Shown here: piece by piece, positions 1-64,000 of the stretch | Numbering within the stretch: position 1 is the stretch's first letter | How the letters are laid out: each line of letters starts with the position of its first letter | Source: an uncultured Clostridia bacterium | GTDB taxonomy: Bacteria; Bacillota; Clostridia; UMGS1883 | DNA: 64,000 nucleotides | Reading direction: 5' to 3' | Assembly: GCA_947626145.1 (NCBI GenBank) | Contig: CANQRB010000008.1 | Location: 1 to 64,000 of the forward strand | Notes under the pieces: generated by a model | The model's input: only the letters and a program-made list of their open reading frames with translations | Database searches by the model: none | Told to the model about the DNA's origin: nothing | Translations under genes and position numbers: made by a program

Positions 1-965
1 AAATCAAGGACTTTTGCACCGATACAACGGTAATGTTGAGTTAATAAAAATTTTAGTTTTAGCTTGACATACGGGTGGCGCAGAACGTGGAATTTTATGT
101 CGGGCAACTGCGCCTCATCAAGCAGCTTCTTAAAATGTCGGCGGTAAGAGCGCACATCCATCGAGCCGTTCCCGCTCGACAGCACGAATTCTCCACGGCG
201 CGGTTTATTTTTAAGCTTTTCCGACAAAAATTCGGGGATTGGTATAACTCTGACCGACGAGCGGCTTTTTGGCGGCGTCACCTTTGTTCCGGCATCCGAG
301 CGGGTTTGTGTTCCGTTGACGTGGAGCTGCCGCCTGACAAAATCAATATCGCTCCAACGCAGGGCGCAGAGCTCGCCAATCCGCAGCCCGGTGTATAGGC
401 TTATCAAAATTCCGATGTCGTTGTCATCGTTCAGTACCCTTTCCAAGCGCTTTTGCTCCGTACAAGACAATATGCCGACCTCGGTCTTGGTCTTTTTTTG
501 CAGCCTGACCTTTGACCAAATATTGTTTATATAGCCCTTTTCCTCGGCGGAGATCAACGCGGCTTTAAGAACAGTGAAAACTGCCCTCACCGTTGCCGGT
601 GCAAGCGTCATGGACATAACAAAGTCCTGCAAAGTATCTTTTGTAAGCCTGTTAAGCCGTATTTTTCCGATTTTGGGAATTATTTGATTGTTGATATAGC
701 TCCTGTAAACCGTCCTCGTAGTCTCTCTTATGCCCGGGTCGGTTTCAATCCAGCTTGCAAGCCATTGCGCAACGGTCATGCTTGCGCCCTTGGTTGGCTC
801 CTTCTTAGCGGATTTAGCCTGAGCAAGCTTAGACTTAGTTTCCGCGTAGGTATGGGCGTATACTGAGCCATAGTTAATTTTTCCGTCAACGCCGTAGCTC
901 TTGACATATCGCCCTTCATATCTTCCGTCCTTGCGCTTGTAAATGTTTTCGCCTCGTTTTGACAT
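1..965 (-). pseudogene. Tyrosine recombinase (integrase), C-terminal part lost
   Basis: Reading leftwards from ATG at 965 (RBS GGAGGG) gives MSKRGENIYKRKDGRYEG, an SAM-like core-binding domain, then a catalytic domain with TGLRIGELCALRW (first catalytic Arg) and KFHVLRH (HxxR box). It aligns throughout with the intact recombinase at 44447-45505. Right after LRH, near base 72, similarity stops: the frame stays open to base 1 but reads an unrelated AT-rich sequence, so the second His and the nucleophilic Tyr are missing. The protein therefore should not recombine DNA. It may have been broken by an insertion or deletion whose other side lies outside the window. The junction is directly visible; the cause is not. 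Family assignment is sure, loss of function very likely. Confidence 0.8.
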
Positions 966-1028
966 GGATGTCCCTCCTAATTGACCAAAAACCTGACGGC
1001 GAAACAGCAAAAAATTAGTGAAAATCAC

Positions 1029-1057
1029 TTGACAGTTTCCCGCCGTTATGCTATAAT
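1029..1057 (+). promoter_or_regulatory. Perfect-consensus sigma-A promoter, divergent from the broken recombinase
   Basis: TTGACA (1029-1034), 17-bp spacer, TATAAT (1052-1057). It points away from the recombinase and no protein gene follows on this strand. The intact recombinase at 44447-45505 has the same arrangement. Confidence 0.75.
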
Positions 1058-1063
1058 CACATT

Positions 1064-1172
1064 ATAGTCGAATTATTGTGCTTTTTGTTCACAATCGTTG
1101 AAAATCGCATAACAATGCGAGTCTCAAAGCCAGTCCTTAAATACAAAGTTTAAGGACTGGCTTAATAATTTC
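1064..1172 (+). ncRNA. Putative short RNA beside the broken recombinase
   Basis: The expected transcript starts about 7 nt after the -10 box and meets a 15-bp perfect hairpin at 1127-1163. An upstream stem ATTGTG (1075-1080) / CACAAT (1090-1095) has a counterpart in the RNA at 45618-45717, where one U-A pair is a U-G pair. No ORF with an RBS is present. Existence and ends are inferred. Confidence 0.35.
1127..1163. terminator. 15-bp perfect hairpin, likely bidirectional terminator
   Basis: AAGCCAGTCCTTAAA (1127-1141), a 7-nt loop, and its exact complement (1149-1163). It lies 3' of the leftward operon that ends at 1205 and 3' of the rightward promoter at 1029-1057. The U-tract is weak on both sides. 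Confidence 0.55.
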
Positions 1173-1204
1173 AATTAAAAATACCGGGATTGAAAATTGA
1201 CTTG

Positions 1205-1738
1205 TTATTCACCTCCGTATTCTATACAGGCTATACTGCGCCGCACAAGCTCCTCCGGGGTATATTGTTTCATCGTGTACTTGAGGCGTTCATCATAATC
1301 GGAAAGCTTCGTCTCCCACTGATCTCTGACAAGCTCGTACAGCGTTTTACTGAAATCGTTGTGAAGCCCGATCACCCTCATGGCCTTTATGATATTTGTT
1401 CGGTTTTCTATGAGAATTATGGGCATAATATAGCAACCACTGCCGGGTTCCTTAAGAGGGAACTCGTCATATAGGCAGACATTAAATGGCATATCAAAGA
1501 GCAGTCTGTCAGCAACATTCACGCAAAGGAATATTATCCCGTTGACGTATGTAAGGCTAAGTTTGAGCTTTCCTCTTTCCACCGCGAGTGCCTCTGCCAT
1601 TGACACATCAGTAAGACCGATGCTGCACATACACAGGTTTTCGTGTATTTCAAGAACTGCGCCGTCGCAACGCATTACCTTGTCGTAGGGCTTGCCCACC
1701 TGATAGCAGGTAAATCCTAATTCTTTATCTCCTTCCAT
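1205..1738 (-). CDS. Hypothetical protein, last gene of leftward operon 1
   Basis: 177 aa of unknown function. The start at 1738 is chosen because AAGGAGG lies 6 nt upstream; the open frame extends further but overlaps the neighbouring gene. The middle is beta-rich with several Cys (around residues 23-45) and the last 60 residues look helical and charged, ending ACIEYGGE. No signal peptide or membrane segment. It starts 11 bp after the stop of the 128-aa gene and closes an operon of DNA-processing genes, before a 15-bp hairpin. No family recognised; a function linked to element DNA metabolism is only guilt by association. Confidence 0.7.
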   Translation of the reverse strand: MEGDKELGFTCYQVGKPYDKVMRCDGAVLEIHENLCMCSIGLTDVSMAEALAVERGKLKLSLTYVNGIIFLCVNVADRLLFDMPFNVCLYDEFPLKEPGSGCYIMPIILIENRTNIIKAMRVIGLHNDFSKTLYELVRDQWETKLSDYDERLKYTMKQYTPEELVRRSIACIEYGGE

Positions 1739-1748
1739 GAGAACCTCC

Positions 1749-2135
1749 TTAAGCTGCGTATTCATGGGCACCGGCGGCAAGCAAAGCCAGTATGTCAGCG
1801 CCAAAGTACTCAATGCAGGTAAATCTGTTAGTGCCGCCTTTGAAATCTCTTGGGCCGGTCGCGGAACGGTAGAGTATCCGCTCGCACCAATGCTTGTCGC
1901 GCACGTCGCCGGTGCTGAAATACACATAGCGGTCTGCCGAGCGGCTGTATATAAAGCCGGAAGCATAGAAGTATCCTTTGTTAAATTTCGCCAGTTCACA
2001 ACCTCCGCTTGCCAGCTGAGCCTTCAGTTCTGCCTTGAGATTGCGCACAAAGCTCGAATAATCCCTACCTGTCATGTTTTCTACAGGCTCAAACTCATAT
2101 CCGAGCCATTTGTCAATATTCTTTGTTTTAAGCAT
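1749..2135 (-). CDS. Hypothetical protein, 128 aa
   Basis: Begins MLKTKNIDKWLGYEFEPV and overlaps the preceding gene by 8 bp (2128-2135), typical of translational coupling. The middle is aromatic and basic (YFYASGFIYSRSADRYVYF), suggesting a small compact soluble domain; the C-terminus is hydrophobic (ADILALLAAGAHEYAA). No catalytic motif or membrane anchor is evident. It resembles small accessory proteins of ICEs and phages only in size and setting. Function unknown. Confidence 0.7.
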   Translation of the reverse strand: MLKTKNIDKWLGYEFEPVENMTGRDYSSFVRNLKAELKAQLASGGCELAKFNKGYFYASGFIYSRSADRYVYFSTGDVRDKHWCERILYRSATGPRDFKGGTNRFTCIEYFGADILALLAAGAHEYAA

Positions 2136-2340
2136 TTTTCATTTCCTCTTTCTTTTTTTGAATTGCCTTTTCAAGCTCGCAAACCCTTTTGCGTGCCCTC
2201 TCCCAAGCTTTGTATTGAGGCAACTTTGATAATCTCATTCCATCGCCCCAATTTCCGCAAGGCTTTGACGTTTCGCTGTAATACTTTTCCTTTGCCCTTT
2301 CAAGCATTTTCTCGAGGGTTTTTAGGCTATAGTTTCTCAA
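2128..2340 (-). CDS. Small charged helical protein (TTG start)
   Basis: 70 aa if it starts at the TTG at 2340, which has GAGGAG 8 nt upstream. An ATG at 2403 in the same frame would read through a strong hairpin (2371-2407) and is rejected. The sequence RNYSLKTLEKMLERAKEK and the C-terminal KRVCELEKAIQKKKEEMKNA predict two amphipathic helices, perhaps a coiled coil. It sits between the 332-aa gene and the 128-aa gene of operon 1. No known family recognised. Confidence 0.6.
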   Translation of the reverse strand: MRNYSLKTLEKMLERAKEKYYSETSKPCGNWGDGMRLSKLPQYKAWERARKRVCELEKAIQKKKEEMKNA

Positions 2341-2370
2341 TATAATTACTCCTCGCACTTTATCTTTCGT

Positions 2371-2407
2371 CCGTATGGGGGATGCGGATAGCCGCACCCC
2401 CATACGG
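2371..2407 (-). promoter_or_regulatory. Strong intercistronic hairpin
   Basis: CCGTATGGGGG (2371-2381) pairs with CCCCCATACGG (2397-2407), with an inner TGCGG/CCGCA stem. No U-tract follows on the minus strand, so a processing or stability element between the 332-aa gene and the TTG-start gene is more likely than a terminator. Confidence 0.5.
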
Positions 2408-2417
2408 GCTTTTCAAT

Positions 2418-3416
2418 TTACGCAGCCATCACGCCGAAAACCTGAGAATTGCGGACACGGAGCCTAAACTGGTCGCAGGTGTCGCGGAGAAGGGAATACT
2501 TCTCGTCCATGCCGGAAAGATCCTGCTTAAGTATGGCTTCGTACTCGCGCTTCCTTGCCTCAAGGCTTTGGAGCTTCAGTTCCCAGCGGTCTAATATCTT
2601 TTTGCTGGTGCTGCCGCTGCGGATAAGATGCTCGATGCGCTCTTGATAGTCGTCGATCCTTTTGTCGACGTCTATGTAGAACTCATTAGCCATCTTTCGC
2701 CGCTGTTTTTCATCGTCCGCCACATACATGGAGTTGATGCTTATATACTTGGCGTCGCGCCCGTCGGTGTATGTGAACAGATTTTCCTGCGCCACGGCCT
2801 CCATGAAGTCCTCCAGCAGGTCGATTTTACCCATATACGCTTTAGGCACAAAGTAATGATGGCCTCTGGCGGATATGCCCGTGGCGTGCATTCCGGCGAT
2901 ATATTTGTCCGCCATTGTCTCGATGCTGCGGGAGCCTATGCAGTTTTTATACAGCTCAAACAGGCTTTGCGCACGTTCAAAATACCCCTGAATATCCCTG
3001 CCGGAGCAGGCATCCACATCTGACAGTACCAAACTACCGTCGGTCTTGTCAAGAGTGAAGTTTGCGAGCTTCCTGTAGGTGTTGGTGGTTTCATCAAGAG
3101 TCTCTTCAACCAATTCCCTTGATACCGCGTCCTCATCGACCCGCTTGTTGTCGCGGCAGTAGATAAGGCGTGTAAACCTTTCTCCGTTAAACCGTTCCTC
3201 TATCCTGTCGCGAATTACCCCTGTGGCGCTTTTAAAAGCGTCAACAAGTGAGATTTTTTCGTTTACACGGATCGGGAAGCCTATCTGCCCGCATATCTCT
3301 TTGATTTTCTCCGCCTTGACTATTAAGTGCGGAAGAGAGTAGTACATATATTTCCCCAGTATTTCCTCGCATTGTCCGTCAGCGGAATTGATAACCATTA
3401 GCTTTTTCGCGTCCAT
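2418..3416 (-). CDS. Hypothetical ICE protein (DUF6744-like?)
   Basis: 332 aa, start at 3416 (MDAKKLMVINSADGQ) with AAGGAG 10 nt upstream. A soluble, largely helical protein: mixed N-terminal domain, a central stretch with DVDACSGRDIQGYFERAQ and RGHHYFVPKAYMGKIDLLE, then a long helical C-terminus (about 225-320) rich in Glu, Arg and Lys that is probably a coiled coil. I recall similar proteins on Clostridia ICEs under DUF6744, but cannot check the name here. It sits in operon 1 between a 66-aa protein and a small helical protein, close to the primase and SbcC-like genes. Function unknown; a role in element replication or repair is inferred from position. Confidence 0.65.
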   Translation of the reverse strand: MDAKKLMVINSADGQCEEILGKYMYYSLPHLIVKAEKIKEICGQIGFPIRVNEKISLVDAFKSATGVIRDRIEERFNGERFTRLIYCRDNKRVDEDAVSRELVEETLDETTNTYRKLANFTLDKTDGSLVLSDVDACSGRDIQGYFERAQSLFELYKNCIGSRSIETMADKYIAGMHATGISARGHHYFVPKAYMGKIDLLEDFMEAVAQENLFTYTDGRDAKYISINSMYVADDEKQRRKMANEFYIDVDKRIDDYQERIEHLIRSGSTSKKILDRWELKLQSLEARKREYEAILKQDLSGMDEKYSLLRDTCDQFRLRVRNSQVFGVMAA

Positions 3417-3439
3417 AAAATTTTTTCTCCTTCCAGTAT

Positions 3440-3640
3440 TTAATAAAGCCAGCCGCCACAATCGTCGAAATCACCGTCATTGAGAACCATGATGCTGATA
3501 TTAGCCTCGTCCTCAACGCCATTATCAATCAGCGTTCGTCTCATTCCCTCGGCCATATTGATATCCGTGGTAATTCCCCGAAGCAGACGGGTAAAACGGC
3601 AGTCATATACGTCGTGCGTATATACAAGATAAATTTTCAT
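3440..3640 (-). CDS. Small protein, 66 aa, with Cys-Gly-Gly near the C-terminus
   Basis: Starts at 3640 with AGGAGAGG upstream, 9 bp after the primase gene stop. The predicted order is strand (KIYLVYTHDVYD), helix (NMAEGMRRTLIDNG), strand (ANISIMVLND), and it ends DDCGGWLY. It resembles the short alpha/beta proteins common in phages and ICEs. The near-terminal Gly-Gly is notable because the same operon carries E1-like, E2-like and JAB-like genes, but a conjugatable modifier is speculative and the domain seems short for a beta-grasp. Function unknown. Confidence 0.65.
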   Translation of the reverse strand: MKIYLVYTHDVYDCRFTRLLRGITTDINMAEGMRRTLIDNGVEDEANISIMVLNDGDFDDCGGWLY

Positions 3641-3649
3641 AAGCCTCTC

Positions 3650-4744
3650 CTATGCGGCGCACATCTGCTCCTCGTATTGTTTTTTTGCCAGAAAATAATC
3701 GTCTATGCCCTTGAAGCGGGGATCCCACGAGCAGCTTACGCATTTTACGCTGCAGCGGGCGAGGGTCTCCCTAAGCGAGATAAGCGCCCTTTTGACCTCC
3801 GGGTTAGACCGCTTATCCATATCAAAGGCTTCGTAAACGGTTTTCAGCCCCAATGAACGGACGACCGCCGGCAGTTCGCCGATGGCGTTCACGCCCGGAA
3901 CGGCTATGAACAGTCGTCCGCTGGACAAAACGCTGGTTATGTCCGATTTCATGGCTCCTTCTGTGAGGCAAGCTTCGTCCGCACCAACGTCGCCGACCAC
4001 ATGAACCCACGGCTTTGCGCCGCAGCCCTCGTTGAAATGCCGGCTTGAAAACCAGCGGAATTTCTTTTCGCTGCCGCCGGAGGGTACGTCCAGTCTCATT
4101 TGAAGCCCTTGAATGTATCCGTCCTTATCGCAGACGGGAATGTACATACCGCTGTACTTGCTTACAAACATCTGTAGGTCGCCGTTTTTGTCACGGTAAA
4201 ATCCCGGTATGCCGCAAAGGTCGTGCTTAGAGGAAAGCTCCTTCAGCACCTCACGCCTGAAAACGGGGTCGAGAGGTATGCTCCGATACATAAACTGATG
4301 TATGTGGCTGAACGACAGCCCCCTTTCCATCAGATTTTCGCGGTGCATCGGCCGAAGACTGAGCAGGCTCAGCAGGTCATAGTAAACGCTGTGCCTCTCC
4401 CGAACGGACTTTATTGGAGTTTCCGTCAAGACCTGCGTCGCCTCCGGGAGCCGTGGCAAAGGGAGGAAAGGATCGTCGAGAGCCTTCTTCAGCATTCTGT
4501 AGGCCTCGCCGTTGCTCACTCCGCAGAGCTTCGCCACAAGGGTCACGCTGTTGCCGCTCTCCTTGCACCTGAAGCAATGAAACTGTTCCTTTGCCCTGTT
4601 CAGCCCAAGATGGTACTTTGTGTCCCCGCAAAAAGGACACAAAGCCTTGTACTCCACCGGATTTCTTTGTATGGGATGAAGCTTCACACCGAAAACAGTG
4701 GCGACGCGGACAATATCGAATTTTTCATACTCCCGTGTCTGCAT
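3650..4744 (-). CDS. DnaG-like primase (CHC2 zinc finger + Toprim-like)
   Basis: 364 aa. Begins with a CHC2-type zinc finger: CPFCG (Cys36, Cys39) and FHCFRC (Cys57, Cys60), followed by the GNSVTLVAKLCGVSNGEAYRM helix region seen in phage and plasmid primases. The second half has a Toprim-like fold with CLTEGAMKSDI (acidic Glu) and FIAVPGVNAIG, then a later acidic site YEAFDMDKR. It should make RNA primers for element DNA. The start at 4744 overlaps the stop of the SbcC-like gene (TGATG) and has AAGGAGG 7 nt upstream. It is shorter than chromosomal DnaG (~600 aa), lacking the helicase-binding C-terminus, as usual for mobile-element primases. Confidence 0.8.
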   Translation of the reverse strand: MQTREYEKFDIVRVATVFGVKLHPIQRNPVEYKALCPFCGDTKYHLGLNRAKEQFHCFRCKESGNSVTLVAKLCGVSNGEAYRMLKKALDDPFLPLPRLPEATQVLTETPIKSVRERHSVYYDLLSLLSLRPMHRENLMERGLSFSHIHQFMYRSIPLDPVFRREVLKELSSKHDLCGIPGFYRDKNGDLQMFVSKYSGMYIPVCDKDGYIQGLQMRLDVPSGGSEKKFRWFSSRHFNEGCGAKPWVHVVGDVGADEACLTEGAMKSDITSVLSSGRLFIAVPGVNAIGELPAVVRSLGLKTVYEAFDMDKRSNPEVKRALISLRETLARCSVKCVSCSWDPRFKGIDDYFLAKKQYEEQMCAA

Positions 4745-6483
4745 CACGCCGCCTCCTTTTGTTTCATGGGCGCGGTCTGCACCCTCAGCTCACAGGGGCG
4801 GGCGAAAGCGCAGATAAGCTGTCCGTCCGAGCGGTTAAGTCCGGAGGCTATGCACTCTGCGTTGTCGATAAAGGTGGGATAGGTTAGGCCGGTCAGCCTT
4901 TTAAGCAACCCGGCTATCTCAAGGCCCGCCCGTATCTTTTCGGATGCCGAAAGCCAGCGGTAGTCCTTACCGTCGTAAGTAAAGCGGAACACGTCCTTTA
5001 TCTCTCCCGTTGACTTCACAACGTCAAAGAGCTTTATGGCCGCGTGATCCATTTTCAACCGGCTTACCGTCAGCTCCATCTGCTTGGCGGCGTATTTGTC
5101 AACGGCGTCGGCAAGGATGTTCAGTTCTCGTATTCTTTCCCTGTTGCCGTTGAGGGCCGCTTTCAGCTTTTCCGCCTCGGCATCAGAGGTATCGGCCCTG
5201 CGCAGAGCGGATAATTCTCTGTCAATCTCGGCCAACCGTGACTTTAAGCCTGTCAGCTCATCGTATTCAGCGTGAGTCAAATTTCCGGACTTGAGCCTGT
5301 CTTCAATGGCGACGGCCTCCATATCCTCAATTTTAAGGCGATCTAGCTCATCATCGACCTTCTTTAGGTCGGCCTTTCTGAACTCCTCGAACTTTACTCT
5401 GCTCGCTTCCTCAAGCTCTTTTATCTCGGCGAGAGCTGTCTTTAAGCCCCTTCCGCATTTCACATTTTCATTGAGCTCACGTTGAAGGCGATTTTTTACC
5501 GTCTCACGGTTTCCCTCGGTTATTTCAGTCAGACAGTAAGGACAGCGGGAGCCGGGCTTTAAGGCGTCAAGTTTTTCCCTAAGTTCCCTGTGCAGGGCAT
5601 AAGCCTTTTCAAGGCCGGCGTTTAACTCCTTCTTCTTTTCATCATAAGGCGACACAAACACCTTTGTTTTCAGCGCCGCCTTTTTCTCCGTAAGAGCGGC
5701 CAACTGTTCGGCTCTTTTGCCGACAATTTCATTTTTGCGCCTTTTCAGAGCCTCAATGTCAAGGCCATAGAACTGCTTTTGCTCCAACACATCCATCCGC
5801 TTTGTTAATTCGGCTTTTTCTTTTTCGAGAGTTTCAGCGGAGGCGGTCGCCTCTTTGCCCTGCGACGAAAGCAGGTCAAGCTGTCCCTCCGTGCGGGCGT
5901 TAAGCTCATCAATACCTCGTATTTCCTCGCGGATGGACCTTATGTAGCTCACGGGGTCGGGAATATCCTTATCTGCAAGTATTCCTCTGAGATTTTCGCT
6001 GAGCTGAGCCATAACGCTCTCCCGGCTGACCGGCGGAAGGAGCCGCTTAAGCAGCTCCCCGCCGTCGTCGGCGATCTTCTCAACGAAGTAAAGGGGATTG
6101 AAAATGGAAAGGAAGATGTCCCTGTCCGCAAACCTCTGTACCATATCGGTCTGGCGTACCGGGCAGTTGTCAAGAATTATATCCGAGCTTTTGCCGTTTC
6201 TGCTCCGGGTTAAAGTGTGAAGTTCACCGTCGCCGTCCACGAGTCTGACCGTGACGCTCATTTTTTTGCAGTCGTGATTGATGAGCCTGTCGCAGTTTTT
6301 TTCGCCCCACAAGGGCGTACCACAGAAAGCGTAGGCTATGGCGTCGGCAACGGCTGTTTTTCCCTGACCGTTTGCGCCGATGATGTAGCTCGTCGGCCCC
6401 AGCTCCACCGAAAATGGGCGTGAGAAGCGCTTGAAGCCCTCCATCTCGACGCTCAGAACGGTAAATTCCTTTATTTGCTCCAT
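4744..6483 (-). CDS. SbcC/Rad50-like AAA ATPase with zinc hook
   Basis: 579 aa. Walker A GANGQGKT at residues 36-43, a long Glu/Lys/Leu-rich coiled coil, a CPYC zinc-hook motif near residue 315, a second coiled coil, then the ABC signature-like LSASEKIRAGLEIAGLL and a Walker B region PTFIDNAEC near 545. The normal Walker B acidic pair D-E is D-N here, which would weaken hydrolysis unless another acid takes over. SMC/Rad50-family proteins bridge DNA ends and feed nucleases; no SbcD-type nuclease gene is adjacent. It lies between the Rad52-like gene and the primase, so a recombination or end-processing role on element DNA is likely. About half the length of chromosomal SbcC because the coiled coil is short. 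Confidence 0.8.
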   Translation of the reverse strand: MEQIKEFTVLSVEMEGFKRFSRPFSVELGPTSYIIGANGQGKTAVADAIAYAFCGTPLWGEKNCDRLINHDCKKMSVTVRLVDGDGELHTLTRSRNGKSSDIILDNCPVRQTDMVQRFADRDIFLSIFNPLYFVEKIADDGGELLKRLLPPVSRESVMAQLSENLRGILADKDIPDPVSYIRSIREEIRGIDELNARTEGQLDLLSSQGKEATASAETLEKEKAELTKRMDVLEQKQFYGLDIEALKRRKNEIVGKRAEQLAALTEKKAALKTKVFVSPYDEKKKELNAGLEKAYALHRELREKLDALKPGSRCPYCLTEITEGNRETVKNRLQRELNENVKCGRGLKTALAEIKELEEASRVKFEEFRKADLKKVDDELDRLKIEDMEAVAIEDRLKSGNLTHAEYDELTGLKSRLAEIDRELSALRRADTSDAEAEKLKAALNGNRERIRELNILADAVDKYAAKQMELTVSRLKMDHAAIKLFDVVKSTGEIKDVFRFTYDGKDYRWLSASEKIRAGLEIAGLLKRLTGLTYPTFIDNAECIASGLNRSDGQLICAFARPCELRVQTAPMKQKEAA

Positions 6484-6502
6484 AAAACTATCCTCCTTTC
6501 GG

Positions 6503-7309
6503 TTACGCGGCTATCTCGTAGCCGTCAAGCATATTGAATTTACCGTAGCTGTTATTAAGCTGCTTCACTTGAAGATTTTTGAGCTTTGCCCCGGATTGGA
6601 GCCTCTCGTCAACGCCTCGCATATACGCGCGGTAGTCCTTGCCGCCGTGAGACAGTGTGAGGACGCTGTTTCTGCCGCTCTGCCCGTTCTGTATTGTCAC
6701 GCTTTTGACCTCATACACAGGAGGCGTCGGCGGCTGAACGGGCTGCTCCGGCTTAGCGGGAGCCGGCTTCGGTTCGTCCGCCGGTTTCGCCGGCTTTTTC
6801 CCATTTTGAGCGGGCTTGGTTCCGAATATCTCTGCGACCGTACGTGTATATATTTCTTCAAGTCTGGCCTTTTCGCCGGGGTCAACAATATAACTGCCGC
6901 CCTTCTTTTGGGCTTTTACCCATACCGCCTCAAAGCTGTACATATACCGGCCGATGTTCCACTTCACGGCCGCCCGCTTAAAAGCGTCGGACAGACCGCC
7001 CTTTACCGGCTCGATGTCCGAGTTCTCCGCTCCGTCGGTCTTACCGATCCACTCCTTAAGCTCATCATCATAGATGAAAATGGTACAGAGCTGAGAGCTT
7101 TTCTTATCGGCGCTGTGCCAAGGAGTGTAGGAGTCCTTCCAGCGAAGCTGACCGACAACGCTGTCCAGCCGTTCGGATATGGCCCTCGCGTCAAGATACG
7201 GCACGGCAAAGCCCTGCAGCTTTTCCTTGTCAATATATTGGAGCCTCCAGCTCACGTCTTTGGCGTCAAAGGGCTTGCCCAAAGCCTCTGAATATTTGTT
7301 TGCATTCAT
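6503..7309 (-). CDS. Rad52/Rad22-family single-strand annealing protein
   Basis: 268 aa. The N-terminal 150 residues match the Rad52/22 double-strand-break repair fold: YLDARAISERLDSVVG, W-K-D-S-Y, and the diagnostic GGLSDAFKRAAVKWNIGRY. A Pro/Lys/Ala-rich linker (about 165-200) leads to a small beta-rich C-terminal domain (YEVKSVTIQNGQSGRNSVL... to GYEIAA). Such proteins coat ssDNA and anneal complementary strands in phages and ICEs, allowing RecA-independent recombination. With the SbcC-like ATPase next door and an SSB in operon 2, the element appears to carry its own annealing pathway. RBS AGGAAAG before ATG 7309. Confidence 0.85.
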   Translation of the reverse strand: MNANKYSEALGKPFDAKDVSWRLQYIDKEKLQGFAVPYLDARAISERLDSVVGQLRWKDSYTPWHSADKKSSQLCTIFIYDDELKEWIGKTDGAENSDIEPVKGGLSDAFKRAAVKWNIGRYMYSFEAVWVKAQKKGGSYIVDPGEKARLEEIYTRTVAEIFGTKPAQNGKKPAKPADEPKPAPAKPEQPVQPPTPPVYEVKSVTIQNGQSGRNSVLTLSHGGKDYRAYMRGVDERLQSGAKLKNLQVKQLNNSYGKFNMLDGYEIAA

Positions 7310-7326
7310 AGTTTCTTTCCTTTCAC

Positions 7327-7977
7327 TTAAATAAAATCGTTTAAGGTTTTACCGCTTGGGATAAGAACGTCGCTGTAGTAGAAGCTTGGTTCCTTATCCT
7401 TAAGCGTTTCCAATAGATGTCTGTATTCCAGTCCGAGCTTTGAATTATCCGGGGAATAGTGGTCATTGTTGTTAGGCATTGACATAATGAAGTGCATTAC
7501 CCCCATAAGCTGATGCGGCGACTTCACCGGCGGCAGCCGATTAGTGCCGCAGCACAGGCTGAACCCAAACACGTTTGAAAACGGATAGACGTAAAGCGGC
7601 GTTTTCGGCGTCAACATTCCTTCACCTGCTACGCATAGATCCACGCCGGATATTTGTCCGCCGTCACGGATATTGAAACCGAATATGAGCCTCGGCAGCG
7701 GAAAATTCGGATAAACTGTTTTTTCGTACCGGATATCGCAGCGCCTGCTCGGATACTCAACGCATATCTTTACGCCGGCTTCGCCCTTGGAATATGACAC
7801 ACAGCCTTGGGGCAATACTCCGCTGCTTACCGCGCCAAGCTTGACCGACGCCTCTATACACTCAAGAAGGCTGTCGGGAGTTATCTCCTTGCAAGACACT
7901 GTCCCGTTTTCGGTATCCTCAACAACAACGGTGAAATCCGGCCTTATCCTTATGACAAGCTCATCCTTACGCGGCAT
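7327..7977 (-). CDS. PRTRC protein B-like, inactive E2 fold (Prok-E2_D type)
   Basis: 216 aa, start at 7977 (MPRKDELVIRIRPDF) with GGGAGGCAAGG upstream; overlaps the previous gene by 11 bp. The signature FPLPRLIFGF ... LYVYPFSNVFG ... CCGTNRLPP resembles PRTRC system protein B, a family assigned to the ubiquitin E2 superfamily that lacks the catalytic Cys. In PRTRC plasmids and related ICEs these proteins travel with an E1-like ThiF protein and a JAB peptidase, both present here at 10195-12163. The biochemical role is unproven; a scaffold in a ubiquitin-like modification system is the usual proposal. Family assignment is from memory of its motifs. Confidence 0.75.
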   Translation of the reverse strand: MPRKDELVIRIRPDFTVVVEDTENGTVSCKEITPDSLLECIEASVKLGAVSSGVLPQGCVSYSKGEAGVKICVEYPSRRCDIRYEKTVYPNFPLPRLIFGFNIRDGGQISGVDLCVAGEGMLTPKTPLYVYPFSNVFGFSLCCGTNRLPPVKSPHQLMGVMHFIMSMPNNNDHYSPDNSKLGLEYRHLLETLKDKEPSFYYSDVLIPSGKTLNDFI

Positions 7978-8542
7978 TGACCTTGCCTCCCTTCGGACGG
8001 CAGCGCTTTTCACGCCGCGCCTTTCTGTATTCAGTCTTGATGTTCGCAAGCTCTTCCTTGAACATATCCATCACGCGAACGACCCAAACTACCAGCCAAA
8101 GTTCAAAAGTAAACTCATAACTCCAAAGCACGTCCAATGAGACAACTCTATTCTTTTTCACAAAAAGCCAGTCAAAGCAGTACGAATCGAAATTCAACAA
8201 TTCATACGCCTTGTCACGAACCGTCTGTATATACGGGTTATCTCTGCCTCCGCCATGGAGACGGTGGAGCTTGCGGGCTATTTTGAAGTAGTCCCTCATT
8301 TCCTTACTGCTGTAGGAAACGACATACACATCGCCGTCTTGGCTGTAGCCGTGCCTTTTATATACGTTTTCGCTATTATCCGTCATATCGGCCGCGTCAA
8401 ATATTGTCCTATATATGGCGTCGTAGTAGTCGTCTTCGCAAATATAAAACGAGTCCAGCAGTTCTTTATTCCCATGGTCGTAAAGGACTTTGTAAAGATA
8501 GATAAGCTCAAGTATCGGGCCATATTCTCTGCAAATTCTCAC
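7967..8542 (-). CDS. Hypothetical protein, 191 aa, in the ubiquitin-like cluster
   Basis: Starts with GTG at 8542 (GAGGCG 5 nt upstream). Mostly helical and aromatic, with Tyr/Asp-rich N-terminal helices (YICEDDYYDAIYRTIFDAAD), a RKLHRLHGGGRDNPY segment, a hydrophobic stretch FTFELWLVVWVVRVMDMF near residues 145-165 and a very basic tail (RKARREKRCRPKGGK). The hydrophobic stretch could be a single membrane helix or a buried core helix. Couples translationally to the E2-like gene. No known family recognised. Confidence 0.65.
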   Translation of the reverse strand: MRICREYGPILELIYLYKVLYDHGNKELLDSFYICEDDYYDAIYRTIFDAADMTDNSENVYKRHGYSQDGDVYVVSYSSKEMRDYFKIARKLHRLHGGGRDNPYIQTVRDKAYELLNFDSYCFDWLFVKKNRVVSLDVLWSYEFTFELWLVVWVVRVMDMFKEELANIKTEYRKARREKRCRPKGGKVNAA

Positions 8543-8551
8543 CGCGTCGCC

Positions 8552-8818
8552 TCAGAAGAACATTCTTTTTCCGGCGTGGGCCGGTTTTATACTGTCTATA
8601 ACATCCACAATTCTTTCGACCCTTTCCATGGCGTTGTCTTTCATAAACGCATCAAGATCCTCCTCGTCGAACGCCTCACAGTCTATTTCCGAAAAGCAAA
8701 TATCCTCGGAGACGCATCTGCCGAGAAGTTTCCTGATGTATTCCTTCGGGCCGTTTTGTCGGTTTGCCGCGGCACAGCTTTGCAAATGCCGCACCATTAA
8801 CGGCATATCTATTTGCAT
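8552..8818 (-). CDS. Small acidic protein, 88 aa
   Basis: Start at 8818 (MQIDMPLMVRHLQS) chosen for GAGGAG 8 nt upstream; a GTG nine bases earlier overlaps that RBS. Two regions: a basic N-terminal helix with CAAANRQNGPKEYIRKLLGRC, and an acidic stretch SEIDCEAFDEEDLDAFMKD followed by ERVERIVDVIDSIKP. No catalytic motif. It lies between the DNA methyltransferase and the 191-aa gene, with a 12-bp gap on the upstream side. Could be an adaptor or anti-host protein, but nothing in the sequence decides this. Confidence 0.65.
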   Translation of the reverse strand: MQIDMPLMVRHLQSCAAANRQNGPKEYIRKLLGRCVSEDICFSEIDCEAFDEEDLDAFMKDNAMERVERIVDVIDSIKPAHAGKRMFF

Positions 8819-8830
8819 AATTTTCACTCC

Positions 8831-10195
8831 TCACGCTAATTTCTTTATCCCGTCAGGCGTCAGAATATTGAACACCATACGGTTTACCCTTGTTTCGGTC
8901 ACGGTGCCCTCAAGCTCGTTTTCGCTGCGCTTTATCTCCTTGACGATGCGCCCCTTAATGACATGGGGCCTGTCGCAGTCCACATAGCCGTTGATAAGGC
9001 CGCTGCCGCCGATAAGGCCCACCTGTCCCACGTTCAGCGGGAGAAGGGGGCGCTTTTCCATGGAGTCAAGCGCGCTTTTTTCAAAGAGCGCGTCAAGGGA
9101 CTTTGACCTTTTGAGCTGTCGTTCAAGCTCTCCCAGATTAAAGACCGCCCCTTTGAACAAATCCACCTTTTTCTCCTTTGAGGGAAGGAAGTATTTTCCT
9201 TCGGGCAGAGTGTCGATTAGGGGTATCCTTTCCGGGTTTGAGGCATAGAGCGACAGTCTTTCGGCGGCTTCCGAGCCGTCCTCCTTCTTTTTTCTCACGC
9301 CGAACAGCACGATCTGATGAAACCTTGAAAACTCCTTATCCATGAACCGATACAGTGAGACCTGCTCAAAATTGTCGCAGATTATCCGGCATATATCCTT
9401 TGTCAGCCGATAGTACGGCACTATGTAGATAAGGACGCCGCCCTGCATCAGATGATAAAGGCTCTCTACCAAAAATCGCTTTTCGCTCCGGGTCTTTAAG
9501 CCGCCCTCGGACAATACCGACAGATACGGCGGGTTAAGGAATAAAGCGTGGAATGCTTCGTGGCTCATTCGGGAATAGAAAAAGCTTCCGTAGGCTACGC
9601 GGTCAAGTCTGGTTTCCGCGTCCGCCGCCCGCGACTCGTCTATCTCCGCGCCGTAGGTTTCGGCGCTCTCGTCCTGTGTGAGCCGTTCGAGGGCCTGCCC
9701 GCAGCCGCAGCAGGGGTCAAGGATATTGACTCTGCCGCCGGGAAAGACCAGCGCCTTTTTTATCATTCCCACATGTTCAAGGTCGGTTGGGTAATATCCC
9801 ATTCTGACATTGTTCATCAGCCGGCCTATGACCTTGGCGTTGGCGGTCTCGCTCTGCGGAACTGCCGTCATTAACATTCTCAGAGCCTTTATGAGCTTCC
9901 CATAGTCGGGAGTCATCAGATTAAAGACTTTAACGCTGCCATGCAGTTTTCCGCAAAATTCCGCTTCCTTTGGCATCTCGCTTTCTGCGAACAGCAGCCG
10001 CAGGTTCAGCACCGCGTCGAGCAGCTTTCCTTTAAAGGCTTTAAGCTCCTCGTATACGTCCTTTGCTTTTTCAAGGTTATTCTTAGCACGATAAGCGTCC
10101 ACGGCCTTTCTCTTAAGCGGCATGGCCTCCATGGCGCTCTTCACTGTCTTTAACTGTTCGCCGAACCTTTCAATGACGTAATATGTCTCATCCAT
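8831..10195 (-). CDS. N6-adenine/N4-cytosine DNA methyltransferase-like protein (DUF6094-like)
   Basis: 454 aa; start ATG 10195 with AAGGAGG upstream, overlapping the ThiF gene stop. A helical N-terminal domain (1-150) precedes a Rossmann methyltransferase: SAM-binding motif I ILDPCCGCGQALE near 160, acidic motif II YGAEIDESRA, and catalytic motif IV FLNPPY near 222. A C-terminal region with LPLNVGQVGLIGGSGLINGY and PHVIKGR may recognise DNA. No partner restriction gene is seen, so it may be an orphan modifier protecting the element or marking strands. It sits inside the E1/E2/JAB cluster, where methylases are known companions on mobile elements. Confidence 0.8.
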   Translation of the reverse strand: MDETYYVIERFGEQLKTVKSAMEAMPLKRKAVDAYRAKNNLEKAKDVYEELKAFKGKLLDAVLNLRLLFAESEMPKEAEFCGKLHGSVKVFNLMTPDYGKLIKALRMLMTAVPQSETANAKVIGRLMNNVRMGYYPTDLEHVGMIKKALVFPGGRVNILDPCCGCGQALERLTQDESAETYGAEIDESRAADAETRLDRVAYGSFFYSRMSHEAFHALFLNPPYLSVLSEGGLKTRSEKRFLVESLYHLMQGGVLIYIVPYYRLTKDICRIICDNFEQVSLYRFMDKEFSRFHQIVLFGVRKKKEDGSEAAERLSLYASNPERIPLIDTLPEGKYFLPSKEKKVDLFKGAVFNLGELERQLKRSKSLDALFEKSALDSMEKRPLLPLNVGQVGLIGGSGLINGYVDCDRPHVIKGRIVKEIKRSENELEGTVTETRVNRMVFNILTPDGIKKLA

Positions 10196-10938
10196 CACGC
10201 GGCCCTCCTTGTAATGGGCTTCATCAGAAGTCTACGGGAGGAAAAGGTCATTTTCGGCGCGGCCAGCTCGCCCTCTATCAAAAGGTAGTAGAGCATGGTG
10301 GTTATGGCCGTAGCGGCAAATAGGTTCGCGGCTATGCTTTGCGGGGCCGACACGGCTCTTTCGGCGCAGGACAGCTCCGACGGAAATTTTTCCGTATCAT
10401 TCAGTATGTCGGGGTAATACCTCGCCACGGGAGCGTTAAGCACCCGCCCGCTCTGCTTCATTCCGCACACTACCTGTCCGGTGTACTCGCCGTTCCCGGA
10501 GTCAATGTATATCAAATCATCCATTTTATTGAAGACATTGTTGCACATGACTCTGGTGCGGTTGTTGTCCACGGCTCCGATGAGTATGGAAATGGGTTTT
10601 GCGCCGCCGGAATATCTCCAATTCTCCGTAGTCACAGACAGCAGACTTTTCAGTTCCTCTTCGCTTTCGATAAAGTCCGGGATAAATTCCGTTTCGATAC
10701 CAAAAGCCGAGGCGTACCTTTCGGCAAGGAGCCTCGCCTTATTGTCGCCCACATCGAACGAGGCGAAGTTTTGGCGCACAAGGTTTTTATCCTCCACAAC
10801 GTCGCCGTCCGCCACGATTATCCGCACCGGCCTCCCGCAGACGGAGGCTATGCGGTAGAGATGCGGCACGACATATCCGCCCGTGCCGCCGGCTCCGAGA
10901 ATGACTATCTTCACCGGCCTGTTTTTAGCGAGCTTCAT
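10195..10938 (-). CDS. ThiF/E1-like adenylating enzyme (PRTRC ThiF family)
   Basis: 247 aa. ATP-binding loop ILGAGGTGG at residues 13-21, acidic strand end ADGDVVEDKNLVRQNF (the Asp and Arg that hold Mg-ATP in E1 enzymes), DNKARLL Lys, and LIGAVDNNRTR. Downstream ELSCAERAVSAPQSIAAN carries a conserved Cys in the place expected for E1-like thioester or structural chemistry. It is predicted to adenylate the C-terminus of a ubiquitin-like protein. It overlaps the JAB gene by 14 bp and the methylase by one base, so the three are tightly coupled. Short length (no separate Cys or UFD domains) fits the bacterial PRTRC type. Substrate unknown. Confidence 0.85.
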   Translation of the reverse strand: MKLAKNRPVKIVILGAGGTGGYVVPHLYRIASVCGRPVRIIVADGDVVEDKNLVRQNFASFDVGDNKARLLAERYASAFGIETEFIPDFIESEEELKSLLSVTTENWRYSGGAKPISILIGAVDNNRTRVMCNNVFNKMDDLIYIDSGNGEYTGQVVCGMKQSGRVLNAPVARYYPDILNDTEKFPSELSCAERAVSAPQSIAANLFAATAITTMLYYLLIEGELAAPKMTFSSRRLLMKPITRRAA

Positions 10939-12163
10939 TATCGTTCCTCCCGTCCACGGCGCTGTCCCAATCCTCTGGACAGTCCCAAGCGGGCATGGCG
11001 AATATCTCCTCCGGGGCTATATCCACAAACTTCCCGCCAACGGATATTCTCGCCTTTATCTCGGGGAACAGCCGGTCAAGCCTTCCGACCACGGCATAAA
11101 TGCCGGTGGCCTTTTCGTCCTTGTCGTCCGTTTCGGAGAAAAACGCGCCCATCGTGTTATGGGAGTGTATCTCCAAAAAGGGGAGGAATTTTTCCCTGTC
11201 CATATCCGGCAGGGTGAAGTCCACTTCGGCGGCGCTCACCGTCTGACGGGGAATGTATGTGCAATACCTGCCGTCGGCAAGGGAACGGTATATGACGGCC
11301 GCAGCCTCCATGGGGAGCATTTTTCTGAAAAAGGCGATGATCTCCTCAAGCTGCCCGTAAGGCACCGGGGGAAAGGCCGGGATAAACCCGGCTCTGACCC
11401 TCGGCAAAACGTCGGCCCTTTCCGTTTGGGAAACAAAAGTCCCGATCCTGTTATGCCGAACCTCATACACATGACCGTCGCTCGCGGGAACGAAGGCGAT
11501 AACTTTGCCGCTCGTAACGGCGTCCTCCACGGTTTCATATACTCCCTTGTACTCGCAGACGCCCTTTTTCTTGGCCGCCACGGTTGGAGTGACCTTGCAA
11601 ACGATCTCGCCTTTAGCCTTTTTAAGGGAGCCCAGAAAGTCCTTTGACTCCTCGATTTCCTTTTTAAGCCCGGCGACGGTGGTCTTTTTGGGCGTCGCTA
11701 CCGTTTTGACAATAGTGCCGTAGGTCATTTTCCAGCTCACGCTCACGGCGTCGTCAAGCTCTGGAAAGTCCTCGGACTTATCGTTTCTGAGCTTGTCGAA
11801 GGTGACGGAGGGATCGATGATCTCCTCGTCCGCGCCGGCGTAGGAAAACACCGGCGGCTTACTCAGCAGGCCGGCCTTTGTGTCCTCCGCCTGCTTTGTC
11901 TCGGCTGCCGCGAGAGCCTTTTGGAAATAGTTCGGCTCTTCATCGGCGCCCGATACAGGCTGCTGTTTTGCGGGCTCCTGTTTATCATCGGGTTTTTCCA
12001 CGGGTTTTGCTTTCTCATCAGTTTTTTCGTCCTCCTTGATTGTCGTTTCCTGTGCGTTTGTTTCTTTTGGCGGCTCGGCGAAAGGGTCGAACGCCGCCTC
12101 GCCGGAGCTGCCGAGATCCAGAATGTTTTCGTCCATGAAACTGTCAAAATTGTTTTCCGTCAT
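10925..12163 (-). CDS. JAB/MPN isopeptidase with probable N-terminal ubiquitin-like domain (PRTRC A/C-like)
   Basis: 412 aa, start 12163 (MTENNFDSFMDEN) with AGGAGG upstream. Residues 30-100 are a charged disordered linker. Residues about 103-158 (PPVFSYAG ... DPSVTF ... FPELDDAVSVSW) resemble, from memory, the small PRTRC C / Prok_Ub beta-grasp family. Residues 260-390 form a JAB metalloprotease: Glu286 candidate, then His333-Ser-His335, Ser343 and Asp346, an exact H-x-H-x7-S-x2-D motif. Such enzymes remove or process ubiquitin-like modifiers. With the E1-like and E2-like genes this completes a ubiquitin-like set. The JAB call is strong, the beta-grasp call moderate. Confidence 0.8.
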   Translation of the reverse strand: MTENNFDSFMDENILDLGSSGEAAFDPFAEPPKETNAQETTIKEDEKTDEKAKPVEKPDDKQEPAKQQPVSGADEEPNYFQKALAAAETKQAEDTKAGLLSKPPVFSYAGADEEIIDPSVTFDKLRNDKSEDFPELDDAVSVSWKMTYGTIVKTVATPKKTTVAGLKKEIEESKDFLGSLKKAKGEIVCKVTPTVAAKKKGVCEYKGVYETVEDAVTSGKVIAFVPASDGHVYEVRHNRIGTFVSQTERADVLPRVRAGFIPAFPPVPYGQLEEIIAFFRKMLPMEAAAVIYRSLADGRYCTYIPRQTVSAAEVDFTLPDMDREKFLPFLEIHSHNTMGAFFSETDDKDEKATGIYAVVGRLDRLFPEIKARISVGGKFVDIAPEEIFAMPAWDCPEDWDSAVDGRNDNEAR

Positions 12164-12232
12164 AAAGTTTTTCCTCCTAATTTGATTTTGGGTTGGGTTC
12201 ACAAGCAAGCTTCCCTGAATTTCACCGCCTCC

Positions 12233-12667
12233 TTACACAGCCGCGGCATTAAGTCTGCGGTTACGGTATGATGTATGTGAAATCCCGGCCTCTCCGTTCG
12301 GCGCCGTGCAAAGCCTGTCGCAGATCAGTCCGCACAGATCCGTGGGATCCGCGAGGAACTCTGCCCAAGCCTTGCCGCCAATTACGGAGGGATCATCGAG
12401 ACTGAATATTTCAGCCTCACGTTTGCGCCCTTCCTCGATGCGATAGTTTTGGATTGTCTGCGCCATGCAGATGTTGGCGAGTTGCTCAAAGTGGGCATTA
12501 GCTTCACTATGAGCATCGTATATCCGCACGGCCCGGAGAAAATCGAACACCACAATGTCGTAATACTCGTCCATGGGGAGCTTGTTTCTCTCCAAAAACG
12601 AAATGAGGACATTGTGTTTCTCCGTGGCAAGCTTCTGTTGGTTTTCCGTTAACGTGAAATCATACAT
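12233..12667 (-). CDS. Sigma-70 region 2-like regulator, first gene of operon 1
   Basis: 144 aa; start at 12667 (MYDFTLTENQQKL) because AAAGGAGG lies 9 nt upstream; the longer frame to 12754 runs into leader structure. Residues 35-100 (MDEYYDIVVFDFLRAVRIYD ... FEQLANICMAQTIQNY ... EEGRKREAEIFSLDD) resemble the core-binding and -10-reading part of small sigma-70 factors found on Clostridia mobile elements. The C-terminal 45 residues lack an obvious sigma region 4. It is the first gene after a long structured leader, so it may regulate this operon or its twin. Without region 4 it may be an anti-sigma-like decoy or a non-sigma relative. Confidence 0.55.
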   Translation of the reverse strand: MYDFTLTENQQKLATEKHNVLISFLERNKLPMDEYYDIVVFDFLRAVRIYDAHSEANAHFEQLANICMAQTIQNYRIEEGRKREAEIFSLDDPSVIGGKAWAEFLADPTDLCGLICDRLCTAPNGEAGISHTSYRNRRLNAAAV

Positions 12668-12700
12668 TTGATTTCCGCCTCCTTTAAAAATTTTTTTAAA

Positions 12701-12868
12701 TCGGAGCAATGCTCTGCCTTGCTTGCAAGGGGCAGAGCTTGCGACCGATTGCAACCAGCGCAGGGAGCGTTAGCTCCTCAGAATTTTAGCGGGGGGATTA
12801 TATCCCCTCGCTGAAATTCTGAAATGGGACCCGCCGATTATGAGGCGGGGACATCTGCGCTTAGGTTA
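12701..12868. repeat. Palindromic insertion in the leader of operon 1 (REP/MITE-like)
   Basis: The leader copies at 12.9 kb and 31.3 kb agree except for this ~168-bp block, which lies between the second hairpin and the RBS only here. It consists of back-to-back hairpins: GCTCTGCC/GGCAGAGC, GGAGC/GCTCC, a long CAGAATTT.AGCG stem around 12780-12822, and CCCGCC/GGCGGG (12832-12852). It has no ORF. An inserted palindromic element is the simplest reading. Confidence 0.55.
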
Positions 12869-12913
12869 TACAAAAAACACACAGCTTTCCGTTAAAGAAT
12901 ATCTGTGTGTTTT
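12868..12913 (-). terminator. Leader hairpin 2 (copy 1)
   Basis: Minus strand AAAACACACAG (12913-12903) pairs with CTGTGTGTTTT (12884-12874), followed by TTG. In copy 2 the equivalent hairpin is followed closely by T-rich sequence and the RBS. A second terminator in tandem is likely. Confidence 0.6.
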
Positions 12914-12940
12914 GTATTCCGTATTTGATTTTCCGCCCTT

Positions 12941-13003
12941 AAACAAAAACAGACGGTCAAGGCAGACTTTCCCCATGTACAGGGAACTCGCGCTTAACCG
13001 TCT
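12941..13003 (-). terminator. Leader terminator/attenuator hairpin 1 (copy 1)
   Basis: Minus strand: AGACGGTTAAG (13003-12993) pairs with CTTGACCGTCT (12961-12951), with an inner TTCCC/GGGGAA stem, followed by GTTTTTGTTT (12950-12941). It lies between promoter and first gene, so it must be overcome for expression. Confidence 0.7.
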
Positions 13004-13045
13004 TAACTGCTTACCATCTTAACTGCTTACCGTCTTTATGGATTT

Positions 13046-13074
13046 ATTGTATCACGCTTTTCTTTCGTTCGCAA
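13046..13074 (-). promoter_or_regulatory. Promoter of leftward operon 1
   Basis: Minus strand TTGCGA (13069-13074), 17 bp, TACAAT (13046-13051). The same boxes and spacing occur in copy 2 (31476-31504). Transcription should start near 13039, leaving a ~370-nt structured leader before the sigma-like gene. Confidence 0.75.
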
Positions 13075-13113
13075 TCCCAGTTGCTGTTTTTTTATGAGAA
13101 AATATTTTATATA

Positions 13114-13142
13114 TTGACATGTGCAAAACGGGGAAATATAAT
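13114..13142 (+). promoter_or_regulatory. Perfect-consensus promoter of the Y-family polymerase gene
   Basis: TTGACA (13114-13119), 17 bp, TATAAT (13137-13142). It is back-to-back with the operon 1 promoter, 39 bp between the -35 boxes. No GAAC-N4-GTTC LexA box of the Bacillus kind is seen overlapping it, so strong expression or an unknown repressor is expected. Confidence 0.8.
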
Positions 13143-13172
13143 AGAGATAGAAACAGGAGAGGAGGGCCGGCT

Positions 13173-14675
13173 ATGAGTGAAAAACAAAGATATTATCTCG
13201 CCATCGACTTAAAATCGTTTTATGCCTCGGTGGAGTGCGTTGAGCGCGGCCTCGATCCTCTCGTTACAAACCTTGTTGTCGCGGACGAAAGCCGCACCGA
13301 AAAGACGATCTGCCTCGCGGTCTCTCCGGCGCTCAAGGGCTTCGGCGTGCCGGGGCGGCCTCGCCTGTTCGAGGTAGTTCAAAGGGTTAAGGCCATAAAC
13401 GACGAACGTCTGCGCAGGCTGAAGGGCGACTTGTTCACCGAAAAATCCTGTAACGCCGACGAGATACGTTCCCGCCCGGCCGTCGCCCTCGACTATATCG
13501 TCGCGCCGCCGAGGATGGCGCTGTACATCAAATATAGCACAAAAATTTACGGCATTTATTTGAAATATGTGGCGCCGGAGGACATTTGCGCCTACTCTAT
13601 AGACGAGGTTTTCATGGACGTAACCGATTATCTCACGCTTTACGGCCTGTCGCCCCGGGAGCTTGCGATGAAAATTATCCTCGACGTGCTGAAAAATACC
13701 GGCATAACCGCCACCGCCGGCATCGGGACGAATATGTATTTGGCCAAGGTGGCCATGGACATCCGCGCCAAGCACATCCCCGCCGACAAAAACGGCGTTC
13801 GCATCGCGGAGCTGGACGAGATGAGCTACCGACGGGAGCTTTGGGGCCATCGGCCGCTGACGGACTTTTGGCGGGTGGGGCGGGGCAGTGCGAAAAAGTT
13901 GGAAGAGCTGGGGCTTTTCACCATGGGCGATGTGGCGCTCTGTTCCGTAGGCGGGCCGAGGGATTACTACAACGAGGAGCTTTTGTACAGGCATTTCGGC
14001 GTGAACGCGGAGCTTTTGATAGACCACGCTTGGGGCTGGGAGCCGACGACCATCGCCGAGGTGAAGGCCTACCGCCCCGAGACCAACAGCATAAGCTCCG
14101 GTCAAGTGCTTCAAGAGCCTTATCCCTTCGACAAGGCGCGGCTGGTCGTCAAGGAGATGACGGATTTGCTCGTGCTGGACTTGGTGGAAAAGGGCCTTGT
14201 CACCGACCAAATGGTGCTGACCGTGGGCTATGACATTGAAAACCTCAAAAATCCGCAGCTTGCCAAGGCGTACGGCGGCGAAGTGACAACCGACCGTTAC
14301 GGCAGAAAGGTACCCAAGCACGCCCACGGCACGGTAAATTTAAAAAAGCAGACTTCGTCAACAAAGCTCATTACCGCCGCCGTTACGGAGCTTTTCGACA
14401 AAATCGTGGACAAGCGGCTGTCGGTGCGGAGGTTAAACGTCACCGCCTGCAACGTCGTGCCGGAGAGTGAGGCCGCTGCCGGGGAGCAGCTCAGCTTTCT
14501 TTCGGACTTGGACGCATCGGGCGGCGAGGCCCTCGAAAGGGAGAAAAAGCTCCAGCGCGCGGTTTTGGGAATAAAGAAAAAGTACGGCAAAAACGCCGTA
14601 CTTAAGGGCATGAACTTGGAGGACGGAGCCACCGCCGCCCAAAGGAACGCACAGATCGGCGGACACCACGAGTAA
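13173..14675 (+). CDS. Y-family DNA polymerase (UmuC/DinB type)
   Basis: 500 aa, start ATG 13173 (MSEKQRYYLAIDLKSF) with GGAGAGGAGGG upstream. The catalytic palm shows AIDLKSFYASVE (first metal-binding Asp) and YSIDEVFMDVTDY (catalytic Asp-Glu). ATAGIGTNMYLAKVAMD matches the Y-family fingers/palm, LWGHRPLTDFWRVGRGSAKKL the helix-hairpin-helix region, and the C-terminus is the little-finger domain plus a UvrX/UmuC-like tail. It copies across lesions at low fidelity and can mutate cells. It pairs with the YolD gene 14 bp downstream, as in Bacillus phages and plasmids (UvrX/YolD), and stands alone in the rightward direction. Confidence 0.92.
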   Translation: MSEKQRYYLAIDLKSFYASVECVERGLDPLVTNLVVADESRTEKTICLAVSPALKGFGVPGRPRLFEVVQRVKAINDERLRRLKGDLFTEKSCNADEIRSRPAVALDYIVAPPRMALYIKYSTKIYGIYLKYVAPEDICAYSIDEVFMDVTDYLTLYGLSPRELAMKIILDVLKNTGITATAGIGTNMYLAKVAMDIRAKHIPADKNGVRIAELDEMSYRRELWGHRPLTDFWRVGRGSAKKLEELGLFTMGDVALCSVGGPRDYYNEELLYRHFGVNAELLIDHAWGWEPTTIAEVKAYRPETNSISSGQVLQEPYPFDKARLVVKEMTDLLVLDLVEKGLVTDQMVLTVGYDIENLKNPQLAKAYGGEVTTDRYGRKVPKHAHGTVNLKKQTSSTKLITAAVTELFDKIVDKRLSVRRLNVTACNVVPESEAAAGEQLSFLSDLDASGGEALEREKKLQRAVLGIKKKYGKNAVLKGMNLEDGATAAQRNAQIGGHHE

Positions 14676-14689
14676 GGGAGGGAAACCGC

Positions 14690-15136
14690 ATGAATAACGG
14701 AGACAAACACCGTTACGACGGGATAATAAACCTGCCGCACCACCGCTCCGAGACGCATCCGCATATGTCCGCGCACAACAGGGCGGCGCAATTTTCGCCA
14801 TTCGCGGCTCTCGTGGGCTATGACGACGCGGTGGAGGAGACCGCCCGCCTGACCGGCAGCAAAATCAGTTTAAGTGATGATGAATTGGGCGAACTCAATC
14901 GCAAAATAAGCGCCTTGGCCGAGAAAATATCCGAGCGGCCGGAGGTGACCGTCACCTACTTTAAGCCGGATGAGCTTAAGGAGGGCGGGGAATATGTGAC
15001 GGCCACCAAAATTTTGAAGAAAATAGACGAGTTTGAGCGTTGTCTGGTTTTTGCCGACAGATCAAAAGTGCTTTTCGATAATATTTTTTCAATAGATAAC
15101 GCGTACCTTTCCGGCCTTGAAAAGATGGAGAGTTAA
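14690..15136 (+). CDS. YolD-like protein
   Basis: 148 aa. The conserved YolD core is clear: HPHMSAHNRAAQFSPFAALVGYDDAVEE, followed by a beta-rich domain with VTVTYFKPDELKEGGEYVTATK. YolD-like proteins are found next to UmuC/DinB genes on Gram-positive plasmids, ICEs and prophages and are thought to act with the polymerase, perhaps as a UmuD counterpart; the mechanism is not settled. RBS AAGGGAGGG precedes ATG 14690, 14 bp after the polymerase stop. A rho-independent terminator follows at 15140, so the two genes form a complete transcription unit. Confidence 0.85.
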   Translation: MNNGDKHRYDGIINLPHHRSETHPHMSAHNRAAQFSPFAALVGYDDAVEETARLTGSKISLSDDELGELNRKISALAEKISERPEVTVTYFKPDELKEGGEYVTATKILKKIDEFERCLVFADRSKVLFDNIFSIDNAYLSGLEKMES

Positions 15137-15139
15137 AAT

Positions 15140-15175
15140 GGCGGCGGCGTAAAATCCGCCGCCGTTTCAATTTTT
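15140..15175 (+). terminator. Terminator of the polymerase-YolD unit
   Basis: GGCGGCGG (15140-15147), 8-nt loop, CCGCCGCC (15156-15163), then GTTTCAATTTTT on the plus strand. Confidence 0.8.
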
Positions 15176-15187
15176 CCGTATTTTTAT

Positions 15188-15670
15188 TCACTTCATTTTG
15201 GCAATATTAATTATTCCGCAACCTTTTGAAACGGCATATTGCATGGTTTGGAACGCCCCGCCGTTTTCTTTCTCAACATAAAACACCGCCAAATCGGAGC
15301 GGTCAATCATTGCCCTGTTGCGGGTCTGTATCGCGGCTTTAAAAAAAGCTTTTTCGGACTCCGGGCAGACTTCGATTTCATCATAGTAATCATAAAAATA
15401 TTTTTCATTTCTATATACTTCCGCCTTGGCATACGGCAGCACAAGGACGAGAGACGAGTTGTTAAAGCCGCACTTTTTGACTACCCTCCGAATTACCGAC
15501 GCAGCGATTATGTCAAAGTCGCCTTCCCGACCAATGAGAAATTCTACATATTCGTTGTTGGAAATCAAGCCGTGAACGATTTCTTCAAGTTTTTCTTCTA
15601 CGTAATTGAGCCGGTTTATCTCCCTGTGACCAAAAAGACTGACCGTAAACGTGTTCAACATATCTTTCAT
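15188..15670 (-). CDS. SLOG-superfamily protein (DUF1273-like)
   Basis: 160 aa if it starts at ATG 15670 (MKDMLNTFTVSLFGHRE); an ATG at 15661 is equally possible and neither has a strong RBS. The longer frame to 15775 would translate a terminator hairpin and is rejected. The N-terminus TVSLFGHREI, the glycine motif FLIGREGDFDIIAASVIRRV and LVLVLPYA fit the SLOG/YspA-type nucleotide-binding fold. SLOG proteins often sense nucleotide-derived ligands in stress and anti-phage systems, but single-domain DUF1273 members are uncharacterised. No effector gene is adjacent. The function here is open. Confidence 0.65.
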   Translation of the reverse strand: MKDMLNTFTVSLFGHREINRLNYVEEKLEEIVHGLISNNEYVEFLIGREGDFDIIAASVIRRVVKKCGFNNSSLVLVLPYAKAEVYRNEKYFYDYYDEIEVCPESEKAFFKAAIQTRNRAMIDRSDLAVFYVEKENGGAFQTMQYAVSKGCGIINIAKMK

Positions 15671-15681
15671 CTCTGGGTTCA

Positions 15682-15717
15682 AAATAAAAAATCGCCCCGG
15701 AGTGGCTCCGAGGCGAT
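15682..15717 (-). terminator. Terminator just upstream of the SLOG gene
   Basis: Minus strand ATCGCCTCGGAGCC / CCGGGGCGAT stem (15717-15691) followed by TTTTTTATTTT. It lies within 12 nt of the likely start codon, so it acts as an insulator or attenuator. Confidence 0.7.
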
Positions 15718-15967
15718 CTATCATTGGCAAGATGCTATCATGATACAGTAAGAATGAGCAAGCGTGAAAGGCCATTATTCAATCGTTTCTGAAACCGGCT
15801 TTTTCACAGACTTCTCGCACTGACGCTATGTGTGTATAGCTCTGCCCAATGACCCAATTTGATGTCCCGCATTTAATGGCGCCGCTCCGATCCTGCGCAC
15901 GACATTTATACGGAATAAAAAAGTGCGCGGTTTGAGCCGCGCACCGAAAAATGCGAAGCTCATTACC
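15718..15967. other. Gene-free stretch with a second terminator
   Basis: A 70-codon open frame at 15779-15991 is interrupted in function by a minus-strand terminator (stem 15923-15943, GTGCGCGG/CCGCGCAC, T-tract 15922-15915) and has no family resemblance. I see no real gene here. Confidence 0.5.
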
Positions 15968-16131
15968 GCTACGTAATTTCATATACCCCAATGTATAAAA
16001 CTACACATAGGACTATAAGTGAGTTCACATTTTTACCAAAGGTAAAAATGCCCTATCGTATAGTTTTTATACAAATTTTTTGCATAGGCAAAAAGCCTAC
16101 ACATTGAGGCGAAGATATGAAATTACGTAGC
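15968..16131. mobile_element. 164-bp MITE-like element
   Basis: Terminal inverted repeats GCTACGTAATTTCATAT (15968-15984) and the exact complement (16115-16131). Imperfect pairing continues inwards (TGTATAAAACTA / TAGTTTTTATACA) to a central perfect hairpin CATTTTTACC-AAA-GGTAAAAATG. Flanking bases ACC are present on both sides, a possible 3-bp duplication. It contains no coding sequence. An extended RNA hairpin is the alternative. Confidence 0.6.
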
Positions 16132-16226
16132 ACCATAATTATAACACCATTTTCGATCATTGTCCAGTGATTTTTTTAAAAATGAAAAAATAATTTGAAG
16201 TCTAAATATAAATGCTGTCGTTAAAT

Positions 16227-16250
16227 GGAAAAAGCCGCACAGTGCGGCTT
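16227..16250 (-). terminator. Terminator of the Rpn-type gene
   Basis: Minus strand AAGCCGCAC / GTGCGGCTT stem followed by TTTTCC, 20 bp after the stop codon at 16273. Confidence 0.75.
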
Positions 16251-16272
16251 TCTCTGCAGTGAAATATTACGC

Positions 16273-17253
16273 TTAAGACTGAAGCTTTGATATATATGCT
16301 TTACGTTCGTTTTCGGGCACACCGGCCGCGGCAACGGCCTGCTCGGCTGTCCAGTTCATACTTTTCATTATGGCCTTTATGGTTTTGATAACACCCTCGG
16401 CTACGCCTTCGGCTCGGCCTTCGGCTCGGCCCTTCGCCACGCCCTCGGCCATGCTATCAGCCTTAATATCCTTTATCGCCTGGCACATATCTACATCCTC
16501 CTTACTGTCGTCAATATGTATTTCCGATTTTGTACACTCGTTTAAAAGCAGCGCTCCCGCTTTACTGATGTGGGTATATCTCTCGTCCGCCTCAACAAGC
16601 TGTGAGAGCCTATTTTTATCCGTCGAACATTGGATATACTTCATTATCCTGCCCAGCTCGGACCGGAGCTTATCAAACTCATCATCGCTCATTTCAGCCG
16701 GAGCAAGCAGGTGTATCTTATAGTCGTTCGTCAAAGCCCTAATTTTGTCGTCCTTAATCTCCATCATATCGAACAGTCTTCTCGGGCCGTCCCACTTATC
16801 GCTGGAAAAGTACACGACAAGTGTTATAACGGGAATGAGCCGATCTCCACGGTGAAATCCGGAGAGGAATTCCTCTCTGCTTCCGTGTTCTTTGTTCTGT
16901 CTATGGCGGCTCGCGGCCTCACTGACCTGCCGGCTGTATTCCAAGGCGTCATAGAGCATATTCCGCACCGGCATGGCAAGATGAACATTTTGCTGATTTT
17001 CTATGCCCAACACAAGATACGCTGTACTGTCGTCCGTCATTGCAGTAACATACTTCAAAACGTCGCGTAATTTCTGCACGGGCTCCGCCTCGCCGCCGGC
17101 GCCGTATGGGGCCGCAAGTTCGGTCGTGTCGAGCGGGCTGAGCTGCTCGGGCTTGATGACCTGCTGTCCGTCGTATATTAAATAGTTAAAAGCGTCCGCA
17201 AAAATATCGTTTTGGGACATATATCCCTTTGAAAGCGTGTCAAGGTCTTTCAC
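16273..17253 (-). CDS. Rpn/PD-(D/E)XK-family nuclease-like protein
   Basis: 326 aa from GTG 17253, which has AAAGGAG 9 nt upstream; ATGs at 17262 and 17259 lie too close to that RBS. Residues 10-60 (SKGYMSQNDIFADAFNYLIYDG) are typical of Rpn/transposase_31 proteins, and the core AYLVLGIENQQNVHLAMPVRNMLYDALEYSRQV with VITLVVYFSSDKWDGPRRLFDM follows the family pattern (GIENQ contains the catalytic Glu-x-Gln). The C-terminus has Ala-Glu-Gly repeats (AEGVAKGRAEGRAEG) typical of this family. Rpn proteins are DNA endonucleases that stimulate RecA-independent recombination; some are defence proteins. Common and often multicopy in Clostridia. Confidence 0.85.
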   Translation of the reverse strand: MKDLDTLSKGYMSQNDIFADAFNYLIYDGQQVIKPEQLSPLDTTELAAPYGAGGEAEPVQKLRDVLKYVTAMTDDSTAYLVLGIENQQNVHLAMPVRNMLYDALEYSRQVSEAASRHRQNKEHGSREEFLSGFHRGDRLIPVITLVVYFSSDKWDGPRRLFDMMEIKDDKIRALTNDYKIHLLAPAEMSDDEFDKLRSELGRIMKYIQCSTDKNRLSQLVEADERYTHISKAGALLLNECTKSEIHIDDSKEDVDMCQAIKDIKADSMAEGVAKGRAEGRAEGVAEGVIKTIKAIMKSMNWTAEQAVAAAGVPENERKAYISKLQS

Positions 17254-17351
17254 CGGCATCATCTCCTTTGTTGTAATATATATTATATCACATTTTAGCG
17301 GGCTGTTCAAGTATTTTGTGTAAATTTTTTGTTGCATTGAGGAAAACGCCT

Positions 17352-18302
17352 TTATTCCGTATGCTCTACGCATTCCTCAACTGGCTTGTCGTCCCTCAGC
17401 CCCTTAAAGACCGGTTGGCGCATCCCTCCGTTTTTTGTACGGTGCATGAACTCCACCACGCAGACTAAATCCGGCCTGAGCCACACCGCGTTTTCATTGC
17501 CGGGAGGCAGCTCATCGAAGGGTGAGCGTTCAGCCTTAGCGTGAGATTTGATTTTTGCGAAAGACTTTCCTCCAACACCAAGGGTGACATGACCCTTGTA
17601 GATCAGCTTTTCGTTTCGGTACTGACCCAAAACTATGCTGGACATATTGTTTTCCTTGCGGATAAATCCGCAAACCACAAAATCGTCGTCCATGAGATTT
17701 TTCATTTTTATCCACGTTTTTGTCCGTTTACCCTGGAAATATAAGCTGTCACGGCGCTTCGCCACAATGCCTTCAAGGCCCTGTCCCTTTGCTATCCGGG
17801 ACAGGGCCTCCGCGTTTGTATAGTCATAGGTTCGGGAAATTGCAAGTCTCTCAGATTCGGATATCGCCCGCCGGAGATAGATTTTCCGCTCAGTCAGAGG
17901 CTTCATGCAGAGGTCGGCACCGTCATAATACAGGCAGTCGAACGCCACGAAGGTCGCCGGAAAGCGACCGGCCTCCAAACTGATTTTCCGCGCGTTGCCC
18001 ATAAGGCTCCGGCGCTGTATGGTTTCAAAACTGGGCTTGCCGTCCACAAGACATATCAGTTCACCGTCCAAGATACACCGCTTTTTCACCTGCGTGTGAA
18101 TGCCCGCAAGCTCCGGCACCTTTGGCAGCATACGAACATTGCGCTTGTTTCTCAGCTCCGTGCCTTTTTTGGGGTCAAGATAAGCTATGCAGCGTTCGCC
18201 GTCCCACTTCATTTCGTAAATATACGCCTCATCGGAAAAGGGCGGCATATTTTCAGCGATTAGCATGGGTGCTATCTGCTTCTCATCAAACAAATCTCCC
18301 AT
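17352..18302 (-). CDS. ligD: ATP-dependent DNA ligase of the LigD type
   Basis: 316 aa. Adenylation motif EMKWDGER places the nucleophilic Lys at residue 32; downstream motifs include ILDGELICL (motif III region), VAFDCLYYDG, LEGIVAKRRDS (motif IV) and KTWIKMKN (motif V), then an OB-fold with LGQYRNEKLIYKGHVTLGVGG. It seals DNA ends in bacterial NHEJ. It is the ligase domain only; no polymerase or phosphoesterase domain of a full LigD is present, as is common in Bacillota. ATG 18302 overlaps the Ku stop codon by one base (TAATG), so the two are translationally coupled. The gene symbol refers to the ligase domain. Confidence 0.92.
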   Translation of the reverse strand: MGDLFDEKQIAPMLIAENMPPFSDEAYIYEMKWDGERCIAYLDPKKGTELRNKRNVRMLPKVPELAGIHTQVKKRCILDGELICLVDGKPSFETIQRRSLMGNARKISLEAGRFPATFVAFDCLYYDGADLCMKPLTERKIYLRRAISESERLAISRTYDYTNAEALSRIAKGQGLEGIVAKRRDSLYFQGKRTKTWIKMKNLMDDDFVVCGFIRKENNMSSIVLGQYRNEKLIYKGHVTLGVGGKSFAKIKSHAKAERSPFDELPPGNENAVWLRPDLVCVVEFMHRTKNGGMRQPVFKGLRDDKPVEECVEHTE

Positions 18303-19096
18303 TAGGCTGTCACCTTTTTGCGTGGCTTAGACTTTGGTTTTTTAGTTTGATCCAGCATCTTCTGAAGAGCATCCATCATATTTATGACCGTGGGCTGCTC
18401 GGCTTCGGGAGAGGCGATGATTTCTTGATTGTTGGCCTTGGCCTGAATTATATCCCACAACCGCTGCTGGTACTCGTCGTGATACTTTGAAGGATCAAAG
18501 GTTTCCTTCATGCTGCCGATTATGGTCTTACCCATGGACAGCTCCTGCTCGGTCAGTTCAGGCTTGGCAGGCTCCTTTGGCATGGCCTTGACCTCGTCGT
18601 TAAAGAACAGTGTTTCGGCCAACAGTCCGGTTTCGGTTGGTATTATGGCTATAAGATGCTCCGACTGGGCAATAACGCCCTTAGCTATGGCAACGCAGTT
18701 TTCCTCCAGCATACAGCGGCGCAGCAGCTCGTATGCCTTGTCGCCGCCGGCTTCGGGAATGGCGTGATAGGTTTTGTCGTAGTAAATGGGCCGAATATCA
18801 GAGAGATCGGCAAAGTGCAGTATTTGAATGGTTTTGTCCTTTTTGGACTTAGCCTTTTCAAAGTCATCATCTGTAAGTGTGATATACTTGTCCGGCTCAA
18901 TTTCAAAGCCTTTGACAATATCCTCGTTGGACACCTCCTTGCCGCACTTGGCGCAAACCTTCTTGTATTTTACTCTTGAGCCGTCCTCCCGGCAAAGCTG
19001 ATTAAAGCGAATGTCGTTATCCTGTGTTGCGGTATGGAGCGCAACGGGAACGTGGAGCAAACCGAAAGAAATAGCTCCCTTCATAACAGCAGCCAT
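18302..19096 (-). CDS. ku: Ku DNA end-binding protein
   Basis: 264 aa, the usual size of bacterial Ku. Begins MAAVMKGAISFGLLHVPV, with the core RFNQLCREDGSRVKYKKVC and a CAKCGKEV motif, then VKGFEIEPDKYITLTDDDFE and PIYYDKTYHAIPE as in other Ku homologues. A Lys-rich C-terminal tail (KKPKSKPRKKVTA) probably contacts DNA. As a homodimer it threads onto broken DNA ends and recruits the ligase encoded directly downstream. RBS GGAGGAATTACC before ATG 19096. The upstream gene is separated by a terminator, so Ku-ligase forms its own unit. Confidence 0.95.
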   Translation of the reverse strand: MAAVMKGAISFGLLHVPVALHTATQDNDIRFNQLCREDGSRVKYKKVCAKCGKEVSNEDIVKGFEIEPDKYITLTDDDFEKAKSKKDKTIQILHFADLSDIRPIYYDKTYHAIPEAGGDKAYELLRRCMLEENCVAIAKGVIAQSEHLIAIIPTETGLLAETLFFNDEVKAMPKEPAKPELTEQELSMGKTIIGSMKETFDPSKYHDEYQQRLWDIIQAKANNQEIIASPEAEQPTVINMMDALQKMLDQTKKPKSKPRKKVTA

Positions 19097-19150
19097 GGTA
19101 ATTCCTCCGTTTTTTATTTATTGTTTACCGAAAGGAATTTAATAATACAT

Positions 19151-19183
19151 AAAAAAGACGCACACCTTGTTGACGGTGTGCGC
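19151..19183 (-). terminator. Terminator after the CE15-like esterase gene
   Basis: Minus strand GCGCACACC / GGTGTGCGTC stem (19183-19157) followed by TTTTTT (19156-19151). Confidence 0.8.
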
Positions 19184-19222
19184 CAGAAATTCAAACCGCT
19201 TCACCGGGCAGAACACTATTAC

Positions 19223-20215
19223 CTACTTTTCCGGAATTTTTATGTTTTGATTATCAAAGTTCATCAACGCCAGCCAATCGCCCAGCTCCACGCCGTGATC
19301 ACCCTCACGTAGGTAATAAGCCGCTCCGTCGCCGATCAGGAGCTTTCCCGGCTCGGGCTGCTCCCATGTGCCGATACCCTTTCGTCCGTAATAATCGTAT
19401 GCTTTCGATGCGCAGGCCAGTCCGATAAATTCGGAGTAGGGGTCGCAATACGGGTCTTTGGTACTGCTGGTGACAAGCAGATTTCGGGGAGCTATCAGTC
19501 CCAACAGGAAGTGTTGGTCGAAGGGCATATCGTCCTCGTTATCTATGTATTTTTTCATGTTAGGAGAAAGCCAATGGGGAAAATTCCTCACCATGTCGGA
19601 TATGCGTTCGTCTTTTTTGCCGCGGTTTATGGCCGCGCCGCCGCAGCCGGAGTCAAAGCTCGCCACGGTAGAGAAGATTTCAAACTTTGCCCCTGCCCAA
19701 AGCGCCGCCTTGCCGTAGCGTGAACAGCCGGCCACGGTCAAGCGTTTTACGTCAATGCATTCGTGATTTCCGAGGATTTTGCCGATTATACCAAGTCCCT
19801 CGGCCCATGCAGCCAGTGCACATATGGTTCCACCCAAGGCTCTTGCAAGCCCGCGGGGAAAGCCGGCGGCATTATCGGGCTCAATTTCATCCGCATAGCA
19901 AATCGCAATCGCATAGCCGTTCGTCATAAGCATGGCGGTAGGAACATGGTCGTGAGGATTTGTCAAATAAACTATCGCGGGGACTCTCCCTTGGCCGCTT
20001 TTGGGCAGCATAAGCGTGAAGCCGAAGCTGTGCGCTCCTCCCTCGCCGGTGACGCGGACAGTGAATTTTTCAAACCCTTCGGCTTCTCTTTTTCTGTCAT
20101 ATTCAAATTTATATTTGCCCGTCCGGCCGTACATCTCTTCGGTCAGAAGTTCCGTCGCCTCTTTGCGATGCGATTTCATATCCGGCAGCGTCGGGAGCTT
20201 GCGCGGGTCATTCAT
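19223..20215 (-). CDS. CE15-like alpha/beta hydrolase (glucuronoyl esterase family)
   Basis: 330 aa from ATG 20215 (MNDPRKLPTLPDMKS) with GAGGTG upstream; the longer frame overlaps phzF and is not used. The nucleophile motif TVAGCSRYGKAAL is the GCSRxGK signature of CE15 4-O-methyl-glucuronoyl methylesterases, and a C-terminal EGDHGVEL supplies the catalytic His. FDSGCGGAAINRGK and GLIAPRNLLVTSSTKD also fit the family. CE15 enzymes cut ester links between lignin and glucuronoxylan. There is no signal peptide, so it would be cytoplasmic and perhaps act on imported fragments or another ester. The neighbours (phzF, aminoglycoside kinase) are unrelated cargo. Confidence 0.75.
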   Translation of the reverse strand: MNDPRKLPTLPDMKSHRKEATELLTEEMYGRTGKYKFEYDRKREAEGFEKFTVRVTGEGGAHSFGFTLMLPKSGQGRVPAIVYLTNPHDHVPTAMLMTNGYAIAICYADEIEPDNAAGFPRGLARALGGTICALAAWAEGLGIIGKILGNHECIDVKRLTVAGCSRYGKAALWAGAKFEIFSTVASFDSGCGGAAINRGKKDERISDMVRNFPHWLSPNMKKYIDNEDDMPFDQHFLLGLIAPRNLLVTSSTKDPYCDPYSEFIGLACASKAYDYYGRKGIGTWEQPEPGKLLIGDGAAYYLREGDHGVELGDWLALMNFDNQNIKIPEK

Positions 20216-20262
20216 AGAAACACCTCGATGAAAACTGTAAACTGATATATGAAACTCAGTTG

Positions 20263-21036
20263 CTATTGTATTTCGGAAATTGCGAACAGTGCCGCCTCGC
20301 CGCTGATTTTCACCCGACCATTGCCTGTCAGATGGCAGTGCAACGTGCCGCCTCGCTTTGATGCCTGATATGCCACAATATCCTGTTTCATTAGCACGTT
20401 CGACCAATAATCCGCAATCTGGCAGTGTGCCGAGCCGCAGACAGGGTCCTCCGGAATGGTCAGCTTTGGGCAAAAACTCCGGGATACACAGTCTGTATCA
20501 ATTCCCCGGGCCGTGGCGTTCTGGATACGCCCTTCTATGGATGCAAGAAGCGCCTGATCAGGTGTCATTTTCCGAACAATCTGCTCGTTTTCAAATACGC
20601 ATATCAGGTCAAGGCCCAGAACCGCCTTGACCGGGCGAACTCCGAAAGCCCGCTCCATAGCATCCGTGACAGGGATTTCTTTCAATTCATAGGTCGGGAA
20701 ATCCATCTCGTACAGACCGCCCCGACGAACGACTACAAGTTTGCCGCTCATAGTATAAAATTCTACCTTATCGGTCTCTTTTTCATAATAATTCAGAATA
20801 ACGAATGCGGACGCCAGCGTCGCATGACCGCACAATTCAACCTCAGTACCGGGTGTGAACCAGCGTAGATGGTATCCTGCCGTTTCCTTTACAATAAACG
20901 CCGTTTCAGAGAGATTATTCTCCCCGGCCACCTGCATCATCCAGTGTTCATCCGGCCAAGTGTCCATAACGCATACGGCAGCCGGATTGCCGCTGAAAAC
21001 TTTATTCGTAAACGCATCAACAATGTATTGTTTCAT
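20263..21036 (-). CDS. PhzF-family isomerase/epimerase-like protein
   Basis: 257 aa from ATG 21036 (MKQYIVDAFTNKVFSGNPAAV) with GAGGAGGG upstream. The pattern FSGNPAAVC, NNLSETAFIV (catalytic Glu), LRWFTPGTEVELCGHATLAS and EDPVCGSAHC is diagnostic for PhzF. The family includes the phenazine isomerase PhzF and many small isomerases or epimerases of unknown substrate. No phenazine genes are near, so the substrate is unknown. The gene follows the APH-like gene by 31 bp and precedes the esterase by 47 bp on the same strand, so the three may be one transcript. Confidence 0.9.
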   Translation of the reverse strand: MKQYIVDAFTNKVFSGNPAAVCVMDTWPDEHWMMQVAGENNLSETAFIVKETAGYHLRWFTPGTEVELCGHATLASAFVILNYYEKETDKVEFYTMSGKLVVVRRGGLYEMDFPTYELKEIPVTDAMERAFGVRPVKAVLGLDLICVFENEQIVRKMTPDQALLASIEGRIQNATARGIDTDCVSRSFCPKLTIPEDPVCGSAHCQIADYWSNVLMKQDIVAYQASKRGGTLHCHLTGNGRVKISGEAALFAISEIQ

Positions 21037-21067
21037 GGAATTTTCCCTCCTCAAATCTCGATTTGCG

Positions 21068-21910
21068 TCAGAACAATTCGTCAAGCAGCAGATACCATCT
21101 CAGCTTTTCCGGATCCGGCTTGAGTTCCAGCGCGTCAAACAGCCGGTCGGAATCCGCCTGACGTACCCTTGACGCATATTTCCCGTCCATATTGTGCCGC
21201 AGGCTGCGGTGACAGAGTGCAATGTCCCGCCACCGGTCGCCCACGCCCGCGTCACCCAAATCGATAAAGCCGCCGATGCCGGTTTCTGTCAGGAATATAT
21301 TCGGCAAGCAGAAATCGCCGTGGGACAGCACGGGCTCGTAGGAAGGTCGGTTGCGTTCCAGCCAGTAAAGCAGCGCCTCGGGATTCTTAAATCCTCCGGG
21401 GCCGAAGGTAGTGGGTTCTACATTATTTGTATCCACCAATCCCTGCTCCACCCTAATTTTGGCTTCAGCAAGCTCCGTTTCCTGATCCCGCAAAGCCGGG
21501 CAGTCTGAAGCATCCGTATTCCACAGCATACGCATTGCCTCTGCGAGGCGCTCAATCAGAAGCTCAGGCTTGTCAAGGAAAGCTTCATCGCACGCCATTT
21601 TTCCCTTTATTCGGCTCATCAGCAAATATTCCTTTCCATCCTGCTTTACGCAGGCTATTACCTCCGGCGCGGGCACTTTACCGCTAAGCCACCTCAGCAT
21701 CACCGCTTCCCGCTCCGTCCACGGGGCGGACGGTTGGATTTTCAGCACCATATCTTCATACATACGAACGGCGGCGCCGGACATACCGACGCTGTTTTCG
21801 GTATAGGGCAGTCCTTTTACTATTTTCTCTATCTCCGGAGGCAGCATATTTTTTTCATATCGATGCGCAGCTTTACTGCTTTCGTCAAAACTGAGTGCTT
21901 GGGCGTTCAC
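21068..21910 (-). CDS. Aminoglycoside 3'-phosphotransferase-like kinase
   Basis: 280 aa if it starts at GTG 21910 (GGGGA 9 nt upstream); ATG 21847 would give 259 aa, nearer the usual APH(3') length of ~264, but lacks an RBS. The Brenner motif LSHGDFCLPNIF and the metal-binding FIDLGDAGVGDRWRDIAL are typical of APH(3') enzymes, and the C-terminus WYLLLDELF matches APH(3')-III-like proteins almost exactly. It would phosphorylate the 3'-OH of kanamycin or neomycin-type drugs. Divergent enough that the substrate could be another aminoglycoside or none. It is the only likely antibiotic-resistance gene in the window. Confidence 0.8.
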   Translation of the reverse strand: MNAQALSFDESSKAAHRYEKNMLPPEIEKIVKGLPYTENSVGMSGAAVRMYEDMVLKIQPSAPWTEREAVMLRWLSGKVPAPEVIACVKQDGKEYLLMSRIKGKMACDEAFLDKPELLIERLAEAMRMLWNTDASDCPALRDQETELAEAKIRVEQGLVDTNNVEPTTFGPGGFKNPEALLYWLERNRPSYEPVLSHGDFCLPNIFLTETGIGGFIDLGDAGVGDRWRDIALCHRSLRHNMDGKYASRVRQADSDRLFDALELKPDPEKLRWYLLLDELF

Positions 21911-21991
21911 TGTTATCAATCCCCGTAACTTTTGATTTATTTGACAGTCATATTATATCGCCTTTTGCAGAAAAATTCAAGCCTCTGTATA

Positions 21992-22032
21992 TAAAAAAGC
22001 TGCCGCAGCCGAATATCCGACCGCAGCAGCTT
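21992..22032 (-). terminator. Terminator of leftward operon 2
   Basis: Minus strand AAGCTGCTGCG / CTGCGGCAGCTT stem followed by TTTTATA, 8 bp after the stop of the 71-aa gene. Confidence 0.8.
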
Positions 22033-22039
22033 AATAGTT

Positions 22040-22255
22040 TTACGCGGCTTTAACCGCCGCGTCATTCAGAAAAAATATCTCATAGACGGAGTTTTCCGTT
22101 TCAAAGACGATTTTTCTGTCATTCTGTTTCTTTACCCTAATGACTTTGGAAGTCATTACAGGCTCTCCTTCAATTTCCACAATAGCCCTCATGCCCGGGC
22201 GAACAGGTACCATCACCCTGCCGGCATATCTGTATTTAATTTTCGTCTTTTTCAT
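22040..22255 (-). CDS. Small beta-rich protein, last gene of operon 2
   Basis: 71 aa; AGGAGG 6 nt before ATG 22255. Sequence is basic and strand-rich: KIKYRYAGRVMVPVRPGMRAIV, SKVIRVKKQNDRKIVFETENSVYEIFF, suggesting a small beta-barrel or RNA/DNA-binding fold. No Gly-Gly terminus (it ends VKAA), so it is not a ubiquitin-like modifier. It lies 10 bp after the VWA gene and before the operon terminator. No family recognised. Confidence 0.65.
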   Translation of the reverse strand: MKKTKIKYRYAGRVMVPVRPGMRAIVEIEGEPVMTSKVIRVKKQNDRKIVFETENSVYEIFFLNDAAVKAA

Positions 22256-22265
22256 TCTCGTCCTC

Positions 22266-23840
22266 CTACAATCTTTTTTCTATCAGGCTGTTAACAATCT
22301 CGTCTTCGCAAAGCTCGCTTGTGCGGTATACCGCATCCGCGAACTTTTCAAGCGAAAATTCAAAACTTTTGCCCCTGTCAAGCAATATTCCCGTGAGCGT
22401 AGTCTTAGTCCTTGCCTTAAATTCGGCAAAGTCAGAAACAAGGCTGTCGGAGACATTGCATTGACCGTCGGTGATAAACACAATGTCCGGCTTGTTAAGC
22501 GAGTTTTCCTCATATATCCGCATACACTCCCTAAGCGGCTTTTCAAAGTTCGTGCCGCCGTTCAGAAAAGTTTCCGCCGCCGTCATGATTTTCTCGGCGT
22601 CGGGCTTTTCGCTTGCGGGGAATATCTCAGTCTTTGTATCTCTCGAAAAATGCACGAGAGCAAAACTGCGCTTTCCAATCACGCACATCTCAAGGAGCAG
22701 CATAGCAACCGCCATGCCCCAAGCGTTGTTTTCACCGAAGGTGGAGCCTGACTCGTCAAGGCAGACTATGACGTCGCCATGACCCTTGCGCTCAAGTTCG
22801 CGCTTGCGATATTGCTTTATCTGCCCGCGCTGCATTTTCTTAAAGAACAAAGGAATGAGTTCGGGTCGGGCGAGATATGACAGTTCCGACGTAAGCGCCC
22901 CGTGAAGGCCGCTCCCCCGTGAAACGTCATATATCTCTCCGCGGCCGTATGTAAAGCCGCTTGTCCTTTTCGCGGTGAGCATTTCCTTAAACCGGCCGAG
23001 GAATTTTGCTATGTATTTCAACTTATAGGAAGCGGACACACGCCGTAATATCTCCGCGTTCAGCGGCGTACGCCGCATTTCTCCGTCGCCGTCACCCCAA
23101 GCCGAGATGATAGCCTTGACTTCCTCGCTCCGCATTCTCGCTTTTTCCACAGAAGCCGATATGACCGCTTTTATCTGAGATTTTTTGCGGGCCATATTTT
23201 CCTCTATAAGTCTGCCGTACATTTCCGACTGTTCGAGCTTACTCTCAAGGCGGTTTGCCAGCTTCACAACTTCTTTTTCGGCCTTTTCGCGCCGCTCCTC
23301 GGGCAGGTCTTGGTATTCGTCAAGCTTATCCCGAAGCTCCGCCGAAAGCTTTTCCGCCGCCTGTTCCAGTTCGCTCATGGCGTTTATCTTTCCCTTGCCG
23401 CCGGTGGCCGCCTCAAGCATCATGTCGAGCTGTTCAAGCACGGTTTCCGAAAACTCCTCGGTGGCCCCGATAGACGGCAGCTCCTTGCCCTCGCATACCG
23501 CCTTAACGGCTCCGTACTGCTCGTCGGCCGTCACCTCGGACAGGATGCGCTTGTTCAGCGTTTTTGCCGTAGTTGACAGCTCTCCGTCAGGTACATACTT
23601 CATGCCAAGCCCGTAAAACGATTGAAAGATGTCGTTGGTAAGGCTGCCGAAGGTGTTGAGCTTCTTTTCGCCAATGGCTTCCATATCCGAAAGCGTGTTG
23701 CTGTCCGCGTGGAGTTCGTCAAAAATCTCCTGCTCAATTTTGGTGGATCTGAGCACCCTGTTTCCCTTGTTTGCGTCGGCGAGGGAATCAAGCCTGCTCA
23801 TCAGGCCGCCGTTAAAAACCTCATATATATTTTTATACAT
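22266..23840 (-). CDS. VWA-domain protein (ViaA/CoxE-like partner of a MoxR ATPase)
   Basis: 524 aa. A long helical N-terminal half (about 1-330) with heptad-like Glu/Lys/Leu segments is followed by a von Willebrand A domain: VIVCLDESGSTFGENNAW (MIDAS Asp-x-Ser-x-Ser), GGTNFEKPL (MIDAS Thr), and PDIVFITDGQCNVSD. VWA proteins of this shape work with MoxR-type AAA ATPases (RavA-ViaA, CoxD-CoxE) to remodel or load metals onto target proteins. The ATPase is encoded upstream at 24312-25676, with SSB between them. The target in this element is unknown. RBS AAAGGAG before ATG 23840. Confidence 0.8.
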   Translation of the reverse strand: MYKNIYEVFNGGLMSRLDSLADANKGNRVLRSTKIEQEIFDELHADSNTLSDMEAIGEKKLNTFGSLTNDIFQSFYGLGMKYVPDGELSTTAKTLNKRILSEVTADEQYGAVKAVCEGKELPSIGATEEFSETVLEQLDMMLEAATGGKGKINAMSELEQAAEKLSAELRDKLDEYQDLPEERREKAEKEVVKLANRLESKLEQSEMYGRLIEENMARKKSQIKAVISASVEKARMRSEEVKAIISAWGDGDGEMRRTPLNAEILRRVSASYKLKYIAKFLGRFKEMLTAKRTSGFTYGRGEIYDVSRGSGLHGALTSELSYLARPELIPLFFKKMQRGQIKQYRKRELERKGHGDVIVCLDESGSTFGENNAWGMAVAMLLLEMCVIGKRSFALVHFSRDTKTEIFPASEKPDAEKIMTAAETFLNGGTNFEKPLRECMRIYEENSLNKPDIVFITDGQCNVSDSLVSDFAEFKARTKTTLTGILLDRGKSFEFSLEKFADAVYRTSELCEDEIVNSLIEKRL

Positions 23841-23908
23841 TCAAATTCTCCTTTTGGAGCCGGAGGCGGGAGGGGTATTGCCGCCTCTCCCGCCGGGCCG
23901 GTCAATTA

Positions 23909-24289
23909 TCAGAAGGGAAGGTCGTCTTCTGCGGATAAGGGCAAATCTCCGGCGCTTAAAGGTTCAACGTCACCGCCGTGCTTTGTGTCGGCAAAGCCGA
24001 CTTCCTCGGCGTTTACACGGAAACCGTAGCGCCGCTGCCCGTCAACCTCGTAGACATACGTTTCAAGCCGTCCCACTACATACACCTGCTTGCCCTTGGT
24101 AAAATACTTTTGGACAAACTCGGCGCTCTTACGCCAGGCGGTAATTGGAAAGAAATCGGCGTTTGGGCCTTTTTCGCTCTTGTACGGGCGATCGACGGCC
24201 AAAGTAAAGCCGGCCTTGAGGGCCTCTCCAACCGTCTTTGTCTCGGGATCCTTGGTGAGCCTTCCGATCATAACAATTTTGTTCAACAT
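23909..24289 (-). CDS. ssb: Single-stranded DNA-binding protein
   Basis: 126 aa from ATG 24289 (MLNKIVMIGRLTKDPE), AAAGGA 8 nt upstream; an ATG 9 bases earlier overlaps the RBS. OB-fold features: IGRLTKDPETK, FTLAVDRPYKSEKG, DFFPITAWRKSAEFVQKYFTKGKQVYVVGRLE. The C-terminal acidic tip AEDDLPF is the conserved protein-docking tail of SSB. It protects element ssDNA during conjugation or replication and recruits partners. Shorter linker than chromosomal SSB, as for mobile-element copies. Confidence 0.93.
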   Translation of the reverse strand: MLNKIVMIGRLTKDPETKTVGEALKAGFTLAVDRPYKSEKGPNADFFPITAWRKSAEFVQKYFTKGKQVYVVGRLETYVYEVDGQRRYGFRVNAEEVGFADTKHGGDVEPLSAGDLPLSAEDDLPF

Positions 24290-24311
24290 ATTTTCCATCC
24301 TTTCTGTATTT

Positions 24312-25676
24312 TCAGGCGCTTAGCCTTTTTCTGTTTTGTAACGTAACGTGTTCGGAATGTACGGTATCATCAACTTCCACGCTTAAGTCCTCCAGCTTTG
24401 TGAGGCAGTCATCAAGGGCATTTTCATCGCTTTCGGGCATATCGTCGGCGCGAAGCTCCGTGGCCTTGATATATATCCTCAAAATTTCCGTGCTGAACTT
24501 CACATAAGACTTGAAGCTTTCCGGTTCGGCCGCGAAGTCGTTGTCAAACGAGTTTTTGCACTCATACGCCATGCTCAGTATGTTGTCTATTTCCGCGCCG
24601 ATGGGATTTTCGCAGAGGTCAAACAAAATCTGAGCGATTTTCTGTATTTCCTCCGGCTTGTTCCAAAAATAGTTTTTGAGAACGAGCAAGTCCTTTGACG
24701 AAACCTCGGCCGCGCCTCTGAGCCATGCTTTAGCCTGCGCCACAGGGTAGAAGCCGAAAAATCTTCTGTCCGAAACGTGGATACCGGCTTTTCTTAGCTC
24801 GCAAAGCACAGAGTCCATAAGCTCGTTTATCGCCGGCGGTATCTTTACCGCCGCAACCTCGCGCTGCATCTCATTAAGCTCCGCGAGCGTTACCGTGGTT
24901 GATATTTCACCGCTTTGACCGTTCTGCTTGCGCTCAAGCACCTCCATTCGGTTTGTCTTGTCCGTCACATAATTGGTCAGAACTTTAAGCTCGAAACGGT
25001 CATAGAGCGGCTTCAATATCTGCTGGGCGGGGTCTGAGAAATCGGGTATCTCGTTTGACGCCGAAAAAAACGATATGACGGGTATATTCACCGTCTGCCC
25101 CTCGTTGGTGTAGACGCGCTCGTTAAGCGCCGTGAGCAGGGAGTTGAGTATACCGTCGTTGGCCTTGAATATCTCGTCAAGGAAAACAATGTCGCTGTCG
25201 GGTATTTTCCCGTCCGTCACGACTTTGGGCGTACTCGCCTTGAGGTGGCAGAGTATGCGCTTCACGTTCTCCAGCTTGTTCGCCGTTTCGGAGGCTTCGA
25301 TGAGAGACATATCGTCTTTGTCCGCGATATAGTCCCGATACCGTTCCTCGACCTTATTGTAGAGTTCGGCATATATCGGATCCCTCATCAGCTCATCTCT
25401 CGGCATACTGCCGGGAATAAGACTTGAAAGATCCAGCCGGCCGAAGAGCTGCTCCTCGTCGGTCTGCTTGGACATGAGCCGCTCAAACTGACGTGCGCCG
25501 GTTATCCGCTTGCGGAATTGGTTGACGCAGTAGCTTTTGGCTTGACCGGTATCGCCCAAAATGAAAAGGTTTTTGCCGGTGAGGAGAGCAATGGCTATGC
25601 ACTCCACAAGCTCCTCGCGCTCGGCGGCGTCGCGGTTTACCTCGGCCATTATGTCGAGCATTTTCTGACTATTCAT
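24312..25676 (-). CDS. MoxR/RavA-type AAA ATPase
   Basis: 454 aa. Walker A GDTGQAKS at residues 41-48, a RavA-like RLMSKQTDEEQLFGRLDLSSL loop, Walker B DIVFLDEIFKANDGILNSLLTALNER near 170, sensor 1 FFSASNE, and an arginine-rich PLYDRFELKV segment. MoxR ATPases act as chaperone-like remodelers together with a VWA protein, here the protein encoded at 22266-23840. Helical C-terminal 180 residues. RBS AAGGGGG before ATG 25676. A MoxR-VWA pair inside a replication operon suggests a role in assembling or activating an element complex; this is inferred. Confidence 0.85.
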   Translation of the reverse strand: MNSQKMLDIMAEVNRDAAEREELVECIAIALLTGKNLFILGDTGQAKSYCVNQFRKRITGARQFERLMSKQTDEEQLFGRLDLSSLIPGSMPRDELMRDPIYAELYNKVEERYRDYIADKDDMSLIEASETANKLENVKRILCHLKASTPKVVTDGKIPDSDIVFLDEIFKANDGILNSLLTALNERVYTNEGQTVNIPVISFFSASNEIPDFSDPAQQILKPLYDRFELKVLTNYVTDKTNRMEVLERKQNGQSGEISTTVTLAELNEMQREVAAVKIPPAINELMDSVLCELRKAGIHVSDRRFFGFYPVAQAKAWLRGAAEVSSKDLLVLKNYFWNKPEEIQKIAQILFDLCENPIGAEIDNILSMAYECKNSFDNDFAAEPESFKSYVKFSTEILRIYIKATELRADDMPESDENALDDCLTKLEDLSVEVDDTVHSEHVTLQNRKRLSA

Positions 25677-25688
25677 GTCTTCGCCCCC

Positions 25689-26234
25689 TTATATGAACGG
25701 GAAGCCGCGGCGGAGGGTATCTACCTTCTTTGCAAGCTTGACGTACTTTTTCCTGCTGCTTACTTCCGCAAACATACTGAACCATTTACAGCACAGTCTT
25801 GTAAAAGCCTGCTGCAGGGTTCGGTGGCTTCGCAGAGCGGCATTTATGAAATCATCATTGGTTTTGCAGCGCCTCAGATAATGCTCCATAAACTCCGCCG
25901 CTCCGGCATGATCGTCCGGCGAAAAGGCAAACTCCTTGGGCGCATATCTCGCACTAAGCTCCTTTCGGGCCGGCATATCGCTGTCATCCAAAAGCTCGCC
26001 AATATTTCTTGCGTATATGACGGACGCCTCGTTACGGTCGTCGAACACATTCTGACCGGCGAGGGCTTTCAGCCATTCAACGCAAAGAAGGGTGAAGTTT
26101 TGTTTTATGTCGCTGCCGCGCAACATCATTTCGTTGCAAAACGCCACGTTCACCGAGCTATAGGTGTTAAGGTAGAGGAAGAACGCCGTTGCGGCCTCGC
26201 CGCCGTTTCCTAAATCTTTTACTTCTATGTACAT
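25689..26234 (-). CDS. Hypothetical protein with an internal duplication
   Basis: 181 aa, RBS AAAGGGAG before ATG 26234. Two segments look like repeats: one around residue 30 (FCNEMMLRG...QNFTLLCVEWLKALA) and one around 125 (FINAALRSH...QAFTRLCCKWFSMFA), sharing F-x-N, Leu-Arg, Gln-x-Phe-Thr-x-Leu-Cys and Trp. Between them is a charged linker. Helical throughout with no membrane segment. It stands directly before the MoxR gene and could be a substrate or adaptor of the MoxR-VWA pair. No known family recognised. Confidence 0.65.
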   Translation of the reverse strand: MYIEVKDLGNGGEAATAFFLYLNTYSSVNVAFCNEMMLRGSDIKQNFTLLCVEWLKALAGQNVFDDRNEASVIYARNIGELLDDSDMPARKELSARYAPKEFAFSPDDHAGAAEFMEHYLRRCKTNDDFINAALRSHRTLQQAFTRLCCKWFSMFAEVSSRKKYVKLAKKVDTLRRGFPFI

Positions 26235-26237
26235 TTT

Positions 26238-26453
26238 TTACTCCCTTTCTTTTTTTGCCGAACGATTTTTGCCGGGATAAGCTATGAACTCCTGCCGAGA
26301 ACCCTCTATAATAGAAAATTCAGCACGGAGAAGATAATGCGTTTCAAGCTCTTGATAACTTCTGATAAGATCAACGGCCGCCTCGCGGGTTAATGTTTCG
26401 GCCATCAACTCATTGTCTTTTATGACATAAAACCTACAGCTTTTGTCCTTCAT
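26238..26453 (-). CDS. Small hypothetical protein, 71 aa
   Basis: Starts at ATG 26453 (MKDKSCRFYVIKDNELM) with GAAAGGAG upstream; the open frame further upstream overlaps the next gene and is not used. One strand-turn-strand, a helix (TREAAVDLIRSYQELE), another strand (LLRAEFSIIEGSRQEF) and a basic tail (PGKNRSAKKERE). The layout resembles small ICE proteins that read like degenerate DNA-binding or RHH-type folds, but I cannot name a family. It ends 4 bp before the 181-aa gene. Confidence 0.6.
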   Translation of the reverse strand: MKDKSCRFYVIKDNELMAETLTREAAVDLIRSYQELETHYLLRAEFSIIEGSRQEFIAYPGKNRSAKKERE

Positions 26454-26472
26454 AGTTTCGCTCCTTTCACGG

Positions 26473-26988
26473 TTAAATGGCAAACGCGCCCCAGTCTTGA
26501 AAGCCTCCGACTTGATAAACACCGTCGTCGAAATCATTTTCGGTCACGGAGTCCGGTAAATTAACATCCCGCTTGAACAACTCAAAAGTGGGATATTCGG
26601 TTTTATCCCAATACCACTCTATCCAGTCCACACATTTATCCGCAATACATTCACCGTTTTGGTAAATATAGTGTTCCTGAAATCCGATGCCGGGTTCTGA
26701 CGAATAGGCTTCCATGGTGATATGAAGCTCTCTTGAGTTTTCCGCAAACAAATCTTTGCCGCTAGAATATCCTGACTTTCTGCAGCAGGTTTCTAAGGAC
26801 CATGCGCAGTCGCCGGATAATATCATATAGTATTCGGACTCCGAGCCGCCTTGTTCGTCAATGTTTACCGGTTCAAACAACCGGCAGAAATGTTTTGGGT
26901 CATCATCGTGACACATTCTTTCAAACCATTGTTCACAGCTTTCACGCGTTCCTTTGATCTTCATTTCATATCGGCAATAGTTTGCCAT
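26473..26988 (-). CDS. YubB/DUF1281-like ferredoxin-fold protein
   Basis: 171 aa. The start MANYCRYEMKIKGTRESCEQWFERM and later CCRKSGYSSGKDLFAENSRELHITMEAYSSEPGIGFQEHYIY resemble the plasmid-borne YubB/Api92-like family, with a ferredoxin-like alpha/beta fold and an aromatic acidic second half (DWIEWYWDKTEYPTFELFKRD). Despite the name there is no iron-sulfur motif. Family members occur on conjugative plasmids and phages, function unknown. Assignment rests on my recollection of the N-terminal pattern. Located between the DnaN-like gene and a 71-aa gene of operon 2. Confidence 0.6.
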   Translation of the reverse strand: MANYCRYEMKIKGTRESCEQWFERMCHDDDPKHFCRLFEPVNIDEQGGSESEYYMILSGDCAWSLETCCRKSGYSSGKDLFAENSRELHITMEAYSSEPGIGFQEHYIYQNGECIADKCVDWIEWYWDKTEYPTFELFKRDVNLPDSVTENDFDDGVYQVGGFQDWGAFAI

Positions 26989-27008
26989 AATGCTTTACCG
27001 TCCTTTCA

Positions 27009-28160
27009 TCAAGCTGCCTCGGCGGGCTTCTTCTTCTTTTCCTTTTTTGTTGACGAGCCGAGCTTTACCTCGGCGGGCTTTATCTTTGGCGACGCCATAT
27101 ACCGGGTACATTCGTCCATGGCAAGGAGATAGCCCATGTCGGAGACGGATATTATCGTTTCTCCTGTCACAGCCTTGAACATTTCCTTAATCTCCTTCGG
27201 CGAGTAGTAAAAGGTCATATCGCCGCCGTGTTCAATAACAACGGCGTCGATTTCCTCTCTGCCGCGGCTCACCTCATTTTCGGTGGATAGACGGATAGAA
27301 CTGCCCGTCAGCTCCATCTTTACGGTAGAAGTCCGTTCGCCCATAGCCGCCATGTCGGCTATGCGGTCGGCGTGGGCCTTGAGATTTTCGTTGTCCACTT
27401 TGGCGACAAATACGGGCTTTATGGAGCTAAGCAGCTTGTCCGTGTCAATATACGTTCCCGGTATCCGGCAGGCGCTGAACAGCAGACCTTCCTTCATAAA
27501 GACCACTCTTGTGCCGCAGCTGCCGACTTCAAGCTCGTCGTCATAGGTTATTGCGCTGACGAGATTGGATATATTGCCCTTGGGAAGTATGACGTCCAAA
27601 TCTCCCGTTCCTTCGCGTTTGGCTTCCGCAACGGACATACGCCTTGTGTCACAGGCCGTCATCCGCACTTTTTTACCGTCTGCCTTCAGATGCAGACCGC
27701 AGAGTACCGGACTATTCTTGTCCGTTGACACTGCAAAGCCTGTGCGTTCATAAAGCCGCTTCAGTCCTGTGATCTTCACTGTTTCGTCGGGGAAGGGTAT
27801 CACCGTTTCGGGAAAGCCCTTAACATCCATACAGCCAAGATCGTACTCCGTGGTTCCGCACTGTAAATGTACCGGCGATTTGCCGCTGACGCTGACTGTA
27901 ACATTCTCTCCGCCGAGCCTTTCGACTATCTGAAAAAGCTGACGGGCACGAAGAAGTGTACTTCCGCCTTCTTCGATATTGGTCTTGTACTTTCGCTGTA
28001 TGGCGCACTCCAAATTGTTGGCTGTCAGATAAACGCAGCCGTCGTCCTCGTTGGCCTCCAGCTTAAAGCACATCAATTCGTTTATCACGCTTGTCACGGG
28101 AACGACCTTTATCATGGATTTAAGCATTTCATAAAAGATTTTTCTGTCAACAGTAAACTT
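27009..28160 (-). CDS. DNA polymerase III beta subunit (sliding clamp) homologue
   Basis: 383 aa from ATG 28160 (MKFTVDRKIFYEMLKSMI), AAAGGTG 12 nt upstream. Three-domain clamp pattern: VYLTANNLECAIQRKYKTN and LLRARQLFQIVERL in domain I, TGLKRLYERTGFAVSTDKNSPVLCGLHL and VRMTACDTRRMSVAEAK in domain II (matching DnaN D-x-HRL-like site, here DTRRM), and a domain III with YYSPKEIKEMFKAVTGETIIS. C-terminal Lys-rich tail (STKKEKKKKPAEAA). A second clamp on a mobile element may recruit host or element polymerases to element DNA, possibly the Y-family polymerase at 13173. Divergent from chromosomal DnaN. Confidence 0.85.
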   Translation of the reverse strand, partial: KFTVDRKIFYEMLKSMIKVVPVTSVINELMCFKLEANEDDGCVYLTANNLECAIQRKYKTNIEEGGSTLLRARQLFQIVERLGGENVTVSVSGKSPVHLQCGTTEYDLGCMDVKGFPETVIPFPDETVKITGLKRLYERTGFAVSTDKNSPVLCGLHLKADGKKVRMTACDTRRMSVAEAKREGTGDLDVILPKGNISNLVSAITYDDELEVGSCGTRVVFMKEGLLFSACRIPGTYIDTDKLLSSIKPVFVAKVDNENLKAHADRIADMAAMGERTSTVKMELTGSSIRLSTENEVSRGREEIDAVVIEHGGDMTFYYSPKEIKEMFKAVTGETIISVSDMGYLLAMDECTRYMASPKIKPAEVKLGSSTKKEKKKKPAEAA

Positions 28161-28185
28161 CATAAAAACAAACAACACCTTTCTT

Positions 28186-31179
28186 TTATACGGCAATATC
28201 AAACAGCGTTAGCTGTCCGCTCACCGTTTCATAAAGCTTGATCGGCTTAACCTCAATAGCCGGCATACGGATAATCTCGGGTTTGTCGGATTCCTGTTTT
28301 TCTTCCGGCCTTTCCTCCGGAAGGTTCATATACTTCGACATATCCTCCGTTTTGCCGCCGCGGTCATTGATTATCGCCATTTTCTTAAACATTTCGGCCA
28401 CGTCCTCGACCTCATCCCTGATGCCGAGGGTCAGCTCCTTTGCCAGTTGAGAAGTCATGTCGCGGCAGTCGCTCATTGCAGCCAGCCCTTCTTCGGAGAA
28501 GTTCCCCTCAACCAAGGTTGCCGCCGCGAGCTTTGATGCCATAAGCTTTATGGCCCGCGCCTGCATGGTTCCCTTGTAGTACATGATGTAGACCTCGATC
28601 CTTGGAGCGGTCTGGTTTATTCGCCATGACCGGCGTGACGACTGACGGAAGGTGAACAGGTTATACCCTATGTTATAGAAAACAAGGGTAGTAAAATCGT
28701 TCAAATCCAGTCCCGTCTCCACAAGAGAGGGATTGGTTATGAGGACGTCAAGACCGCCTTCGACCTTTGACCGTACCCATTCCTCCCGCTTTTCCGGCTT
28801 TACGTTTTGTTCAAGCACCGCAACTCTGTACCCCTTTTCCGAAAGGAGTTTTACGAGCTTTTCCTGTGAGTCGATGCCGACCCAGCTGGTGTAGATAAGC
28901 ACACGGTCGCCCTTATTGACCTTTTTTTCAACTATGTCAAGCACCGCCGTATCTTTTTCGTGCAGCTCGTCTATGGTCGAAAGGTCTTTAGGGGCTATCA
29001 GCACAGAATCGGGATTGCCCGGTTCACATATCGGCTCCGCCCCATAAGGTTGATCCGAGTATGTCGTGAGCAGGCTAAGGTACTTTGACATAAGTTTTCT
29101 CGCATTCTGCCTGCGAGGCCCGACATTATCCCGAAAGGATTTCTGGATGAGTTTATATTCGTCCATAATATCCTCGCGCAAGTTCAGCTCCACAGGTATC
29201 TCCTCATAGTCCGGCAGATTTTTGCCCATATCGTTAAGGGACAAAAACACCGCGCTGTCGATGAGGAAGCGGGAATACACCAAAGGCGACACTCCGGGGA
29301 GCAGTCTGTCACGGATCTTTCGCCTTTTAGTGCGGCTGTTGGCGTTATACTCGTCGTCCTCCACCTGAAACACGCTCTCCGTAACTCCGTACTCCGAGTT
29401 GAACGCGGCCTGATCCTTAAATTTCTTGTTGTCGGCCAGCATAAGCGCCGGCGCGATACGGTAAAGAAGATAAAACAAGCCGCTGGAATAGCCGTTAATG
29501 AGCGTTGCCGTCATGCCGATGACCTTTTTGGCGCAACCCGCGAGAGTCTCCATGGCTCCGCCCTGACCACTGTCGCCCTTATACAGGTGCAGCTCGTCAA
29601 GTATCACGCCGTCAAGGCTCTTGATTTGCCGGGCAATGTATTCGCTCATGGGATAGCGGACACAGGCGCCAACCGGGTGCATAACTTGTTTTGGGTTATC
29701 GGCTATCTTGATTATCTTTTCAATGACGGTTTTGTTTTTCGCTTTCTCGATATGGTTCTCGGCGAAGTCGCGGTACACGAAGCCGTAGCCGCCTATCTTG
29801 ACCCACTTGTTATGGCGGATATTGCCGTCATTGGGGTTGCAGGCCGTCCACAGAGGCGCACCGCAATGTTCGCATTTATGGTTCTGCGAGTTTTCCCTCA
29901 TGAAGAAAAACTGATCGGCCCTAACCCAGTATAGGGCACCGTCGTCCTTGACCTCCATTTCAATTATTTCTCCGCAGGATGGGCAGACGTAAGCCCGCTT
30001 TGACTTTGAGTACACCGCCGCCGGCCTTCTCATATATCCGTCGCGGGCACGTTCCTTGGAAAGAATGAGGTAAACGCTTTTCTTTCCCCGAAGATAGTCC
30101 GCATACACGGCGTCAATGTCGGCGAGGCTGCGAACTATGGCCGCCTTGGTATTCGGCAGAGTTTCCTCGATTTCCCGCACCCACTTTTTCGTTAGGTGAG
30201 AGGGGCAAAGCACGGCGTTAAAACTCTTTTTAAGATTTTGATGCGCCGCCATTGCCACTGAGCCTATCTTAGTCTTTCCGCTGCCGCACTCGGCCACCAC
30301 TATCCCGACCTTGGACTTGTCAAGCCTACGCTTTAACGCTTCGGCCACGGCAAGCTGGGCCGGATAGAGGCTGTAGCCCACGTTCCTGTAGATATGCCCG
30401 TTTATATCCTTGATACTTTCGCATATCTCCTCGGAGGCCGGGTCAAAAAGCGGACTGAAAGAGCTTTTGATACGGTTCGCCACCGTGACGCCGTAAGCTT
30501 CAAGATACTGCGTTACGCTTTCGATATTCTCGAAGCCGCCGGGCCATGCGCCGGGAATGGCGATCTGACCCGACTTTATTCCGTCACCTACAATATCGAA
30601 CATTTCCCTGTCGTCACCGTACATGGCGATTTGATAGGCGTCAAACCTTGTGCCGCCGGCAGTCACTACCTCAAGGGGGACAAGGACGCCCTTGTTCACA
30701 CACTCTTTGAGAATGTAGTCCTTAAACTCGGGTATTAGCGGAACCGACGTTTTTCTGTCAAGCTCCTCATACAGAGCGTCGCTGTCTCCTTCCGGACAGA
30801 AGATATACATTTTCCTCCTAACATCGGGATTGCTGACCTCCGAGGCCGAATTGTTTTCGATTTCCCCGGCCTCGTCGTCCTTGATGATGACCGTGGACTC
30901 CGCGTAAATACCGTCATGAGTTACCTTATCTCGGTATTTTTTCGCATCCGTGAAAACCGTCACCGCCTGACCGTCAATGAGCGCGCTGAAGCGTATACCG
31001 CTTTTTATCGCGTCGCTGAAACCTCTAACCTGTTCCGGATACCCGCCGAAGCGAATAGCGGTGAGCGTCCTTCCGCCTTTGTCCTTCCGATACACCAAAG
31101 TGTCGGCATAACACTCCAGCAGTATCGACCTTTCCGTGTCACTGTACCTGATAGGAGCCAGCGACTTCATTTTCCACAT
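28186..31179 (-). CDS. SF2 helicase with zinc ribbons, first large gene of operon 2
   Basis: 997 aa. A 260-aa N-terminal region is followed by a Q-like motif LYPAQLAVAEAL, Walker A AECGSGKT near residue 300, and motif Ia CPSHLTKKWVREIEE. An insert has two zinc-ribbon knuckles (CPSCGEII and CEHCGAPL). The DEAH-like box is VILDELHLYKG, then motif III MTATLING. The second RecA domain shows VLIYTSWVGID, LITNPSLVETGLDL and an Arg-rich motif VI (QSSRRSWRINQ). This is an SNF2/RapA-like SF2 helicase, probably acting on element DNA or clearing bound proteins. ATG 31179 is preceded by GAGGAGG. Related large helicases occur in other Clostridia ICEs. Confidence 0.85.
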   Translation of the reverse strand: MWKMKSLAPIRYSDTERSILLECYADTLVYRKDKGGRTLTAIRFGGYPEQVRGFSDAIKSGIRFSALIDGQAVTVFTDAKKYRDKVTHDGIYAESTVIIKDDEAGEIENNSASEVSNPDVRRKMYIFCPEGDSDALYEELDRKTSVPLIPEFKDYILKECVNKGVLVPLEVVTAGGTRFDAYQIAMYGDDREMFDIVGDGIKSGQIAIPGAWPGGFENIESVTQYLEAYGVTVANRIKSSFSPLFDPASEEICESIKDINGHIYRNVGYSLYPAQLAVAEALKRRLDKSKVGIVVAECGSGKTKIGSVAMAAHQNLKKSFNAVLCPSHLTKKWVREIEETLPNTKAAIVRSLADIDAVYADYLRGKKSVYLILSKERARDGYMRRPAAVYSKSKRAYVCPSCGEIIEMEVKDDGALYWVRADQFFFMRENSQNHKCEHCGAPLWTACNPNDGNIRHNKWVKIGGYGFVYRDFAENHIEKAKNKTVIEKIIKIADNPKQVMHPVGACVRYPMSEYIARQIKSLDGVILDELHLYKGDSGQGGAMETLAGCAKKVIGMTATLINGYSSGLFYLLYRIAPALMLADNKKFKDQAAFNSEYGVTESVFQVEDDEYNANSRTKRRKIRDRLLPGVSPLVYSRFLIDSAVFLSLNDMGKNLPDYEEIPVELNLREDIMDEYKLIQKSFRDNVGPRRQNARKLMSKYLSLLTTYSDQPYGAEPICEPGNPDSVLIAPKDLSTIDELHEKDTAVLDIVEKKVNKGDRVLIYTSWVGIDSQEKLVKLLSEKGYRVAVLEQNVKPEKREEWVRSKVEGGLDVLITNPSLVETGLDLNDFTTLVFYNIGYNLFTFRQSSRRSWRINQTAPRIEVYIMYYKGTMQARAIKLMASKLAAATLVEGNFSEEGLAAMSDCRDMTSQLAKELTLGIRDEVEDVAEMFKKMAIINDRGGKTEDMSKYMNLPEERPEEKQESDKPEIIRMPAIEVKPIKLYETVSGQLTLFDIAV

Positions 31180-31185
31180 TTGTTC

Positions 31186-31257
31186 TTACCTCCTCGTGAC
31201 TTTCTTTTTACCCTGAACATTTAAACTTCCTTTTCGTTTTATTGTCCATTTTGCCAT
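31186..31257 (-). CDS. Possible 23-aa leader peptide before the helicase gene
   Basis: ATG 31257 encodes a very basic peptide starting MAKWTIKRKGSL and ending KKKVTRR; its TAA stop overlaps the helicase RBS (GAGGAGGTAA). The nearest RBS (AAGGAGG) is about 21 nt from its ATG, too far for efficient initiation, so it may be chance or a weakly translated coupling peptide. Confidence 0.25.
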   Translation of the reverse strand: MAKWTIKRKGSLNVQGKKKVTRR

Positions 31258-31285
31258 TTTAATGTCCCAACGGAACCGCCTCCTT

Positions 31286-31342
31286 AAAAAATTTTTATAC
31301 AAAAACCACACAGTTCGCCCAAAAGGCTACGCTGTGTGGTTT
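31286..31342 (-). terminator. Leader hairpin 2 (copy 2) with T-rich tail
   Basis: Minus strand AACCACACAG pairs with CTGTGTGGTT, followed by TTTGTATAAAAATTTTTT and then the AAGGAGG sequence. Closing pairs differ from copy 1 in a compensatory way. Confidence 0.6.
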
Positions 31343-31370
31343 GTATCCTGTATTTAATTTTTACGCCCTT

Positions 31371-31433
31371 AAACAAAAACAGACGGTCAAGGCAGACTTT
31401 CCCCATGAGTAGGGAACTCGCGCTTAACCGTCT
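31371..31433 (-). terminator. Leader terminator/attenuator hairpin 1 (copy 2)
   Basis: Same stem as copy 1 (AGACGGTTAAG with CTTGACCGTCT, inner TTCCC/GGGGAA) and the same GTTTTTGTTT tail; the apical loop differs (TACTCA instead of TGTACA), as expected if the stem matters and the loop does not. Confidence 0.7.
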
Positions 31434-31475
31434 TAACTGCTTACCATCTTAACTGCTTACCATCTTTATGGATTT

Positions 31476-31504
31476 ATTGTATCACACTTCCTTTTTGTTC
31501 GCAA
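31476..31504 (-). promoter_or_regulatory. Promoter of leftward operon 2
   Basis: Minus strand TTGCGA (31499-31504), 17 bp, TACAAT (31476-31481), identical boxes to the operon 1 promoter although the spacer bases differ. Confidence 0.75.
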
Positions 31505-31570
31505 TCCCAGTTGCTGTTTTTTTATAGGAAAATTTTAATTGTGACAGTTTATGTTAATTCTCATTTGCAA

Positions 31571-31614
31571 CCCCCGATGTGTGAGGGATCAGACATTGTC
31601 TGACACATCGGGGG
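31571..31614 (-). terminator. Hairpin after the secreted-protein genes
   Basis: CCCCCGATGTGT (31571-31582) pairs with ACACATCGGGGG (31603-31614), with an inner CAGACA/TGTCTG stem. It lies about 105 bp beyond the stop codon at 31720 and before the operon 2 promoter. No long T-tract; probably a terminator or insulator. The rest of 31534-31719 holds nothing else I can identify. Confidence 0.5.
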
Positions 31615-31719
31615 CGCTATATACATAAAGGGGATGACTCCCTCTAATTTTTGGATGCTGCCAATCATTAGGCAGTTGAAACAACTGATGAAATTTCAGC
31701 CTTTTATAGCGTAATTGCT

Positions 31720-34700
31720 TTAATCAGTGCTTGCTCCCACATAACAGTTATCTCCCAACGGCCTCATTGCGTCAGTAAAATCCCATATAAATATCTTTAA
31801 ATATGATATATCTCTGTCGCAAGTGTCAACATGAACTTTGCATACCTCAGCATCTATATCATCTGCCGTGATATCTTTAGTTTTTATTGAGATCATTTCA
31901 CCGTTGTCATTATAGGCTGCAACTATTAATTTTGCGGGCAATATATCTCTTGCTGTTACATATATAGCCATAAAGCCCACTTCTAAATCAAAATTACCAT
32001 TCACAGGAATTTCATTATAAGGAAGTCCTTCAGCGGATTTCATAGTTATATCACTAAAATAATACCCCATGCTTAAATCTCTGTCAGTTTCATCATATTC
32101 TGATTCCGTCACGGTAATCAAGCCTTGAGTAGTAACACCGTTTACATCATTAAGGTAGTAGTCGCATAAATCGTCGTCTTCGTAACTCAGCGTCAGCGGC
32201 AGCTTCTCTCCGATTTCCGCAGTATCCTTCACCATAAACTCTACAACGAACAGCTCCCCGTCGTCATACATATTGTCCGCACTGTTCCAATACGCCGTTA
32301 TGTATTCCAATTCCTCGCCGTCTGTTTCCTCCGTCAGATTTGTCGTGAAGCTTCCATCGAGCAGCAACTCTCCCTTTGTTACCGAAATCGGAGTGAGATA
32401 GTTCCTGTCATAGTCCAACCGGAAGTTGAAGCCCGCTATTCCTTCATTATCACTTATCGTCACAGGCACTGTTACTATCTCTCCGGCTCCGGCTTCTATC
32501 TCTTCCATAGCGAGCTTTACCTCGTTCGTTGACATGAGGCTCACTCCTTCGGCTTCGCTCATTTCATATCCCGCAAGTATCTGCGACAGCCTTACGCCGT
32601 CCTTCGCATTTACCTTTGTATCGTTGAATACATTTGCCGCCGTCAACTGGTTATCGTTAAGATCAATCTTCCACTTCGCTATGTATCTCGACAACAACAG
32701 TCCATCCTGTGAGTCTACTATCCTGTCCTGATTTACGTCGCCCTTTATTACATCCGCTACCGTTATCAAATTGTCGATAATGTTGGGCATCACATCGTTG
32801 AAATCTTGATCTGTTACATCTCCCTTTTCATAGTCAAGCGTTACCGCATATACCCCGTCAGGAACTTCTCCGGACACGTCAAAGGTGATGTTGAACAGTT
32901 CGCCGTTCTCTGTCATGTTTTGAGAGTCTCCCCAGTAAACGGCTACCTCCTCCAGCTCGGAGGCCGGTATTCCTTGCTCAAGGTTCGATGTGAAGGTTCC
33001 TGAGCTGAGAAGCTTTCCCCTGGTTATGGTTTTGGGAGTCAGCGCAGACTTATCATATCTTACCGTAAAGGCAAAGCCTGCTATGCCGGGGTTCTCGCTT
33101 ATCGTCACAGGCAAGGTCACAAGTCCGCCGGCCTTTGGCGCTCCTGCCCCGATCTCAATTGTTCCTTCTACGATTTCCGGCACGTTTTCCTCCGAATAAC
33201 TGTCGCCACATATCTTACAGGTATAGGTCTTGTATCCGGGGCCGTCGGGAGTGGTTTCCGTCTCCTTTGTCAGCTCATATTCATGCGCTGTCGTATCAGT
33301 CGTTCTGGTTTCCCGTTCTCCACACTTCTTGCAGGTGCGGTACTCTATCCCTTCATCACGACAGTTGCCGGCCTTTTCAACCTGCCAATTCTCGTCAAAT
33401 TCATGACCTGTGGCCTCGATAACCGTTTCGTCGGCATTCTTCCCGCAGACCGTACATACATGAGCCTTCATGCCGTCTTCAATACAACCAGCATTTTTTA
33501 TTACCGTCCATTCACCGTCGTAACTGTGTCCCTTGGCGGGAATGGGCGCTTTTTCCTCAGCCTGATGACATTGGCTGCATATCCTGTGTTGTTCCCCTTC
33601 TGTCTCACAGGTGGCTTCCTTTGTGATTATCCAATCTCCGTATGTGTGAACGCACTCTTTTGGACTTACAACTACATGACATACAGCTTTTTTTCCGTTG
33701 ACAGTACTTGCATATATATCCGCCTCACCGACTCCCGTTGCCGTTACGGTTCCATTTGACACTGATGCTATCGCACTGTTTGATGATGTCCATGTCAAGG
33801 ACTTGTTAGTGCTGTTGTCAGGAGTTACGACCGCATTAAGCATTACGGTTTCCCCAGTTTTCATGGTTAATGCAGTTTTGTCGAGAACTATTCCGGTCGG
33901 GGGTATTTCAAGCACTGCAGCTTTATCAAATGTACTTGTCAAGTATCTGTCGGAGTTATCCCGAACTTGTATGTAGTACTTATATGTTTTGCCAGTTACC
34001 AAATTATTATCCACAAAATATGTATTGTTTGTGGTCGCATATGTTTCATAATCGTTCTTGCTGTCCGACCATTTCTTCACAATATACGTCAGACCGATTT
34101 CCGTCATCGGCTTTTCCCAGCTTACCTGCATAGATGTGGCGCTTAAGGGAGTAAGCGCGATTCCCTTTGTTATCTTCGGAGCGCCATAGAATGTGCTTGT
34201 TCCTCCAACCGTACTGAATGAACCATCTTCATTTTGGTTCAAAATCTTTATTTGATAAGCATATATCGTTCCCGGCGTACCGGTCTTATCTACATAAGTC
34301 AAATCCGTTGTTCTTCCAACCTCTTTAAACCCACTTTCGTTCGGGGCTTTACGTACAATACTGTATGTATATTTGCCATCGCCTTTGGCTTCCTTCCATT
34401 TCTTAATTTTGATATGGGTCACATTTTCATTGTCTCTATTTGTTTCAGGGCTTGAGAGACGGGTAAACTTTGTTTTGGTCTTTGAATACTTAGATTTGAT
34501 CTGCTTATTCTTTCGATTGCCGTCAGGGCCGAGTTCTCCTTCTCGTATTGCTCTTACCCGATAATTGTACTTTGTCGCTTCATTCAGTCCAGTATGAGTA
34601 AAACTAGTACCGGTTAGATTCTTTGCCAATGATTTCCAATCTTTGTCTGTAGCTTTATGGTATTCTATCTCATATTTACTGGCACCGGAAACCTTTTTCC

Positions 34701-35841
34701 ACGAAATCGTGAGTTGAGTTTCACTGTCACAGGTAATCGTTGGCTGTTCTGGAGGTGATGGCATCGTATAAGTCATGTAAGTTGCTGACCTATCGGAATC
34801 GCCTTTTTTGTTTACCGCATAAAGCCGAAAGTAGTATGTAGAACCGGGAGTCAAGTTTTTGAAGGTGTACGAAGTGCTGGTTGTCGTTTTATCCGAATAG
34901 TCCTTTACATCTTTTCTTCTTAGGCCGACTCTGTAACTTGTCGCACCGTTGACGGCTTTCCACTTGACAGTTATCTGAGTGTCACTGTCTGGATCGGCTG
35001 AGGATATCGTTGGCTTGGCTGGCTTTGTTGCGTCTTTAAGCTGGGTCGGTCTAACAATATTCGGATATGACGCACCCTCATAATATAAAGTCTTTCCTCC
35101 AGAAGGCTTTGATATTGTCTTTTTTCTCGCTACAGGAGGGGTTTGTTCACAAATTACAATATCTTTATCTGTAATATCATAAACCCATATAACATGGCTT
35201 CTACCAGAGTTTACAAGAGCATCCCCAGGTTTTATTTCTGATACATTACCTGTAAATGATTTTGTATATTTAGAATTAATAAGTTTTATGCAACTATCAT
35301 GTACGGGGCTATCTCCACTCATAAGACTTCCGCCAAAGACCTCGCTAACAAAAGTGGCACAACACGACCCATAAACAGGACCAGTTCTTGTTTCACTAAC
35401 CGATTTACAGTATTTTGTAGTAGAATAGTTTGAGGAAACCTTATTTTTATATTGTTTTAAAGATAAGAGACTGTCCGATACAACTTCATCAGTAAACAAT
35501 GTGTATGGCATACCTTTTACAGTAGACCCTTTTTTAAAAGTTGTTGTTCCGTTGTACTTATTACCGTTCCACGTCTTAATATCTTTTGCCGGCGTCCATT
35601 TGTAATTTACAATGGCGTCTGCCCGAGCCCTCATAGACGATAAATCAGTTGGGTAGTCGGAAGCGGACATTAAATTAACCGTTGCTTCATCTGTATCAAT
35701 ATTTTCATCTATATATGTCCAATCAATTTCTTCATATATAGTAGATTCCTCAAATGATTCATCATCATTGGCTAAGACAATAGTGGGACTAACTGAAAAA
35801 ATAACGGATAGTAATAACATTATGCTTACAATTTTTTTCAT
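31720..35841 (-). CDS. Secreted CHAP/NlpC-like hydrolase with FN3, Big2, zinc-ribbon-like and cohesin-dockerin-cohesin modules (protein A)
   Basis: 1373 aa. Signal peptide 1-24 (MKKIVSIMLLLSVIFS ... VLA). Residues about 110-265 form a cysteine-peptidase/amidase-like domain with GSCCATFVSEVFGG (Cys160/161) and GRSHVIWVYD (His216), the CHAP/NlpC pattern of peptidoglycan hydrolases. Then four FN3-like domains, a Big2 domain (PTGIVLDKTALTMKTGE), four CxxC repeat units, cohesin 1 (IEIGAGAPKAGGLVTLPVTIS), a type I dockerin (GDVNQDRIVDSQDG and a second half), cohesin 2 and a ~110-aa C-terminal domain. Residues 270-1239 are nearly identical to protein C. No LPXTG, SLH or CW-binding repeat is visible. 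Cell-wall cutting and self-assembly are inferred from domains. Confidence 0.85.
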   Translation of the reverse strand: MKKIVSIMLLLSVIFSVSPTIVLANDDESFEESTIYEEIDWTYIDENIDTDEATVNLMSASDYPTDLSSMRARADAIVNYKWTPAKDIKTWNGNKYNGTTTFKKGSTVKGMPYTLFTDEVVSDSLLSLKQYKNKVSSNYSTTKYCKSVSETRTGPVYGSCCATFVSEVFGGSLMSGDSPVHDSCIKLINSKYTKSFTGNVSEIKPGDALVNSGRSHVIWVYDITDKDIVICEQTPPVARKKTISKPSGGKTLYYEGASYPNIVRPTQLKDATKPAKPTISSADPDSDTQITVKWKAVNGATSYRVGLRRKDVKDYSDKTTTSTSYTFKNLTPGSTYYFRLYAVNKKGDSDRSATYMTYTMPSPPEQPTITCDSETQLTISWKKVSGASKYEIEYHKATDKDWKSLAKNLTGTSFTHTGLNEATKYNYRVRAIREGELGPDGNRKNKQIKSKYSKTKTKFTRLSSPETNRDNENVTHIKIKKWKEAKGDGKYTYSIVRKAPNESGFKEVGRTTDLTYVDKTGTPGTIYAYQIKILNQNEDGSFSTVGGTSTFYGAPKITKGIALTPLSATSMQVSWEKPMTEIGLTYIVKKWSDSKNDYETYATTNNTYFVDNNLVTGKTYKYYIQVRDNSDRYLTSTFDKAAVLEIPPTGIVLDKTALTMKTGETVMLNAVVTPDNSTNKSLTWTSSNSAIASVSNGTVTATGVGEADIYASTVNGKKAVCHVVVSPKECVHTYGDWIITKEATCETEGEQHRICSQCHQAEEKAPIPAKGHSYDGEWTVIKNAGCIEDGMKAHVCTVCGKNADETVIEATGHEFDENWQVEKAGNCRDEGIEYRTCKKCGERETRTTDTTAHEYELTKETETTPDGPGYKTYTCKICGDSYSEENVPEIVEGTIEIGAGAPKAGGLVTLPVTISENPGIAGFAFTVRYDKSALTPKTITRGKLLSSGTFTSNLEQGIPASELEEVAVYWGDSQNMTENGELFNITFDVSGEVPDGVYAVTLDYEKGDVTDQDFNDVMPNIIDNLITVADVIKGDVNQDRIVDSQDGLLLSRYIAKWKIDLNDNQLTAANVFNDTKVNAKDGVRLSQILAGYEMSEAEGVSLMSTNEVKLAMEEIEAGAGEIVTVPVTISDNEGIAGFNFRLDYDRNYLTPISVTKGELLLDGSFTTNLTEETDGEELEYITAYWNSADNMYDDGELFVVEFMVKDTAEIGEKLPLTLSYEDDDLCDYYLNDVNGVTTQGLITVTESEYDETDRDLSMGYYFSDITMKSAEGLPYNEIPVNGNFDLEVGFMAIYVTARDILPAKLIVAAYNDNGEMISIKTKDITADDIDAEVCKVHVDTCDRDISYLKIFIWDFTDAMRPLGDNCYVGASTD
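32123..35031 (-). repeat. 2.9-kb duplicated segment, copy in protein A
   Basis: Aligns without a single gap to 39661-42569 (constant offset 7538). The ends coincide with module borders: after cohesin 2 on one side and before FN3-1 on the other. Most of it differs only by isolated bases; 33.70-34.46 kb is clearly more diverged. Confidence 0.9.
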
Positions 35842-35857
35842 CTCTAATCTTCCTCCT

Positions 35858-38800
35858 TTATTTCAAAGTATAATTTTCCGCTAATGGCTTCTCGGTGTTT
35901 ACAGATTCCCACAAAAACGCTTTAATTTTTGATACAGTCAAGTCGCACTTTTCCACATAAATTTGGCATCTACTATTATCGTCGGCTTTAACAGTGTAAA
36001 TTTTAATAAGCTTGTCATCTTCATCGTATGTTGCAACGATTACTTCAGCGCTTCCAACATATTCTTTTAATCTGCTTATTTCAACATTAACGTCAAAGTC
36101 GCCATTTTGTGGAATGGAGTCGCATTGAATTCCATTTTGTGCGATTGTCACTTCAGAAATTTCAAATGGATAGGGAGACTTCTTAACCACCTCAACAAGA
36201 CCATCTGCGCTTTTGATATCCACATCCATTATATTACTTCTATCAACCTTACACATATCATCGTTTGTATACTCCAAGCTTATTGGAACCACCGAACCAG
36301 CCTTAAGATTCTCGTTAATCTTAAATCTAACTGTAAATAAAACTCCATTTCCGACTATATTGCCGTTACTTGCCCAGCATACGTTGACGTTTTCAATATC
36401 TGAAATGATCAAATTCTTTTGCTGGATATTAGATATCGCACCACCTTCGTACAAATCTCCGTCTACAAAGGCGAGAGGAGTTAAACTATTATTGTCGTAA
36501 ATTAACTTAAGATTAAATCCAGAAAGTCCGGGGTTGTTTTCAATTAATACAGGAACGTCAATTTCTTCGCCAGGAACTCCTTTGACGTTTGCGACGTATA
36601 TTCTCCCTTGAGTACTTTCGTCGGCCAAAAGAGAGACTTCATTACGCGATTGAACGGTCGCATCATTTACATCTACATACCCCGCCAAAAGCTGAGCAAG
36701 TCTTGTTCCGTCCTTTGGAGTTATTTTTCCATCAGCAAACAGATCCGCAGCCTTCTGATGATAATCGCTCCACGGCAGATCAAGCCATCCGACAATTTTT
36801 CGTGATAAATATGTGCTGTCATGACTGTCAACAACCATGTCCAAGTTTGCATCGCCTTTTATCACGTTTATTTTGGTGGTAACAATGCCCTCAATAACAC
36901 TCGGCAAAATTTCATGTCCTTCACAGTCAATAATAACTGTTCGTACATACGTCTGATCTATATCGTCGTATGACACGGAAATCGCATAGTCGCCTTCCGG
37001 CGCATTGCTGCTAACATCAAATGTAACGGTGAAAAGCTCGGCTTCGCGGTCATCAACATCTTTTTCCAAATCTCTATGCTCCCATACGGCTGTGACCGCA
37101 TCCAAGCTCGATGCCGAAATACTGCCGGCCATGACTTGATCTAAATTTGAGGTGAGTTTACCACCTTTATTTCTTAGAGTTTCACCTACAGTAATTGACT
37201 TAGGCGTAAATATTTCCTTATCATAATTTACTTTTAAATTAAACCTCACAAATCCGGGATTATCAACCAACTTTGCAGTAACGGTCGCTATACCGCCAAC
37301 TATTGCGGTTGTACTTTCAACAGCAATAACGCCATTATATATCCTTTCTCTATAATATTCGTTGTATGCTTTCATACATTCTTTTCTGCTGCACCGGTAT
37401 ATTCTTTCCCCTGATTTAAGCGGCGTAGGCGGAATATCATTTACCAAAATAAAATCATGCTCTATCATTTCTGTTTCTTGAGTGTCTTTATATTTGCATA
37501 CAGAGCAAGTCCTATATTTCAAACCTTTTTCAGTACATGTGGCCTCTTTTTCCACCTGCCAATCTCCATAGCTGTGATCCGTTTTTCCTATAGTCATTCT
37601 GTCCTTTACAGTACCGCAGGATGTACAGATATGTGCTTTTTCGCCCTCTTGTGTGCAAGTAGGCTTTTTTGTTTCAATCCAATCTACAGAGTACTTATGT
37701 CCGGTAGCAGGAATTTTAACAGTTTCAGTTTCCCCGCATTCGCTGCAAACTCTGTGTTGGCTGCCTTCGTTTTCGCACGTTGGCGCTGTATCTATAACCC
37801 ATCCATTAGGATAGCTATGTTTTATTTCAGACCATTGCGCATATAAAGTCTGGTTATCAGTAGTGGAAAAAATCATTGCATCTTCAATTTTTGTTCCGCC
37901 TGTTTCCGCTGTGAACCAGCCATCAAACTTATAATTTTCCCTCAAGGGTATAGGCAATGACCCATATGGCTCATTAAATGTTACGGATTTGCTTGACTGT
38001 TCAACTTCGCCGCCATTTGGTACAAATGTTACTGTATATGAATTTGGTTCAAAATACGCCGTATACGTTGACGGTTCAGTAACATTAACAGTATAACGTG
38101 ACGCGAAGATTCCGCCGCTCCAATTTTTAAAATGATAGCCGGGATTAGACTGCGCGCTTATTTCTATATTAGACCCATACAAATACGTTCCACTGCCAAA
38201 CACAGTACCTTTGTTATTATCTTCAGTTTCCACGTTCACTTGATATGAATTTGTATGGAACTTTAAAATAACGGATGTGTTGTCATATATTACTCCAGAT
38301 GCACTGCTGGCATACGTTCCATCATATGAATGTCCATATAGAGGTTTAATATCTTTAATCTCATATGACGAACCGCATGTATGAGATGCATAATAATCCG
38401 TGACATCATCTGCCACAAGTTTGCCATTAACGTAAACGTCTGCCGTTCCGAAGCCGTTTATGGCGCCACTATATACGTCGTCCAGCATTCCATTCAAATC
38501 AAGAACAAATGATTTATATCTATATGTGACCCACTCGGTAATATTAGAAATATTATTTCCGCTTGGATAACTGTAAGATTCTAAATTGTCATTTTTTCTG
38601 TAATAATAGGTGTAAACCTTACTCCTTGTGCGGTAACGATATTGCGTTTTTTTAGTTTCAAACGGATCGTCTTGCCAAACGGAATGGTAACTTGTGCCAT
38701 TTTTATCATAATTTCCGTTTTTGTCGTGATACAATTTGTATGACTGTGGATTTGATGTAGTGGATGATTTTCCCAATTTGTCCTTAATTGCATATTTGTA

Positions 38801-39190
38801 TTTATTGGGATAACTTGATGATTTTTTGTAACTGCCCGTTGAAGCATTCTTGGATGAAGCGTACCTATAATAGTTATACTTGTCCGTAACCTTTCTTGTT
38901 TCCACTTGGCGGGACTCTGTTTCGGTCACCTTTGTATCGCTCCAGGAACTCCAAGAACTCCAAGGGCCCCATACCCATTTTGTATCATATTTCTCCCAGC
39001 CGGGCAGTGAAGATTCGCTGGAAGTTTTATAGGACGTCAGTGTATATGTCCATTTTCTAGAGGTAACCTCTGCGCAAGCGGGAAGCTGCGAAGCTAATAT
39101 CCATTCGTCTGCGTGTGCAGGAGTACTCAAAGTAAAAGTGGATACCATAACACTAATTACCGTAATTAAGGATAATAATTTCTTCTTCAT
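35858..39190 (-). CDS. Secreted cohesin-dockerin-cohesin protein with aromatic WSxWS-type and InlB B-repeat modules (protein B)
   Basis: 1110 aa. Signal peptide 1-27 (MKKKLLSLITVISVMVST ... AHA). Residues 70-230 are very rich in Trp, Tyr, Ser and Arg (WGPWSSWSSWSDTKV, then YRYRTRSKVYTYYY), a thrombospondin-like pattern. Next a Gly-rich beta region, a Listeria-Bacteroides B-repeat (PNGGEVEQSSKSVTF ... FDGWFTAETGGTKI ... LYAQW), three CxxC units as in proteins A and C, cohesin 1, a dockerin (GDANLDMVVDSHDSTYLSRK and DGKITPKDGTRLAQLLAGY), cohesin 2, and the shared C-terminal domain. No catalytic domain: a scaffold or adhesin is likely. It starts 95 bp after protein C and ends 17 bp before protein A. 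Confidence 0.8.
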   Translation of the reverse strand: MKKKLLSLITVISVMVSTFTLSTPAHADEWILASQLPACAEVTSRKWTYTLTSYKTSSESSLPGWEKYDTKWVWGPWSSWSSWSDTKVTETESRQVETRKVTDKYNYYRYASSKNASTGSYKKSSSYPNKYKYAIKDKLGKSSTTSNPQSYKLYHDKNGNYDKNGTSYHSVWQDDPFETKKTQYRYRTRSKVYTYYYRKNDNLESYSYPSGNNISNITEWVTYRYKSFVLDLNGMLDDVYSGAINGFGTADVYVNGKLVADDVTDYYASHTCGSSYEIKDIKPLYGHSYDGTYASSASGVIYDNTSVILKFHTNSYQVNVETEDNNKGTVFGSGTYLYGSNIEISAQSNPGYHFKNWSGGIFASRYTVNVTEPSTYTAYFEPNSYTVTFVPNGGEVEQSSKSVTFNEPYGSLPIPLRENYKFDGWFTAETGGTKIEDAMIFSTTDNQTLYAQWSEIKHSYPNGWVIDTAPTCENEGSQHRVCSECGETETVKIPATGHKYSVDWIETKKPTCTQEGEKAHICTSCGTVKDRMTIGKTDHSYGDWQVEKEATCTEKGLKYRTCSVCKYKDTQETEMIEHDFILVNDIPPTPLKSGERIYRCSRKECMKAYNEYYRERIYNGVIAVESTTAIVGGIATVTAKLVDNPGFVRFNLKVNYDKEIFTPKSITVGETLRNKGGKLTSNLDQVMAGSISASSLDAVTAVWEHRDLEKDVDDREAELFTVTFDVSSNAPEGDYAISVSYDDIDQTYVRTVIIDCEGHEILPSVIEGIVTTKINVIKGDANLDMVVDSHDSTYLSRKIVGWLDLPWSDYHQKAADLFADGKITPKDGTRLAQLLAGYVDVNDATVQSRNEVSLLADESTQGRIYVANVKGVPGEEIDVPVLIENNPGLSGFNLKLIYDNNSLTPLAFVDGDLYEGGAISNIQQKNLIISDIENVNVCWASNGNIVGNGVLFTVRFKINENLKAGSVVPISLEYTNDDMCKVDRSNIMDVDIKSADGLVEVVKKSPYPFEISEVTIAQNGIQCDSIPQNGDFDVNVEISRLKEYVGSAEVIVATYDEDDKLIKIYTVKADDNSRCQIYVEKCDLTVSKIKAFLWESVNTEKPLAENYTLK

Positions 39191-39215
39191 GACATAACCC
39201 CTTCCATAAGCAAGG

Positions 39216-39277
39216 TAGGGGAAATGTACGCATTATTATTCAGTAAAATATATAATGTCACCGCTACATTTCCCCTA
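39216..39277. promoter_or_regulatory. 13-bp inverted repeat around a candidate promoter of protein B
   Basis: TAGGGGAAATGTA (39216-39228) and its exact complement (39265-39277) flank a minus-strand GTGACA (39256-39261), 17 bp, TAATAA (39233-39238). The dyad could be an operator pair or an mRNA hairpin; there is no U-tract after it. Confidence 0.45.
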
Positions 39278-39284
39278 TAAAATT

Positions 39285-42200
39285 TTAATCAGTGATCGAA
39301 ATTCCTTTCGCTAAAGGCGTTATATTATCTCCGTCGCCCCAGACGAATACCTTGACCTCACCAATCTTTTCTGTGCATTGCGGTATATATACGCTACACA
39401 TACCTTCTTCAAATATTTCTTCTGTAACATTGTTATGCTTAACTGTTGCAAGTGAACCATCTTCTCCATAAACAGCTACGATAACATTTGCCGGAGGAAC
39501 ATTTTCGTTTGTTTTCAGCAATTCTACTATAACATAGAAGTCTCCGTCCTCTGGAATACTTTCACATACATTATCATCAGCCGCACACAAATAAGCATTA
39601 TTGATGTAATACGGATTTGTGGTATCTATAACTTCATTTGTATCTACAACCATTACTGCACCTTGAGTCGTAACACCGCTTACATCATTAAGGTAGTAGT
39701 CGCATAAATCATCGTCTTCGTAACTCAGCGTCAACGGCAGCTTCTCTCCGACTTCCGCAGTATCCTTCACCATAAACTCTACAACGAACAGCTCCCCGTC
39801 GTCATACATATTGTCCGCACTGTTCCAGTACGCCGTTATGTATTCCAATTCCTCGCCGTCTGTTTCCTCCGTCAGATTTGTCGTGAAGCTTCCATCGAGC
39901 AGCAACTCTCCCTTTGTTACCGAAATCGGAGTGAGATAGTTCCTGTCATAGTCCAACCGGAAGTTGAAGCCCGCTATTCCTTCATTATCACTTATCGTCA
40001 CAGGCACTGTTACTATCTCTCCGGCTCCGGCTTCTATCTCTTCCATAGCGAGCTTTACCTCGTTCGTTGACATGAGGCTCACTCCTTCGGCTTCGCTCAT
40101 TTCATATCCCGCAAGTATCTGCGACAGCCTTACGCCGTCCTTCGCATTTACCTTTGTATCGTTGAATACATTTGCCGCCGTCAACTGGTTATCGTTAAGA
40201 TCAATCTTCCACTTCGCTATGTATCTCGACAACAACAGTCCATCCTGTGAGTCTACTATCCTGTCCTGATTTACGTCGCCCTTTATTACATCCGCTACCG
40301 TTATCAAATTGTCGATAATGTTGGGCATCACATCGTTGAAATCTTGATCTGTTACATCTCCCTTTTCATAGTCAAGCGTTACCGCATATACCCCGTCAGG
40401 AACTTCTCCGGACACGTCAAAGGTGATGTTGAACAGTTCGCCGTTCTCTGTCATGTTTTGAGAGTCTCCCCAGTAAACGGCTACCTCCTCCAGCTCGGAG
40501 GCCGGTATTCCTTGCTCAAGGTTCGATGTGAAGGTTCCTGAGCTGAGAAGCTTTCCCCTGGTTATGGTTTTGGGAGTCAGCGCAGACTTATCATATCTTA
40601 CCGTAAAGGCAAAGCCTGCTATGCCGGGGTTCTCGCTTATCGTCACAGGCAAGGTCACAAGTCCGCCGGCCTTTGGCGCTCCTGCCCCGATCTCAATTGT
40701 TCCTTCTACGATTTCCGGCACGTTTTCCTCCGAATAACTGTCGCCACATATCTTACAGGTATAGGTCTTGTATCCGGGGCCGTCGGGAGTGGTTTCCGTC
40801 TCCTTTGTCAGCTCATATTCATGCGCTGTCGTATCAGTCGTTCTGGTTTCCCGTTCTCCACACTTCTTGCAGGTGCGGTACTCTATCCCTTCATCACGAC
40901 AGTTGCCGGCCTTTTCAACCTGCCAATTCTCGTCAAATTCATGACCTGTGGCCTCGATAACCGTTTCGTCGGCATTCTTCCCGCAGACCGTACATACATG
41001 AGCCTTCATGCCGTCTTCAATACAACCAGCATTTTTTATTACCGTCCATTCACCGTCGTAACTGTGTCCCTTGGCGGGAATGGGCGCTTTTTCCTCAGCC
41101 TGATGACATTGGCTGCATATCCTGTGTTGTTCCCCTTCTGTCTCACAGGTGGCTTCCTTTGTGATTATCCAATCTCCGTATGTGTGAACGCACTCTTTTG
41201 GACTTACAACTACATGACATACAGCTTTTTTCCCGTTGACAGCACTTGCATATATATCCGCCTCACCGACTCCCGTTGCCGTTACGGTTCCATTTGACAC
41301 TGATGCTATCGCACCGTTTGATGATGTCCATGTCAATGACTTGTTAGTGCTGTTGTCGGGAGTTACGACCGCATTAAGCATTACGGTTTCCCCGGTTTTC
41401 ATGGTTAATGCAGTTTTGTCAAGAACTATTCCGGTCGGTGGTATTTCAAGCACCGCAGACTTACCAAATGTACTGGTCAGGTATTTACCGGCACTATCCC
41501 GAACTTGTATATAGTATCTATATGTTCCGCCGGTTGCTAAATTATTATCCACAAAATATGTATTGTTTGTGGTCGCATATGGTTCATAATCGTTCTTGCT
41601 GTCCGACCATTTCTGTACAGTATACGTCAAGCCGGTTTCTGTTATGGGCTTTTCCCAGCTTATTTGCATAGATGTGGCGTTTAAGGGAGTAAGTACGATC
41701 TCCTTTGTTATTTTGGGTCCGGCATAGAATGTACTTGTTCCGCCAACCGTACTGAACGAGCCGTCGGAATTTTGGTTCAATATCTTTATTTGATAAGCAT
41801 AAATTGTTCCGGGCGTGCCTGTTGTATCTGTATATGTGCGGGCTGTCGTTCTACCCACTTCTTTAAAGCCGCCCTCATTCGGAGCCTTACGCACTATGCT
41901 GTATGTATATTTACCATCACCCTTTGCCGCTGACCATTCTTTGATAACTACATGGTTTACGTTATTGTTATCAACCGTGTTGCCGGGACTGGGGAGACGG
42001 GTAAACTTTGTTTTAGTCTTTGAATACTTAGATTTGATCTGCTTATTCTTTCGATTGCCGTCAGGGCCGAGTTCTCCTTCTCGTATTGCTCTTACCCGAT
42101 AATTGTACTTTGTCGCTTCATTCAGTCCAGTATGAGTAAAACTAGTACCGGTTAGATTCTTTGCCAATGATTTCCAATCTTTGTCTGTAGCTTTATGGTA

Positions 42201-43112
42201 TTCTATCTCATATTTACTGGCACCGGAAACCTTTTTCCACGAAATCGTGAGTTGAGTTTCACTGTCACAGGTAATCGTTGGCTGTTCTGGAGGTGATGGC
42301 ATCGTATAAGTCATGTAAGTTGCTGACCTATCGGAATCGCCTTTTTTGTTTACCGCATAAAGCCGAAAGTAGTATGTAGAACCGGGAGTCAAGTTTTTGA
42401 AGGTGTACGAAGTGCTGGTTGTCGTTTTATCCGAATAGTCCTTTACATCTTTTCTTCTTAGGCCGACTCTGTAACTTGTCGCACCGTTGACGGCTTTCCA
42501 CTTGACCGTTATCTGAGTGTCACTGTCTGGATCGGCTGAGGATATCGTTGGCTTGGCTGGCTTTGTTGCCGCATTTTTGCTCGGTAAAAATTTATGTGGA
42601 TCTAAATTAGGACTCTTATTACTTCCATATGTTCTATTTTTATCTCTAACTTCATAGTGAAGATGACAGCCTGTTGCATTCCCAGAATCACCAACATAAC
42701 CTATCAACTGACCTGCTGTAACTTTATCTTTTGCTTTTACAACATATTTCTCCATGTGACAATAATAAATGTAAACTGTTTCAGAATTTACTTTACATTT
42801 TATTATAACATGATTACCGTAACTAGTTGTCATACTTTTTACGGAATATACAGTACCATCATGAGATGCATATATTGGGGTATTTCTAGGAGCAGAAATA
42901 TCTGTTCCCGAATGATAATTTCCATTTGAGTATTTATGCCAATTCTTTAGGTCAGTTCCACCATTTCCTCCTACAGGCCAGACAGGACTGGATGCCCCAG
43001 CAGCAACATGAACTAACCCAAAGCATAGTAAAAATACCACAAGAAAAGAAAAAATTGATTTACGTTTCTGTAATTGCTCTCCCTTTAATTCCTTTTTTGA
43101 ATTTTTACACAT
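39285..43112 (-). CDS. Secreted M23 endopeptidase-like protein with FN3, Big2, zinc-ribbon-like and cohesin-dockerin-cohesin modules (protein C)
   Basis: 1275 aa from ATG 43112 (MCKNSKKELKGEQLQ), GAGGGGG upstream. Signal/anchor helix about 18-43. Residues 45-175 are an M23/LytM domain: YHSGTDISAPRNTPIYA (His and Asp metal ligands), YGNHVIIKC and GCHLHYEVRD (His-x-His), so all zinc ligands of a peptidoglycan endopeptidase are present. From residue 181 to 1150 the sequence is nearly identical to protein A (four FN3-like domains, Big2, CxxC units, cohesin, dockerin, cohesin). The last 125 residues diverge but keep the shared pattern ending in FVWGDGDNITPLAKG. It likely trims cell wall while docking to cohesins on its own or sister proteins; docking is inferred. 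Confidence 0.85.
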   Translation of the reverse strand: MCKNSKKELKGEQLQKRKSIFSFLVVFLLCFGLVHVAAGASSPVWPVGGNGGTDLKNWHKYSNGNYHSGTDISAPRNTPIYASHDGTVYSVKSMTTSYGNHVIIKCKVNSETVYIYYCHMEKYVVKAKDKVTAGQLIGYVGDSGNATGCHLHYEVRDKNRTYGSNKSPNLDPHKFLPSKNAATKPAKPTISSADPDSDTQITVKWKAVNGATSYRVGLRRKDVKDYSDKTTTSTSYTFKNLTPGSTYYFRLYAVNKKGDSDRSATYMTYTMPSPPEQPTITCDSETQLTISWKKVSGASKYEIEYHKATDKDWKSLAKNLTGTSFTHTGLNEATKYNYRVRAIREGELGPDGNRKNKQIKSKYSKTKTKFTRLPSPGNTVDNNNVNHVVIKEWSAAKGDGKYTYSIVRKAPNEGGFKEVGRTTARTYTDTTGTPGTIYAYQIKILNQNSDGSFSTVGGTSTFYAGPKITKEIVLTPLNATSMQISWEKPITETGLTYTVQKWSDSKNDYEPYATTNNTYFVDNNLATGGTYRYYIQVRDSAGKYLTSTFGKSAVLEIPPTGIVLDKTALTMKTGETVMLNAVVTPDNSTNKSLTWTSSNGAIASVSNGTVTATGVGEADIYASAVNGKKAVCHVVVSPKECVHTYGDWIITKEATCETEGEQHRICSQCHQAEEKAPIPAKGHSYDGEWTVIKNAGCIEDGMKAHVCTVCGKNADETVIEATGHEFDENWQVEKAGNCRDEGIEYRTCKKCGERETRTTDTTAHEYELTKETETTPDGPGYKTYTCKICGDSYSEENVPEIVEGTIEIGAGAPKAGGLVTLPVTISENPGIAGFAFTVRYDKSALTPKTITRGKLLSSGTFTSNLEQGIPASELEEVAVYWGDSQNMTENGELFNITFDVSGEVPDGVYAVTLDYEKGDVTDQDFNDVMPNIIDNLITVADVIKGDVNQDRIVDSQDGLLLSRYIAKWKIDLNDNQLTAANVFNDTKVNAKDGVRLSQILAGYEMSEAEGVSLMSTNEVKLAMEEIEAGAGEIVTVPVTISDNEGIAGFNFRLDYDRNYLTPISVTKGELLLDGSFTTNLTEETDGEELEYITAYWNSADNMYDDGELFVVEFMVKDTAEVGEKLPLTLSYEDDDLCDYYLNDVSGVTTQGAVMVVDTNEVIDTTNPYYINNAYLCAADDNVCESIPEDGDFYVIVELLKTNENVPPANVIVAVYGEDGSLATVKHNNVTEEIFEEGMCSVYIPQCTEKIGEVKVFVWGDGDNITPLAKGISITD
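39661..42569 (-). repeat. 2.9-kb duplicated segment, copy in protein C
   Basis: Partner of 32123-35031. The diverged stretch here is about 41.24-42.00 kb (Big2 end, FN3-4 and FN3-3), flanked by tracts that are almost identical, the mosaic expected from gene conversion. Confidence 0.9.
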
Positions 43113-43596
43113 GAAAAACAACCCCCTCATAACAATGTTGCTATACAATAGTAATAGTCTTTATCGGCCACAAAGAAGCTCTATCAAGGTCGATGGCCTT
43201 CTTAACATACTTCTCCCCAATCCTCATACTTATCTTCGAGGTTCAAATCATCATTTTTATAATCATCAGATTAATCTAAGTTACTTGAGCTTTAACACAC
43301 TCTTCTATTACGATATCTTAAATCTTAACCCTTTAGTCCAATATAACTATATGCTTTCACATACTTACATCGCAAACATATTTAATATTAAAAAATGTCA
43401 TTTTCTCAGCATTTTTTTGCTATACAACAAATGTCTGTATAATAAAATTTTCAGCGATAGGGAATATATTAGTGTAATTGATTACAACATAGTTCGCAAC
43501 TATACCATTGGCAATGCTTTATTTAGTTCTAAGCAGAGCGGCGACAATATGCTTTGATTGTCAGCCGCTCCGCAGCTTACCATGAATATATTGTGT
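43113..43596. other. AT-rich spacer upstream of protein C with a candidate promoter and hairpin
   Basis: No gene is supported. A minus-strand TTGTGG (43168-43173), 17 bp, TATTGT (43145-43150) could drive protein C. 43174-43535 is much richer in A+T than the neighbours. Hairpin 43536-43570 (GAGCGGC-GACAAT / ATTGTC-A-GCCGCTC) follows the stalk-protein gene and may terminate it weakly. Confidence 0.45.
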
Positions 43597-44262
43597 TTAC
43601 TCCACAATCATATCTGCAAGGCCAATACTCTCGTTTTCAGTCACAATTTTCAACTGCAACCCATAGTTTAACGGAATAGTAATATGTTCTGCTAACTGTT
43701 CTGGGTCAAGTGTCACAGTTTTTACAGTTTTGCCATCGACGATAAATGTTACCGTTTTTTCATAGCCAAGAGAATCTGTATGACCTATATCAAAGCTCAA
43801 GGAGTTATATCTGCCATCGAGGTTAAATAATGCATTTCCTCCCCAACCAAAGGTTATTCCGTTCGATCGCTTTTTGCCGTCCATTTCAAAGGTTCTGCCT
43901 TCTGAAGATGAATATACACTGCCACCTTCATATGGCGGACAAACATCCATCATCATTGTTTCGCCCGGAACCATCTTATCCCAAATGTATACACTCCTTG
44001 ATGCTCCGTCATACGTTACCTGTGCACCCATGGCTTGAGCCACGCCGCGAACGGGAAGATAGGTTGTTCCATTGTAAACAAACGGTTCAACGGTCGTTCC
44101 GTTGGCGTCCGTAAGGTCAGCGAGCGTGTTGTCGATGTACACCTTATAGTTGTCATAGGTCACATCAATATTTCGCTGACCGCTTGTGGCATAGGCCACC
44201 CCTCCTACCGCTATCAAAGCCGACATAACGCCGATAGCATAGCCCTTTACTGTTTTGTTCAT
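43597..44262 (-). CDS. Secreted copper-amine-oxidase-N-like stalk protein with NPCBM-like domain
   Basis: 221 aa. Signal peptide 1-26 (MNKTVKGYAIGVMSALIAVGGVAYA). Residues 30-95 match the copper amine oxidase N-terminal-like domain of Bacillota surface proteins (VYIDNTLADL, VEPFVYNGTTYLPVRGVAQAMG), which is not an enzyme but a stalk or substrate-binding module. Residues 110-221 (GGNALFNLDGRYNSLSFDIGH ... VTFIVDGKTVKTVTLD) resemble an NPCBM/NEW2 carbohydrate-binding fold. RBS AGGAGG before ATG 44262. A -10 TATAAT (44340-44345) is present but the -35 is poor. It is the first gene left of the inverted-repeat segment, so it would be the first gene hit by the promoter after inversion. Confidence 0.8.
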   Translation of the reverse strand: MNKTVKGYAIGVMSALIAVGGVAYATSGQRNIDVTYDNYKVYIDNTLADLTDANGTTVEPFVYNGTTYLPVRGVAQAMGAQVTYDGASRSVYIWDKMVPGETMMMDVCPPYEGGSVYSSSEGRTFEMDGKKRSNGITFGWGGNALFNLDGRYNSLSFDIGHTDSLGYEKTVTFIVDGKTVKTVTLDPEQLAEHITIPLNYGLQLKIVTENESIGLADMIVE

Positions 44263-44367
44263 TGATAAAACCTCCTGTAAAATAATATATTTTCATTACG
44301 CAGCACCTGCGCAAATGAATTCTTTAAAAATTTTGTGGTATTATAATTGTAGAGTTGCCGCGATTGA

Positions 44368-44392
44368 CTGACCCAAAACTTAATCTTTTGGG
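44368..44392. repeat. Left 25-bp inverted repeat (IR-L) of the recombinase segment
   Basis: CTGACCCAAAACTTAATC then TTTTGGG; exact reverse complement of 45686-45710. The CCCAAAA/TTTTGGG ends make each copy a small palindrome. In the leftward direction IR-L is followed by sequence without a T-tract, so it would not terminate transcription. Confidence 0.9.
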
Positions 44393-44398
44393 AAAGTC

Positions 44399-44440
44399 GG
44401 CGCGGAATGTCTTTATTTAAGGCGTTCCGCGCCTTTTTTT
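44399..44440 (+). terminator. Terminator inside the inverted-repeat segment
   Basis: GGCGCGGAA (44399-44407) pairs with TTCCGCGCC (44425-44433), followed by T7 on the plus strand. It now blocks rightward transcription antisense to the recombinase; in an inverted segment it would block leftward read-through from the conjugation genes. Confidence 0.75.
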
Positions 44441-44446
44441 GACTGC

Positions 44447-45505
44447 TCAGTTTGACGGCGAATAGATTTCACTGAGCTTGTTCATCTGTGACCTTTTATG
44501 CTCGTCCAATGAATGAACATAGAGGTCGAGAGTAATCGCTACCGTGGAGTGGCCGAGGATTTCGCTGAGCGTCTTAAAGTCCATGCCCACCTCAAGGGCG
44601 CGGGTGGAAAAGGTGTGCCGAAGAGCGTGAAACTTGATGTCAGGGAGCTGTGCCTCCTCAAGCAGCCGCTTGAACTGACGGCGATAGGTGCGGACATTTA
44701 CATACCGGCCATTCGCCGACAGCACAAAGGCGCCGTCCCTGCGTTGATTTTTCAGCTTTTCCATAATAAACCCCGGTACAGGGATGGTTCGGAGTGAGGT
44801 TTTACTCTTTGGCGGCAGGATTTTCACGGTGCCGCCAACGCGGGCCTGCGTTCCGTTGACGTGAAGTACTGACTTTTCAAAGTCAATGTCGCTCCATTTA
44901 AGAGCGCAAAGCTCGCCGATGCGCAGGCCGGTGTACAGACATAGAAGAACCCCTATATCATTTTCCCGCGACAAGACCCTTTCCAACCGCTTCTGCTCGG
45001 TAAGCGTCAGTATGCTCACCTCGGTTTTGGCCTTTTTCGGGAGCTTGACCCGCGACCAAATATTCATGATCTGTCCGCGCTCCTCGGCAAAAATGAGAGC
45101 CGACTTCAGCACACAAAATATCACCTTAACGGTTGACGGCGAAAGTTTTAACGATGATACAAAAGCTTGCAGCGTTTGTGTTGTCAGCTTTTTCAGCCGC
45201 ACCTTGCCGAGCTTGGGGAGAATATAATTCCTTATGTGTCCCCTGTAAATCTGCCGCGTCGTCTCCTTGAGATTGCCGGCATTGTCAAGCCAAAAATCCA
45301 ACCACTGGCTCAGCGTATCGCTTGAGCCGGTGGGCTTTTTCTTTTTTACGGCCTTGTATTCGGCCAGCTTTTCCTTTACGTCCGTATAACTGCGGGCATA
45401 GACATAACCGTATATCGCCTTGCCGTTCTCGTTGCGGGTTCTGATATATCGCCCCTCGTACCGTCCATCTTTTCGTTTATATATGTTTTCTCCTCTTCTC
45501 GCCAT
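44447..45505 (-). CDS. Tyrosine recombinase (site-specific integrase/invertase)
   Basis: 352 aa, RBS AAGGGGAC before ATG 45505. N-terminal arm-binding motif RGENIYKRKDGRYEGRY, SAM-like core-binding domain (TLSQWLDFWLDNAG ... LTTQTLQAFVSSL), and a complete catalytic domain: TGLRIGELCALKW (Arg I), KSKTSLRTIPVP (beta-hairpin Lys), FHALRHTFST (HxxR), LGHSTVAITLDLYVH (His and nucleophilic Tyr). All catalytic residues are present, in contrast to its relative at 1-965. The gene lies entirely between perfect 25-bp inverted repeats and is bordered by a divergent promoter. It could be the ICE integrase, or an invertase acting on those repeats; the setting favours the second. Confidence 0.92.
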   Translation of the reverse strand: MARRGENIYKRKDGRYEGRYIRTRNENGKAIYGYVYARSYTDVKEKLAEYKAVKKKKPTGSSDTLSQWLDFWLDNAGNLKETTRQIYRGHIRNYILPKLGKVRLKKLTTQTLQAFVSSLKLSPSTVKVIFCVLKSALIFAEERGQIMNIWSRVKLPKKAKTEVSILTLTEQKRLERVLSRENDIGVLLCLYTGLRIGELCALKWSDIDFEKSVLHVNGTQARVGGTVKILPPKSKTSLRTIPVPGFIMEKLKNQRRDGAFVLSANGRYVNVRTYRRQFKRLLEEAQLPDIKFHALRHTFSTRALEVGMDFKTLSEILGHSTVAITLDLYVHSLDEHKRSQMNKLSEIYSPSN

Positions 45506-45582
45506 AGTTAAAGTCCCCTTTCTGACTGTGATTTTGACGGCGAATTTTTTCTTGAAAATTCGCCTAAAAGCTGTAGAATGGC

Positions 45583-45611
45583 TTGACAGCGCGTTATCAA
45601 AGTGATATAAT
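45583..45611 (+). promoter_or_regulatory. Perfect-consensus promoter pointing out of the segment
   Basis: TTGACA (45583-45588), 17 bp, TATAAT (45606-45611). It reads rightwards into IR-R, which together with the following T-tract forms a terminator. Confidence 0.8.
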
Positions 45612-45633
45612 CTATTATATAAAATTGTGTCAA
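45605..45633 (-). promoter_or_regulatory. Recombinase promoter sharing its -10 with the divergent promoter
   Basis: Minus strand TTGACA (45628-45633), 17 bp, TTATAT (45605-45610). The -10 boxes of the two opposite promoters overlap by five bases, so only one polymerase can bind at a time. Confidence 0.65.
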
Positions 45634-45717
45634 AATTTGCACGATTAACTAAAAATGCCGTAATAAAGCCATAAATTTTATCTGGCCCAAAAGATTAAGT
45701 TTTGGGTCAGGTTTTTT
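45618..45717 (+). ncRNA. Putative ~100-nt RNA upstream of the recombinase
   Basis: Begins after the consensus promoter and ends at a terminator made by IR-R plus T7 (45711-45717 region). Contains a stem ATTGTG (45624-45629) / CACGAT (45640-45645) matching the one beside the broken recombinase, and no convincing ORF. It may be a regulatory RNA or just the aborted product of an OFF-state promoter. Confidence 0.45.
45686..45710. repeat. Right 25-bp inverted repeat (IR-R) of the recombinase segment
   Basis: Exact reverse complement of IR-L (44368-44392). On the plus strand its CCCAAAA/TTTTGGG palindrome is followed by GTTTTTTT outside the repeat, making a terminator in the present orientation. 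Confidence 0.9.
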
Positions 45718-45775
45718 TATTCTCTCCACAAGCATAGAATCGGCCGTGCCATTAAGTGCGGCACGGCCGATTACT

Positions 45776-46642
45776 TTACCTAACCTTCCTCAAAATCTTA
45801 CCATACACCAGCTTCTTCTCCATGTTCAGCCGGGTTATCAGTACCTCCACACTGTCGCCGATCTTGAAATCACCGTCGTAGTGCATGGACTCATAAGAGC
45901 AAAGCACGTCCGTCATTTTATCGTACAGCCGACAGAACACGCCTCCGCCGTACTTCCCGACGATGGTAGCGATACGGATAGAGCCCTCGGGGTGACGGGT
46001 TTCAATGCCGTCAAAGGGGTGAGGCATAGTCTCCTTTACGGACAGCTTAAGGACGCCGGTATTCGCGTCAAACTGCTTGACAAGAGCTTTTTTCGTCTCT
46101 CCGGGGTGAATTACTTCCCGAAGGTCGGGAACCACGTTGTAGCTTATTTCCCTCTGAGGGAGTACAACGTCGTAGCCGAGGTATGACACCGTACACACGC
46201 CTCTGCCAACGGAAAGCACGTCCACATCCACGGTCTGCCCCTCGCGGATATGCCAGTTGTTGGCCTCTTGAAGCTTTTTTAGGGCAACTTTGCGCGAGGC
46301 CACGGCAAAGCCCGCCTCACGGTCAATGTAAGTTACCACATAGTTCACTCTTGCGCCGCACATAGAGTGGAGAACATGATAGCCGTAATCACGTTCATCA
46401 AGGAACACCTCATGTTCCGGAATGATAATTTTTATGCGGTATTTGATGACTATGAGGCATCTGACCTTACGCCGGGCGACCTCTCCGGCAATATTACCGA
46501 AGTCGTACATGTCCACGCCGGACACCTCGCCGCTTATAACGGATTGGCTCCGGTATGAAGCGTAAATTCCCTGCCATTCGTCGCGTTCTTCCGGCGTTAG
46601 GTCTTTGTCCAACTTAGATAAATTGAGTTCGTTGAATTCCAT
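45776..46642 (-). CDS. S1-domain RNA-binding protein of the conjugation module
   Basis: 288 aa. Repeated S1-like beta-barrel segments: SGEVSGVDMYDFGNIAGEVARRKVRCLIVIKYRIKIIIPEHEVF, VDVLSVGRGVCTVSYLGYDVVLPQREISY (plus VKQFDANTGVLKLSVKE), and IRIATIVGKYGGGVFCRLYDKMTDVLC. It resembles ribosomal protein S1 fragments that recur next to T4SS genes in Clostridia ICEs. Likely binds RNA and may adjust translation of element mRNAs; the exact job is unknown. Last gene of the leftward conjugation operon; ends 66 bp from IR-R. Confidence 0.75.
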   Translation of the reverse strand: MEFNELNLSKLDKDLTPEERDEWQGIYASYRSQSVISGEVSGVDMYDFGNIAGEVARRKVRCLIVIKYRIKIIIPEHEVFLDERDYGYHVLHSMCGARVNYVVTYIDREAGFAVASRKVALKKLQEANNWHIREGQTVDVDVLSVGRGVCTVSYLGYDVVLPQREISYNVVPDLREVIHPGETKKALVKQFDANTGVLKLSVKETMPHPFDGIETRHPEGSIRIATIVGKYGGGVFCRLYDKMTDVLCSYESMHYDGDFKIGDSVEVLITRLNMEKKLVYGKILRKVR

Positions 46643-46657
46643 GGTTCATTCCTCCTG

Positions 46658-47188
46658 TTATTGATTTTTTGTGTAAAATATCACGCTTTGGCCCTCGATC
46701 ACGGCAAATTTACAAGGCCGCCGCGTTTTTATGCTTCTGATCTGGCCCTTGACGGCAAGCAGTAAAATTAAGGTTTCTCCGCTGTCCGGCCCGTCAACAT
46801 AGGCGGCTATGGGCTGTTCGCCGCCAATATGAACAGGGATAACGCAGATTTCCTTCTCGGTTTCGTCGTCCCTGACAAAAAATTTGAGCTTTACCGGGGG
46901 CGCGCCCACGCAGAAGGCCGTGACACTGTCCACAAAACTGAGCATAACGTCCATGCAGCGGAGCATATCGCCGTCCGGTGCCGCCTTTGCGGGCGAAATG
47001 AGAGCTTCGCCAACCAATTCCAGCTTTTCATAGTCCCCATAACGGCACATCTGGTCTATATATCCGTCCAGATTTTTAAAATATCCGTTGACCTTGCGCC
47101 GTACCAGCGCCTCAAGCTGACGCTGATACAAAGGGCCGAACTCGTCCAAAAGCACTTTGATGCACCTCTGATACAGGTTTAAGTACAT
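46658..47188 (-). CDS. Hypothetical ICE protein (DUF5697-like?)
   Basis: 176 aa from ATG 47188 (MYLNLYQRCIKVLLDEF) with GAGGGGG 8 nt upstream. The N-terminal 60 residues (YQRQLEALVRRKVNGYFKNLDGYIDQMCRYGDY) look like a winged-helix module, the rest an alpha/beta domain (LKFFVRDDETEKEICVIPVHIGGEQPIAAYVDG). I recall similar proteins annotated DUF5697 beside replication genes of Clostridia elements, but cannot confirm. Overlaps the DUF6017-like gene by 10 bp, so they are co-translated. A DNA-binding regulatory role is possible. Confidence 0.6.
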   Translation of the reverse strand: MYLNLYQRCIKVLLDEFGPLYQRQLEALVRRKVNGYFKNLDGYIDQMCRYGDYEKLELVGEALISPAKAAPDGDMLRCMDVMLSFVDSVTAFCVGAPPVKLKFFVRDDETEKEICVIPVHIGGEQPIAAYVDGPDSGETLILLLAVKGQIRSIKTRRPCKFAVIEGQSVIFYTKNQ

Positions 47189-48141
47189 CCCACGCACCCC
47201 CTCATGGAATTAAGATACGGGTCAACATGGACAAGGGTATAGTCCTCGGTCAGACTGTTGAAGATAACGCTCATGACATAGCGGGTCAGGTTCTTCACCG
47301 GCCTGTCACGGTTGGAGTGCAGACGCTCCATAGCGCTTTGCAGAACAGATGCGTCAAGTTCGCAAAGCCGGCTTCTGACCTTCGCTCTCGGTAAAACGGC
47401 ATTGCCTATACGGAAGCTCTCGGAATAGAACAGCCGTTCTATGGCGTCATAGAGTATCTTTCGCTCCTCCTCATCAAAGCTCTCAAGCTGACAGCCGTCA
47501 ATAATTTTTTCAAAATCGTACTGCTCGTCAAGACTGACAGACGGACTGATGTAAGAATGATTAATATTAGTTTGATTAATATTAGTCTTATTAGGGTGCG
47601 GTTTTGGCAGTTCTTGACGTGCCGTTTCGGGATATGCAGACGTGCCGTTTTGGCAGTTCAAGACATCCCGATCCGGCATATCATAAGCTCTTTCAGATGT
47701 GCCGGTTTGGCATATCTCAGCTTCCGGCGGCGAAACAAGATGTGCCTTTTCGGCAGTTCTTGAGTTTTCTCTGTTGACATATCCCCGAGCGGCGTCGGGG
47801 GTAAGCTCCAGTTTAACGATATATATTTTGTTCGGGGCGCCCCGTCCGCACCGCTGCTCGGCAATGAGGCCGGCGGCAAGGAGTTCCTTGAACGCCGATA
47901 TGGCCTTTTTGTATGTAATGCCTAAGTCCTCAGCTATCTCCTCGCGGGTGTAGATAAGGTACACCTCGTCGCGATCGTTTATCCAACCGTTCAGCTTGGA
48001 AAGGGAGAGCCGGTCATAGAGCAGAGCGTAGGCCAGCTTTGCATCCGATGAAAGCCTCCGGCAGACGGAGCTGACAAACATTGCCTTTGGTATTTTGAGA
48101 AAGTCGCAGCTTAGTATATCATTTATTTTGTAAACATTCAC
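47179..48141 (-). CDS. Replication initiator RepA-N/DUF6017-like protein
   Basis: 320 aa, GTG start at 48141 with GGAGGAATTATCAA upstream. Residues 15-120 (DFLKIPKAMFVSSVCRRLSSDAKLAYALLYDRLSLSKLNGW ... YTREEIAEDLGITYKKAISAFKELLAAGLI) are the winged-helix N-terminal domain of RepA-type initiators. Residues 215-315 (FEKIIDGCQLESFDEEERKILYDAIERLFYS ... YVMSVIFNSLTEDYTLV) correspond to the DUF6017 domain common in Tn1549-like ICEs. It probably starts rolling-circle or theta replication of the excised element or controls it. The linker is polar with repeated Cys-Gln/Asn-Gly-Thr units. Confidence 0.8.
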   Translation of the reverse strand: MNVYKINDILSCDFLKIPKAMFVSSVCRRLSSDAKLAYALLYDRLSLSKLNGWINDRDEVYLIYTREEIAEDLGITYKKAISAFKELLAAGLIAEQRCGRGAPNKIYIVKLELTPDAARGYVNRENSRTAEKAHLVSPPEAEICQTGTSERAYDMPDRDVLNCQNGTSAYPETARQELPKPHPNKTNINQTNINHSYISPSVSLDEQYDFEKIIDGCQLESFDEEERKILYDAIERLFYSESFRIGNAVLPRAKVRSRLCELDASVLQSAMERLHSNRDRPVKNLTRYVMSVIFNSLTEDYTLVHVDPYLNSMRGCVGCT

Positions 48142-48163
48142 TTGATAATTCCTCCAATCGTTT

Positions 48164-50200
48164 TCAATCCTTTAATATATCTTTCGCGTTTGTCTTGGTA
48201 AGGTTAGGGTCAAAATCCATTTCTTCCGGGTCATCCACCCGAATGTTTTCTTCTTTGGTTGGTTCCTCCGGCATTTTGGTGCCAAAAATTGGTACAAGCT
48301 TTTCGATGTCTTTTTTCATTTTAGCATCGGCCCGCCTTTCCTTTTCAAGCAGTTCCTCCTTGTGACGCCAATCGGGGATATATTCATCTACCCTTGAATA
48401 TTCAAGCTCGCCGTAGGCGGTAAGCTCCTCGGGTACTATTTTAAAGGCTTTCAGCGGCTTGTGACCTCTGATAAGCAAAAGACACTCCCTGTTGTCGAGC
48501 TGAAGTACCTCCTCCGGATACATAAGCGGACGGGTATTGTTGCTTTTGGTCTGACGGTAACCCGTTATCTCCCTTGTTATGGGCGAAAACATAGGCGTTT
48601 GGGGCGACATACTGTTGGTTAGCTGGATAGTGATGTTGCCGCACCGTTTGGAGATAAACTCGCTGGTCATGGTGTCGTTACAGCCCAAAAAAAGCTGAGT
48701 ATCGCAGTTGCCGACGATTTCTTCCCATTCCTTTATGGGATAACGGTCGGCGAGCTGGGCTATGCTTTGGATTATGATCTGACAGTTTATGCCCCTTGAA
48801 CGGACAGTAGATATGGTCTTTTTAAAGTCGAGTATTCGCCCTATGTTGCAGAACTCGTCAAGAACAAAATTGACCTCCACCGGCAGGCGGCCCCGCTCGT
48901 CGCCGTGTTTGCGGGCATAGTCCGAAAGTTTTTTAAAGAGAAGCGAGAAGAACAGCGACGAAAGAAATTCATAGCTGGAGTCCTGATCCGATATGATACA
49001 GAAATAGGCGCAAGGCTTTTTGCCCGGCAGTTCAAGGTCTATATCGTGATACTTGGTTATGGTGTCCACCAGCTTATTCTGGAAGACATTCAGCCTTGAG
49101 CCAAGACCGATAAAAATATTTCCCCATAGATTGCTGGCCGCCTGTTTAAAAATACCGTATGGAGCGCGGGCCGGATGATCCAGCGGAAGGCGCTGAAACT
49201 TTGCGTCAAGGCTTCTGGCCCCCTCGGTGGACAGCATCCTGTATATGGTGCCGAGGGAACGCTCGTGTATGGGCAGCAGTTCGTTCGTCACAGGATCGCG
49301 CATGGACTGGACGTACAGTATCAGGGCAATGAGCAGGTTTTGCTCCGACTTGTCCCAGAAGTCCGCCTTCTGTCCGTCGCCGGAGGTGTTGCGGATAATG
49401 ACCTCGGCCACGGACTGCACCATATCAACGTCGCCCTCGGTTTCGCCGATGCAGTTCCACCCGTCGGAATTTTCCATGTCCAGCAGGTTAAAGGCCTTAA
49501 CCACATAGCCTTGATCCTTTAAGTAGCCGGACATCTGTTCAAAAAACTCGGCCTTGGGATCGACTATAACCATGCTCTGGCGGAGAGAAGCAGTTTTGAG
49601 TATGAAGGGCTTGACAAAGCCTCTGGACTTGCCGGCGCCGGAGGCCCCGTAAACCATAACGTGCTTGTTCAGCCCGCTGTCCTTACGAAGGCCTATGTAA
49701 TCCGAATAGCCGTCGTAGGGAGAGCTTTTCAGCCGTCCGAGTATTGGACAGGGCAGGGCGTCGGCCTTGTCGGTGACAAGCACCTTTTGTCGCTCGGCCT
49801 TGTCCATCCAGCCGGAGGTGCCGTGAGTTCCCTCGTTAGACACATAAAAATTTCTCTCGTCCTTTGTGACCTTAACGCCGGTTATGAAGGGCATCAGCTT
49901 GCCGGTTATGAGGAAGTACATGGCGGCTATGAAGAACAGCATTCCCAGCGATTGAGGCGTGAACACGGCGGAAAAACACTTAAACGGATTAAGCGAAAGG
50001 GTTTTAAGCTCGTCTCCTGTGCGGAAGTTGTGCGACGCAGTAAGAAACGAGTTTACAGCCATGCCGTAGAGATACAAAAACAACAGCGTAAAGCCGAGAT
50101 AGTACCAAGGGTGCGCCCGTATACGTCCGTATATAGCGTAGAGCTTGTCATTCTTCTTCAGTATTTTTTCGACGAAGCAAATAATTTCTTTCTTTGACAC
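48164..50200 (-). CDS. virD4: VirD4/TraG-type coupling protein
   Basis: 678 aa. Two N-terminal membrane helices (about 32-52 and 84-105), Walker A VMVYGASGAGKSRGF near residue 190, VIVDPKAEFFEQM, the Walker B region VNFVLDEFCNIG near 450, and RGINCQIIIQSIAQLADRYP as in CD1115-family VirD4 proteins. It recruits the relaxosome and pumps DNA into the T4SS channel using ATP. GTG start 50200 overlaps the upstream gene by 53 bp. Acidic C-terminal tail (DDPEEMDFDPNL). Together with VirB4 and TrbL it identifies the region as conjugative. Confidence 0.92.
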   Translation of the reverse strand: MSKKEIICFVEKILKKNDKLYAIYGRIRAHPWYYLGFTLLFLYLYGMAVNSFLTASHNFRTGDELKTLSLNPFKCFSAVFTPQSLGMLFFIAAMYFLITGKLMPFITGVKVTKDERNFYVSNEGTHGTSGWMDKAERQKVLVTDKADALPCPILGRLKSSPYDGYSDYIGLRKDSGLNKHVMVYGASGAGKSRGFVKPFILKTASLRQSMVIVDPKAEFFEQMSGYLKDQGYVVKAFNLLDMENSDGWNCIGETEGDVDMVQSVAEVIIRNTSGDGQKADFWDKSEQNLLIALILYVQSMRDPVTNELLPIHERSLGTIYRMLSTEGARSLDAKFQRLPLDHPARAPYGIFKQAASNLWGNIFIGLGSRLNVFQNKLVDTITKYHDIDLELPGKKPCAYFCIISDQDSSYEFLSSLFFSLLFKKLSDYARKHGDERGRLPVEVNFVLDEFCNIGRILDFKKTISTVRSRGINCQIIIQSIAQLADRYPIKEWEEIVGNCDTQLFLGCNDTMTSEFISKRCGNITIQLTNSMSPQTPMFSPITREITGYRQTKSNNTRPLMYPEEVLQLDNRECLLLIRGHKPLKAFKIVPEELTAYGELEYSRVDEYIPDWRHKEELLEKERRADAKMKKDIEKLVPIFGTKMPEEPTKEENIRVDDPEEMDFDPNLTKTNAKDILKD

Positions 50201-51299
50201 TTATCAATTCACCGTCCTTTTTCACAAACGGCTGCCTTTTCATTGGCGGAATATTGCATTCGGGAAAAATTCTGTAAAGGTCGCTTTCCCTAAGCGTTAC
50301 CACCGTGCATTTTTGACAGCCGTAATATCTTAAAATGTTGAGCAACGTCGGTTTTTGAAACGAGAAACATACTACCTTGGGCATAATGGTCGGGTCGCCC
50401 AAACATATTTGATAAAGAGCCGACTGTATACGTTCTGCGTTTAAGTCTATCGCCACAATACATGGCCTATCTTCAAGCATACCGTCGCATCTGCTGTATT
50501 TTTCAGGGACAGAGTCAAGACAGCCGAGCGCCCGCGCTATCCTTTTACGGTACCCCCTTACGGCGAGGACTTTTACTTGCATGACCCCGTTGCCGTCAAG
50601 CGGTACCATAAGAGCCTCACAGCCCATTTCCTTCAAGGCTATATCAAAGCAATACCGACCGTAAGTAAGGGGGTCACTTTCATTTTCAGGATGGATATAT
50701 GCCCATAATTCCTCCAAGGTGTTCGCGAACAGTATTAGACGAAGCCTTTTTATCCCTCGCAGTGATGCGACCTGCCCGGCAAACACCTCCTTTTCGTGGC
50801 CGGGAATTATCCAGTCGCTCGTTCCTTCAATGTGATACGGGATATATACCGTGTCGCGCATCCGCAGCAATCCGTGGAACCTTGTTCCTGCAAGGACTTT
50901 TATGTTACTGTCGGCTCTTAATATAAGACTGCTCACATATCCTGTTTCACTATCCGCAAGCTCCCGTGACGACTTTAAGAACACGTTAATTCCCGCAAGG
51001 TAAAGAAGGACGCTCCACTTGGCGCTTATGAGTTTGCGCCTGTATCCCTTTGTCTTTATTAGCGTCCTTATGTCCGACGGGAAAACATAACCTATATCCG
51101 CAAGCACATCCTCTCCCGCCCTTGTGAGCTTACAGCTTGAACCGTCGCTTTGCTGCTTTATCAGCCCGAGTATCTGCAAATTGGCTGTTACGCTTCTGCT
51201 AAAAACCGGGGCCCTGAACCTCCGGTTCACATCGTCGGGTATATATCTGCAAAGGCCGCAAAGCTTCATAAATTCTATTTCAAGACAATCAAAAAACAT
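50148..51299 (-). CDS. Replication-relaxation-like protein
   Basis: 383 aa. Two winged-helix-like segments at the N-terminus (LCRYIPDDVNRRF ... SRSVTANLQILGLIKQQSDGSSCKLTRAGEDVLADIGY), then an alpha/beta domain with LRADSNIKVLAGTRF, RLILFANTLEELWAY and RPCIVAIDLNAERIQSALYQ, which resembles the restriction-like fold of replication-relaxation proteins that sit upstream of VirD4 in Gram-positive ICEs. It may act in oriT recognition or replace a canonical relaxase, for which I see no HUH or MobA motif here. Ends in a basic tail. The ATG at 51299 has ACGGAG 10 nt upstream. Confidence 0.6.
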   Translation of the reverse strand: MFFDCLEIEFMKLCGLCRYIPDDVNRRFRAPVFSRSVTANLQILGLIKQQSDGSSCKLTRAGEDVLADIGYVFPSDIRTLIKTKGYRRKLISAKWSVLLYLAGINVFLKSSRELADSETGYVSSLILRADSNIKVLAGTRFHGLLRMRDTVYIPYHIEGTSDWIIPGHEKEVFAGQVASLRGIKRLRLILFANTLEELWAYIHPENESDPLTYGRYCFDIALKEMGCEALMVPLDGNGVMQVKVLAVRGYRKRIARALGCLDSVPEKYSRCDGMLEDRPCIVAIDLNAERIQSALYQICLGDPTIMPKVVCFSFQKPTLLNILRYYGCQKCTVVTLRESDLYRIFPECNIPPMKRQPFVKKDGELISVKERNYLLRRKNTEEE

Positions 51300-51390
51300 A
51301 TTGCAGCAACTCCGTTCCTATAACTATACAATGGTCTTGGTTTCAAAGAAAAATCACAGCAAAAAAACGCCGTTAATATCAGGGATAACA

Positions 51391-51468
51391 GCCGTGCAAC
51401 CCAATTGCTCACGGCATTTTTTAGGGGCATGGTTTACCACCCATAAAAAACGCCTTAGCAACTGGGTT
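51391..51468. other. Long imperfect inverted repeat, candidate oriT or hairpin
   Basis: AACCCAATTGCT (51398-51409) and AGCAACTGGGTT (51457-51468) form outer arms with one mismatch. Inside, GGCATTTTTTAGGGG pairs imperfectly with CCCATAAAAAACGCC. A second stem GCCGTG/CACGGC (51391-51415) overlaps and has a plus-strand T-tract. It fills the only sizeable gap (51300-51467) in this part of the conjugation operon. Confidence 0.45.
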
Positions 51469-52097
51469 CAAATAACATTTTCTGACAGTTTGGCCATAAA
51501 CTCCGCTCCGTCCTCCGGCGGCAAAACATATATTTCGCACCGGGGAATATCGGAACGCTTGCTGAACAGACCTATGCTGAGTACAAACTGGCTGTCGTCC
51601 TCTATCACCGCGCCCTTGAGGGCGTTGGGTATCATCTTCCAGCCCTTGTTGTCGTTGTCGAGGGCGTTGTGGTTTTTCTCGCCGCAGTATTCCACAATAG
51701 CCATGAAAGCCCTTTCAAAATACGGCAGATCATAACCGCAGCCTTTTACGAGTCGGGACACGGTGTCGCCGATATATCCGCTGTTTTTCCGGCGACAATT
51801 TGGCAAAAGGGTATTGAGCGTTATGCGAAGCCATCCCTCGGCCGTAACCTCAAGGTTTCCCGCAATATCTATCGGCTCTCCGTCCGGCATAGAGGGCAGG
51901 GCTTCATCGACCAGATATTTGTCAAGCGCCGCCCTCGACTTCACGCACAGGCGTTCAAGCTCGCAGAGATAAGCCCCGAGCTTTGCCGACATTGCCTGCT
52001 CGGAAACGCCGTCGCACATAACGGCTCTTGACAGACATTGGAGTACATGTATATTGTCAAGCTGTAAATCGTTAAGCGTACTTTTTAAATCATCCAT
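51468..52097 (-). CDS. Hypothetical conjugation-module protein (DUF6100-like?)
   Basis: 209 aa from ATG 52097 (MDDLKSTLNDLQLDN), AAGGAGG 7 nt upstream; overlaps the VirB4 gene end by 8 bp. N-terminal helical bundle (LQCLSRAVMCDGVSEQAMSAKLGAYLCELERLC), then a domain with EVTAEGWLRITLNTLLPNCRRKNSGYIGDTVSRLV, and a beta-rich end (QFVLSIGLFSKRSDIPRCEIYVLPPEDG). Proteins of this kind are known to me as DUF6100 in Clostridia ICEs between VirD4 and VirB4; the number is from memory. Could help load the relaxosome. Function unknown. Confidence 0.6.
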   Translation of the reverse strand: MDDLKSTLNDLQLDNIHVLQCLSRAVMCDGVSEQAMSAKLGAYLCELERLCVKSRAALDKYLVDEALPSMPDGEPIDIAGNLEVTAEGWLRITLNTLLPNCRRKNSGYIGDTVSRLVKGCGYDLPYFERAFMAIVEYCGEKNHNALDNDNKGWKMIPNALKGAVIEDDSQFVLSIGLFSKRSDIPRCEIYVLPPEDGAEFMAKLSENVI

Positions 52098-54129
52098 CGG
52101 ACAGCCTCCTTTTTTCAAGGTCGCTGCGTTTGGTCGTGAGCAAGTCGTACATCAGCGGCGACGCCTTTATCTCAATACACACCTTGTTCCTGTTGGCGCA
52201 GAGCAGGGCCTCGCCCCGCTGATTGCGGATCACCTGCATTGTTTCCTCGTCAGAAAGGCCCAAATACTTTTGCACTGCGAAAGCCTCTTCTTCCTCAAGC
52301 TGGAGTATGAACTTGATGCGGGAATTGTTTATGACGCCTTTCCCGTATTTGCCGTCGTCCAGTGAGAAAAAGTCGCCAATATCCTGCGTCGCCGCGAACG
52401 CCGCCCCGCCGTAGCCGCGTATGACCTTGAATATTTCAAGCACATAGTCCGCAGCCATACGGTTTGAGCTTGCGCCGATAAGGGTCCAAAGCTCGTCAAG
52501 GAAGATTATCTTCTTCTGTATCCGGCTTTCCTTAGCCTTGTCCCACACAAAGTCCAGCGCCATGAACATTCCCAGCGGTTTCATGTGGTCGGTCATCTCT
52601 GATATGTCCAAAACGATATACTTGTTGTTTAAGTCAACATTAGTCTGACCACCGAAAGCCGAGAGCGAGCCTACGGCAAACTTTTCGATTATGAGGGCGA
52701 GAGGCTTAGTTTCCTCCCTCGAAAGCAGTTCCTCGTACAAGTCCTTAAGCGTCGGCATCTCCTTAAAGCCGCCGGTTTCCTTGAAAAGGGATTTGTTTTC
52801 AAAGGTTATGCCAAACTTGTTGTACGTCCTTATCACCGCTCCGTCAATGAGGTTCAACTCATTGTTGGTAATGTCGTTTTTTACAAGACTGAAAAATATC
52901 ATCAGCTTTTGGAGTTTCTCGGCGAGTATGGAGTCTTCGCGGGTGTCGCCTTTGATCTCATAGTCGGTGGAAAGAGACGTTTTGCGTATCTCCATAATAT
53001 TGATACAGTCCTTTGAGGACGGAGCTATGCGAATATATTTCCCGCCAACCATGTAACAGGCGTCGGCAAATTCATGTCCCTTTAACGGCGCAAGTATGAA
53101 CACCTGCGTTCCCTGCTGACGGAGCCGCAGAGCCATGAGCTGAAGCAGAAAGGTCTTGCCCGCGCCGGACATCCCAAGTATACAGCCGTTGGCGTTGGAA
53201 TACTTGTCGCTGTCAAAGATGTCGAGTATGGCGACGGAATAGTTGTACTTGTTGAGTCCGAGGAATATCCCCTCCGGGTCATATATCTCAAAAGACGAAA
53301 ACGGGAAAGACGCCGCGAGGGAGTCCGTCAGCACGTTCCGCCGTCCCTTTCGCTCTATGTCCGGATCCACTGAGAGTATGGGCAAAGAAGATAAGAAGCA
53401 CTGTTCGTGCTTGTAGTCTGCGCGCTTGCAGACCATGCTCATAGACGCGCAGAGAGTGAGAACCTCGTTCACTCGCGACTCCAGTTCCTCCACGTTATCG
53501 GCGGTTATCTCGATTACCGTCGTCATGTAGTAGAAGTCCTGATTTGCACGGTTTATGCCGTCTTTAAGGTAAAATCCGGCGGCGATAGCGTTATCTATTT
53601 CTTCAAAGTCCCGGCGGGTATCGCCGACTTCTCTCATGCGGCTGCGGTTAAGCATAGTTTTCTGGGCTATGCGGGAAAGTATCTTATCCTTCGGCATTTT
53701 TCTGAACGTGAAGCTGATGCCAATATTGTCTCCGGCCTCCACCAGCGGGGAGAGCCAAGCCGCCTCGTTTTTGGTGCGGTAGCCGTATCCCGCGACGTAA
53801 AGGTAGGCGTGATACACTCCGTCAACCACTATGTAGTCTCGGCTGCCGTTATCCACGGACGAGGGAGCGAGAATATCCAAAACCGATGTCTGGCCCGTCC
53901 AAAGCTCCGGTGTAGTCTCCGGCTGGAGCTTCGGGTTCTTTTTCTTAAACCGCTCTAAAAAGGTTTGCTTCTTGCTTTCCACCTTCTTCTCCGTGGACGC
54001 AGACTGGGCGGCTGTGGCTTCGCCGTCCTTTTCGCCGGTCTGACGGCCCACGGCGGGGCTTTCTTTTTCATAGCTGTCCTCCTCAAATCTTCCGAATGTT
54101 CTTTTCCTAATATCCTCTCTGCTATTCAT
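52090..54129 (-). CDS. virB4: VirB4-type T4SS ATPase, main part
   Basis: 679 aa from ATG 54129 (MNSREDIRKRTFGRFEED), AAGGAGG upstream. A charged N-terminal 70 residues, then VDGVYHAYLYVAGYGYRTKNEAAWLSPL, Walker A CILGMSGAGKTFLLQL near 325, Walker B KKIIFLDELWTLIGA near 560, and GAAFAATQDIGDFFS as in VirB4/TraC ATPases. It powers assembly and substrate transfer of the conjugation channel. The usual VirB4 N-terminal domain is encoded separately in the preceding gene (54122-54796), with an 8-bp overlap, so the ATPase is effectively split in two chains. Confidence 0.9.
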   Translation of the reverse strand: MNSREDIRKRTFGRFEEDSYEKESPAVGRQTGEKDGEATAAQSASTEKKVESKKQTFLERFKKKNPKLQPETTPELWTGQTSVLDILAPSSVDNGSRDYIVVDGVYHAYLYVAGYGYRTKNEAAWLSPLVEAGDNIGISFTFRKMPKDKILSRIAQKTMLNRSRMREVGDTRRDFEEIDNAIAAGFYLKDGINRANQDFYYMTTVIEITADNVEELESRVNEVLTLCASMSMVCKRADYKHEQCFLSSLPILSVDPDIERKGRRNVLTDSLAASFPFSSFEIYDPEGIFLGLNKYNYSVAILDIFDSDKYSNANGCILGMSGAGKTFLLQLMALRLRQQGTQVFILAPLKGHEFADACYMVGGKYIRIAPSSKDCINIMEIRKTSLSTDYEIKGDTREDSILAEKLQKLMIFFSLVKNDITNNELNLIDGAVIRTYNKFGITFENKSLFKETGGFKEMPTLKDLYEELLSREETKPLALIIEKFAVGSLSAFGGQTNVDLNNKYIVLDISEMTDHMKPLGMFMALDFVWDKAKESRIQKKIIFLDELWTLIGASSNRMAADYVLEIFKVIRGYGGAAFAATQDIGDFFSLDDGKYGKGVINNSRIKFILQLEEEEAFAVQKYLGLSDEETMQVIRNQRGEALLCANRNKVCIEIKASPLMYDLLTTKRSDLEKRRLSDG

Positions 54130-54796
54130 CCCTGTTTCCTCCTTCATAAGAGTGTATTTCGTCCAGCATACCGCCCGCGAAATTTCCGGGAGCTACATAT
54201 CTGGACGTTCGTTTGTTTATGATCCCGTAAATGAGGTCGATCAAAAAGCCGTCGTCGCTGATATTCGGCACCTCAAGCCCGCAGCGTGACAAATACCGCT
54301 GGGCTTTATACGCCTCATCGGCCAGTCCCTTCTTTATGTCGAAAAAATCTTCCTTATGTCCATCGTAAGCGAGTTTGGGCGTATACTCAAAAATTATGAA
54401 GAAACGCTTTTTCACGGCAACATTTTCGGAAAGACCCCTAACGAACTCCATCTCGTCATAGATCATGTTCCTGCATTGGTCGTTGTACTCGTTCTCGCCA
54501 AGCCTGTCAAGGCGTATAAGGTAGTCGGAGATGTCCGCCCGCTGGGTCATCACCCTTATCTGCATATTGTCCGGGGCAATTTTCAAGTACGAGGCGAAGT
54601 AAAAAATGATGTTTTCCTGCTCGACCGAGCTTTTTAGGTAAAAGTTTACGGGCAGTACCTCAAGAATTTTGACATACCGCCCGTCCTTAAGCAGCACCAC
54701 GCCGCCCTGTATATCCTCGATGGGGAGCCATGCCTGCGTGCTGTTTTCATAATACTTCCCTATATGGGGCTGCTTTTTTGAAAAGATGTTTTTCAT
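54122..54796 (-). CDS. VirB4 N-terminal-like protein (separate chain)
   Basis: 224 aa, RBS GAGGAG before ATG 54796. The region QAWLPIEDIQGGVVLLKDGRYVKILEVLPVNFYLKSSVEQENIIFYFASYL is the TraC/VirB4-type N-terminal fold, followed by RVMTQRADISDYLIRL and FFIIFEYTPKLAYDG. No Walker motifs. It probably binds the VirB4 ATPase encoded directly downstream and the PrgI/VirB3-like membrane protein encoded directly upstream (4-bp overlap, ATGA). The order PrgI - this gene - VirB4 matches T4SS operons, where VirB3 and VirB4 interact. Confidence 0.75.
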   Translation of the reverse strand: MKNIFSKKQPHIGKYYENSTQAWLPIEDIQGGVVLLKDGRYVKILEVLPVNFYLKSSVEQENIIFYFASYLKIAPDNMQIRVMTQRADISDYLIRLDRLGENEYNDQCRNMIYDEMEFVRGLSENVAVKKRFFIIFEYTPKLAYDGHKEDFFDIKKGLADEAYKAQRYLSRCGLEVPNISDDGFLIDLIYGIINKRTSRYVAPGNFAGGMLDEIHSYEGGNRDE

Positions 54797-55095
54797 TTTG
54801 TTTCTCCTCTGTATTCGATTATTTTTCTGCTCTTAAACCACTTCCACCATGTTGAAGCAAACACCGTCAGCGGGTCGTCGTTAACGCCGATTATGGAAAA
54901 ACCGGCTATTGGTACCGCGAACACAGCCGAGAGGATTATCTTCCACGTCAGGCCCACGCTCAGAAACACAAAAATCACATATATAAACGGCAGTGATAAA
55001 AGCGCCGCCTCTACCACGTTCCTAAGCTCGAACATACCCATGAGCTTCCCGCTGTCCTCAAAATTTGCGGGGATATAGAACTCATTCATTGTCAT
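54793..55095 (-). CDS. PrgI/VirB3-like membrane protein
   Basis: 100 aa. Starts MTMNEFYIPANFEDSGKLMGMFELRN, then two closely spaced membrane helices (VVEAALLSLPFIYVIFVFLSV and WKIILSAVFAVPIAGFSII) and a short cytoplasmic basic tail. This is the PrgI family, the Gram-positive counterpart of VirB3, which anchors VirB4 at the membrane. Overlaps the 51-aa gene upstream by 14 bp and the VirB4-N gene by 4 bp. Confidence 0.85.
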   Translation of the reverse strand: MTMNEFYIPANFEDSGKLMGMFELRNVVEAALLSLPFIYVIFVFLSVGLTWKIILSAVFAVPIAGFSIIGVNDDPLTVFASTWWKWFKSRKIIEYRGETK

Positions 55096-55237
55096 CGTCC
55101 TTTCTTTTTTCTACATTCCTTAAATTCTCTAAAGCCCGCTCCTCAGCTCCGGCCGCCGCAAGGCAGCCCGCGATGCCGACTCCGAACCAAGTTCCTAACA
55201 TTAAACCTAATGCAAACCCGATAATTCCTGCTGACAT
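55082..55237 (-). CDS. Small one-helix membrane protein (DUF3789-like)
   Basis: 51 aa, too short for most gene callers. GGGAGGG lies 8 nt before ATG 55237. MSAGIIGFALGLMLGTWFG begins a Gly-rich membrane helix to about residue 31, followed by a charged tail (ENLRNVEKRKDDDNE). The stop overlaps the start of the PrgI gene. Similar DUF3789 peptides recur in Gram-positive T4SS clusters; function unknown. Confidence 0.65.
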   Translation of the reverse strand: MSAGIIGFALGLMLGTWFGVGIAGCLAAAGAEERALENLRNVEKRKDDDNE

Positions 55238-55279
55238 GATTTTTTCCCTCCCTTCATTTTTAGTTGAAAAATTTAATTT

Positions 55280-55316
55280 AAAAAGGCTTGCGGGTTTTGT
55301 GCCTGCAAGCCTTTTT
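55280..55316. terminator. Bidirectional terminator between the C39 peptidase and DUF3789-like genes
   Basis: AAAAAGGCTTGCGGG / CCTGCAAGCCTTTTT stem with a 7-nt loop. On the minus strand it ends the transcript carrying pilin, TrbL and C39 genes, so the genes from 55237 leftwards need read-through or their own promoter. 55317-55390 holds only two short CGCTACTTT repeats. Confidence 0.75.
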
Positions 55317-55390
55317 ATAACTTGATAATTGCTTTATCGCTACTTTTACCGCTACTTTACCACTCAATATATATCGGCCAAACTCGACCG

Positions 55391-56551
55391 TTATTTCGAC
55401 AAACTCCAAAACGGGCCGCCGGCAGAGGCGGTGCCTCTGGCCTCGTTAAGGATGATCGACATATCCCAAGCTTGAGAACTTCGTTTGTAGCTGGCCGGGT
55501 CGGCAACAAGCACCTTTCCGTCAGCGGTCACGCCCCGCAGGACGATAAAATGACCGCTGGACGTGAAGTGCCCCTTTGCCATTATCGCTATGACCAGCTT
55601 TCCGCTTGACAGATGCTCACGGAGCTGTGCCGCGCTTGATCGGCCAAGCATTTCCACTTTCAAGCCGTAGTGCTTCGCTCCCTCGGGTATGAGGGAATGA
55701 TAGCTGCCGTTACCCTCGCACCTGTACCCGTTGGCCACAGACCAGTTTGCCACCTGCACCGGCGTAACGGTACGTCCTGTAAGCGTGGAGACGGCTATGG
55801 CAAGCGAAGTGGGGCCGCAGCCGGCTTTGCCGATGGTGCTTGAACGACCGTACATGGTATTGGCCCACTGTGGGTCAAGCTGGTTAAAGTAAACCACCTG
55901 AGTTTCTCCGGCTCCGCCAAGCGTTACTCCGTCATAGTTTTCAAGACCGCCGGCGTCGCCGTATTCGCTCGTGGGGTCAACGAACTGATATTCAAGACCC
56001 TCGTGCATGAGATTTGCCCAGTTCTTTTGTTCGTCGGTAAATCCAAGCCCGTCCATTATCTCATCGGGAGATTTGTTGCGTATTTCGCCTGTCTCGCTGT
56101 TTTTGACAAAGCTCCTTTTCACGGCATTTGTAACGTCCGTCCGCGATATTGAGGCTATGTCCTGCTTTGCCCGGACGCATTCAATGACCACAAGCCAGTA
56201 TATGTCGGGATTAACGCCTTCCTCCTGTGATGCGATGACGCTCTCAAAGGTACTTACAAGCTCTCCGGCATAAGCGTTCCGTTCGAGAAGCTCCGGGTCC
56301 TGCACCGTTCCCCATGAAAAAAGCATCTGCGGTATGACGATTATGATGATTATGGGTATAAGCAGCATGACGGCAGCCGTAAGAACGATTATGGCGATGA
56401 CCTTCGGCGGCGCGACGGCCGCGGCTCCCTGTGCCACGGCCACATAATCGCCCGTGGCTATTCCGCGGGCGATCTTGACTATGCCTCCTACGACCTCACC
56501 GCCGCGCGCGGCGGTGTCCAATGGGGTTCTCTCACTGTTTGCCTGAGCCAT
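55391..56551 (-). CDS. Membrane-anchored C39-like cysteine peptidase of the T4SS
   Basis: 386 aa from ATG 56551 (MAQANSERTPLD), GAGGTGG upstream. One membrane helix at about 50-80 (VIAIIVLTAAVMLLIPIIIIIVIPQMLF), a helical linker, then a peptidase_C39_2-type domain at the C-terminus: YFNQLDPQWAN, catalytic Cys in GKAGCGPTSLAIAV, His in SSGHFIVLRGV and Asp in VLVADPASY. In Gram-positive T4SSs a wall hydrolase (VirB1/CwlT type) opens peptidoglycan for the channel; this protein occupies that place, although C39 domains normally cut peptides. The start overlaps the TrbL gene by 20 bp. Confidence 0.8.
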   Translation of the reverse strand: MAQANSERTPLDTAARGGEVVGGIVKIARGIATGDYVAVAQGAAAVAPPKVIAIIVLTAAVMLLIPIIIIIVIPQMLFSWGTVQDPELLERNAYAGELVSTFESVIASQEEGVNPDIYWLVVIECVRAKQDIASISRTDVTNAVKRSFVKNSETGEIRNKSPDEIMDGLGFTDEQKNWANLMHEGLEYQFVDPTSEYGDAGGLENYDGVTLGGAGETQVVYFNQLDPQWANTMYGRSSTIGKAGCGPTSLAIAVSTLTGRTVTPVQVANWSVANGYRCEGNGSYHSLIPEGAKHYGLKVEMLGRSSAAQLREHLSSGKLVIAIMAKGHFTSSGHFIVLRGVTADGKVLVADPASYKRSSQAWDMSIILNEARGTASAGGPFWSLSK

Positions 56552-59519
56552 TTTTCCCACCTCGCTTTAATACACGCTTTGACTTCATACGCTCACGCTT
56601 TATCCGGCTGCCTCTCAGCGTCTCCTTTACAAAGAACTGATTGTCGGTTTTATGATTGTTAGCGGCGGGGTCATACTTGCCGTGGGTATAGTCATGGTTG
56701 ATACGTTCGCCGTTTTCGGCCGGGCCGCGGTTTCGGCTGAAGGTCGTATTGGCGTGAACGCCGGGAGCCTTGCCGGGCCTGTCGGACTTTTTATCAGCCA
56801 AATGCTCATCTTTGCCGTATTCGGGCTTGACCTCCTTTTCAACGGTTCTTTCGGGAGCGGTATAGTTACGGCTCTCGATATTGGTATCGCCGCCGCGCTC
56901 AAAGCTTGTCACTTTGCTCGCTTGTCCCTTGTCGCCGTGACCGGCGTCGGAGGGCTGTGTACTCTTGTTTACAACTGTATTCCCGGTTGCCGAGGGAGCG
57001 GAAGCGCCATTATTGATAACCGTGCTTTCCTTTCCCGCCGAAATCGGGGAGCCTCCGAGAGCCGATGACTTTTCACGGGCAGCATTACTCATGCCGCTCT
57101 GAGAACCGTGCTGTCCTTGCTGGGCGATATTTTGAGCGCCCGAACCTGCGGCCACAGCGCCGGTTTTGCCTGTGTTTTCATGTGTTGACTGAATTTTGGG
57201 TCGCGGAGCGGCGTCCTGATGTGCGGCGGTACGGCCGTCGGAGCTGTTATGCGGCTTTTCTCCGCCCGAAGCGGGCTGAGGCTGCGCGCCAACCGCACCG
57301 TGATCAGCCGTGCTTTTCTGCACATTGGAGACATTGACGGAGCTGTTTTCCGAGGCCCGAACAGATACCCCGCCATTGGCAGGCATTGCCGTGGCACCGG
57401 CAGAGCCGCCGGACTTAGGCAGAGAAGCCGGAGCTGAACTTTTTTGCTGAGTCTGCCCGCCTGCCTGATTTCCGGCAGGAACAGTGCCGGTGTTTTTCGG
57501 AACAGCAGACCGAGAGGTGCCGTCAGGCTTTTGAGCCGTTGGACTTGCGCCGCCGCTTTCCGCTTTAGGTAGATGAGCCGTACCGTTTCGGTTATGAACA
57601 ACATCGGTATTAGCGCCCGATACTTGCGATGAAGCCGCGGCAGAAGTCGAGCTTCCGTGTACATTGCCGTCCTTCGGAAGAGGCACAGCGCCGTGCCCGT
57701 TGTTCGGTATTTCCCCACGAGATGTTTCGGCTCGGGAACTGCCGGACTGAGAGCCGGTAAACTGGGCAGTTGCCGACTGTCCGTCCCGCGTCGGCCCCGA
57801 TTGTGAGGCTTCCGCTTTTGGCAAGGGAGCCGTTGCGCTATGAACGCCTGTACCTTGAACGGAAACGGTATCTCTACCGGGAGCCGCGGCCTCCGACGGT
57901 GCGCCCGCTCTCGGCAAAGTCGCGCCGCCTCCGTGGCTTTCAAGACTGCTGTGCTGTGATGAGGCGGCATTAGAACTCTGACTGACAGCTCCGCCGCTTT
58001 GACTCTTACCGGGCTGCGCGGCTGTAGGAGCATCACTTTTCGGCAGAGGCACGGAGCTGCCTTGCCGCATTGCCGCCGCCTCGGAGCCGTGTATATCCGC
58101 AAGGCTTGTATTTGCGGCCGACTCCGCATTTCGGATTTCGGTTCCGCCGTTTGTAGGCTGAGCGCCCGTGTTCCCGCGTCCTGAGGGAATTCCGGTGGGT
58201 GCTTTGCCGGCCGACGTTTTTCTCTGCAATGGGGGCTGACCGCCGGACGTTCCCTGCGGCCTATGCTCGGCAGACGCGATCGGAGGCGTACCTGAAGTCT
58301 GAACGTCGCCCGCCATACTCGATTGACTGTTTAGCAGCTCGGAGCTTCCGCCGTTAACGGTCGAACTGCTCATATTTGAGCCGCCGTGCCCGCCCGCACT
58401 TGCGCCGCCGACAAAGGTAGTGCCGCCGGTTACAACGGCGCCGCCGACGCTCGACGTGCTTGTACTGCTTTCCGAGGGCGAGCCTTCTCCCATATAGTAC
58501 GAAGCGCCGCCAAGCCCGCCCGCGGCATCTCTGCGAACAGGAGAGGGTCGGTTTTCATAAGGATTGGGCTGCCTGTGGGCGTGCGTCGCACCGCTGCGGT
58601 TCTTTTGTCCGCCCGAAGCGCCGGAAGAAGACGCCGCGGAAGAAGCCCCTCTGATGCTGCGGCTGACGGTGGAACCCAAAGCTCTTGCCGCCATGACCGT
58701 CATCATGCCGGGTATCCTTGATCCTAAGCCGTCGCCGGTATGTGCGGGATTGAGGCCGAGCTTGCCTATATGGCTGTCGATTTTCCGAGCTACACGGGTA
58801 AGCGCCACCACAAACACCAGCCAGATTAGCACACCGCCGCTCGAAATCTGCGACATGGCCGACATTATCAGCTTCAGGAACACGATATTCATTATCATCA
58901 ATATCATCATGGAGCCGTACATACGGCACCAGCCCTTGAAGATGTCGTTTGTGTTCCTGCTGCCGCCCATGGCAAAGGCTAAAGGCGAAAAGAATGTCAG
59001 CACGGAGGTTATGACATAGCGCTCGCCAATCTCAAAAAGCAGCTTCACCATCTGCACCATCAGCACTACGCCGACGATGATAACCAGAAGCCACTTTGCC
59101 TCGCCGCCCAAACTGAACATACTTTCGTCCGGCGTCACTATCTCTATTGAGCTTGGCATTTCCAGAAGGTCTATGACCCTGCCGGTTATGGAAAGCCCAA
59201 TATCGCAGATCTGCCGTGAGGCCATCAGCAGGAATGAAAACACAAATGTTCTTAAAAATATTATCTTTGGATCTTCCGCCTCAAAACCCAGCCCCGACGC
59301 CATGGACTTCACCAGCTGAAATACCATATTGCCGATGAGCAAGGCCCAGCCGAGGGCCACAAAGACATTTACGATCTCCGAGATTACGGGAGCGGTGTCC
59401 TCGAAGTAGTCCAAATTCATTGAAAGCACGCCCAGCAGTTCGCCGGAGGCGTAAGACATGATCTCCACCATGAGCGCGTAGATCCACTCTACCAAGCCTT
59501 TTAGAATTGGCTCTAACAT
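56532..59519 (-). CDS. TrbL/VirB6-type membrane protein with a very long disordered tail
   Basis: 995 aa. Residues 1-270 hold about six membrane helices (for example VFVALGWALLIGNMVFQLV, WLLVIIVGVVLMVQMVKLL, MMILMIMNIVFLKLIM) in the pattern of TrbL/VirB6, the polytopic inner-membrane channel part. Residues 290-995 are low complexity, rich in Ser, Gly, Ala, Gln, Asn and Thr, with recurring PLPK and PRA-type motifs, no cysteine, and a basic end (RIKRERMKSKRVLKRGGKNG). The tail may fill the cell wall or cytoplasmic space as a tether. RBS AAAGGAG before ATG 59519. Confidence 0.85.
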   Translation of the reverse strand: MLEPILKGLVEWIYALMVEIMSYASGELLGVLSMNLDYFEDTAPVISEIVNVFVALGWALLIGNMVFQLVKSMASGLGFEAEDPKIIFLRTFVFSFLLMASRQICDIGLSITGRVIDLLEMPSSIEIVTPDESMFSLGGEAKWLLVIIVGVVLMVQMVKLLFEIGERYVITSVLTFFSPLAFAMGGSRNTNDIFKGWCRMYGSMMILMIMNIVFLKLIMSAMSQISSGGVLIWLVFVVALTRVARKIDSHIGKLGLNPAHTGDGLGSRIPGMMTVMAARALGSTVSRSIRGASSAASSSGASGGQKNRSGATHAHRQPNPYENRPSPVRRDAAGGLGGASYYMGEGSPSESSTSTSSVGGAVVTGGTTFVGGASAGGHGGSNMSSSTVNGGSSELLNSQSSMAGDVQTSGTPPIASAEHRPQGTSGGQPPLQRKTSAGKAPTGIPSGRGNTGAQPTNGGTEIRNAESAANTSLADIHGSEAAAMRQGSSVPLPKSDAPTAAQPGKSQSGGAVSQSSNAASSQHSSLESHGGGATLPRAGAPSEAAAPGRDTVSVQGTGVHSATAPLPKAEASQSGPTRDGQSATAQFTGSQSGSSRAETSRGEIPNNGHGAVPLPKDGNVHGSSTSAAASSQVSGANTDVVHNRNGTAHLPKAESGGASPTAQKPDGTSRSAVPKNTGTVPAGNQAGGQTQQKSSAPASLPKSGGSAGATAMPANGGVSVRASENSSVNVSNVQKSTADHGAVGAQPQPASGGEKPHNSSDGRTAAHQDAAPRPKIQSTHENTGKTGAVAAGSGAQNIAQQGQHGSQSGMSNAAREKSSALGGSPISAGKESTVINNGASAPSATGNTVVNKSTQPSDAGHGDKGQASKVTSFERGGDTNIESRNYTAPERTVEKEVKPEYGKDEHLADKKSDRPGKAPGVHANTTFSRNRGPAENGERINHDYTHGKYDPAANNHKTDNQFFVKETLRGSRIKRERMKSKRVLKRGGKNGSGKQ

Positions 59520-59531
59520 TTCCGCGCTCCT

Positions 59532-59888
59532 TTATTCGATAGTTGCAAGGCCGTTGAGCAGAGGACGAACATAGGCAATGAAAGCGCCGATGCCGTTGAT
59601 GATAGCCCATGCTATCCATATTCGTTTAAGCCAGTCCACGCTCTGGTCAACCTTTTGCTGGTTGTTGGAAAGCTTCATTCCCACAACGCACACGGCGGTC
59701 ATTAGACCGGCCAAAACCGTGCTGATTCCGGCAATCTTGTTATATACGTCAATGATTATTTCATTTGCCACCGTCCACATATCCCTTACGCCATCGTCGT
59801 CTACGGCAAACGCCGGAGCCGCAATGAGCAATATACAGAGCGTGAGCGGCAATACGCGGGGGAGATATTTTTTAAGTTTTTTTATCAT
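59532..59888 (-). CDS. VirB2/TrbC-like pilin or channel subunit
   Basis: 118 aa from ATG 59888 (MIKKLKKYLPRVLPLTL), AAAGGA 8 nt upstream. A basic start and signal-like helix end in APAFAV near residue 29; two further membrane helices follow (VYNKIAGISTVLAGLMTAVCVVGM and IWIAWAIINGIGAFIAYVRPL). Size and topology fit the VirB2/TrbC-type subunit usually encoded beside TrbL. The gene ends 12 bp before the TrbL start. Confidence 0.75.
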   Translation of the reverse strand: MIKKLKKYLPRVLPLTLCILLIAAPAFAVDDDGVRDMWTVANEIIIDVYNKIAGISTVLAGLMTAVCVVGMKLSNNQQKVDQSVDWLKRIWIAWAIINGIGAFIAYVRPLLNGLATIE

Positions 59889-59957
59889 GCTGTCCATCCT
59901 TTCTTAAGTGCGAAGCCGCCGCAGTTATTCCACAGCGGCCTCTGTTTTTTGCATTTA

Positions 59958-62900
59958 TCAATATCCCGTTCTGGGCATATCAATATGCGTATAGCTGTAA
60001 ATTTTGGTCACCCATCTTGATACGGAGGTTATCCACTGACCGTCGTACACGCCGCCGACGTCGGATTGATTTACGACTTCGGAGCCGTTGGGCAGTCCGG
60101 GGATAGTCTTGGCGTACATATAAGGATCCTCTACTTGACTGAATCCCGCGCCCACGCGTCCGAACACGAACATTATCTCCGTGATGTACTCGCCGGAGGC
60201 AAGGCCCAGCGCCGCGGGGGAAATATCCAAAGCGTAGTTCCGGCTTGTGGAAAGATTGTCGTTGATAGTCCGGTACTCCTCGCCGGAAAGATTGGTGCGG
60301 CAGACTATCTTGTAGGACAGTGCCTGATTGTATGTACCGGTCACCAGCTTCTCGCAGCGGATAGCGGAAGAAACGGTATCACGCCAGTAGAAGCTGTCAA
60401 GAGGCACGTTTGAGGTGTTGCCGATGTCCTTGAAGCTGTAGACCACCGGGTTATCGGGCATCACCTCGTTGTAGCCCGTTTTGATGATGGATACCCCTGT
60501 GTGTACGGACTTGTCCGCCACCTCGAAGGAAACAATCTGACCGGCAAACTCAAGATTTGCGGTCATAACCGTATCGTTTACGGAGTAGTAAGCCGGAGCT
60601 TTTGTCTCACGAACGGTGTATACCCCGAGAGCGAGAGCCTTGGAGCTGGCGCGGCCGTTGGCGTCAGTCTGAATTATGTCAACCACGTTGCCGCCGCGGT
60701 CGTAAATCTCAAAGACCGCGCCCTCCAGCAGACTTCCGGCGGGGAGGCCGTTTATCTGATTGTCGTCGGCGGATTTCTTGGTTATCTGTATTTGAGCCAG
60801 CGTCGGGGTGTTGTACCATGTAATGCCCGTGGTCTGGCCGTACTCGACGTAGAAAGTCTTGATTTCCGGGTCTATGGCATAGCCCTGTGGGACGCTGATT
60901 TCACGGATATAGTATTTTCCGTCCGGGAAGTCCCTGTCATCGGTGTACACATAGCCGTTTTGGTCGGTGGTGTACTGGGCCACGGGCGTTCCGTTACGAT
61001 CCGAAATGAGGAAGGTAACGCCGTAAATGCCTTTGCCCGTTACGCTGTCAACCTTGTGGATGAGGAAGCTGGAATTTTTGCGGTTGGTAAAGGTGACGCG
61101 GGTTATCTTGCCGTCCTTTACCTCGACGTCATGAGGCTCGGAATCAAGGATATATCCCTTCGCGGCCTTTTTCTCAATGACTGTGTACCAGCCGTTGGGC
61201 AGGTCGTCGATGTTGATTTCACCGTCCGCGTCCGTGCGGTAAGTGCCAATGCGCTTGCCGTCCATGTACTCAACATCGAACTCCACGTTTTTGATGGGCT
61301 GGCGCGTCTCATCGTCGATTTTTGTTATGCGGAGGCCGCCGATGGGCTCGTTGTAGAAGGTCAATTCATAGATTTTGCCGGACTTGACTTCTATGGTCTG
61401 CGGAGTGGGGTCAAGGGTATAGCCTGATGGGGCCTTGGTCTCCGTGACAACGTATGTACCTGTTGGAAGGCCATAGAGAGCTATGACGCCCTCCTTATCC
61501 GTTGTGAACTTGCCGTTTTCCTCGCCGACCACGCTGCCGTCGCTGTCGGTTATTCTAAATACCGCACCGCGAAGAGGCTTGCCCGTGTGAGCGTCCAGCT
61601 TGTTGATGATCAAGCCGCCCATGGGCTTGTTGAAGAAAGTTATCGTTTGAGTATCGTTGGAGCCGACCTCCACGGTTTGGGAGTTGGTTTCAAGCTCGTA
61701 TCCCTCGGGGGCTTTTGTTTCGGTTATAACAAGAACCGTCCCCGGCTTCACGCCGGTCAATATGATTTGCCCGTACTCGTCTGTGACATAGTACCCGTTG
61801 GAGCTTACCGTCCCGCCGTCGTTAGCGACGTATGCTCCGTCAGCGGTGGTGATGAGGAACTCCGCACCGGCAAGAGGTTCTTTGGTCTCGCTGTCCAGCT
61901 TTTGGACTATGACCTGTCCGCTTGGCTTGTTAAAGAAGGTTATGGTCTGCGTATCGTTAGCCGAAACCTCCACAGTCTGAGATGTCGTTTCCATCACATA
62001 TCCTTCCGGAGCTTTTGTCTCAGTTATTACCAAAACCGTGCCGGGCTTCACACCGGTCAATACGATTTGCCCGTACTCGTCTGTGACATAGTACCCGTTG
62101 GAGCTTACCGTCCCGCCGTCGTTGGCGACGTATGCCCCATCAGCGGTGGTGATGAGGAACTCCGCACCGGCAAGAGGCTGCTTTGATACGCTGTCCAGCT
62201 TCTGGACAATTACCTGTCCGCTTGGCTTATCCGCAAACTCAACCTCAATGTTGGCCTGCTCCTCGCCTGAGATGTACACGGTCTTTTCCGGCTCGGTTAT
62301 CTCGTAGCCGGAGGGGGCCTGTGTTTCCTCGACGATATACGTCCCCGCCGCAAGGCCGGTAATGACTACCGTGCCGTTGACGGAAGTCATATATTCGCCG
62401 ATAACGGTGCCTCCCGTTCCGCTGACTCCCTCAAAGTAGCGGAGTCTAAACTTTGCGCCCTGCAATACGGCGCCGGTAACCGCATCTACCTTCTTGATTA
62501 TCAGCGCCGATTTTGGTGTGTTCGCAAAGGTGAATTCCCTGTTTTCTCCGGCCTTAATATATATCTCCTGTACGTCCTGCTCGGAGAGCATATATCCCGC
62601 CGGGGCCTCGGTTTCGGTGATTTTGTACCAGCCGGTTTTTAGGTCATACAGATGAATGCGTCCGTTTTCGTCTGTCATATAAGAGCCAAGGTCAGTCTTT
62701 TCGCCGGTGTCGGTCTTGTCACTGTTGTAGGACACGCTGAACCTTGCGCCCTTTAGGGGGTTGCCGGTTATGCTGTCCACCTTGTTTATCACAAGGCTGG
62801 GCATGGGGTAATTCTCAAAGTGGACGACGGAGGTTCGGCCCGTTTCGAGGGTTACGAGCTTGGAGTTTGTGTCTATCAGATAGCCCGCGGGCACGGACTT

Positions 62901-64000
62901 CTCTATAACCTCATACACGCCCTCATTCAGATGAGCGAGCCACGCCTCGCCGTTCTCATCGATGACGACGGTGTTTTCCGTACTCCCGTCCGCCAGCCGT
63001 ACAAGGAAGCCCACGCCCGCTATGGGCTTGCCGGTCAGAGCGTCGGTCTTGACAATTTTGAGGGAGGGCTTTTCGGAGTTAAGTATTACGATTTGGCTCT
63101 CTTTTCCGGGGAAAAGCTCCACATGATACTCACGCTCGTTAAGGATATATCCGTCGGGGGCCTCGATTTCCTTAATGGAATACACTCCGGGTTCAAGTCC
63201 ATCAATAAAAATATTTCCGTTGGTGTCCGTTGTCCTGTCGAGGTATCTGCTGCCGTCCTCGATTTTTGCGATGCGGAAGGAGGCGCCCGACAGACATTCG
63301 CCTGTTTTGGCGTCTTTCTTAATTACCTTAAGCGTAGGCTTTTTAGTGTCCGTAAAAACAAAGGTGGCGAATTCGTTGCCGTTTATCTCGATTGTGCGCT
63401 CAGCGGCGTCTATCAGATAGCCGTCCGGGGCCTTGGTCTCGGTGACGGTGTATGCGCCGGCGGGCAGCTTGTCAAGGCGTATCTCGCCGTTTTCATCAGT
63501 TGTATATTCCTTTTCGTAGCTGCCGCCGATTTCCCTTATGACGAATACCGCGCCGGGCAGCGCTTGCATGGTCTGGCTGTCGAGCTTCACAAGTCTAAGA
63601 TAGGGTTTCTGTTCGTTGAGGAAAATCAACGTAGCCGTGTCGCCGGAGTTTTCGGTTATCTCTATGGACTGGGGCGTGGAATTTACAATATGCCCATCGT
63701 CAACAGAGATTTCTTTGACGGTGTAGGTGCCGGGGGTCAGACCGTACAGCAGGATTTCACCGTTTTCATCGGTTTTGTACTCGCCGATCAGAACGGTGTC
63801 ACAGTAGACCTCAAAAGTAACGCCGGGCATGGCCTCGCCGGTCTTGCTGTCGTACTTCTTTATCCGCAGGCTGGGCCGCTTGGTGTCTTGAACGATAAGC
63901 TCGGACACGGCACCGGCCTTGGCCTCAACGTGATAAAGCTCACCGTTAAGCTGATAGCCCTCCGGTGGAGAGGTTTCCTGCACGGTGTAGACACCTTCGC
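59958..64000 (-). CDS. SpaA/Cna-B repeat surface protein (5' end outside window)
   Basis: Over 1341 aa visible; the frame is open to the right edge, so the N-terminus and start lie beyond 64000. Twelve complete Cna-B/SpaA-type domains and part of another, each beginning like LRIKKYDSKTGEAMPGVTFEV (the Lys for an isopeptide bond) and ending in ETKAPEGY (the catalytic Glu). Then a ~190-aa unique region with FYWRDTVSS. The last residues are HIDMPRTGY: a sortase-like MPRTG motif right at the C-terminus, with no membrane helix or basic tail after it. It probably forms a stiff rod on the cell surface for mating-pair contact. Such proteins recur beside T4SS genes in Clostridia ICEs. Confidence 0.88.
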   Translation of the reverse strand, partial: EGVYTVQETSPPEGYQLNGELYHVEAKAGAVSELIVQDTKRPSLRIKKYDSKTGEAMPGVTFEVYCDTVLIGEYKTDENGEILLYGLTPGTYTVKEISVDDGHIVNSTPQSIEITENSGDTATLIFLNEQKPYLRLVKLDSQTMQALPGAVFVIREIGGSYEKEYTTDENGEIRLDKLPAGAYTVTETKAPDGYLIDAAERTIEINGNEFATFVFTDTKKPTLKVIKKDAKTGECLSGASFRIAKIEDGSRYLDRTTDTNGNIFIDGLEPGVYSIKEIEAPDGYILNEREYHVELFPGKESQIVILNSEKPSLKIVKTDALTGKPIAGVGFLVRLADGSTENTVVIDENGEAWLAHLNEGVYEVIEKSVPAGYLIDTNSKLVTLETGRTSVVHFENYPMPSLVINKVDSITGNPLKGARFSVSYNSDKTDTGEKTDLGSYMTDENGRIHLYDLKTGWYKITETEAPAGYMLSEQDVQEIYIKAGENREFTFANTPKSALIIKKVDAVTGAVLQGAKFRLRYFEGVSGTGGTVIGEYMTSVNGTVVITGLAAGTYIVEETQAPSGYEITEPEKTVYISGEEQANIEVEFADKPSGQVIVQKLDSVSKQPLAGAEFLITTADGAYVANDGGTVSSNGYYVTDEYGQIVLTGVKPGTVLVITETKAPEGYVMETTSQTVEVSANDTQTITFFNKPSGQVIVQKLDSETKEPLAGAEFLITTADGAYVANDGGTVSSNGYYVTDEYGQIILTGVKPGTVLVITETKAPEGYELETNSQTVEVGSNDTQTITFFNKPMGGLIINKLDAHTGKPLRGAVFRITDSDGSVVGEENGKFTTDKEGVIALYGLPTGTYVVTETKAPSGYTLDPTPQTIEVKSGKIYELTFYNEPIGGLRITKIDDETRQPIKNVEFDVEYMDGKRIGTYRTDADGEINIDDLPNGWYTVIEKKAAKGYILDSEPHDVEVKDGKITRVTFTNRKNSSFLIHKVDSVTGKGIYGVTFLISDRNGTPVAQYTTDQNGYVYTDDRDFPDGKYYIREISVPQGYAIDPEIKTFYVEYGQTTGITWYNTPTLAQIQITKKSADDNQINGLPAGSLLEGAVFEIYDRGGNVVDIIQTDANGRASSKALALGVYTVRETKAPAYYSVNDTVMTANLEFAGQIVSFEVADKSVHTGVSIIKTGYNEVMPDNPVVYSFKDIGNTSNVPLDSFYWRDTVSSAIRCEKLVTGTYNQALSYKIVCRTNLSGEEYRTINDNLSTSRNYALDISPAALGLASGEYITEIMFVFGRVGAGFSQVEDPYMYAKTIPGLPNGSEVVNQSDVGGVYDGQWITSVSRWVTKIYSYTHIDMPRTGY
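61626..62225 (-). repeat. Two tandem 300-bp repeats in the SpaA-like gene
   Basis: 61626-61925 and 61926-62225 are nearly identical and encode the two adjacent domains that contain ITTADGAYVANDGGTVSSNG. The remaining domains are diverged, so this is a recent unit duplication that may vary in copy number. Confidence 0.85.

Follow-up and report, generated by a model that had tools for sequence, protein, structure and literature searches.

Like the locus described here, fim-type switches (FimB/FimE and the UpaE element) consist of a promoter that is flanked by short inverted repeats and turned round by a tyrosine recombinase. These promoter switches sit upstream of an adhesin, and the Fim recombinases are about 200 amino acids in length; to our knowledge, they have no arm domain and are encoded outside the invertible segment. 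The Hin/Gin-type segments, including the Salmonella flagellar H switch, also resemble the present locus, in that both the recombinase gene and the promoter being re-aimed lie inside the inverted segment (PMC5903667 names Hin as its example). However, Hin is a serine recombinase that acts at hix sites with a Fis enhancer, whereas the present locus has a tyrosine integrase, inverted core sites and paired arm-like repeats. The RecV switches of C. difficile (cwpV, flgB and cmrRST) have clostridial surface genes and tyrosine-recombinase inversion in common with it. A further likeness is that the OFF state of cwpV has been proposed to result from an intrinsic terminator whose action depends on orientation (PMC2784873), but the cwpV segment measures 195 bp, its promoter lies outside, and its recombinase is shared and acts in trans.

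The integrases of Tn916/Tn1549-type conjugative transposons provide the closest solved structures and, it appears, a similar site plan of core plus arm sites. They recombine the ends of their element to excise or insert it, whereas the inverted cores of the present locus would flip the segment. Gut invertons of the kind found in PhaseFinder-type surveys likewise consist of promoters between inverted repeats beside surface genes, with integrases nearby (PMC11892184). That survey places invertases near invertons and calls them generally non-regulatable; an inverton that contains its own integrase and arm-like repeats was not seen in it. A literature search that covered few subscription papers also returned no description of an arm-plus-core integrase inside its own inverton.

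The window analysed here comprises 64,000 nucleotides of contig CANQRB010000008.1 from an uncultured Clostridia bacterium (GCA_947626145.1), probably of rabbit-gut origin, as its closest named relatives suggest. Taken together, the anatomy of the element at 44368-45710, its intact and selected recombinase, conservation across a family and the natural inversion of homologous cassettes make it very likely that this is a self-contained, self-inverting promoter cassette (a phase switch), OFF at present and ON after inversion. The cassette is bounded by two inverted repeats of 25 nt, 100% complementary and separated by 1293 nt, which have the form of core-type recombination sites: the left arm (44368-44392, minus strand) and the right arm (45686-45710, plus strand) are exact inverted copies of one another. 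Each arm is a near-palindrome in which two half-sites, CCCAAAA and TTTTGGG, surround the asymmetric 7-nt core GATTAAG (at the left arm, TTTTGGG and CCCAAAA round the core). Near-palindromic half-sites round a core are the usual form of a tyrosine recombinase core site, and because the two cores are in inverted order, the geometry is one that gives inversion. About 2e-7 such repeat pairs within 3 kb would be expected by chance in 64 kb, and no further copies of the 25-bp repeat with three or fewer mismatches occur across the 2.44-Mb genome.

An outward-facing promoter lies inside the segment on the plus strand at 45583-45611, with TTGACA at 45583-45588 and TATAAT at 45606-45611, 17 nt apart. 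It is a 12/12 match, is conserved in the family, and reads out across the right repeat. Directly to the right of that repeat is GG-T7, and a 13-bp stem at 45680-45712 (-17.6 kcal/mol, z -4.7) is called as a terminator; the hairpin over the right site together with the T7 (45680-45719, plus strand) would thus terminate transcription from the promoter as it is oriented now (OFF). On the outer side of the left repeat there is no T-tract, and AGGAGG precedes the ATG at 44262. An earlier sequence-only reading had described an intact recombinase between exact 25-bp repeats, a perfect promoter facing the right repeat, a terminator formed by that repeat and the T7, and a left side with AGGAGG and no T-tract, and every one of these features was recovered where it had been placed. 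When the segment is flipped in silico, the -10 box comes to lie 204 nt upstream of the 44262 start codon (ATG), and no T-tract intervenes; since the T7 is found outside the right repeat only, the terminator logic of that reading fits.

In the proposed mechanism, the integrase would bind at both inverted 25-bp core sites, very probably also at paired direct repeats at the ends of its own gene, and recombination at the cores would invert the 1.34-kb segment with the integrase gene and the strong outward promoter. In the OFF state the promoter points right, the transcript would end at once on the right core hairpin and flanking T7, and the next gene on the right is convergent with the promoter. 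In the ON state the promoter would point left, the same hairpin would no longer be followed by a T-tract, and transcription would enter the 44262 secreted-protein gene and perhaps continue through the three large cohesin/dockerin genes beyond it. We infer the inversion of the window's own copy, the binding of arm sites, the activity of the terminator and the genes controlled. A second strong hairpin followed by T7 (44399-44433, plus strand; -28.8 kcal/mol, z -6.75) lies between the recombinase stop and the left site, and once inverted it would halt transcripts coming in from the right flank. A conserved 3' hairpin was rejected as a family trait, as such a hairpin beats its shuffles in just 15 of 62 family loci. 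Terminator asymmetry was rejected as well, the T-tract trend across the family being weak (p 0.06). Between the conjugation-type operon on the right and the cassette there is also a perfect 13-bp hairpin without a T-tract (45738-45772).

The recombinase gene (44447-45505, minus strand) is a complete ORF of 352 amino acids, with Pfam matches PF00589 and PF14659 and a predicted N-terminal beta-beta-beta-alpha domain. The catalytic R, H-x-x-R, H/W and Y of tyrosine recombinases are all found alongside PF00589, and R195, H293, R296, H319 and Y329 are invariant across relatives. The protein is under purifying selection, with a dN/dS of 0.07 against a 95%-identical copy. Its closest solved structures are 6emy and 6en2 (E 2e-19 by sequence, 9e-14 by fold) and its nearest solved relatives the Tn1549 and lambda integrases; full-length lambda Int aligns with it. 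The AlphaFold model (overall pLDDT 74.8, pTM 0.48) has the beta-beta-beta-alpha domain at the N-terminus; none of the Pfam arm-domain models matches the protein. From these comparisons and the model, we infer a two-site (core plus arm) integrase of the lambda/Tn1549 type. Three other classes were considered and set aside. For a RecV/FimB-type tyrosine DNA invertase, the protein falls far short of the corresponding NCBIfam models, scoring 29.3 and 19 bits where the cut-offs are 221 and 222; a Hin-type serine invertase is incompatible with the tyrosine recombinase domain seen by Pfam, and a Tn916/Tn1549 conjugative transposon would have directly repeated core ends for excision, whereas the cores here are mutually inverted.

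Candidate arm sites are present at both ends of the recombinase gene, where the 7-mers CCGTCAA and GCCGTCA recur. In the window, a GCCGTCA...AGTCA pair on the minus strand is found at the 5' end of the gene (45523-45541, 12-nt spacing), and a second pair, with 13-nt spacing, overlaps the stop at the 3' end (44440-44459, minus strand). Across 68 family loci, a GCCGTCA...GTCA pair occurs in 50 at the 5' end, spaced by 12 nt, and in 47 at the 3' end, mostly spaced by 12-13 nt, and in the sense strand only. Control counts were 0 in antisense, below 0.5 in shuffled sequences, and 1/67 and 0/64 outside the inverted repeats.

A homologue of the recombinase is present in all eight genomes of the genus that were examined. 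Spanning inverted repeats of 17-28 bp were found in six further genus cassettes, one each in G002, G003, G004 and G005 and two in G007. The first four have site sequences that differ, and both G007 copies have that of the window. No spanning inverted repeat surrounds the recombinase homologue in G001 and G006. Outward promoters, read by eye, occur in the repeat-bearing upstream sequences and in G001.

An alignment of the eight homologues was then used to scan species genomes, which gave a family set of 80 named loci; these are the best-scoring relatives, including a few near-duplicates, and not a random sample. They come mainly from Clostridia MAGs of rabbit, ruminant and chicken gut, with additional loci in Enterococcus. 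Against a null of mispaired flanks (median 10, 95th percentile 14), the inverted-repeat score equals or exceeds that percentile in 68 of the 80 loci; phage integrases used as controls score 8-11 and other integrases of the window's genome 8-12. The repeat sequences differ between loci, but their distances are conserved, in most loci about 190-280 nt on the upstream side and 45-110 nt on the downstream side. In a class-wide survey, 33 of 391 genomes contained a close homologue, and eight of nine further loci passed the inverted-repeat threshold. In the interval from the upstream repeat to the start of the gene, the top-scoring sigma-70-type sequence exceeds the 99th percentile of shuffled sequences in 42 of 68 loci on the outward strand, compared with 5 of 68 on the strand of the gene (Wilcoxon p 4e-11). 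By this test, the integrase appears to have no strong conserved promoter of its own. A scan of viral contigs returned only relatives at 36% identity or less, which served as controls, and the best relatives in plasmid and phage collections are about 37-43% identical.

The clearest natural inversion separates two Monoglobus MAGs from different rabbit samples (L143 and L144), which differ by a clean inversion of the cassette. Over 7813 bp to either side, their flanks are 99.9-99.96% identical and reversed relative to the cassette, and the cassettes themselves differ by one mismatch in 1384 bp; inverting that of L143 in silico yields L144 with six mismatches in 16,964 bp. The arms of this pair differ in their inner halves, and the inner half-sites move with the cassette as the outer half-sites stay with the flank, which places the crossover within the shared core ATAATATTTTA. 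Two loci from roe deer and sheep (L139 and L140) are also in opposite orientations, at about 78% identity, with recombinases each 54% identical to that of the window. Such inversions at the repeats, and an architecture kept in dozens of diverged cassettes, lend weight to the earlier proposal that the recombinase-bearing segment inverts and re-aims its promoter. The part of that proposal in which the recombinase flips with its own segment is not new as such, Hin being an earlier example (PMC5903667).

The search of relatives that the sequence-only reading had suggested gave no flipped counterpart of the window's own locus, and the G007 copy with a 100%-identical recombinase has the same orientation. 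A search of seven genus relatives with the left flank, for the opposite orientation, matched the cassette ends alone, apart from weak partial matches to the stalk gene (71-78%), and no flipped copy occurs among the E. raffinosus megaplasmids, where three strains agree in orientation. The single orientation of the window copy and its G007 twin, and the folding of the right repeat and T7 as a terminator, are what would be expected if the arrangement were fixed, with a resident integrase gene that does no flipping here and repeats that serve merely as terminator hairpins around it. This is very improbable: a pair of terminators would have no need to be identical over 25 nt or to have the same loop in inverted order, the arms match within each locus and differ between loci, and L143/L144 and L139/L140 are found in opposite orientations. 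In most related loci, the neighboring gene on the recombinase 3' side reads away. Related loci with the 5' neighbor reading toward the cassette and the 3' neighbor reading away outnumber the reverse by 24 to 6, and this excess of genes reading away on the recombinase 3' side suggests that switching may be rare or OFF-biased.

Two further observations on orientation were set aside. Contig ends near cassettes (eight in the first 500 nt on the 3' side, against 0-4 in each later bin) are too confounded to serve as a sign of mixed orientation. The loci L135 and L136 were not treated as a cassette pair, as they are mirror-image ends of one contig; both ends of this contig (CANQXR010000001.1, 131 kb) are mirror-image copies with the same cassette, which may be an assembly artefact or a true inverted duplication.

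The genome of the window (G000) contains a second cassette of this kind. Two of its contigs, C8 and C2, both end within one recombinase gene that is 59% identical to that of the window over the N-terminal part, and an intact orthologue (L147) aligns with the two halves placed one after the other, overlapping by 3 nt. The gene is therefore interrupted, and a repeated insertion element is the probable cause. The break falls at an LRH-T motif (C8:1-75, C2:1-73), and both contigs extend for about 70 nt into the insert before ending, as with a repeated mobile element. The sites of this cassette differ from those of the window (GTCCTTAAA-TACAAAG-TTTAAGGAC) and are likewise inverted. The same kind of perfect outward promoter can be read from the sequence of C8, and the flank on C2 is a Tad pilus operon reading away, with CpaE-, CpaF-, TadB- and TadC-like ORFs by inspection. 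Orthologous cassettes in L147 (1380-9350) and L006 (320-6000) have a common 5' flank, with kinase/FHA/PP2C genes and a Tad operon, respectively, on their 3' sides, which suggests a rearrangement at the 3' core site.

The second cassette and L147 have one flank in common and differ in the other, and a 95%-identical copy of the window's cassette occurs in unrelated surroundings in G007. Both facts would suit a very small mobile element in which the integrase and its repeats move together, the inverted repeats marking the termini and not serving as inversion sites. However, asymmetric cores in inverted order have the geometry of inversion (for excision, integrases use cores in direct repeat); moreover, natural inversion at the repeats is observed in homologous cassettes, the outward promoter is conserved, and no empty site was encountered on an unsystematic look. 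Such an element is accordingly considered unlikely, and the self-inverting promoter cassette is retained as the preferred reading. The two G007 cassettes (L102 on C16 and L103 on C50) have the same core sequence, 95% identical recombinases and unrelated flanks, and a common core within one genome makes large inversions between cassettes possible.

The left flank of the window's cassette is a cluster of secreted-protein genes. The first candidate target (43597-44262, minus strand) encodes a secreted protein of 221 amino acids with a copper amine oxidase N-terminal (stalk) domain and lies 105 nt from the left site. Possible further targets, all on the minus strand, are a secreted M23 peptidase-fn3-cohesin-dockerin protein (39285-43148), a secreted repeat/cohesin/dockerin protein (35858-39190) and a secreted fn3/cohesin/dockerin protein (31720-35841). 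A 450-nt gap with no predicted terminator lies on the way to these three genes, whose co-regulation with the 44262 gene is a possibility. The 31720-35841 and 39285-43148 proteins have a long near-identical stretch in common (fn3, Big_2, cohesin and dockerin) and could recombine.

To the right of the cassette, a conjugation-type operon with VirB4, VirD4 and RepA_N genes comes to its end; the last gene of the operon, with an S1 domain (45776-46642, minus strand), is convergent with the promoter in its present orientation. It is conceivable that the cassette inverts and that its main output is the recombinase itself or this operon, and not the 44262 cluster. The VirB4, VirD4 and RepA_N genes read towards the cassette, its orientation decides whether read-through from the operon would be sense to the integrase, and in L143/L144 one flank is also a T4SS operon, as read from the ORFs. 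Nevertheless, the promoter in its present state meets only a terminator and a convergent gene, the 44262 gene is the one read in sense after inversion, and relatives repeatedly have surface genes on that side, which together make a different main output improbable, if somewhat less so than a mobile element. A switch acting on the 44262 side thus stays the preferred reading.

Across the family, the nearest genes on the recombinase 3' side include those for SLH, BspA-type LRR, SpaA/LPXTG and cohesin proteins, as well as FtsK/EssC-like ATPases and LytTR and OmpR-type regulators. The neighbors of family cassettes are often surface genes, encoding SLH, BspA and LPXTG proteins, a Tad pilus operon or accessory Sec components.

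It is about an even chance that these cassettes represent an undescribed Bacillota family of plug-in phase switches, in which the attachment cores of a two-site integrase of the conjugative transposon type have become inverted, so that it would flip itself and an outward promoter and would have lost excision. Each lineage would have its own core sequence, and the cassettes would be placed before unrelated surface or secretion operons. The core-to-arm spacing is unequal at the two ends of the cassette (about 155 vs 60 nt), and this could make ON-to-OFF and OFF-to-ON switching differ, which would explain the prevailing OFF state. The system is compact, and it shows a credible route from a transfer integrase to a gene switch. 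Its signature (an integrase, flanking inverted cores, paired GCCGTCA arm-like repeats and an outward promoter) can flag phase-variable surface operons without read data, and is applicable to uncultured gut Clostridia and to Enterococcus. The putative targets, namely SLH/BspA proteins, LPXTG adhesins, Tad pili, accessory Sec systems and regulators, are surfaces met by the host, phage and the immune system.

In E. raffinosus, the cassette lies upstream of regulator and accessory Sec genes. On the pCX012922 megaplasmid (L214), it precedes a helix-turn-helix gene and secA2/secY2/asp1, and this host is culturable. Finally, the cassette in L157 (6500-8700) is flanked by two divergent, outward-reading genes with near-identical signal-peptide starts; inversion could choose between the two, which makes this locus a possible either-or switch.
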